26,247 bases of DNA from a virus, in IMG/VR virus record IMGVR_UViG_3300025889_000828, positions 1 to 26,247 of that record; one strand, 5' to 3'. This document shows, in pieces, positions 1-26,247 of the stretch. Below the pieces are notes generated by a model, which was not told the origin of the DNA, did no database searches, and worked only from the letters and a program-made list of their open reading frames with translations. Position 1 is the first letter of the stretch. Each line of letters starts with the position of its first letter. The position numbers and the translations under genes were made by a program.

Positions 1-918
1 CACCCAGAACGTGATCAAGAATGGCGTGATCGTCAAACGGAAATTTTGGGAGAAATGCAAGCAAGTCAGGAACATGATGCGTCATTCATCTTTTCAGGCA
101 ATACTGTTATCAGTCCAGAAATTATTGAGTTCTATCGTAAAACACATTTGAAGGAACCGATCTCGAAACAAGGATTTGACGGCAATCTTTGGGTCTGGGA
201 ATATCCAATTATTGGAAAGACGTACATTGTTTCCGCTGACGTTGCCCGTGGGGATGGAGAAGACTATTCCACCCTCCATGTGATTGATAGTGAACGATCC
301 CTTCAAGTAGCAGAGTACAAGGGAAAAATACCCACTAAGGAATTTGGGAATCTCATGGTGTCGGTTGCCACCGAATATAATGATGCACTATTAATACCCG
401 ATAATTCATCGATTGGGTGGAGTGCGATTCAACAAGTTATTGATCGGGGATATAAAAATCTATTTTATATGTCCTCAGACTTACAATATGTGGACGTAGA
501 GCACCAAATAACGAACCGCAGTATCATGTCCGAACGAAACCTCAAGCCGGGGTTTACGGTGTCTATGCGGACACGCCCGCTCGTTATAGCTAAGTTGGAA
601 GAGTATATGCGGGAAAACGCTATCACGGTTCAATCCTCACGAACTATAACGGAATTTGAGACATTTATTTGGAAAAATGGGAAGGCTGAGGCATTATCAG
701 GTTATAATGACGATTTGGTATTTGCGTTGGGCATCGGGTTATGGGTTCGAGATACCGCACTTCGATTACGTCAACAGGGTATTGAACTTACAAAGTTTGC
801 ATTAGAAAGAGCCTCATATAACACCATTCCCATTGCAATTAAACAAGGAATTCAAGACAATCCATATGATATGCCCGTTGGGGGAAACCAGACGGAAGAT
901 ATTCGATGGTTATTGTGA
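1..918 (+). CDS. 17: Terminase large subunit (gp17-like), C-terminal nuclease part, 5'-truncated
   Basis: The reading frame is open from the first base, so the N-terminal ATPase half lies upstream; the first ATG (55) and TTG (46) are internal. This is the C-terminal third of the DNA-packaging motor, whose RNase H-like nuclease cuts concatemeric DNA at the portal. Nuclease acids are visible: SADVARG with Asp at 238-240 (T4 D401), IPDNSSIG with Asp at 400-402 where T4 has Glu458, and YNDDLV with Asp codons at 709 and 712 (T4 D542). The FSGNTVI segment after the ATPase-nuclease linker is also typical of gp17. The Glu-to-Asp change keeps the acid. No small terminase (gp16) gene is seen. Identity is firm from motifs and from portal, protease and capsid genes downstream. 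Confidence 0.95.
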   Translation, partial: HPERDQEWRDRQTEILGEMQASQEHDASFIFSGNTVISPEIIEFYRKTHLKEPISKQGFDGNLWVWEYPIIGKTYIVSADVARGDGEDYSTLHVIDSERSLQVAEYKGKIPTKEFGNLMVSVATEYNDALLIPDNSSIGWSAIQQVIDRGYKNLFYMSSDLQYVDVEHQITNRSIMSERNLKPGFTVSMRTRPLVIAKLEEYMRENAITVQSSRTITEFETFIWKNGKAEALSGYNDDLVFALGIGLWVRDTALRLRQQGIELTKFALERASYNTIPIAIKQGIQDNPYDMPVGGNQTEDIRWLL

Positions 919-947
919 TAGTTTTAAAGGTATTACCAAAATAGGTT

Positions 948-955
948 ATATTTAT
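948..955 (+). promoter_or_regulatory. ATATTTAT box, putative late promoter
   Basis: First of a recurring intergenic octamer. It lies in the gap after terminase, 35 bases before the ATG at 991. Promoter role is inferred from recurrence and position only. Confidence 0.5.
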
Positions 956-990
956 ATATTGATAGAGTTTATCCAATTTTGGAGAACAGT

Positions 991-1269
991 ATGAAACGTA
1001 GTGAATTAGAGCAAATTATTCGGGAAGAATTGGAAAAAGCATTACAAGAACGTGCTGAACTATCCGAAAAATCCGTTCCTGAACCATACAATCGTAATTC
1101 CCCACCGCGTAGACCAATGACAAAGGCTCAAATTAAAGAACGCGACAAGATTGGTAAAGCAATGGAAAAAAATCCAGATACCGTCAAGCGGTTTAAGAAT
1201 AAATTTGAAAGTGAATGGCGTGATTATTTGTGGGCATCAGCAACCAGCAAAGTCTTGGGACGGAGATAA
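991..1269 (+). CDS. Small helical head-region protein with IIREEL N-terminus
   Basis: A 92-aa protein of unknown function. The ATG at 991 is preferred over an in-frame TTG at 979 because TTTTGGAGA (977-985) is a strong ribosome binding site at correct distance and overlaps that TTG. The N-terminus MKRSELEQIIREELEKAL is a charged amphipathic helix, a style seen in many small proteins of marine T4-like phages, followed by LSE at residues 24-26, a possible prohead-protease cleavage site. The middle is Pro/Arg-rich; the C-terminus is basic and aromatic (FESEWRDYLW). It opens the gene cluster between terminase and portal, just after an ATATTTAT box. It may be an internal head protein; this is inference. 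Confidence 0.75.
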   Translation: MKRSELEQIIREELEKALQERAELSEKSVPEPYNRNSPPRRPMTKAQIKERDKIGKAMEKNPDTVKRFKNKFESEWRDYLWASATSKVLGRR

Positions 1270-1272
1270 ACA

Positions 1273-1797
1273 ATGATTCGATTAATGGGATTGGTAAGCC
1301 TTCAACCTGTTGGCTCACTTAAAAATGAAGCAGAATTGACTGCTGCACAAAAACACCTTGACGTTGATAAAGATGGTAAGATTGAAGGTGAAGATCTCGC
1401 TAAACTTCGTGCATCAAAAAACGAAACACACGGTGAAGATCATGAAGTGTCAATGGCTCACAGTGCATTAGATGATATTATCAAGAACGCTACTGAATTA
1501 AAAGCTAAATTAGGCGGAGAAGAAAAGAATATTCCGGCATGGATTCAAGATCATATCTCTCAAGCACAAAACTTCATTTCTCAAGCATCAACTAATTACC
1601 ACGAATATGAATCTCCCGCACCATCGGCAGAGGGTATGTGTGAAGGTGAAGGATGTGAAGAACAAGTTAACGAAAAGGCACCGGAAGGTTGGGAAGGTAC
1701 TGTCAAGGCCATGAAGAAACATCCTGAAATTGACAACCCGTGGGCACTTGCACAATACATGAAGAAAAAGGGATATAAATCCCACAAGGGAGAATAA
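1273..1797 (+). CDS. EF-hand-containing phage structural-cluster protein
   Basis: A 174-aa protein starting three bases after the previous stop. Residues 30-41 (DVDKDGKIEGED) form a canonical EF-hand calcium loop with Asp at loop positions 1, 3 and 5, Gly at 6, Ile at 8, and Asp instead of the usual Glu at 12. The middle (IPAWIQDHISQAQNFI, about residues 92-107) resembles a helical segment common in phage virion-associated hypotheticals. The C-terminal APEGWEGTVKAMKKH...KKKGYKSHK module also recurs in aquatic phages. Family resemblance is from memory, not a search. Calcium binding is inferred from the loop. Exact function is unknown; neighbours suggest a head or packaging-associated role. Confidence 0.8.
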   Translation: MIRLMGLVSLQPVGSLKNEAELTAAQKHLDVDKDGKIEGEDLAKLRASKNETHGEDHEVSMAHSALDDIIKNATELKAKLGGEEKNIPAWIQDHISQAQNFISQASTNYHEYESPAPSAEGMCEGEGCEEQVNEKAPEGWEGTVKAMKKHPEIDNPWALAQYMKKKGYKSHKGE

Positions 1798-1799
1798 CC

Positions 1800-2165
1800 G
1801 TGTCCGCCGTTAGTGCCAAGTTCCTTTCGACGTTGTTTGGTAGTCGGACCCAAGCACATATCTTTCACCTACAAACAGAATCGTTCGCCGCACACAAGGC
1901 GTTGAACGAATATTATGATGAAATCGTTGACCTTGTAGATAGTTACGCAGAAACGTGTCAGGGCCGGCATGGTATCATTCGTGGATATCAAGCCACCACG
2001 CAAATTTTCGAAGATGATTCTGTAATAAAATATTTTATGGGGTTACAAACCTTTGTGGATAATATTCGTACCCAACTTCCACAAGATGGTGACTTGAACA
2101 ACATTGTTGATGAAATTGCTGGATTAATCAATAGCACCATTTACAAGTTACGGTTCTTGAAGTAA
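1800..2165 (+). CDS. DUF5856-like phage protein
   Basis: A 121-aa, mostly helical protein with a GTG start two bases after the preceding stop. The stretch SRTQAHIFHLQT, followed by SFAAHKALNEYYDEIVDLVDS and the C-terminal DLNNIVDEIAGLINSTIYKLRFL, matches a conserved phage family that I recall as DUF5856. It is usually encoded near terminase and portal in marine T4-like phages and has been compared with ferritin/Dps-like four-helix proteins. That structural comparison is from memory. No metal site was verified here. The GTG start fits the tight spacing; no in-frame ATG exists before the conserved SRTQAH segment. Confidence 0.8.
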   Translation: MSAVSAKFLSTLFGSRTQAHIFHLQTESFAAHKALNEYYDEIVDLVDSYAETCQGRHGIIRGYQATTQIFEDDSVIKYFMGLQTFVDNIRTQLPQDGDLNNIVDEIAGLINSTIYKLRFLK

Positions 2166-2188
2166 TCACCCTTTTTGGAGGACAGATC

Positions 2189-2302
2189 ATGTCACTCGAA
2201 ACTGTAAAGGCATTTCTTGCAGCACGTTGGACTGAAGTTCTTGCTACCCCACTTTGGATCAAGGTAGCACTCGCAGTACTCGTATTGAAAATTCTCTTTT
2301 AA
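2189..2302 (+). CDS. 37-aa single-span membrane peptide
   Basis: A short gene: ATG at 2189 to TAA at 2300-2302. It is preceded by TTTTGGAGG (2173-2181), one of the strongest ribosome binding sites in the window, which is the main support for its being real. The product begins MSLETVKAFLAARWTE and then has one hydrophobic stretch (about residues 18-37, with a single Lys) ending at the C-terminus. It is a likely single-span membrane peptide with the N-terminus on the other side of the span. It fills an otherwise unexplained gap of about 165 bases. The function is unknown; a holin-like or small structural role is possible but unsupported. Confidence 0.65.
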   Translation: MSLETVKAFLAARWTEVLATPLWIKVALAVLVLKILF

Positions 2303-2330
2303 ATTCATACCTTCTACCAGATTGAACCAG

Positions 2331-2636
2331 ATGCGCTATAAAGACTTTTTCAAAGAGTATACGGGAGATACCTTCGGGGCACCGCAATCAGACTTTGATA
2401 CGTATGGCACATCTGGTTCGGTAGAAGATGATGCAGAACGGATTGAGCGGGATCGTTTAGCAGAACGCATTTCTGCGTTATTTGAAAAAAACATTCCGAC
2501 AAGTCCTGATAAATGGGTCAAGGCAAAAGCCGCAGCCCGTTCCAAGTTCAAGGTGTATCCGTCCGCCTACGCCAATCTCTGGGCAGCAAAGAAGTATAAG
2601 AGTATGGGTGGTGGATGGAAAAAAGGAAAGAAATGA
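2331..2636 (+). CDS. Conserved small phage protein (KWVKAKAAARSKF...MGGGW module)
   Basis: A 101-aa protein. ATG 2331 (MRYKDFFKEYTGD) is chosen over TTG 2322; neither has a clear ribosome binding site. The N-terminal half is acidic. The C-terminal half, KWVKAKAAARSKFKVYPSAY followed by ANLWAAKKYKSMGGGWKKGKK, is basic and matches a module I recognise in many small phage hypotheticals encoded around terminase and portal genes. Its 3' end overlaps the next gene by four bases (ATGA at 2633-2636), suggesting translational coupling. No biochemical function is known to me. Confidence 0.75.
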   Translation: MRYKDFFKEYTGDTFGAPQSDFDTYGTSGSVEDDAERIERDRLAERISALFEKNIPTSPDKWVKAKAAARSKFKVYPSAYANLWAAKKYKSMGGGWKKGKK

Positions 2637-2944
2637 TCCGTTTGATGGATATCATTCTTGACGAAGAATACAAAACGAAGGGTAACCTTGGTAAATGGCT
2701 CCGTCAGAAGTGGGTGGATATTTCTCGTAAAGACCCCAAGACAGGAAAACATCCTCCGTGTGGGGCATCGGCGGGAAAGAAGGAACGAAAAGGTGGTTCA
2801 GCAAAATATCCTAAGTGTCGTCCCGCACGTTCGGCGGCAGCAATGAGTAAAGGTGAAAAACGATCCGCCGTAACCAGAAAACGAAAAGCAGGCAATCCCG
2901 GTGGAAAACCAACGATGGTCGCAACATTTAAACGGAGTAAATGA
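2633..2944 (+). CDS. Basic Cys/Lys-rich phage protein (KHPPCG...YPKCRPA module)
   Basis: A 103-aa protein from the ATG at 2633, which overlaps the previous stop (ATGA) and has AAGGAAAG just upstream; an in-frame ATG at 2615 lies deep in the previous gene and is less likely. The first 11 residues, MIRLMDIILDE, form a short hydrophobic segment ending in LDE, a candidate prohead-protease site. The remainder is very basic: KWVDISRKDPKTGKHPPCG, then YPKCRPARSAAAMSKGEKRSAVTRKRK. This PPCG/YPKC/AAAMS pattern is widespread in phage structural clusters but has no assigned function I know of. A nucleic-acid-binding or internal head role fits the charge, as inference only. Confidence 0.75.
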   Translation: MIRLMDIILDEEYKTKGNLGKWLRQKWVDISRKDPKTGKHPPCGASAGKKERKGGSAKYPKCRPARSAAAMSKGEKRSAVTRKRKAGNPGGKPTMVATFKRSK

Positions 2945-3309
2945 TAATGTATTTCCTTACTGAACTAACATGGCCGCAATTTAAGCAATTACCACACATT
3001 AAAAAACTGGATTCGTACCAACAACAGATTCGGTATCATCAATATTTAAATGAAATTGCACAACAAAATGCAATAATGTATGCTCAACATAATATGGGTA
3101 GTCCGGGTGGTGGTCATGAACCTACCCCAACCCCATCAGTGACGCCGAGTATTAGCGCAACCCCAAGTGTCACGCCATCAATTAGTATAACTCCATCAGT
3201 AACGCCAAGTGTCACACCAAGTATTTCAATCAGTCCAAGTATCACACCGTCAGTAACGCCAAGTATTAGTGTTACTCCTTCGGTTACTCCAAGTCCAAGT
3301 GGCGTTTAA
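2941..3309 (+). CDS. Thr/Pro/Ser tandem-repeat protein
   Basis: A 122-aa protein whose ATG (2941) overlaps the previous TGA; a second in-frame ATG at 2947 would shorten it by two residues. Residues 1-55 are a helical Gln/His-rich head (FLTELTWPQFKQLPHIKKLD...). From about residue 60 the protein is a nearly pure repeat of PSVTPSIS-type units, about 60 residues with no charged residues, ending PSPSGV. Such stretches are extended, disordered and rich in hydroxyl side chains, as in linkers or surface brushes. The head domain has LTE near its start (residues 6-8 from 2941). Function is unknown. Confidence 0.7.
   Translation: MIMYFLTELTWPQFKQLPHIKKLDSYQQQIRYHQYLNEIAQQNAIMYAQHNMGSPGGGHEPTPTPSVTPSISATPSVTPSISITPSVTPSVTPSISISPSITPSVTPSISVTPSVTPSPSGV
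3121..3303 (+). repeat. In-frame tandem repeats encoding TPSVTPSIS-type units
   Basis: About 180 bases of short degenerate repeats of 12-24 bases. Codons for Pro, Ser and Thr vary between copies (TCA/AGT, ACG/ACA/ACT), so the peptide is kept while the DNA diverges. This argues for selection on protein rather than a recent slippage expansion. Confidence 0.8.
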
Positions 3310-3322
3310 TTAGAGAAGTATT

Positions 3323-3781
3323 ATGGATACGATCAACGAAGTGTGTTGGGAAGGCTATAAACAAGTCGGGATGAAGGAAAAGGACGGAAAACAAGTTCCC
3401 AACTGTGTTCCCATCAACGAAAATGAATTGTATGAGATGGATTTCTGCCCGGCTTGTCTCGCAGAATATATTATCCGCAAGAAACTCGCTGGACAATTGG
3501 ACGAAGCAGAATATCGGGGTCGTATGGTTCAACTTGGTAAACCGACTCGTGGGGACGTAAAAAAATATAAAGTATTTGTTAAAGACCCCAAAACAGGTAA
3601 TGTAGTAAAAGTTAACTTTGGTGATCCAAATCTATCAATTAAACGAGATGATCCCGCTCGTCGTAGAAATTTTAGAGCACGACATCGTTGCCATACAGCT
3701 AAGGATAGAACAACGCCAAGATATTGGTCATGTCGTTTTTGGTCAAAAAAACCAGTAAGCAAAATTCTCAGAGGAAAATAG
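3323..3781 (+). CDS. Conserved phage protein, CWEGYKQVGM plus GKPTRGDVKKYKVFV modules
   Basis: A 152-aa protein with AGAGAAG ahead of the ATG. It appears to join two modules seen separately in aquatic phages. The N-terminal one is CWEGYKQVGMKEKDGKQVPN followed by CVP. The C-terminal one, from about residue 72, is GKPTRGDVKKYKVFVKDPKT, then VNFGDPNLSIKRDDPARRRN and a Cys/Trp-containing end (RARHRC, YWSCRFW). A CPAC motif sits between them (residues about 42-45). The Cys residues could bind zinc, but spacing does not match a domain I can name. The first six residues MDTINE end in an IxE motif. Function is unknown; the setting is head assembly or packaging. Confidence 0.75.
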   Translation: MDTINEVCWEGYKQVGMKEKDGKQVPNCVPINENELYEMDFCPACLAEYIIRKKLAGQLDEAEYRGRMVQLGKPTRGDVKKYKVFVKDPKTGNVVKVNFGDPNLSIKRDDPARRRNFRARHRCHTAKDRTTPRYWSCRFWSKKPVSKILRGK

Positions 3782-3799
3782 TTAAATGGTAGATCGCCT

Positions 3800-4123
3800 A
3801 TGAGCAAACACCATAAGCGTGTCCGTATAAAGTATCGTGAATTGTATGAAGCGCATTATGGAGAAATACCTGAAGGTTATCAAATTCATCACATTGATGG
3901 GAACCCGTATAACAACGACATTTCAAACTTGATGGCAGTGTCACCCGATGATCATGTGAAACTGCACGACTACCAGAAGAAACATCATGTTAAGACTAAA
4001 AGACCTGTTGGGCGAAGGAAACACCCCTACAAAAACATCAAAAAACGAGGTTCCCTACAAAAGCGGAGATACCTATATAAGTCGGGAAGAGGCATTAAAA
4101 ATTCACGACCAAATGGGGTATAA
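3800..4123 (+). CDS. HNH endonuclease, C-terminus overlapping the next gene
   Basis: A 107-aa protein with an HNH fold: IPEGYQIHHIDGNPYNND (His30-His31, Asp33, Asn35, Asn38/39), ISNL (Asn43) and a final metal-ligand His52. HNH enzymes cut DNA with a single metal ion; free-standing ones in T4-like phages are often homing endonucleases. The core ends near residue 56. From residue 63 to the stop the frame runs for 137 bases inside the next gene, giving a Lys/Arg-rich tail that may be a by-product of the overlap. No zinc-finger or NUMOD domain is seen. The gene sits among small head-region genes, so insertion by transfer is plausible. Confidence 0.82.
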   Translation: MSKHHKRVRIKYRELYEAHYGEIPEGYQIHHIDGNPYNNDISNLMAVSPDDHVKLHDYQKKHHVKTKRPVGRRKHPYKNIKKRGSLQKRRYLYKSGRGIKNSRPNGV

Positions 4124-4286
4124 CTTTGATCCTGACGAATTTGTCACGGGTATAAATGTTGAACTGGAACACCAAGATGTGACCGATGGAAGTTTAGTGA
4201 AAACTGCAATGATTGCTGCGGCACATCTGAACGAAGTCCCCAATTATTACACCTTATTACAGAAGTATGTGGAGAAAAAACAATGA
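3987..4286 (+). CDS. DUF5661-like small phage protein
   Basis: A 99-aa protein. The conserved part, about residues 45-93, reads FDPDEFVTGINVELEHQDVT, then LVKTAMIAAAHLNEVPNYYT and a helical end; I recall this as the DUF5661 type, with a conserved ELEH and AHL.E.P.YYT signature. The start at 3987 lies inside the HNH gene in a different frame, with GAAGAAA upstream. The N-terminus MLRLKDLLGE ends in LGE, a candidate prohead-protease site. The next gene overlaps its stop by four bases. Function is unknown; the family recurs in phage structural clusters. Confidence 0.75.
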   Translation: MLRLKDLLGEGNTPTKTSKNEVPYKSGDTYISREEALKIHDQMGYNFDPDEFVTGINVELEHQDVTDGSLVKTAMIAAAHLNEVPNYYTLLQKYVEKKQ

Positions 4287-5188
4287 AACGTGAAAAAGTC
4301 AAATCACTCGTTCGTGAGATTTTAAAGACTATTAATGAACGGAGTAAAGAAGCAAAAGCAAGAGCCGACAAAGCTGCTATGCAAACAGGAACAGATCAAT
4401 ATTCTTCAAGATTCCTAGCACAAAATCCTCTATCACCAAGAGATCTTAAAACCGTGGGTAGAGGAGTGCAAAAAGGTGCAGGAACAGCAACAATGCCGGG
4501 TACGCCAGCAAGACCGGGTGGTGGTCCTAAACGTGATATGACTGCAATGATGAGTGATCCGTTGCAACACAGACAAGCATATCAACAAGGTAAAACTTCA
4601 ATTCCCGGACCACAAATTGGAGGAAGTGCAGCATTTGGTGGAGCTGCAGTTACACCACCACAGGGACAAGCTCCTGCAGCAGATGCAGCAGGACAAGCAG
4701 CTCAACAAAACTTGAAAAAAATACCGGGAACTTTTGGTCTGTACAGTGCAACTGGTACTGCACCAGCAACACATAGATCTTATAAAGGTCAATTGCGTGA
4801 AATTCCACCAAAAGGTAAGGCTGGCGCTCCTCGCCCTCTTCCAGAAAATAAAACTTTGTTAAGAAACCTTATTTCTGAAAACGCTTATAATCGCGTTAAT
4901 TTGATGAAGATTGGAGCATTGATGGAAAAGGCCCTTCCTGAATTGACCAAGGATCAATCTAAAAAACTAACGGAACTATTCACAGAATTGAGTATGATGG
5001 CAACCAACATGAACGGTCTTGCATACACAGTCAAAGAATACAAGTTGAATGAATGGCAATTATTGATTGCGTCATTCCATAAGAAATTGGATGAATTCCG
5101 TTCTGAAGTCATGAAAATTAACGAAAAGTCAGACAAGGTAAATTGCGCACCACTAATTAAAGCACTTGACGAAGCACTAACTTATTAA
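4283..5188 (+). CDS. Uncharacterised protein with low-complexity Ala/Gln/Gly/Pro centre and helical C-terminus
   Basis: A 301-aa protein, translationally coupled to the previous gene (ATGA at 4283-4286) and ending 10 bases before the portal start. The N-terminus MKREKVKSLVREILKTINE is an amphipathic helix ending in INE. Residues about 60-190 are low complexity, rich in Gly, Pro, Ala and Gln, and probably disordered. Residues about 190-301 are predicted helical (LLRNLISENAYNRVNLMKIG ... ELTKDQSKKLTELFTELSMM). Position directly before the portal and after the small-gene cluster suggests a portal- or core-associated protein. I do not recognise the family. Confidence 0.7.
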   Translation: MKREKVKSLVREILKTINERSKEAKARADKAAMQTGTDQYSSRFLAQNPLSPRDLKTVGRGVQKGAGTATMPGTPARPGGGPKRDMTAMMSDPLQHRQAYQQGKTSIPGPQIGGSAAFGGAAVTPPQGQAPAADAAGQAAQQNLKKIPGTFGLYSATGTAPATHRSYKGQLREIPPKGKAGAPRPLPENKTLLRNLISENAYNRVNLMKIGALMEKALPELTKDQSKKLTELFTELSMMATNMNGLAYTVKEYKLNEWQLLIASFHKKLDEFRSEVMKINEKSDKVNCAPLIKALDEALTY

Positions 5189-5198
5189 GTGAGGTTAT

Positions 5199-7103
5199 AT
5201 GGCAGATAATAGTATTTTTGGGCGGTTAAAGAAACTTTTTTCTACTAACACCGTTGTTCGAAATGTTGGTGGAAAAAGACTCCGCATTGCAGATACCGAT
5301 CAAATCCAATCGTTTGTCAACAGACGAGGTGTTGATCGGTATCACCGTGTCTACCAATCTGCGACAGGTGGATATGGTTCACATCATGGACGATATGAAG
5401 CGGCTGCAGCATTCCAAGGTGCGCGACTTCAATTGTTCCGTGATTATGACATGATGGACAACGATCCGATCATCGCATCAGTGTTGGACATTTACGCCGA
5501 CGAAAGTACTGTGAAGGATGAATTCAATCGCATTCTCAGTATCAAAACAAACAATACACAAATTCAAGAAATTCTCCACAATTTGTTTTATGATATTTTG
5601 AATGTTGAATTCAATCTCTGGCCGTGGATCAGAAACATGGCAAAATACGGAGACTTCTTTTTGTATCTTGATATTGATCCTGAATATGGCGTGGTCAATG
5701 TCATCCCTCTTTCTGTATATGAAACCATTCGTGTAGAAGGTGAAGAACCGGGTAATCCGTTCTCTGTTCGATTTAGTATTCAAAATGACTTCCTCAATCT
5801 TGGAAAGAAAGAATTTGATAATTACGAAATTGCACATTTCCGCATGTTAGCAGATACGAACTTCCTTCCGTATGGTAAAGCCATGATTGAAGGTGGTCGT
5901 CGTGTGTGGAAGCAACTCCAATTGATGGAAGACGCCATGTTGGTCCATCGTATCATGCGAGCACCAGACAAACGGAAGTTCAAGATTGATATCGGTAATA
6001 TTCCGCCAAATGAAGTGGATACGTACATGCAACGGATCATTGATCGTATGAAGAAAACACCGTTGGTTGATCCATCGACGGGTGATTATAATCTTCGATA
6101 TAATATGATGAATATTACTGAGGATTTTTATCTTCCTGTTCGCGGCAAAGACGCCGGAACCGACATCGAAACGATGCAAGGGCTTCAATTCAATGCCATC
6201 GAAGACGTTGAATATCTTAGAAAAAAGTTAATGGCAGCATTTAAAGTACCAAAGTCGTTTATTGGATATGAAGAAGATCTCAATGGTAAGGCAACTCTGG
6301 CGGCACAAGACGTTCGATTTGCCAGAACCATTGAACGTATTCAACGGATCATGATTTCGGAATTAACCAAGATTGCGATTATCCACTTATACGTTCAAGG
6401 ATTTACCGATGAAAATTTGATCAATTTTGAATTGTCATTAGCCAATCCATCAACGTTATATGAACAAGAACGATTGAATATTTGGAAGGAAAAGTTTAGT
6501 TTGGCTCAACAAATGGCAAGTGCACAACCCGTTCTTCTTTCTCAAGATTGGATTTATAATCATATTATGGAAATGTCTGATGAGGAAATTGAAGAACAAC
6601 GGAAAAAGATTGATGAAGATACGCAACGAATACAGCAACAACAGATGGCACAGCAAGGTGGTACGATGGGTGGCGCACCCGGTGCAGCACCAATGGCTGG
6701 AACGCCTCCTGAAGGAATACCGCCTGAAGGAGAACAACTACCACCCGAAGGTGAGGAACCTGCTCCTGAGGGAGAACCACCATCCGACGAAGAACAACAA
6801 ATTGACGATGTAGATCAAATTCTCGCTAGTCTGGAAGATATTCCCGAAGATGAGGACGAAGAATTAGAAGAAGCATTGTTCAAAAACAAAGGTGGCCGAC
6901 CCCGCGAAGGCGTCAAATTTGGATCAGATAAGCATCCGTTGGGCCGAGATCCATTGGGTCATAAAGAAAACCGCAAAGCATTAAAACGCAGTTTATCGGG
7001 GGAAACCAGAGACTTTCTCAAGAAACTTTCAACAAAACGTGATAGTCAATATAAACAAATTATCAGTGAAATTGTTCTAACTGACGATAAAATCGACGGT
7101 TAG
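5199..7103 (+). CDS. 20: Portal protein (gp20-like)
   Basis: A 634-aa portal vertex protein. Gp20 forms the dodecameric ring through which DNA is packaged and to which the neck attaches. Typical portal features are visible: MADNSIFGRLKKLF at the start, DYDMMDNDPIIASVLDIYAD (about residues 87-106), IPLSVYETIRVEG, HFRMLADTNFLPYGKAMIEG, and VEYLRKKLMAAFKVPKSFIG followed by GKATLAAQDVRFARTIERIQ. It is about 110 residues longer than T4 gp20 (524). The extra length is a C-terminal tail from about residue 475: Gln-rich, then PPEGE repeats, then an acidic stretch, then a basic segment (GGRPREGVKFG, DKHPLGRDPLGHKENRKALK) that I also recall in aquatic phage portals. Confidence 0.96.
   Translation: MADNSIFGRLKKLFSTNTVVRNVGGKRLRIADTDQIQSFVNRRGVDRYHRVYQSATGGYGSHHGRYEAAAAFQGARLQLFRDYDMMDNDPIIASVLDIYADESTVKDEFNRILSIKTNNTQIQEILHNLFYDILNVEFNLWPWIRNMAKYGDFFLYLDIDPEYGVVNVIPLSVYETIRVEGEEPGNPFSVRFSIQNDFLNLGKKEFDNYEIAHFRMLADTNFLPYGKAMIEGGRRVWKQLQLMEDAMLVHRIMRAPDKRKFKIDIGNIPPNEVDTYMQRIIDRMKKTPLVDPSTGDYNLRYNMMNITEDFYLPVRGKDAGTDIETMQGLQFNAIEDVEYLRKKLMAAFKVPKSFIGYEEDLNGKATLAAQDVRFARTIERIQRIMISELTKIAIIHLYVQGFTDENLINFELSLANPSTLYEQERLNIWKEKFSLAQQMASAQPVLLSQDWIYNHIMEMSDEEIEEQRKKIDEDTQRIQQQQMAQQGGTMGGAPGAAPMAGTPPEGIPPEGEQLPPEGEEPAPEGEPPSDEEQQIDDVDQILASLEDIPEDEDEELEEALFKNKGGRPREGVKFGSDKHPLGRDPLGHKENRKALKRSLSGETRDFLKKLSTKRDSQYKQIISEIVLTDDKIDG
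6703..6780 (+). repeat. PPEGE-type tandem repeats in the portal C-terminal tail
   Basis: Five degenerate copies of a unit encoding (P/A)PEG(E/I) in the portal gene, within a Gln/Gly/Pro-rich disordered tail that T4 gp20 lacks. Codons differ between copies. Confidence 0.7.
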
Positions 7104-7115
7104 TTAACTTAGTTG

Positions 7116-7123
7116 ATATTTAC
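7116..7123 (+). promoter_or_regulatory. ATATTTAC box, variant of the putative late promoter
   Basis: One mismatch from ATATTTAT, preceded by TTG as at several other sites. It is in the gap after the portal gene, 40 bases before the ATG at 7163. Confidence 0.4.
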
Positions 7124-7162
7124 TTATATGATGGTTGTTTACTCGTTCAATACGGATAACAT

Positions 7163-8041
7163 ATGAACATCAAACATAACAAACTACGGAATACAGGCAT
7201 ACTATTCGAATTGCTTGTTCGACGCATTGCTTCAGACGTACTCGACGGCAAATCAGATAGTTTTGCCATCGGCATCGTTCGTGAGCATTTCCACCCCAAA
7301 TCAGAACTTGGAAAAGAACTTCAACTCTATCGTTCGTTCTTTGCCGCTCCAAAATTGACGGAAGGAAAGGCATTTAACATGCTTGACCTCATCATGGAAC
7401 GTCGAAAGACCTTGAACGAAAAGTTGTTGAATGCACAAAAGTTCCTGTTAATCAAGGAAATTCGTCAACAATGCGATATCAAACAATTCCTTTCGGGTCG
7501 TATCCCCTCCTATAAAGTGTATGCTTCGGTATACAAGTTGTTTGAAACCGCAACCAAAGACGTTACCGATCCCGTCATGTTTATGAACATTGAAGACGTA
7601 ATGAAGGCACGGTTCATGGTGGTGGAACACTTGAAGGGAAATATCAAAGAAGAACAAATCATCAAAGAAAGTAGTTATACCGAGGCCCTTCGTGATCAGG
7701 ATGAAGAAATTCGATATTTATCGTATAAGATTCTTCTTGAACGGTTCAATGAAAAATACAGCAATTTCAACGACAAACAAAAACAATTGTTGCGGGAATA
7801 TATCAACAACGGAACCGATGTTGAAAAATTTAACAAATTCGTGTCCACAGAAGCCAAAACCTTGGTCGCTGACATTTCCAAGAATATCAAAAAGATCAAG
7901 AATGAAGTGACTCGTATCAAGATTAATGAAGTCATTTCTCAATTAAAGCACATTCAAACCCGTACATCATTGAAAGAAAATCATGTGACGGCGTTATTGA
8001 TTGCATATCAGATTTCCCACGAACTTTCCAGCTTGAGCTAA
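7163..8041 (+). CDS. Conserved helical protein between portal and protease
   Basis: A 292-aa, largely helical and charged protein. The N-terminus MNIKHNKLRNTGILFELLVR followed by RIASDVL and a later GKELQLYRSFF match a conserved hypothetical I know from T4-like aquatic phages. It sits where T4 has the small core proteins gp67 and gp68, between genes 20 and 21, but it is much longer and shows no visible similarity to them. A role in the prohead core or initiation complex is inferred from position only. The upstream gap has an ATATTTAC box; the ribosome binding site is weak (ACGGATAAC). Confidence 0.78.
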   Translation: MNIKHNKLRNTGILFELLVRRIASDVLDGKSDSFAIGIVREHFHPKSELGKELQLYRSFFAAPKLTEGKAFNMLDLIMERRKTLNEKLLNAQKFLLIKEIRQQCDIKQFLSGRIPSYKVYASVYKLFETATKDVTDPVMFMNIEDVMKARFMVVEHLKGNIKEEQIIKESSYTEALRDQDEEIRYLSYKILLERFNEKYSNFNDKQKQLLREYINNGTDVEKFNKFVSTEAKTLVADISKNIKKIKNEVTRIKINEVISQLKHIQTRTSLKENHVTALLIAYQISHELSSLS

Positions 8042-8044
8042 TAT

Positions 8045-8557
8045 ATGGACGACATTGAACAACGCCTCCGTGAAGCCATTCGGAAACGAGTGAACAAATT
8101 ATTAGATGAAATAAGCACCACAGGAAGTGTCGCCGGGTATCTTACACCAAGGGCATTCGTAGGTGACAAACGTAGCATGAAAAAGCACATTCAGAAGATC
8201 GCACAATCGGTTGGGTATAGTTTAACCAAGCGCGGTGAAGAAGATACAAAGCCGGGTGACAAACTTCAAGAATCATATACTAAGTTGAGAAAGAATTTTA
8301 AGACATTGACTGAAAGTTATTATCACGAATATAAAAAAGATGATTCCGCACTTCCTCATCAAAAGATTGGAAAGGCAATATCTGAAATTAATAAACAAAT
8401 GAAGTTGGTAGAACGGATGTTACACTACAATAATCGTTTAAAAAATGAGTATGGTATTAGTAACGAAAAGTTGTGGAAACGTACACAAAATCAAATGACC
8501 AAACTAGAGGGTCGTCTAATCGAAATGGCAAGACGCCTTCGTGAGATGAGAAGCTAA
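8045..8557 (+). CDS. Conserved helical protein with ISTTGSVAGY motif, possible core protein
   Basis: A 170-aa protein starting three bases after the preceding stop and ending one base before the protease start. An amphipathic helix (MDDIEQRLREAIRKRVNKLL) leads into DEISTTGSVAGYLTPRAFVG, a motif I recall in many phage hypotheticals near the prohead protease. LDE at residues 20-22 and LRE at 8-10 fit the (L/I)xE protease rule. The rest is a helical, basic domain, probably coiled coil (residues about 75-170). Its place next to gp21 mirrors T4 gp68. Role as a core protein is inference. Confidence 0.75.
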   Translation: MDDIEQRLREAIRKRVNKLLDEISTTGSVAGYLTPRAFVGDKRSMKKHIQKIAQSVGYSLTKRGEEDTKPGDKLQESYTKLRKNFKTLTESYYHEYKKDDSALPHQKIGKAISEINKQMKLVERMLHYNNRLKNEYGISNEKLWKRTQNQMTKLEGRLIEMARRLREMRS

Positions 8558-8558
8558 T

Positions 8559-9146
8559 ATGTCCAAACTCTTGTGTGAATATACCGAACTTCATTACAAT
8601 AAAGATCTTTTAGTTGAATCACTTGATGGATCAAAGCCATTGATTCTTCGAAATGTAATCTTACAACGTGCTAATGCCAAGAATCAAAATGGTCGGGTAT
8701 ACCCAAAAGAAATCTTGATGCGTGAAGCAAATATCTACAAGCAAAACTTTGTTGCACAACGCCGGGCACTGGGTGAACTGGACCATCCAGAATCTCCCGT
8801 GGTCAACTTAAAAAATGTATGCTGCAATGTCACGGAACTATGGACGGAAGGTGATGATGTCAAGGGTACCATTGAAATCTTGACGACTCCAACCGGTAAT
8901 ATCGTCAAAGAATTGATTCGCAACAATATCAAATTGGGTGTGTCGTCACGAGGAATGGGATCGGTTCGACAAATTGGTGAAGGAACAGTGGAAGTGGATG
9001 AGGATTTCTCTCTGATCTGCTTTGACATTGTGTCTAATCCTTCAACGATTGGTGCGTTCATTACGGAAAATACGACACCAACGATTGTCACTCCATATGA
9101 CAATATTGATAAACTAATCTATGACTTTTTAAGTGAGGTTAAATAA
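8559..9146 (+). CDS. 21: Prohead core protease (gp21-like)
   Basis: A 195-aa serine protease of the herpesvirus-assemblin-like prohead protease fold (T4 gp21, 212 aa). It acts inside the prohead, cleaving scaffold and capsid proteins after (L/I)xE and then itself. Catalytic residues are visible: His76 in GELDHPES, and the nucleophile Ser129 or Ser130 in KLGVSSRGMGS. The N-terminal QRANAKNQNGRVYP is a hallmark of the family. C-terminal ICFDIVSNPSTIGAFI is also typical. Start codon is the ATG directly after the previous stop. The scaffold and capsid genes downstream encode its expected substrates. Confidence 0.96.
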   Translation: MSKLLCEYTELHYNKDLLVESLDGSKPLILRNVILQRANAKNQNGRVYPKEILMREANIYKQNFVAQRRALGELDHPESPVVNLKNVCCNVTELWTEGDDVKGTIEILTTPTGNIVKELIRNNIKLGVSSRGMGSVRQIGEGTVEVDEDFSLICFDIVSNPSTIGAFITENTTPTIVTPYDNIDKLIYDFLSEVK

Positions 9147-9147
9147 T

Positions 9148-9387
9148 ATGTGGACTACTTTAGTAAACAAAATTAAGAGTGGTATTGAATGGACGGGATT
9201 GTATTATTTTGATGGTGGGTACACCTATAACACCATTGAATTAGATAATGCACCCATTCCAGCACGAAAAGTGGACACCCTTGGCGTTACATCTGTCAAG
9301 GCCACGGACGCGGATCTTCCAAAGACCAAGAAACCACGCAAGCCACGCGCCAAGAAAGCAGCAACCAAGAAAACTAAGAAGAGTTAA
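9148..9387 (+). CDS. Small protein with histone-tail-like Lys/Ala/Pro C-terminus
   Basis: A 79-aa protein. ATG 9148 is chosen; a GTG at 9133 in frame lies within the protease gene and the GTGAGG there serves better as ribosome binding site. Residues 1-50 form a short Trp/Tyr-containing domain (MWTTLVNKIKSGIEWTGLYY). From about residue 57 it is KTKKPRKPRAKKAATKKTKK, a low-complexity basic tail like histone H1 C-termini. It probably binds DNA or RNA non-specifically, and given its location could be a packaged or DNA-condensing protein. I do not recognise a family for the N-terminal part with confidence. Confidence 0.7.
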   Translation: MWTTLVNKIKSGIEWTGLYYFDGGYTYNTIELDNAPIPARKVDTLGVTSVKATDADLPKTKKPRKPRAKKAATKKTKKS

Positions 9388-9395
9388 TACGACCT

Positions 9396-9791
9396 ATGCC
9401 CGCTACATCACGTGCACAACAGAAGTTTTTTGCACTCGTACACGGATATCAAACGGGTAAGATTCCTGCGGACAAGGTAAGTCGGCGGATCAAGCAAGTC
9501 GCAAAGACGATTTCCCCCGAAGACGCAAAAAAATACGCATCAACCAAACATGCAGGACTGAAACAGGAGATCCATGATATTCTCCGTTCACCAGCATTCG
9601 TTGAGGAAACACTCAGAGAAATTGTGGACACTCACACCCCTGCACATATCAAGGGTCATTTGGTTGATGTGTATACTGCGTCGATGCTCGTCACGGTCTT
9701 GGACAAACTCAATGAACACAACAGAACTGCTTTATTAGGACACCCCCTCAACGAAATGGTGGCGGTGGCGTATAAAGTATTGACCAAGTAA
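9396..9791 (+). CDS. DUF3008-like N-terminus fused to a conserved phage helical module
   Basis: A 131-aa protein in two parts. The N-terminal MPATSRAQQKFFALVHGYQT...DAKKYASTKHAGL resembles the DUF3008-type sequences (MPA.SKAQQR.M) found in phages and bacteria. The C-terminal half, from about residue 66 (FVEETLREIVDTHTPAHIKG then HLVDVYTASMLVTVLDKLNE), is a module common in phage structural regions: a KG.LVD.YTAS..V.V.DKLN pattern followed by a helical Met/Ala end. Family names are from memory. Function is unknown. Start and stop fit the close spacing (8 bases from the previous stop, one base to the next ATG). Confidence 0.75.
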   Translation: MPATSRAQQKFFALVHGYQTGKIPADKVSRRIKQVAKTISPEDAKKYASTKHAGLKQEIHDILRSPAFVEETLREIVDTHTPAHIKGHLVDVYTASMLVTVLDKLNEHNRTALLGHPLNEMVAVAYKVLTK

Positions 9792-9792
9792 C

Positions 9793-10503
9793 ATGGGCAA
9801 GACACTCTTCATCAGTGACTTTGATGATACTCTTGCTGAAACGGATGCCAAGATTTATTTGACCCGTGACGGCAAACGATTTGAGATGACTCCCGCAGAA
9901 TATGCAGTGTATCAAGAAGAACCGGGAGATCAATTCGATTTCTCTGATTTTGACAAACTGATCAACCCCCGTCCCATCAAACGATTCGTCAGGATGTTAC
10001 AAAACGCATCAGATAATCCCAAGGTGGACAAGGTAGTTATTTTGACTGCACGTGGTCATACCCGTCCCGTGGCACAATTTCTCAAGAAGTTTGGCATTAC
10101 GGGACGGATTACGATTGCGGCATTGGGGAGCAGTGATCCAGATCGTAAAGCACGTTACGTCGAAAAACACATTGAACAAGGATTTGATCGGATTGCGTTT
10201 GTTGATGATTCTCCAAAAAATGTGGAGGCAGTTGACAAGTTAAAGACCAAATATCCAGAAGTCAAATTACTGGTACATCAAGCAAAAGAAACAGCAGAAG
10301 AACCAGAAAGTCCCGAAACACCAGCCGAAGATAAAAATAAAATTGCTAAAACTTCATTGGAAAAGCAAATTGATACTATGGTGATACGTAATCCAGAAAC
10401 CAAACGGGACATCAGAATGAAAACGGCGTTATCGTATGACAAACAACATCCCGCCTATCGTGCAGCAATGCAAACACTTCAAGGGTTACGCAAGAACACT
10501 TAA
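9793..10503 (+). CDS. HAD-superfamily phosphatase-fold protein with C-terminal phage module
   Basis: A 236-aa protein. HAD motifs are complete: motif I FISDFDDTL with nucleophile Asp9 and acid Asp11, motif II ILTARG (Thr85), a motif III Lys near DPDRKARYV (about 119), and motif IV FVDDSPKN (Asp138-Asp139). Such enzymes remove phosphate from small molecules or nucleic-acid ends; in T4 a HAD domain forms the 3'-phosphatase half of PseT, but no kinase P-loop is present here. After a Glu/Pro linker (about 166-185), residues about 195-236 (VIRNPETKRDIRMKTALSYD then HPAYRAAM) form a module I recall at the ends of other phage proteins. Substrate is unknown. An enzyme in the middle of a head-assembly operon is notable. 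Confidence 0.85.
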   Translation: MGKTLFISDFDDTLAETDAKIYLTRDGKRFEMTPAEYAVYQEEPGDQFDFSDFDKLINPRPIKRFVRMLQNASDNPKVDKVVILTARGHTRPVAQFLKKFGITGRITIAALGSSDPDRKARYVEKHIEQGFDRIAFVDDSPKNVEAVDKLKTKYPEVKLLVHQAKETAEEPESPETPAEDKNKIAKTSLEKQIDTMVIRNPETKRDIRMKTALSYDKQHPAYRAAMQTLQGLRKNT

Positions 10504-10515
10504 ACGGTATTTTGT

Positions 10516-10893
10516 ATGTCAAGAAACAGTAATCTAGCGGTGAGTGATGCGCAAAAAGAAGATGAATTGATTGACCGCATTAGTAAAAAAGACATGACGT
10601 TTCGTGAATTGTTTTTCCGGTTATTCATGACCAGAGATGACAATCTAGATTTATTACAATTCATGTTCCTTATCATGATCATCTTCTTTATCGTGTCGTT
10701 TTCATTGGTCGGAATGGGAAAATGGACGGTAACAACATCCGCATGGACAATGTTCGGGTCAGTCTTTGCAACCCTCGCAATCATGGGCGCACCCACGTGG
10801 ATTGCACAATTACTGGCAGCTAGTAACAAAAAGAAACATCACTCCTATGACATGGGAGTAGACGATATCAACACTTCAGACGAAACAGGTTAA
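10516..10893 (+). CDS. Two-span membrane protein
   Basis: A 125-aa protein with a charged, helical N-terminus (1-45), then two hydrophobic segments: about residues 46-67 (LLQFMFLIMIIFFIVSFSLV) and 75-100 (AWTMFGSVFATLAIMGAPTW). The tail is basic then acidic (KKKHHSYDMGVDDINTSDET). The two-helix hairpin with charged ends is compatible with a class II holin or another inner-membrane phage protein, but no lysis gene is adjacent, so the function is open. No ribosome binding site is obvious before the ATG. The bS21 gene follows three bases after the stop, suggesting co-expression. Confidence 0.7.
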   Translation: MSRNSNLAVSDAQKEDELIDRISKKDMTFRELFFRLFMTRDDNLDLLQFMFLIMIIFFIVSFSLVGMGKWTVTTSAWTMFGSVFATLAIMGAPTWIAQLLAASNKKKHHSYDMGVDDINTSDETG

Positions 10894-10896
10894 ATT

Positions 10897-11112
10897 ATGT
10901 ATGTTAAGGTTAATGACGGGAAAGACGATTTAAACAAAGCATTACGACAATTCACCAGAATGGTCAAAAAGTCGGAAATCATGCAAGAATTGAAACGGCG
11001 TGAATTTTTTCTCAAGCCGTCCAAGAAACGTCAATTCAAACGTGAAGAAGCAATTCGACGCCGGAAACGGGAAGAAAGACGGGTCGCCCGTCAAAATCGC
11101 TACTCAGAGTGA
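10897..11112 (+). CDS. rpsU: Phage-encoded ribosomal protein bS21
   Basis: A 71-aa protein, the same length as E. coli bS21, a small-subunit protein at the mRNA exit/anti-Shine-Dalgarno region that is needed for efficient initiation. The family pattern is clear: V-KV-N start, DDLNKALRQFTRMVKKSEIM matching the ALR.FKR..EK.G...E segment, KRREFFLKPSKKRQFKREEA matching RRREFYEKPT..RKR..., and a basic helical end. Phage-borne bS21 genes are known from environmental phages, including pelagiphages. The likely role is replacing host bS21 in ribosomes during infection to favour phage mRNA; that is inference. It lies three bases after the membrane-protein gene and upstream of the scaffold gene. Confidence 0.9.
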   Translation: MYVKVNDGKDDLNKALRQFTRMVKKSEIMQELKRREFFLKPSKKRQFKREEAIRRRKREERRVARQNRYSE

Positions 11113-11131
11113 TTTTTTAGGAAACAACTAT

Positions 11132-11139
11132 ATATTTAT
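11132..11139 (+). promoter_or_regulatory. ATATTTAT box, putative late promoter for scaffold-capsid genes
   Basis: Located in the gap between bS21 and gp22, within TATATATTTATAATA, about 98 bases before the gp22 start. A perfect stem-loop follows at 11149-11172, so it would lie near the 5' end of the transcript. Confidence 0.5.
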
Positions 11140-11148
11140 AATAGTGAA

Positions 11149-11172
11149 ACACTAATTTCCTAGTATTAGTGT
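11149..11172 (+). promoter_or_regulatory. Perfect 8-bp stem-loop in the gp22 leader
   Basis: ACACTAAT (11149-11156) pairs fully with ATTAGTGT (11165-11172) around an 8-base loop. An A-run, not a T-run, follows, so it is not a standard terminator on this strand. If transcription starts just downstream of the ATATTTAT box at 11132, the hairpin would cap the 5' end of the gp22-gp23 mRNA. Confidence 0.5.
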
Positions 11173-11236
11173 ATAAAAAAATTCATTTATATAGCAGATT
11201 CAAATGTCTGCTTCTAATCCTACAGGAGTAACATTT

Positions 11237-12376
11237 ATGGCAGAAATTACTAACAAGCTTTTAAAACAAGCTATTGCCGATGCAGAAGCAGTTCGTGAAA
11301 CTGCTGTTGCAAACGCTAAGCTCGTTCTAGAAGAAGCAATCACTCCACAAATCAAGGACATGATTGCTCGTCGTCTTCGCGTCGAAGCCGAAATGACAAC
11401 CGAAGCAGAAGGTCACGAAGCAGCTAAGGAAGTACCACATGAAGAAGGTGAAGCAGAAGGTTCTAGTGAAATGCCAGCTGATAGTTCCGCTGTCGGCGCT
11501 GGTGACAACAAGGAACCATCTGATGCTTCATGGGATTCTTCAGAAGTCGGTGACGGTGGGGAAAACAAAGAAGACTCATCAACCGATTGGTACGATGATT
11601 GGTCAGAAAGTGACTTCGACCTCAATGAAATCATTGCAGAATTAGAAGCAGACATTGCCGCTCTTTCTGAAGGTGAAGAAGAAGAAAAGGAAGAAACAGA
11701 AGAAAAGGAAGAAGAAGGTGAAGAAGAAGTAAAGACCGAAGTTTCTCACGAAACCGAAGATTCAGACGTTCAAAAGTACGCCAAGGCACCTGTAGCTGAA
11801 GAAGAAAAGGAAGAAGAAGGTGACGCAGCAACCGGTGGCATGGAAAAGACTGTTGATATGGAAAAGAAGATGGAAGATGGTATGAAGGACGAGGAAGGTG
11901 AAGAAGAAGTTGATCTTGAAGAAATTCTTGCAGAACTTGAAGCCGAAGAAGGGGAAGCAAAAGACGACTCCGACAAAGACGAAATGGCTGCTAAACTTGC
12001 AGGACTCAAGGATGAATTGGCTCAATATCGGGAAGCAGTAAATATTCTCCGAGGCCGTTTACAAGAAGTGAACCTTCTCAATGCTAAGTTACTTTTCACC
12101 AACAAGCTCTTCAAGAAGGAAGGGTTGAACAACGAACAAAAGGTTCGTATTGTTGAATCATTTGATCGGGCAACCACAGTTCGTGAAGTCAAGCTTGTGT
12201 ATACAGCATTGGTGGAAAACCTTTCTGTAGCAGCTAAGACATTCGCAGCATCACGCAAGAAGGTTGTGGCTGAAGGACTTGCTTCAAAGGCAACTCCAAC
12301 AACCGCACCAAAGTCCGAAGTCATCGTGGAAAACACCGTGGCTAAGAGACTCCAACAACTCGCAGGCATAATCTAA
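11237..12376 (+). CDS. 22: Prohead core scaffold protein (gp22-like)
   Basis: A 379-aa protein. ATG 11237 is chosen over an in-frame ATG at 11204 because AGGAG (11224-11228) sits eight bases before it. Gp22 is the major internal scaffold, degraded by gp21 after head assembly. Support: position directly before gp23, a helical N-terminus (KLLKQAIADAEAVRETAVAN), a very long Glu/Asp-rich low-complexity middle (about residues 60-255), and a helical C-terminal domain (about 260-379; LKDELAQYREAVNILRGRLQ then ..LLFTNKLFKKEGLNNEQKVR) like T4-type gp22. It is longer than T4 gp22 (269), mainly from the acidic middle. LEE in KLVLEEAITPQ fits the protease rule. Confidence 0.92.
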   Translation: MAEITNKLLKQAIADAEAVRETAVANAKLVLEEAITPQIKDMIARRLRVEAEMTTEAEGHEAAKEVPHEEGEAEGSSEMPADSSAVGAGDNKEPSDASWDSSEVGDGGENKEDSSTDWYDDWSESDFDLNEIIAELEADIAALSEGEEEEKEETEEKEEEGEEEVKTEVSHETEDSDVQKYAKAPVAEEEKEEEGDAATGGMEKTVDMEKKMEDGMKDEEGEEEVDLEEILAELEAEEGEAKDDSDKDEMAAKLAGLKDELAQYREAVNILRGRLQEVNLLNAKLLFTNKLFKKEGLNNEQKVRIVESFDRATTVREVKLVYTALVENLSVAAKTFAASRKKVVAEGLASKATPTTAPKSEVIVENTVAKRLQQLAGII

Positions 12377-12377
12377 C

Positions 12378-12387
12378 TTTTAGGAGA
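12378..12387 (+). promoter_or_regulatory. Strong ribosome binding site of the major capsid gene
   Basis: TTTTAGGAGA lies eight bases before the gp23 ATG. It belongs to a set of near-identical leaders before genes at 991, 2189, 17556 and 19973. Confidence 0.75.
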
Positions 12388-12395
12388 TTTCAAAT

Positions 12396-13970
12396 ATGTC
12401 AGATGTATCAAATTTAATTAATGAAGCCGGCTCAGCTCACCAAGTCGTCATCGAAAAGACTCGGAAGTTGGCAGCTAAGTGGGAAGATTCAGGTCTTCTC
12501 GAAGGCTTAAAGGGCTACGAAAAGCAAGGGATGGCCGTCATGCTTGAAAACCAAGCATCACAACTCTTGTCAGAAAACAGCAAGACCAACGCAGCTGGTA
12601 CCTCTGGTGAAAACTGGGCAGGTGTCGCACTTCCATTAGTCCGCAAGGTCTTCGGAAGTATCGCAGCCAAGAATTTCGTCTCAGTTCAACCAATGAACCT
12701 TCCAGCAGGTTTGGTGTTCTACATGGACTTCAAATACGGCACTACCGTAAATGGTAAGACCGCAGGCGGTTCACTCTATGGTAATGGAATTACCAGTACA
12801 GTCGGTGGTTTCGGCAATACCGATACCGGCGGTTTGTACGGCGCAGGAGCATTCGGTTATTCAATCAATGATGCAACTGCAACTGGTCTTACAGTCGCAT
12901 CTGCGTCAGTTTCATTCTCTGATGTTAACTATGACGCAAATTATGTTGATACCGCCTCATTGTTAAAGTATTCTGTAGCTACCTCATCACTTACCAACCC
13001 TGATCTTCTTGCGGCTCGGGCATATGTTCCTTCTGGATCTGGTCCTGACTTTGCAGGATTAGTGCTTCCGCAATTCACCAAGGTCGTAGGTGCTAACGTT
13101 GTCTTCGTCGTAAACAGTACAACTGCTGGTACGCTCACATCAGTTGCATACACCAAGCAACCAACTGACACCACCCGTGGTGACTTCGAAGATCGTGATG
13201 GTTCAACCGATCTTGCAATTCCACAAATTGATCTTGAACTTCGTTCAGAAACCATCGTCGCCAAGACTCGTAAGTTGAAGGCCGTTTGGTCACCTGAACT
13301 TGCTCAAGACTTGAACGCATACCACTCAGTCGATGCAGAAGCAGAATTGACCAGTATGCTTTCAGACTATGTAGCAACTGAAATCGACCTCGAAATTCTT
13401 GACATGTTGATTGCAGCAGCTCCATCAGAAACCACTGAATATTGGTCAGCTGAAATCGGCACTGTGTGGAATGGTTCGGCATTCGCCGCTTCATCTTACA
13501 CTGGTACCGCTTGGACCAACATGACTTGGTTCCAAACCCTCGGTCAGAAGATGCAAAAAGTCAGTAACCGCATCCACCAATTGACCATGCGGGGTGGTGC
13601 TAACTTCGCAGTTGTTTCACCAACCGTAGCAACCATCCTTGAAACCATCCCCGGCTTCCAAGCTGGTACCGATGGCGACAAGATGGAATTCGCAGCCGGT
13701 GTTACCAAGATTGGTTCATTCCAAAACCGTTTCACTGTCTACAAGAACCCATACATGAAGGAAAACATCGTCCTCATGGGCTTCCGTGGTTCACAATTCC
13801 TCGAAACCGGCGCAGTGTACGCTCCGTACATTCCGTTGATCATGACGCCTCTCGTCTATGATCCAAACAACTTCACTCCACGCCGGGGTGTGATGACTCG
13901 TTACGCCAAGAAGATTGTCCGTCCTGAATTCTTCGGCAAGATCTACATCGACAAGCTTTCACTCATCTAA
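12396..13970 (+). CDS. 23: Major capsid protein (gp23-like)
   Basis: A 524-aa HK97-fold shell protein (T4 gp23, 521 aa). Typical segments: GYEKQGMAVMLENQASQLLS (about residues 40-59), WAGVALPLVRKVFGSIAAKN, FVSVQPMNLPAGLVFYMDFK, LELRSETIVAKTRKLKAVWS, PELAQDLNAYHSVDAEAELT, and the C-terminal TPRRGVMTRYAKKIVRPEFF ending GKIYIDKLSLI. LSE at residues 58-60 fits the gp21 rule and aligns with the T4 propeptide cleavage (after Glu65), so the mature protein probably begins at Asn61. Codon use looks enriched in C-ending codons compared with neighbours, as expected for a very highly expressed gene; this was judged by eye. A strong terminator follows. Confidence 0.98.
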   Translation: MSDVSNLINEAGSAHQVVIEKTRKLAAKWEDSGLLEGLKGYEKQGMAVMLENQASQLLSENSKTNAAGTSGENWAGVALPLVRKVFGSIAAKNFVSVQPMNLPAGLVFYMDFKYGTTVNGKTAGGSLYGNGITSTVGGFGNTDTGGLYGAGAFGYSINDATATGLTVASASVSFSDVNYDANYVDTASLLKYSVATSSLTNPDLLAARAYVPSGSGPDFAGLVLPQFTKVVGANVVFVVNSTTAGTLTSVAYTKQPTDTTRGDFEDRDGSTDLAIPQIDLELRSETIVAKTRKLKAVWSPELAQDLNAYHSVDAEAELTSMLSDYVATEIDLEILDMLIAAAPSETTEYWSAEIGTVWNGSAFAASSYTGTAWTNMTWFQTLGQKMQKVSNRIHQLTMRGGANFAVVSPTVATILETIPGFQAGTDGDKMEFAAGVTKIGSFQNRFTVYKNPYMKENIVLMGFRGSQFLETGAVYAPYIPLIMTPLVYDPNNFTPRRGVMTRYAKKIVRPEFFGKIYIDKLSLI

Positions 13971-13996
13971 GCTTGTAGCGTAACGATATAGTTGTA

Positions 13997-14025
13997 AGTG
14001 GGGGGAGCAATCCCCCCACTGTTTT
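13997..14025 (+). terminator. Strong intrinsic terminator after the capsid gene
   Basis: AGTGGGGGGA (13997-14006) pairs perfectly with TCCCCCCACT (14011-14020) around a GCAA tetraloop, followed by GTTTT. A 10-bp G/C-rich stem with a GNRA loop is very stable, which fits isolating gp23 expression from the endonuclease and neck genes. Confidence 0.9.
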
Positions 14026-14033
14026 ATATTTAA
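14026..14033 (+). promoter_or_regulatory. ATATTTAA, weak match to the late-promoter box
   Basis: One mismatch from ATATTTAT, directly after the terminator and 14 bases before the GIY-YIG start. It overlaps the AAAGGGG ribosome binding site region, so it is too close to act as a promoter for a normal leader; listed as doubtful. Confidence 0.2.
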
Positions 14034-14047
14034 AGGGGACATCTGTT

Positions 14048-14692
14048 ATGGCAACCGTATCTGGAATATATAAAATTACCAATACCATGAATGGGCATTT
14101 CTATATCGGCAGTTCCACAAATGTTCATCGTAGAAAACAACGCCATTTTAAATATTTAAAGATAGGTTGTCATGAAAATCGACACTTACAGAATGCCTAT
14201 AACAAGTATGGTGAAGGAGCGTTTACATTTGAAATCGTTACAACGGTAGCAAAGGATCATCTGCTTCAGGAAGAACAATCACTGTTAGATCAGCATTTCG
14301 GTCAACCATATTTCTATAATATTTGTAATATCGCTGGGAGCCCATCAGCCCCCAATCGCAAAAAGTCAATAACACATCGTAAAAGATTATCAGATTCTAT
14401 CAAACAGTATTTCTCCGAACATCCAGAACACAGAGAATTTCTTGCTGAACTTCGCCGTGGAAAACCGTTGTCGGAAACCATTAAACAAAAAATGCGTACC
14501 TCAAAGAAACGAGGAACGCAACATCACAACTCAAAATTAACCGATGATATCGTGTACCAAATAAAATTACGTTATAAACCACGGGAATGTAGCTTCGGTC
14601 AGTTGGCAAAGGAGTTTGGGGTAGACAAAAAAACTATCATCCGTATTATACATAATAAAACATGGACACACGTAACTATCAATAAACACTAG
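14048..14692 (+). CDS. Free-standing GIY-YIG homing endonuclease
   Basis: A 214-aa protein. The GIY-YIG nuclease is at residues 1-95: GIYKI (GIY 6-8), FYIGS (YIG 19-21), catalytic Arg in NVHRRKQRH (28/29), catalytic Glu in LLQEEQSLLD (75/76) and Asn91. Residues about 95-165 look like NUMOD-type DNA-contact segments (SITHRKRLSDSIKQYF, KPLSETIKQKM). A helix-turn-helix follows at about 165-210 (NSKLTDDIVYQIKLRY, FGQLAKEFGVDKKTIIRIIH). Such genes spread by cutting alleles that lack them. It sits between the capsid terminator and the neck gene, with its own AAAGGGG ribosome binding site, so it does not interrupt a gene. The gp23 gene next to it is uninterrupted. Confidence 0.92.
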   Translation: MATVSGIYKITNTMNGHFYIGSSTNVHRRKQRHFKYLKIGCHENRHLQNAYNKYGEGAFTFEIVTTVAKDHLLQEEQSLLDQHFGQPYFYNICNIAGSPSAPNRKKSITHRKRLSDSIKQYFSEHPEHREFLAELRRGKPLSETIKQKMRTSKKRGTQHHNSKLTDDIVYQIKLRYKPRECSFGQLAKEFGVDKKTIIRIIHNKTWTHVTINKH

Positions 14693-14709
14693 TTCTATAA
14701 AACGTTTTG

Positions 14710-14717
14710 ATATTTAT
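14710..14717 (+). promoter_or_regulatory. ATATTTAT box, putative late promoter for neck genes
   Basis: In TTTTGATATTTATATATG, 25 bases before the gp13-like ATG at 14743 and just after the endonuclease gene. Same TTTTG lead-in as the box at 20576. Confidence 0.5.
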
Positions 14718-14742
14718 ATATGTCTTTAGTTTGAGAGATCAT

Positions 14743-15918
14743 ATGCAGAACCGTGAACCAATCATTTTTGAAGAAAATGCAGTCAATCCGTATGGACTGA
14801 CTCCGTTCGGATTCTATGATGCCGATACAGAATTTCAGACCGATGCGCCTGATGTGGCTGTATTTGTTGCCCGTCGATTGGGATATCCCGTTGTAGATGT
14901 TGAACTTGTTCATAAACAAATTTATGCATGTTTTGAAGAAGCAGTCACAACGTATAGCAACCAAGTAAACCAGTTTAATGCACGGGAACACATGCTTTCT
15001 TTGCAGGGGATGAGTACAAATATTAACGTGACCCAACGCAATATCATTGCTACTCCCCTCCCGCAATTAGTCAAATTGTCTGCACAATACGGAACTGAAG
15101 CTGGAAGTGGTGGCAACGTTACCGTGAAACAAGGGTATATCAGTGCATCAGCATATACACAATCATATGACTTGAAGACATTGTGGGCAGACCCACACGA
15201 AGGTGGAAAGGCAATTGAGATTCGTAAAATTTACCATCAAATGCCACCGGCCATCGCACGGTACTATGATCCATTTGCTACCACGGGTCTTGGCTTGACA
15301 AACTTGATGAGTGAGTTTGGATTTGACGGATACTCACCACCAGTGACTTTCGTGATGATGCCAGCCTATGAAGATCTCCTTCGCATTCAAGCCATTGAAA
15401 TTAATGACATGATTCGTAAGAGTCAGTATAGTTTTAGTGTCTCAAACAACGTCATTCGATTCCAACCAATCTTTAAGAAAAATGAAATTATTTGGTTTGA
15501 TTACCTTGTCACAGAAGACAAATCTGGTGGCGCTAGTGGATCAAACATTCTTCAATCTGGTAGCGAAAATAGTGTGGTATCCGATTTCTCGAATATTCCA
15601 TATGACAACATTCAATACCAGAATATTAATGGCATGGGACGTTCATGGATTTATCGATACACATTGGCACTTGCCAAAGAACTTCTTGGCATTATTCGTT
15701 CTAAGTATCAAGAAATTCCAATTCCAGATGCTTCTATTCGGTTGGACGGTGAACAACTCCGGCGGGAAGCAGAGAAAGAAAAGGAAGAACTGATCAAGGA
15801 AATTCGGGAAACTCTTGAACAAACTGGTTACAAAGCACAACTTGAAAAACAAATGGAAAACGCAGAAGCAATGAGTAAGATTTTCTCAAAGGTTCCGCTT
15901 CCAATTTACATCATGTAA
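14743..15918 (+). CDS. 13: Neck protein (gp13-like)
   Basis: A 391-aa protein. ATG 14743 is chosen because GAGAGATC lies just upstream; an in-frame TTG at 14707 falls before the promoter-like box. The N-terminal pattern YGLTPFGFYDADTEFQTDAP, then VFVARRLGYPVVDVELVHKQ and CFEEAVTTYSNQVNQF, matches the neck protein annotated as gp13 in T4-like aquatic phages. T4 gp13 (309 aa) with gp14 forms the neck that seals the filled head and binds the tail. Residues 340-391 are a charged helical tail. The following two genes resemble gp14 and gp15, which supports the call. Confidence 0.85.
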   Translation: MQNREPIIFEENAVNPYGLTPFGFYDADTEFQTDAPDVAVFVARRLGYPVVDVELVHKQIYACFEEAVTTYSNQVNQFNAREHMLSLQGMSTNINVTQRNIIATPLPQLVKLSAQYGTEAGSGGNVTVKQGYISASAYTQSYDLKTLWADPHEGGKAIEIRKIYHQMPPAIARYYDPFATTGLGLTNLMSEFGFDGYSPPVTFVMMPAYEDLLRIQAIEINDMIRKSQYSFSVSNNVIRFQPIFKKNEIIWFDYLVTEDKSGGASGSNILQSGSENSVVSDFSNIPYDNIQYQNINGMGRSWIYRYTLALAKELLGIIRSKYQEIPIPDASIRLDGEQLRREAEKEKEELIKEIRETLEQTGYKAQLEKQMENAEAMSKIFSKVPLPIYIM

Positions 15919-15921
15919 TTT

Positions 15922-16383
15922 ATGCCACGATTTGTTACTCAACGTGATTTTGACTTTTTTCAACACATCAACCGAGAAATCGTAGTTGATATCGTTGATG
16001 TGGAAGTCATTTTGTATAAAATTATCAATGATGTAGTCAAAGTAAACATTTACGGTGAATCGGCAGAAAAAGTACATTATCGTGGTATTAGTCTAAATGG
16101 ACTTATCAAATATCCTAAGAAAATCGCGGAAACAGAAGCTGGATTTGGGTATGACGTTGGACAAACTGATGTGGAATTTCGATTTGTCCGCAAAGTACTT
16201 CGTGATGTAAATGTATATCCAGAAGTGGGGGATGTCATCAAATATAATGAAAATTATTATTCAATTCATAATGTGAATGAATCACAACTTATTGCTGGCC
16301 GCCCAGAATACAATCAAACTGTCTTATGTGAATGTCACTTGACTCGTCGTAGTAATCTTAATCTTGAGGACACTCATATATGA
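15922..16383 (+). CDS. 14: Probable neck protein (gp14-like)
   Basis: A 153-aa protein starting three bases after gp13 and overlapping gp15 by four bases. The segments RDFDFFQHINREIVVDIVDV, VNIYGESAEKVHYRGISLNG and VEFRFVRKVLRDVNVYPEVG followed by DVIKYNENYYSIHNV match a conserved family in this slot in aquatic T4-like phages. T4 gp14 is longer (256 aa), but shares the pattern of a F...R..L....V.P..GD.I......Y.I region. Role: completes the neck with gp13. The gp14 assignment rests on order and on this partial pattern. Confidence 0.7.
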   Translation: MPRFVTQRDFDFFQHINREIVVDIVDVEVILYKIINDVVKVNIYGESAEKVHYRGISLNGLIKYPKKIAETEAGFGYDVGQTDVEFRFVRKVLRDVNVYPEVGDVIKYNENYYSIHNVNESQLIAGRPEYNQTVLCECHLTRRSNLNLEDTHI

Positions 16384-17168
16384 GTACGCCTATTTTCAAT
16401 AGAAACAATATTATATTACCAACACGGTATAATCGCGGGTTGGACAATAAATTTGTTGAGGGTGTACAACAACCGGTGGGAATTGGATTGTATACCGTCG
16501 ATAATGCCATACTCAAATATCTCCAAACTAAAATCAAGCCGGTAGTCAGCCAACAGGGAAAACAAATTCAAGTTCCCGTCATCTATGGTAATCCTGAACG
16601 GTGGAAAAGCGCACAACAGGATGGCAGTATTCGTGACAAAAATGGTATGATCATGTTACCGATCATGATGATTCGTCGCACCAATATGAAGAAGAATAGC
16701 ACAAATTCACCTGTCAACAAGTATCAAAACTATTTGTTTAAAACGGGATGGAACGCCCGGAATGTATACGATAGGTTTACTGCATTAAACGGCATCAAGC
16801 CAAGCGAAGTATATCACTCCACGATCATACCAGATTTTTACGATATTACATACGAGGGACTAATCTGGACAGAATTTATGGAGCAAATGAATCGATTGGT
16901 AGAAAATATTTCTTTTGAAAGCGATGAATATTGGGGAGAAGATAACAATTATAAGTTTATAACTCGAATCGATCAATTCGAACAAACAACCGATCTACCA
17001 GCGAAAAGTGCCAGATTGGTTCGAAACAAATTTTCCATGAGCGTTCGGGCATATATTTTACCACAAAGTGTATTGGACAAGAACGGCAACAGAACGACCA
17101 CTACACGGCTTGAATACACACCCAAAAAGGTGGTGTTTAATACGGAAATCGTCGGCAATTTGCGTTAA
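16380..17168 (+). CDS. 15: Tail sheath stabiliser and completion protein (gp15-like)
   Basis: A 262-aa protein, close to T4 gp15 (272 aa), which caps the tail tube and sheath and docks to the neck. Similar pattern to gp15: an early QIQVPVIYGNPERWKSAQQD (about residues 62-81; T4 has IRVPITYASKEHF), GMIMLPIMMIRRTNMKK, FYDITYEGLIWTEFMEQMNR with NISFESDEYWG, and a late RNKFSMSVRAYILP strand region. Start codon overlaps the previous stop (ATGA). Followed by a gap with two ATATTTAT boxes. Confidence 0.82.
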   Translation: MSTPIFNRNNIILPTRYNRGLDNKFVEGVQQPVGIGLYTVDNAILKYLQTKIKPVVSQQGKQIQVPVIYGNPERWKSAQQDGSIRDKNGMIMLPIMMIRRTNMKKNSTNSPVNKYQNYLFKTGWNARNVYDRFTALNGIKPSEVYHSTIIPDFYDITYEGLIWTEFMEQMNRLVENISFESDEYWGEDNNYKFITRIDQFEQTTDLPAKSARLVRNKFSMSVRAYILPQSVLDKNGNRTTTTRLEYTPKKVVFNTEIVGNLR

Positions 17169-17190
17169 GATCGTTTCAAAAAATCTCCTG

Positions 17191-17198
17191 ATATTTAT
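17191..17198 (+). promoter_or_regulatory. ATATTTAT box (first of a pair), putative late promoter
   Basis: In the gap between gp15 and the small coiled-coil gene. A second box follows 41 bases downstream. Confidence 0.45.
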
Positions 17199-17231
17199 TA
17201 TAAGATAATAGGTGTTTCAGCAAAATCTTCT

Positions 17232-17239
17232 ATATTTAT
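17232..17239 (+). promoter_or_regulatory. ATATTTAT box (second of a pair), putative late promoter for sheath genes
   Basis: Located 32 bases before the ATG at 17272. The doubled box precedes the heavily expressed sheath gene. Confidence 0.5.
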
Positions 17240-17271
17240 GATATGTATAGGGATTTACAAAAGGATAGGTT

Positions 17272-17532
17272 ATGACAAAAATCACCGAACAAGAGCTGAC
17301 AAACGTTCAGCAATTAAGAAGCGATTTGTATGCGATTATCGTCGCTACAGGAGAACTTCATCTGAATAAAGTAGTTTTAACACAACAACTTGCTGAACTG
17401 AACGCTCAAATTACATTACAAGAAAAAACCTTTGCAGAATTTCAACAAAAAGAACAGGTTATATACCAACAGTTACAGGAAAAATACGGAACCGGTAATA
17501 TTAATGTCGATACCGGAGAAGTAAGCGAATAA
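17272..17532 (+). CDS. Small coiled-coil protein upstream of tail sheath
   Basis: An 86-aa protein with AAGGATAGG before its ATG. Residues about 5-70 are a Leu/Gln/Glu-rich helix with heptad spacing (LTQQLAELNAQITLQEKTFA), and the end is EKYGTGNINVDTGEVSE. The KYGTGNI.....GE ending is familiar from small genes next to gp18 in aquatic T4-like phages. Function is unknown. It lies 23 bases before the sheath gene, so co-expression is likely. Confidence 0.7.
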   Translation: MTKITEQELTNVQQLRSDLYAIIVATGELHLNKVVLTQQLAELNAQITLQEKTFAEFQQKEQVIYQQLQEKYGTGNINVDTGEVSE

Positions 17533-17555
17533 TATAACCCATTTGGAGAACTCGT

Positions 17556-19886
17556 ATGGCAGAAAGAATTGTGTCACCGGGAGTTTTCACTAGAGAACGT
17601 GATTTGAGTTTCTTGACTCAAGGCATTAGTGAAATCGGCGGTGCGTTTATTGGACCAACACCAAAGGGTCCAGCATTTATCCCAAGCATTGTTCGTAGTC
17701 AACAAGAATACGTGACCCGTTTTGGTGAAGCCGATACGACTCACTACACTGGGTTGACCGTTAAGAATTATCTTCGTGAAGCCGGTGTTGCAACGGTTGT
17801 CCGTGTTCTTGGATTGAGCGGATACGATAACGCAACCACGGTTCCAGCATTAATCTACGCTTCTGGTTCTGAGGGTAACAAATTGTTTGCGGTACTACAT
17901 CCAAGTAGCACCGGAGACAGTATTGATTCTATCTTGATTGCAGGAACAACCAGTAGCTTCAGTCTCGTTGTGTCGTCATCAGGCGGAACAGACATTAGTG
18001 CAAGTGGATTGAGCACAAGCGAAGCCGCGGCTGGATACATCGAAAACTACTTCGGATCGTCTGCAACTACCACCAAAAATTCATATATCTACGCAATCTT
18101 CCCTGAAGCAATCACGGGATCAGCAGCAATCACCTTGTCTGCGGAAACTTCCAGTACTGCATTGTTCTTCTCGGGATCAGTATATGGTAAATATTCAAAT
18201 GCATATACTCCTTACATTCAATCACAAACTATTGGTGGAATAAATGTTGATCTCTTCAAAGTTTATACACTAAGTGACGGTAATGCTGCAAACAAGGAAA
18301 TCAAGGTATCATTCTTGAACATGGCACCAAGTACCGATCCAGACTATGATTATGGTACTTTCTCCATGACCGTTCGTCGGTACAATGACACCGATACTCG
18401 TCAAGAAATTCTTGAACAATATGACAACTTGACTCTTGATCCAGATAGTCCTCAATATATTGCACGAGTTATCGGTAACAGCGTACCAACAGAAGATACT
18501 GTAACTGGTGAAATGTACTATCAAGGTGATTTCCCAAATCGCTCATCATATGTGTATGTCGTTATGGCAGAGGGTCCAATTGCTGCAGCAGCACTTCCAA
18601 TGGGCTTCCAACCATATCTTGCACCAGTTGGTATCAGTTCAACAAATGTAGTTGCCGCAAACTACGTAACTTCACGTTGGTTAGATGGTGCTACCGAAGG
18701 ATATACCACTGCTTCTATCGATAAGAAATACTATTATGGTTGGGACTTCTCGGAACCACAAGGAACCAACGCGTCATATCTTAACGCAATTCCAAAAGAT
18801 GCGGTTGCTATAGGATCAGCATTCAATCTTGAAGATATTGTTGACGTACCAAACGGTACTACAGCAAAAGCAATCTCACTTTCTGACGCAGATTCCTTCA
18901 ATTATCGTAAGTTCTCTGTTGGATTCCAAGGTGGATTTGACGGATTGAATCCCGCACGTGACATCAATATGGGTGCTGATATCACAGCAACCAATAGTCA
19001 AGGATTTAATCTTTCAAATTCAACAACACCGGGATCAAAGTCATACAAGAAAGCAATACAAGCATTGAGTAACGCTGATCAATTTGACTTCAATCTTTTG
19101 GTTCTTCCCGGCGTCATTTATGAATACCACTCATATGTAACAAATGAAGCATTAACACTCTGTGAAGATCGTGGTGATTGCTTCTACATCATGGATGCTA
19201 CTGGATTGAACGCTACTGTCGCCACCGCAACTGGTAAGGCTGGTGAATTTGATAGTAACTACGCTGCAACGTACTATCCGTGGTTGAGAGTCATTGACCA
19301 AAACACGAACAAGTTGCTCTGGGTTCCACCTTCGGTCATTCTCCCTGAAATCTACGCTTACAACGATAACGTAGCAGCAGAATGGTTCGCACCAGCTGGT
19401 CTAAACCGCGGTGGCATCTCAGCCGCAGTTGGAGTCAAGGTTCGTCTCCCACAAACCAGCCGGGATACCTTGTATGAAGGTAAGGTCAATCCAATCGCAC
19501 AATTCCCCGGTCAAGGCATTTGCGTCTGGGGTCAGAAGACACTACAACGCCGTCCATCAGCATTGGATCGTGTCAATGTTCGTCGTCTCTTGATCGCAGT
19601 GAAGAAGTACATTGCTAGTGTGTCACGTTACCTCGTCTTTGAACAAAATGTGGAAGCAACACGTAATCGCTTCCTCAACATTGTCAACCCATACTTGGCA
19701 AGTGTTCAAGAACGGTCTGGATTGTACGCATTCCGTGTCGTCATGGATGAAACCAATAATACTCCTGATGTCATTGATAGAAACATCCTTTACGGACAAC
19801 TCTATCTACAACCAACGAAGACTGCTGAATTCATCATTCTTGACTTCAACGTTCTTCCAACGGGTGCAACATTCCCAACCGCGTAA
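17556..19886 (+). CDS. 18: Contractile tail sheath protein (gp18-like)
   Basis: A 776-aa sheath subunit (T4 gp18, 659 aa). The N-terminus MAERIVSPGVFTRERDLSFL, followed by GAFIGPTPKGPAF and a later VVRVLGL, is typical. The C-terminal core is also typical: APAGLNRGGI, RRLLIAVKKYIASVSRYLVF, and the end FIILDFNVLPTGATF. Residues about 100-350 are Ser/Thr/Ala-rich and variable, corresponding to the surface-exposed insertion domains. TTTGGAGA (17542-17549) provides a strong ribosome binding site. A terminator hairpin follows the gene. Confidence 0.96.
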   Translation: MAERIVSPGVFTRERDLSFLTQGISEIGGAFIGPTPKGPAFIPSIVRSQQEYVTRFGEADTTHYTGLTVKNYLREAGVATVVRVLGLSGYDNATTVPALIYASGSEGNKLFAVLHPSSTGDSIDSILIAGTTSSFSLVVSSSGGTDISASGLSTSEAAAGYIENYFGSSATTTKNSYIYAIFPEAITGSAAITLSAETSSTALFFSGSVYGKYSNAYTPYIQSQTIGGINVDLFKVYTLSDGNAANKEIKVSFLNMAPSTDPDYDYGTFSMTVRRYNDTDTRQEILEQYDNLTLDPDSPQYIARVIGNSVPTEDTVTGEMYYQGDFPNRSSYVYVVMAEGPIAAAALPMGFQPYLAPVGISSTNVVAANYVTSRWLDGATEGYTTASIDKKYYYGWDFSEPQGTNASYLNAIPKDAVAIGSAFNLEDIVDVPNGTTAKAISLSDADSFNYRKFSVGFQGGFDGLNPARDINMGADITATNSQGFNLSNSTTPGSKSYKKAIQALSNADQFDFNLLVLPGVIYEYHSYVTNEALTLCEDRGDCFYIMDATGLNATVATATGKAGEFDSNYAATYYPWLRVIDQNTNKLLWVPPSVILPEIYAYNDNVAAEWFAPAGLNRGGISAAVGVKVRLPQTSRDTLYEGKVNPIAQFPGQGICVWGQKTLQRRPSALDRVNVRRLLIAVKKYIASVSRYLVFEQNVEATRNRFLNIVNPYLASVQERSGLYAFRVVMDETNNTPDVIDRNILYGQLYLQPTKTAEFIILDFNVLPTGATFPTA

Positions 19887-19894
19887 CATAAAAC

Positions 19895-19926
19895 GTGGAG
19901 GGGGGCAACTCCCCCTCCACAAATTT
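19895..19926 (+). terminator. Intrinsic terminator after tail sheath
   Basis: GTGGAGGGGG (19895-19904) pairs with CCCCCTCCAC (19911-19920), 10 bp, loop GCAACT; AAATTT follows. It resembles the capsid-gene terminator in its G-run stem and GCAA-containing loop. The T-tract is short. Confidence 0.8.
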
Positions 19927-19937
19927 AACTTATCAAT

Positions 19938-19945
19938 ATATTTAT
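19938..19945 (+). promoter_or_regulatory. ATATTTAT box, putative late promoter for tail tube
   Basis: Between the sheath terminator and the gp19 ribosome binding site CTTTTGGAGA (19957-19966), 27 bases before the ATG at 19973. Confidence 0.5.
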
Positions 19946-19972
19946 AGTTAGATATCCTTTTGGAGATTATAC

Positions 19973-20461
19973 ATGGCAAACCTAGTAACTGAACAAGAGC
20001 TATTCTTCACAGCATTTGAACCAAAGATGAAGAATCGGTTCATCCTCTATATGGATGGCATTCCTTCATATATTGTCAAGAAAGTCAATCGTCCAAAGTT
20101 AACCCAAGACGCAAAGGCACTTGACCACATTAACCTTCAACGATATGTGAAGGGTAAGACAAAGTGGGGTACAATGGGATTGACTCTTTACGATCCAATC
20201 GTTCCATCAGGCGCACAAGCAGTCATGGAATGGGTCCGGTTACATCACGAATCAGTCACAGGTCGTGACGGCTACCTCGAATTCTATAAGAAAGATTTAA
20301 CCCTTAATATTCTTGGCCCAGTGGGTGACAAGGTTGAAGAATGGATTGTTAAGGGCGCACAAATCACGGAAGTTGATTTTGCGGAAATGGATTGGGGTTC
20401 AGATGATCAAGTTGAATTCACCATTACAATCCAGCCGGATTATTGTGTTTTGAATTTTTGA
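19973..20461 (+). CDS. 19: Tail tube protein (gp19-like)
   Basis: A 162-aa protein, almost the same length as T4 gp19 (163), forming the inner tube of the contractile tail. It follows the sheath gene as in T4. Typical features: KMKNRFILYMDGIPSYIVKK, the central TMGLTLYDPIVPSGAQAVME segment, and the C-terminal GAQITEVDFAEMDWGSDDQV followed by EFTITIQPDYCVL. It has its own box and ribosome binding site and is closed by a strong terminator, consistent with independent high expression. Confidence 0.95.
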   Translation: MANLVTEQELFFTAFEPKMKNRFILYMDGIPSYIVKKVNRPKLTQDAKALDHINLQRYVKGKTKWGTMGLTLYDPIVPSGAQAVMEWVRLHHESVTGRDGYLEFYKKDLTLNILGPVGDKVEEWIVKGAQITEVDFAEMDWGSDDQVEFTITIQPDYCVLNF

Positions 20462-20489
20462 TTCTGTAATAAAACAGTATATAATCAAG

Positions 20490-20529
20490 TCCTCCGTGAT
20501 ACCCATACATCGGTGTCACGGAGGATTTT
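20490..20529 (+). terminator. Intrinsic terminator after tail tube
   Basis: TCCTCCGTGATACC (20490-20503) pairs with GGTGTCACGGAGGA (20512-20525): 14 bp with one T-G wobble, 8-base loop, then TTTTG. It is the longest stem in the window. It lies in the longest non-coding gap (20462-20613); no RNA gene or ORF with a ribosome binding site is seen there. Confidence 0.9.
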
Positions 20530-20575
20530 GTCAAATGATATCCTCAATAAAATCATCACATTAGAGGATGTTTTG

Positions 20576-20583
20576 ATATTTAT
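20576..20583 (+). promoter_or_regulatory. ATATTTAT box, putative late promoter for the fibre region
   Basis: In TTTTGATATTTATGTAAG, 30 bases before the ATG at 20614 and after the tail-tube terminator. Confidence 0.5.
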
Positions 20584-20613
20584 GTAAGTATAGTTGTTTA
20601 CAGCGAGATTATT

Positions 20614-20964
20614 ATGGCAGACATTACTGATCTTCAAATAGGCCAAGGGGAAACCTTTAAAATTCTTGTGCAATTATTGAATCGTAGCGATAACAATACG
20701 CCGTTGGATGTCACAAACTATTCCTTTACTGGACAGGTACGTGAAAGCTATACCACGGACGAAGTTGCTGCTACGTTTTCATTTGAAAAAATCGCACCGT
20801 ACAATTCAGGAAGTATCTACATCAAGCTAAGTTCAGATGATACTCTTGTATTGGATCAACGTCGATATGTATATGATGTCAATATTGCTAGCGGATCTGG
20901 CGAACCAATTATTCGTCGTATTCTAGAAGGAGGTTTTGTTGTTCGACCAACCGTGACGAGATAA
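20614..20964 (+). CDS. Small beta-rich baseplate/fibre-associated protein
   Basis: A 116-aa protein. The pattern GQGETFKILVQLLNRSDNNT, then PLDVTNYSFTGQVRESYTT and a DQRRYVYDVNI strand, resembles the small beta-sandwich domain found at the start of phage baseplate-upper or fibre proteins (.QG.TF...I.L......P.DLTGY...GQIR). It may be a fibre-attachment or structural protein. It ends three bases before the large fibre-like gene, so it likely works with it. Family assignment is by pattern from memory. Confidence 0.7.
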   Translation: MADITDLQIGQGETFKILVQLLNRSDNNTPLDVTNYSFTGQVRESYTTDEVAATFSFEKIAPYNSGSIYIKLSSDDTLVLDQRRYVYDVNIASGSGEPIIRRILEGGFVVRPTVTR

Positions 20965-20967
20965 TAA

Positions 20968-23900
20968 ATGAGTGATATTAGACTAGACATACCAGATATT
21001 AGTGTCATAGTTAATACTGGCGATAATTACAATGTTAATCTGCACAGATCACAAACTGTTGCAATTAACAAAGATAATTATTTCCGTGTTGCAGACCTAG
21101 CTACGTCCGCAAGTTATGCGGTTACTGCTAGTTATGTTGCCGGAGATGCCGGAGTCGCTGATTGGTCAGAAATTACCAACAAACCAACGGTAGTTTCTAG
21201 TTCAACACAAATTCAACTTGGTCAAATTAGTGGAACCACGTTTGGATCAGCAAATTTTACCTTTCCACAATCTCTATTTGTTGAAGGGCCTCTTTCCGCA
21301 TCATCAATTACTGGATCATTCAAAGGTGACGGTTCCCAACTTACGGGACTCGTTACCGATCTTCGTATTAGTGGGTCAAGTGGCGCCGATGTAGTATCGC
21401 TGCTCACCGACGATCTAACGGTCACAGGAATAAACGGTCTTGTCGCCACGGTAACAGACAATACAATAACAATTGATGTTCCAGTTGCATTGACTTCCTC
21501 ATTGTTTGGTACGGCAAGTATCGCAGAAAATATTACTCTTATTGATGCTGGTACTTATACCACGGGAAGTGATTCGGTCATTATTCCAACTCCAAGTGGC
21601 GGACTAAGCTATACTACCAGTGCAAGTCACGCATTGTTCGCTGATTCAGCAAGTATTCACGGTACAATAGGATATATTCCACGGTGGAATACATCGACAT
21701 CCTTGACACAAAGCATTTTGTACCAAACAGCATCCGGCATCCTCATCAATTCAACCACACAACATACACCAGAATCTCCCGATGTGTTGGGGGTATATGC
21801 TGGCGTGACGGATTCATACAACGCCGTTTCCGTTCACGGAACAATAGACAATTACCTTCAGATCAACATTAAAAATTTTGATGGTGGAACAACCGCATCA
21901 TCTGATATTGTAGCGACTGCTGATACTGGTAACGAGTCAGCCGGATACATTAATATGGGCATCAACGGGAGCGGATATACTGGTTCCTTCATTGGTGGTG
22001 CTCTAGATGCATATCTGTATTCTACTGGCAGTGAATTGTTGATCGGTAATATTTCCGAAGGATACGGCATTACGTTCTTTACAAGTGGACCGAATGTTGA
22101 CAATACGGGTCGAATGTTTATCACACCAGATGGCACTGTTGGCATTAACACACGAGAAACCACCACGGGATTTCCAGAAACGTTATTTGTTCGTGCATTA
22201 AATGACAACACGTACAATCTCATTACCGCAAAAAGCAAGATAGATGCATACAGTCAGTTCAATCTTCAGAATGAAGGAACAGGATCATATTCGTCCGCAG
22301 ACATTGTGGCTACCGCAGACAATGGTAATGAACGTGGTAATTTCATTAATATCGGTATCAATGGCAGTCAATACATAGGCGATTTTACTGGCGATTACGG
22401 AAACGCAAATGACGCATACCTGTATTCAACCGGAAGTAGTGGACATCTTCATATTGGAGAAGCGAGTCCAACGGGTGAAGTAACTATCTTTGCCGGTGGT
22501 ACTGATTTTGAAACCACCAGCAAACTCCGCATTCGAGCAAACAATCAACATGAATTGAGCGGATCGTTGTTTATAAGTGGGTCGCTTACGGTGTCGGGAT
22601 CGTCAACGTTTACAAATATTGGACCAGCAGTACTCAGCGGTTCATTGAACGTCACCAATGGCATCACGGGTTCACTCAATTACAATAATATAGTGGAAGT
22701 ACCTGACGGTTTGGTGAGTAGCTCCAATCAGATTACTGAAGCACTACCTGCTGGCTTGATATCAAGCTCAGAACAAATCAATACAGGATCGTTTAGTGGT
22801 TCATTCATCGGTACATTAACTGGTACAATTGAAAGCGCATCATATGCAACTACCGCAAGTTACGCATTAGTGGCAGTTGCTGAAGTACCTCAAGGAACCG
22901 TATCCAGTTCTACTCAAATTGATTACACACAAATACAGAACCAACCGACAACAATTGCAACCGCGTCATATGTAACGTATGCAAATGTAGCAGACAAACC
23001 TGCGTTAGTTTCCGCATCATCGCAGATATCATACACAGGACTAACAGATATTCCATCAAATATTATCAGTAATTCTGCACAGTTGCCAGTAGGAATTGTC
23101 AGTTCATCAACACAGATATTGAACTACAATACCTTTGCAACAACCGCGTCAAATGTATTCGACGCAGATCAAATTATTACTGGTTCATTATACATTACAA
23201 ATAATTTACATGTTTTTGGATCATCATCGGTCAGTTATATTTCACAAAGTACATTGGACATTGGCACTAACATAATAACGGTCAATGTACAAAATCCATC
23301 GGTACGATATGGTGGATTAGCAGTCATTGATTCCGCATCATCTCCTCGTGTATCTGGTTCACTGTTGTTTGATTCCGTTGAAAATCAATGGTTGTTTATT
23401 CATCAAGATCAAGCAAATATTACGTCATCTATATTATTGATGGGACCGGAAACCTATAATAATGTAGGCAACGAAACACACCCAACAACTAATCGGGTGA
23501 TGAAGTCCATCAACGATGAACATCTTGGCGATTCACAAATTACCGATGATGGAACAACTGTTAGTATTCCGGGAAACCTAACGGTATCAGGAGTTGTGAG
23601 TGCGTCACAATTCACAGGATCATTATTTGGTACGGCTACAACAGCATCATACGCACTACCGGCAGGATTACCTTCTGGAGTAGTATCCAGTAGTAATCAA
23701 ATTTCACAATTCGGTAACATCCGTTTACAAGTAGGAACTACGGGTAAAAATAGTGGTGCATCGTTCTATCTTAACTCCAATACAAGAACGGCAACGGATT
23801 CAACATCACCACAACAAGATACCGCATTCTTAATTCAATCCGCTGGATTAACCACGGTTAACGTATATTTGATGCAGGGTAATGCTATAGCCTCTGGTTC

Positions 23901-24117
23901 GAGTAATTCTACACTTGTGGGTGTGGCAAGAAATGCAAATGGAATGGATTTCTCAGAAGCAACACTAATCGCAAGTTCGTCGGCAAACTTATTACAACAT
24001 AGTATTCAAACATGGACATTCTCTGGATTGAGTTTGGCTCAATTTGATTCAATTCATATTTACGTTGATCCTACAAGTGCGCCGGGCACGTTGTTCGGTG
24101 TGGTCGTGGTAAGTTAA
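20968..24117 (+). CDS. Large Ser/Gly/Thr-rich fibre-type structural protein
   Basis: A 1049-aa protein made of short beta repeats: (T/S)ASYA, SGSLTVSGS, TGSFxGDGSxL, and VSSSxQI linked to IxxxP motifs. Such sequences form elongated beta-structured fibres or whiskers and are typical of structural proteins of marine T4-like phages. Residues about 290-395 and 420-530 are a duplicated domain (DIVATAD.GNE, GINGS.Y.G.F, DAYLYSTGS). The end (about 910-1049; LQVGTTGKNSGASFYLNSNT ... GTLFGVVVVS) is a non-repetitive beta-rich domain that could be a tip or receptor-binding part, as inference. The gene follows a tail-tube terminator and its own box. Whether it is a tail fibre or a baseplate fibre cannot be told. 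Confidence 0.75.
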   Translation: MSDIRLDIPDISVIVNTGDNYNVNLHRSQTVAINKDNYFRVADLATSASYAVTASYVAGDAGVADWSEITNKPTVVSSSTQIQLGQISGTTFGSANFTFPQSLFVEGPLSASSITGSFKGDGSQLTGLVTDLRISGSSGADVVSLLTDDLTVTGINGLVATVTDNTITIDVPVALTSSLFGTASIAENITLIDAGTYTTGSDSVIIPTPSGGLSYTTSASHALFADSASIHGTIGYIPRWNTSTSLTQSILYQTASGILINSTTQHTPESPDVLGVYAGVTDSYNAVSVHGTIDNYLQINIKNFDGGTTASSDIVATADTGNESAGYINMGINGSGYTGSFIGGALDAYLYSTGSELLIGNISEGYGITFFTSGPNVDNTGRMFITPDGTVGINTRETTTGFPETLFVRALNDNTYNLITAKSKIDAYSQFNLQNEGTGSYSSADIVATADNGNERGNFINIGINGSQYIGDFTGDYGNANDAYLYSTGSSGHLHIGEASPTGEVTIFAGGTDFETTSKLRIRANNQHELSGSLFISGSLTVSGSSTFTNIGPAVLSGSLNVTNGITGSLNYNNIVEVPDGLVSSSNQITEALPAGLISSSEQINTGSFSGSFIGTLTGTIESASYATTASYALVAVAEVPQGTVSSSTQIDYTQIQNQPTTIATASYVTYANVADKPALVSASSQISYTGLTDIPSNIISNSAQLPVGIVSSSTQILNYNTFATTASNVFDADQIITGSLYITNNLHVFGSSSVSYISQSTLDIGTNIITVNVQNPSVRYGGLAVIDSASSPRVSGSLLFDSVENQWLFIHQDQANITSSILLMGPETYNNVGNETHPTTNRVMKSINDEHLGDSQITDDGTTVSIPGNLTVSGVVSASQFTGSLFGTATTASYALPAGLPSGVVSSSNQISQFGNIRLQVGTTGKNSGASFYLNSNTRTATDSTSPQQDTAFLIQSAGLTTVNVYLMQGNAIASGSSNSTLVGVARNANGMDFSEATLIASSSANLLQHSIQTWTFSGLSLAQFDSIHIYVDPTSAPGTLFGVVVVS
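21841..22557 (+). repeat. Duplicated domain within the large fibre-type gene
   Basis: Two protein-level copies, roughly 21841-22149 and 22233-22557. Both have DIVATADxGNE, then (I/M)NxGINGSxYxGxF, and DAYLYSTGS. DNA between the copies has diverged, so the duplication is not recent. Confidence 0.8.
22690..23150 (+). repeat. Degenerate VSSSxQI / IxxxPxx(L/I)VSSS repeats in the fibre-type gene
   Basis: Units encoding VPDGLVSSSNQI, PAGLISSSEQI, VPQGTVSSSTQI, KPALVSASSQI, PSNIISNSAQL and PVGIVSSSTQI follow each other. Further copies are at about 21170-21210 and 23650-23705, and in both later fibre-type genes. Confidence 0.75.
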
Positions 24118-24135
24118 TTAATGAGTTATTATTCA

Positions 24136-24143
24136 ATATTTAT
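24136..24143 (+). promoter_or_regulatory. ATATTTAT box, putative late promoter
   Basis: In the 48-base gap between the large fibre-type gene and the next, 22 bases before the ATG at 24166. Confidence 0.45.
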
Positions 24144-24165
24144 ACATTCGAATAACGAGTAATAC

Positions 24166-24696
24166 ATGGCAATAAACCGATTTATACCGCTACATAGTTC
24201 TCAATCTGGAGCAATTCCCACCGCAAGTGGATTGTTTCCGGGAGAACTTGCGATTAATACCGCAGATGGTAAATTATTTACTAGACACGGTGATCAAGTT
24301 ATTGCGTTAAACGATACCACAAATTTTGTTTCTAGCAGTCAACAAGTTATAAATCATATTAATAATCAACCAATTACCCCGCTATCCGTATTGGCAACAT
24401 CATTCACGGGGTCATTTACGGGTTCTTTTTATGGCGATGGGTCTAATCTCAATTTCACGACTTTAAACACCAACCAGACAACAGATAGTGAGTTGGTGGT
24501 CGGCAACATATACAACAATTATCAAAATAGACAAAAAACAATATTTAAAAAGGGTGACCTTGAGGTTTCTGGATCGGTCACGATTTCTACCGAAGGACTC
24601 CTCATTTTATCTCCCCGCACTGCCCCGATTCCTGCGGTAAGTGGAGGACTTTTCTATTCCTCGTCGGGGGAATTATTCATAGGAACCTCTATTTAA
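24166..24696 (+). CDS. Small fibre-type structural protein
   Basis: A 176-aa protein. The N-terminal part IPLHSSQSGAIPTASGLFPG then ELAINTADGKLFTRHGDQVI is the well-known phage fibre start pattern (P....L..GELAINT.DGKLF....). The middle carries SFTGSFTGSFYGDGSNL and VSSSQQVI, shared with the genes on both sides, and the end is a short beta-rich stretch (GGLFYSSSGELFIGTS). It is probably a fibre or fibre-connector subunit. Each gene in this region has its own upstream ATATTTAT box. Confidence 0.75.
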   Translation: MAINRFIPLHSSQSGAIPTASGLFPGELAINTADGKLFTRHGDQVIALNDTTNFVSSSQQVINHINNQPITPLSVLATSFTGSFTGSFYGDGSNLNFTTLNTNQTTDSELVVGNIYNNYQNRQKTIFKKGDLEVSGSVTISTEGLLILSPRTAPIPAVSGGLFYSSSGELFIGTSI

Positions 24697-24709
24697 GTAA
24701 AGTATAATG

Positions 24710-24717
24710 ATATTTAT
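24710..24717 (+). promoter_or_regulatory. ATATTTAT box, putative late promoter
   Basis: In AATGATATTTATTG, 60 bases before the ATG at 24778. This is a longer leader than at most sites. Confidence 0.45.
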
Positions 24718-24777
24718 TGTAGTATCAATTAATGGTTATTCAACCCCGTAGAACACCAACCATTTACAGAGAAGCAT

Positions 24778-26247
24778 ATGGCAACTTGGCGCAAGATAAT
24801 AGTATCTGGGTCAGACGCTGAACTAAACTCGTTAAACGTAGTCTCCGGCATAACGCTCGGTTCAGGACAAATCATCTCATCCAGTGCAACAGACACAAAA
24901 CTTTCCGGTTCATTCACCGGTTCGTTTGCTGGTAATTTTAACGCGGAGACGTTTAGCTTTGACATGGACAACTTTGGCGCCGATCTATCGGGAAATACAT
25001 TAGTAGGTACTGATGTAATTCTTGTTTCTGACGGTGGCACGGATGGCCACGGCACTATTAGTCAACTTGCAAGCCCCCTCGCTGGCACAGGACTTGAAGC
25101 AAATTCGGGCACCATTCGAATTGCAAGTACCGCGGCAGGAGATGGGTTGTCTGGTGGAAGTGGTACCGCTCTCTCGGTAGACACTGCCTCGGCTCACTTT
25201 ACTGGTGGCGTTAAGACCAAACTTAACACCGAAGGTGTGGTCAGTAGTTCTGCACAAGTTGATGTAAGAAATACTACTGGTATTGCAACAATTGCAACAA
25301 CCGGATCAAATAGTTTCACTGGTGTTCAAACAATTACAGATACCACCAACAGTACCACATATGCCGATGGTGCGTTAGTTGTACAAGGTGGTGTAGGTGT
25401 CGCAAAGGATGTCAATATCTCAGGATCATTGACTGTACTTGGACTCCTGTCCGCAGTATCATCCTCGATTCAATACGTTACGTCATCCCAACTTATTGTT
25501 GCAGACAATAAAATCGCCGTCAATACCACGGACCTAGTACGGTTCGGTGGATTGTCGGTATATGACTCAGGATCGTCCGCAACAACCGCTTCAATTTATT
25601 GGGACAGCCAAAATCACAAGTTTGTTTACGAAAACCTTAGTGGATTGGATTACGGTAGTGCGATGTTCATCGGTGGTCCGAAGAACCTTGGATCACTTGG
25701 CGATGAAGTAGGATTAACCGCAGGACGTATCCCAGTTGCAACTGGTGATGACCACATTGATACTAACCCAGCATCAAGTTCATTGTACATTGACTTTGCT
25801 GATGGAAAAACCTATGTAGAAAGTGGATTATACGTTACCGGATCAGTCAGTTCCTCAGTCGGATTCTGGGGTGACGGTAGTAACCTTACTGGTGTAGTTT
25901 CAACACTCGCAGTCACAGGTTCGGACGGCGCAAGTATCACAACTGGTACCGTCAACCTCAAGACTCAAGCAATTACCTACAGTGCCGGCGAAGGTATTGA
26001 TATCTCGGTAACCGATCAAACGGTTAGTATCTCAGGTGAAGACGCATCAACCACCAATAAAGGTGTTGCATCATTCAGTTCAACTTACTTCACCACCACA
26101 GGTGGTGCGGTATCTGTCTCTGCAAGTGCAATTACCGAAACAGAACTCAACGCATCAGTTGCTGGCACAGGTTTGAGTGGTGGCAATGGTACCGCACTTT
26201 CTGTTGATTACGGCTCCACATCAGGTACCGCAGTTCAAGGTAATACC
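24778..26247 (+). CDS. Fibre-type structural protein, 3'-truncated by window end
   Basis: An open frame of 490 codons from ATG 24778 to the last base, with no stop, so the protein is longer. AGAGAAG precedes the start. The N-terminus MATWRKIIVSGSDAELNSLN is a typical start of structural proteins in marine T4-like phages. The body repeats GTGLSGG.GTALSVD (two clear copies, near residues 120-140 and 463-480), SGSLTV, VSSSAQV and FWGDGSNLTGV, with GGLSVYDSGSSATTASIYWD near residue 257 similar to the GGLAVIDSASSPRVSGSLLF segment of the large fibre-type protein. This suggests the genes arose by duplication of a common module. Probably a fibre or large baseplate component. Confidence 0.8.
   Translation, partial: MATWRKIIVSGSDAELNSLNVVSGITLGSGQIISSSATDTKLSGSFTGSFAGNFNAETFSFDMDNFGADLSGNTLVGTDVILVSDGGTDGHGTISQLASPLAGTGLEANSGTIRIASTAAGDGLSGGSGTALSVDTASAHFTGGVKTKLNTEGVVSSSAQVDVRNTTGIATIATTGSNSFTGVQTITDTTNSTTYADGALVVQGGVGVAKDVNISGSLTVLGLLSAVSSSIQYVTSSQLIVADNKIAVNTTDLVRFGGLSVYDSGSSATTASIYWDSQNHKFVYENLSGLDYGSAMFIGGPKNLGSLGDEVGLTAGRIPVATGDDHIDTNPASSSLYIDFADGKTYVESGLYVTGSVSSSVGFWGDGSNLTGVVSTLAVTGSDGASITTGTVNLKTQAITYSAGEGIDISVTDQTVSISGEDASTTNKGVASFSSTYFTTTGGAVSVSASAITETELNASVAGTGLSGGNGTALSVDYGSTSGTAVQGNT

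Follow-up and report, generated by a model that had tools for sequence, protein, structure and literature searches.

Why a virus should carry a gene for a core part of the ribosome, why that gene should lie among those that build its head, and what its product does during infection are the questions raised by the 71-codon open frame (ATG to TGA) at positions 10897-11112 (+) of the DNA analysed here. This DNA, hereafter the window, is one virus record of 26,247 bases (IMGVR_UViG_3300025889_000828) and holds the head and tail cassette of a T4-like myovirus, consisting of a TerL fragment, gp20 portal, S77 protease, bS21, a scaffold-like gene, gp23 capsid, sheath, tail tube and tail proteins. The tail tube assignment is a weak match and the tail proteins are long and repetitive. 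The features around the bS21 gene are as follows.

1-918 (+), large terminase fragment, cut at the window edge (PHROG terminase matches)
5199-7103 (+), portal protein gp20 (Pfam PF07230, E=1.4e-70)
8559-9146 (+), prohead protease, S77 (Pfam PF03420, E=3.9e-28)
10516-10893 (+), 125-aa ORF with hydrophobic stretches, without a family match
10897-11112 (+), bS21 gene, 71 aa (Pfam, TIGRFAM, PHROG and PDB sequence matches, structure model, purifying selection)
11129-11145 (+), promoter-like motif TATATATTTATAATAGT, conserved in 20 aligned leaders (promoter role inferred)
11149-11172 (+), hairpin 1 of the scaffold leader (covariation)
11193-11212 (+), hairpin 2 of the scaffold leader, holding the likely false start ATG 11204 (covariation)
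11224-11228 (+), AGGAG Shine-Dalgarno (SD) sequence of the scaffold gene, conserved in the aligned leaders (dG -6.9 kcal/mol)
11237-12376 (+), scaffold-like gene in gp22 position, with an acidic product, between protease and gp23 and named by position
12396-13970 (+), major capsid protein gp23 (Pfam PF07068, E=2e-73)

The neighbours given in a preliminary description of the locus, scaffold and capsid genes downstream, were correctly named, a protease gene lies upstream, and the product of the scaffold-like gene gave no match in Pfam and PHROG searches. Genes for homing-type endonucleases (HNH and GIY-YIG) are found within the structural cassette at 3800-4123 and 14048-14692, the latter directly after the capsid gene, where most relatives have none. 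An ORF between protease and bS21 (9793-10503) shows a weak PHROG match to polynucleotide kinase (E 9e-8), probably to the phosphatase-like half, and the product of the ORF at 2941-3309 ends in a long Thr/Ser/Pro repeat (TPSVTPSISATPSVTPS...) and is possibly a surface-exposed virion protein.

The 71-aa product had been described as bS21, and a profile search was named beforehand as the test that could refute this. The scores exceeded the cut-offs of both Pfam (PF01165, E=2.6e-14, 53.1 bits with a cut-off of 27) and TIGRFAM (TIGR00030 S21p, E=1.4e-11, 44 bits with a cut-off of 28.95). The protein also matches PHROG 21469 'ribosomal protein S21', and bS21 chains in the PDB align with it up to about residue 66 (Borreliella 8fmw_U, E=9e-8; E. 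coli bS21). When a profile was built from nine sequences of the phage clade described below, only bS21 chains were among the matches. The AlphaFold2 model (mean pLDDT 86, pTM 0.44) has helices at 12-26, 28-36 and 41-70, corresponding to the helical fold of bS21, and the top Foldseek matches of this model were the E. coli and Psychrobacter bS21 chains (probability 1.0, E 0.014, an E-value expected at such a short chain length). The identification was thereby upheld. The family match was said to extend across the length of the protein, which holds for residues 4-56, covered by the Pfam profile, and not for the basic tail beyond them.

Two scans of IMG/VR yielded, besides four distant relatives, 32 near ones with 65-100% identity in their best segment. 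In all 32 related viral contigs, several of which are near-identical, the first recognised gene downstream of bS21 is that for the scaffold, and the position of bS21 upstream of the scaffold gene is fixed across this clade of T4-like phages, in agreement with the earlier placement of a phage-borne bS21 in the head-assembly cluster. The gene preceding bS21 differs among the contigs; near relatives with long enough contigs show the order portal, two ORFs, protease, variable small genes, bS21, scaffold and capsid. Because the 125-aa ORF upstream of bS21 occurs only in the two closest contigs, the fixed partner of bS21 is the downstream scaffold gene. A bS21 ORF upstream of a scaffold-like gene is also found in the uncultured huge phage LR756508, and Flavobacterium phage immuto, with a capsid protein 53% identical to that of the window, has no bS21.

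This synteny refutes the notion that a host rpsU gene was mis-assembled into phage DNA, to which we assign a negligible probability. Over 30 contigs, drawn from different samples in IMG/VR, share this gene order, the genome of the cultured Microcystis phage Mel-JY01 has RpsU in this region, a first scan of genome contigs showed no cellular relative with the core motifs of the clade, and nothing was found in favour of an artefact. Four unannotated and mostly short GenBank records labelled as Listeria, Staphylococcus or Enterococcus phage (OR847736, OR849273, OR850381 and OR846595) hold a Bacillota-like bS21, which we infer to be host rpsU in phage assemblies and not a phage gene. Within the clade, a tmRNA gene (Rfam RF00023, 128 bits, tag GNYNLALAA) lies at 2782-3122 (-) of contig IMGVR_UViG_3300031857_000028; it is a second gene related to translation and a possible clue to the host.

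Pairwise comparison of bS21 within the clade gave pN values of 0.01-0.22 versus pS values of 0.43-1.0, with synonymous sites near saturation in most pairs, and these values indicate strong purifying selection on the protein. bS21 is present as a single copy in the 17 records, of those checked, that carry it. The best explanation is that the window ORF encodes a functional viral bS21, for which family, copy number, selection and position are read from the sequence and the fold is predicted by the model.

The bS21 gene begins 3 nt past the stop of the upstream 125-aa ORF and is separated from the likely start codon of the scaffold gene by 124 nt. This stretch contains the promoter-like TATATATTTATAATAG, two hairpins and the AGGAG SD, all conserved in an alignment of 20 leaders, and the motif core TATATTTATA recurs at 947 and 19937, ahead of other plus strand genes. 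The hairpin pairs are kept in 91.7% of the cells of the alignment versus 24-55% when the pairing is slid, and seven pairs change on both sides, a level reached in none of 500 shuffles, in statistics which control only partly for the relatedness of the rows. No known family was found in an Rfam search of the window, scaffold leader included. Since the AGGAG SD lies at 11224-11228 and ATG 11204 is inside a conserved hairpin, the scaffold gene almost certainly starts at 11237. The scaffold-capsid transcript would thus have a late promoter and a structured 5' leader, and the leader is possibly a 5' stabiliser of this mRNA. The short distance to the upstream stop, together with a separate promoter-like motif and leader for the scaffold gene, suggests that bS21 is probably the last gene of the upstream portal/protease transcript and not the head of the capsid transcript; at the end of that unit it is probably still transcribed late. 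The suggestion that bS21 is made with late proteins is therefore to be taken with caution, since it probably does not share a transcript with scaffold and capsid. The conserved leader separating bS21 from the scaffold gene is a new detail.

As conserved and covarying hairpins adjoin bS21, an extra-ribosomal role could be envisaged in which bS21 binds the hairpin leader downstream of its own gene for autogenous or scaffold regulation. This is highly unlikely, as phage immuto has the same promoter-like motif and two hairpins without having bS21, and the leader was rejected as a bS21 target on this ground. The hairpin sequences of immuto are unrelated to those of the clade and its leader is without SD. 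The same layout was seen in Mel-JY01 and in contigs L036/L037 by eye and by single-sequence folding, with a whole-leader fold of Mel-JY01 that favours a different pairing. Marine relatives also show the layout (11129-11239 in the window) with unrelated hairpin sequences.

In Bacteroidota, Tyr54 of bS21 helps to hide the anti-SD and ribosomes ignore the SD (PMC9723584; PMC9976891). The bS21 of the window and its clade has Arg at position 54 (F. johnsoniae numbering, assigned by ungapped alignment through K40-P41-S42 to A52) and lacks the aromatic residue; a F. johnsoniae-like bS21 query served as a search probe only. Anti-SD pairing of the clade genes has a mean of -4.5 kcal/mol versus a background of -1.7 kcal/mol, and SD use is genome-wide in three large clade contigs, in which head-block SDs somewhat exceed the others in strength (p 0.03, 0.11 and 0.14). 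The scaffold and capsid genes have AGGAG SDs that are among the stronger ones of the window. No SD signal was detected in immuto or in a contig with a Tyr54-type bS21 (G018). Because of Arg54 and the genome-wide SDs, the host is probably an SD-reading bacterium rather than an SD-blind member of the Bacteroidota.

The phylogeny of bS21, proposed earlier as a pointer to the host, did not serve this purpose. A first scan of genome contigs returned no cellular bS21 relative with the core motifs of the clade; a second returned 80 cellular matches, a set biased by the search motif, with 34-52% identity and mostly from Bacillota and Spirochaetota, with some from Myxococcota and Pseudomonadota. These cellular proteins have the family and the core residues R35, K40 and P41 in common with the window bS21, and in the tree the phage clade is a separate group (support 98/95) on a long stem, from which no host can be named. 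A search for photosystem genes as a host clue showed that PF00124 is absent from 13 records, and both Flavobacterium and Microcystis occur as hosts among the nearest cultured relatives.

Virus-borne bS21 in environmental phages had been mentioned as known, which is correct: it was described in 2019 (Mizuno et al., 2019; PMC6375957), and its placement among head genes and late expression were reported in 2022 (Chen et al., 2022; PMC9723584). The lake Bacteroidetes myoviruses of Chen et al. (2022) are large T4-related phages and resemble the window in that bS21 lies in the TerL/portal/protease/capsid region, only a few genes away from these markers; these authors hypothesized that phage bS21 is substituted into host ribosomes late in infection. 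The lake phages encode bS21 and their structural genes on opposite strands and have an aromatic residue at 54, whereas the window and its relatives have bS21 on the same strand and the window has Arg54. The phages of the clade also use SD, unlike the expectation for a Bacteroidota host in clades a-e, the criterion applied in the present analysis; thus, none of the three features of clades a-e (opposite strand, aromatic residue at 54, genes without SD) is found in the window phage. In Mel-JY01 (PP395634) the annotated RpsU follows the prohead protease and precedes scaffold and capsid on the same strand, as in the window, and the capsid and sheath proteins are 51% and 46% identical to those of the window; its RpsU is only remotely like the window bS21 (phmmer E=1e-6, small set) and, unlike in the window, its gene is set apart from that for the scaffold by two ORFs. 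Pelagibacter phage HTVC008M is likewise a T4-like myovirus with bS21; this protein resembles that of its host (54%; PMC6375957), and its gene, unlike that of the window, lies at a distance of about 17 kb from the capsid gene (91.2 versus 74.4 kb). The literature gave nothing further on Mel-JY01, or on SD use by phages with bS21, beyond PMC9723584, PMC6375957 and PMC9976891. Since reports from 2019-2022 already cover head-gene placement, late transcription and the ribosome-substitution hypothesis, the window bS21 is a further instance and not a new category, and the idea that phage bS21 steers ribosomes to late messages is likewise already published. Strand, missing aromatic residue and SD use set it apart from the published cases as a well-defined further lineage.

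With regard to mechanism, bS21 is a ribosomal protein that joins late and is exchangeable. On balance, we lean towards a functional phage copy that would be transcribed late, compete with host bS21 and give preference to phage late mRNAs. The gene would be transcribed at the end of the portal/protease unit, and its product would vie with the host protein for the exchangeable 30S platform site beside the 16S 3' end; 30S subunits carrying phage bS21 would then initiate well on late mRNAs with strong SDs, such as those of scaffold and capsid, and host messages would lose. In the lake phages, phage bS21 is transcribed with late structural genes (PMC9723584), and incorporation into E. coli 70S ribosomes was shown for the HTVC008M protein (PMC6375957). 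In an in vitro assay with E. coli components, activity dropped to about 5% when the ribosomes contained this protein (PMC6375957), a loss that would fit a phage bS21 which impairs host-type initiation and shuts down host translation, with other factors helping the phage mRNAs. That assay used a foreign ribosome, and judging from its position the gene would be badly timed for host shut-off, which makes such poisoning improbable.

Against the favoured reading speak the low in vitro activity of ribosomes with HTVC008M bS21, the SDs of the clade, which are genome-wide and not restricted to late genes, and the related phage immuto, which has no bS21. With genome-wide SDs there is no coded contrast between early and late genes for bS21 to act on. 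They agree with a possible, less probable account in which phage bS21 keeps 30S subunits complete once host rpsU expression stops and leaves mRNA preference unchanged. This account needs the same parts as the selective one, including a late-joining and exchangeable protein, but plain supply would not require a protein that forms its own clade and is only 34-52% identical to the nearest cellular bS21 found. From the analysis as a whole, the role of the phage protein would most likely be the replacement of host bS21 on the 30S subunit late in infection, with or without a preference for phage mRNAs.

A further reading would be that in some T4-like phages bS21 rewires a ribosome which is SD-blind or reads SDs weakly towards SD-marked late structural genes. 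If true, this would be a translational switch that is coded in the sequence and that a ribosomal protein carries, with SD-less early genes and host genes passed over. Such a switch would predict the SD pattern of three related marine phages with bS21 (G015, G022 and G023), in which SDs are concentrated in the head-to-tube block (p 1.4e-4, 7.4e-6 and 1.6e-5, respectively); genes for head, tail and baseplate have them, whereas those for replication and other functions have hardly any, and the weak-SD half of G015 includes GroEL, DNA polymerase, ribonucleotide reductase and DnaB. The same late-gene enrichment is present in cyanophages P-SSM4 (p 7e-4) and S-ShM2 (p 0.03), both without bS21, and HTVC008M, which has bS21, does not show it. 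The control set was small, marker genes defined the block boundaries, and each open frame was assumed to start at its first ATG. A tie between bS21 and late-restricted SDs was therefore rejected, and the pattern of the three marine phages is not attributable to bS21, since the cyanophages match it. Most simply read, the pattern means that late genes with high expression have stronger SDs where hosts use SD sparingly. We regard rewiring by bS21 as very improbable, even in the three marine phages, where it would be clearest, and in the clade of the window, to which it might extend. The cyanophage control warns that strong late-gene SDs alone are no evidence of selection driven by bS21.

Among natural examples of viruses with a core part of the ribosome, phage bS21 is one of the clearest, and in the clade described here, whose phages use SD, its gene has stayed next to those for scaffold and capsid despite much divergence. 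Because these phages use SD, the published bS21 hypothesis becomes testable outside the Bacteroidota.
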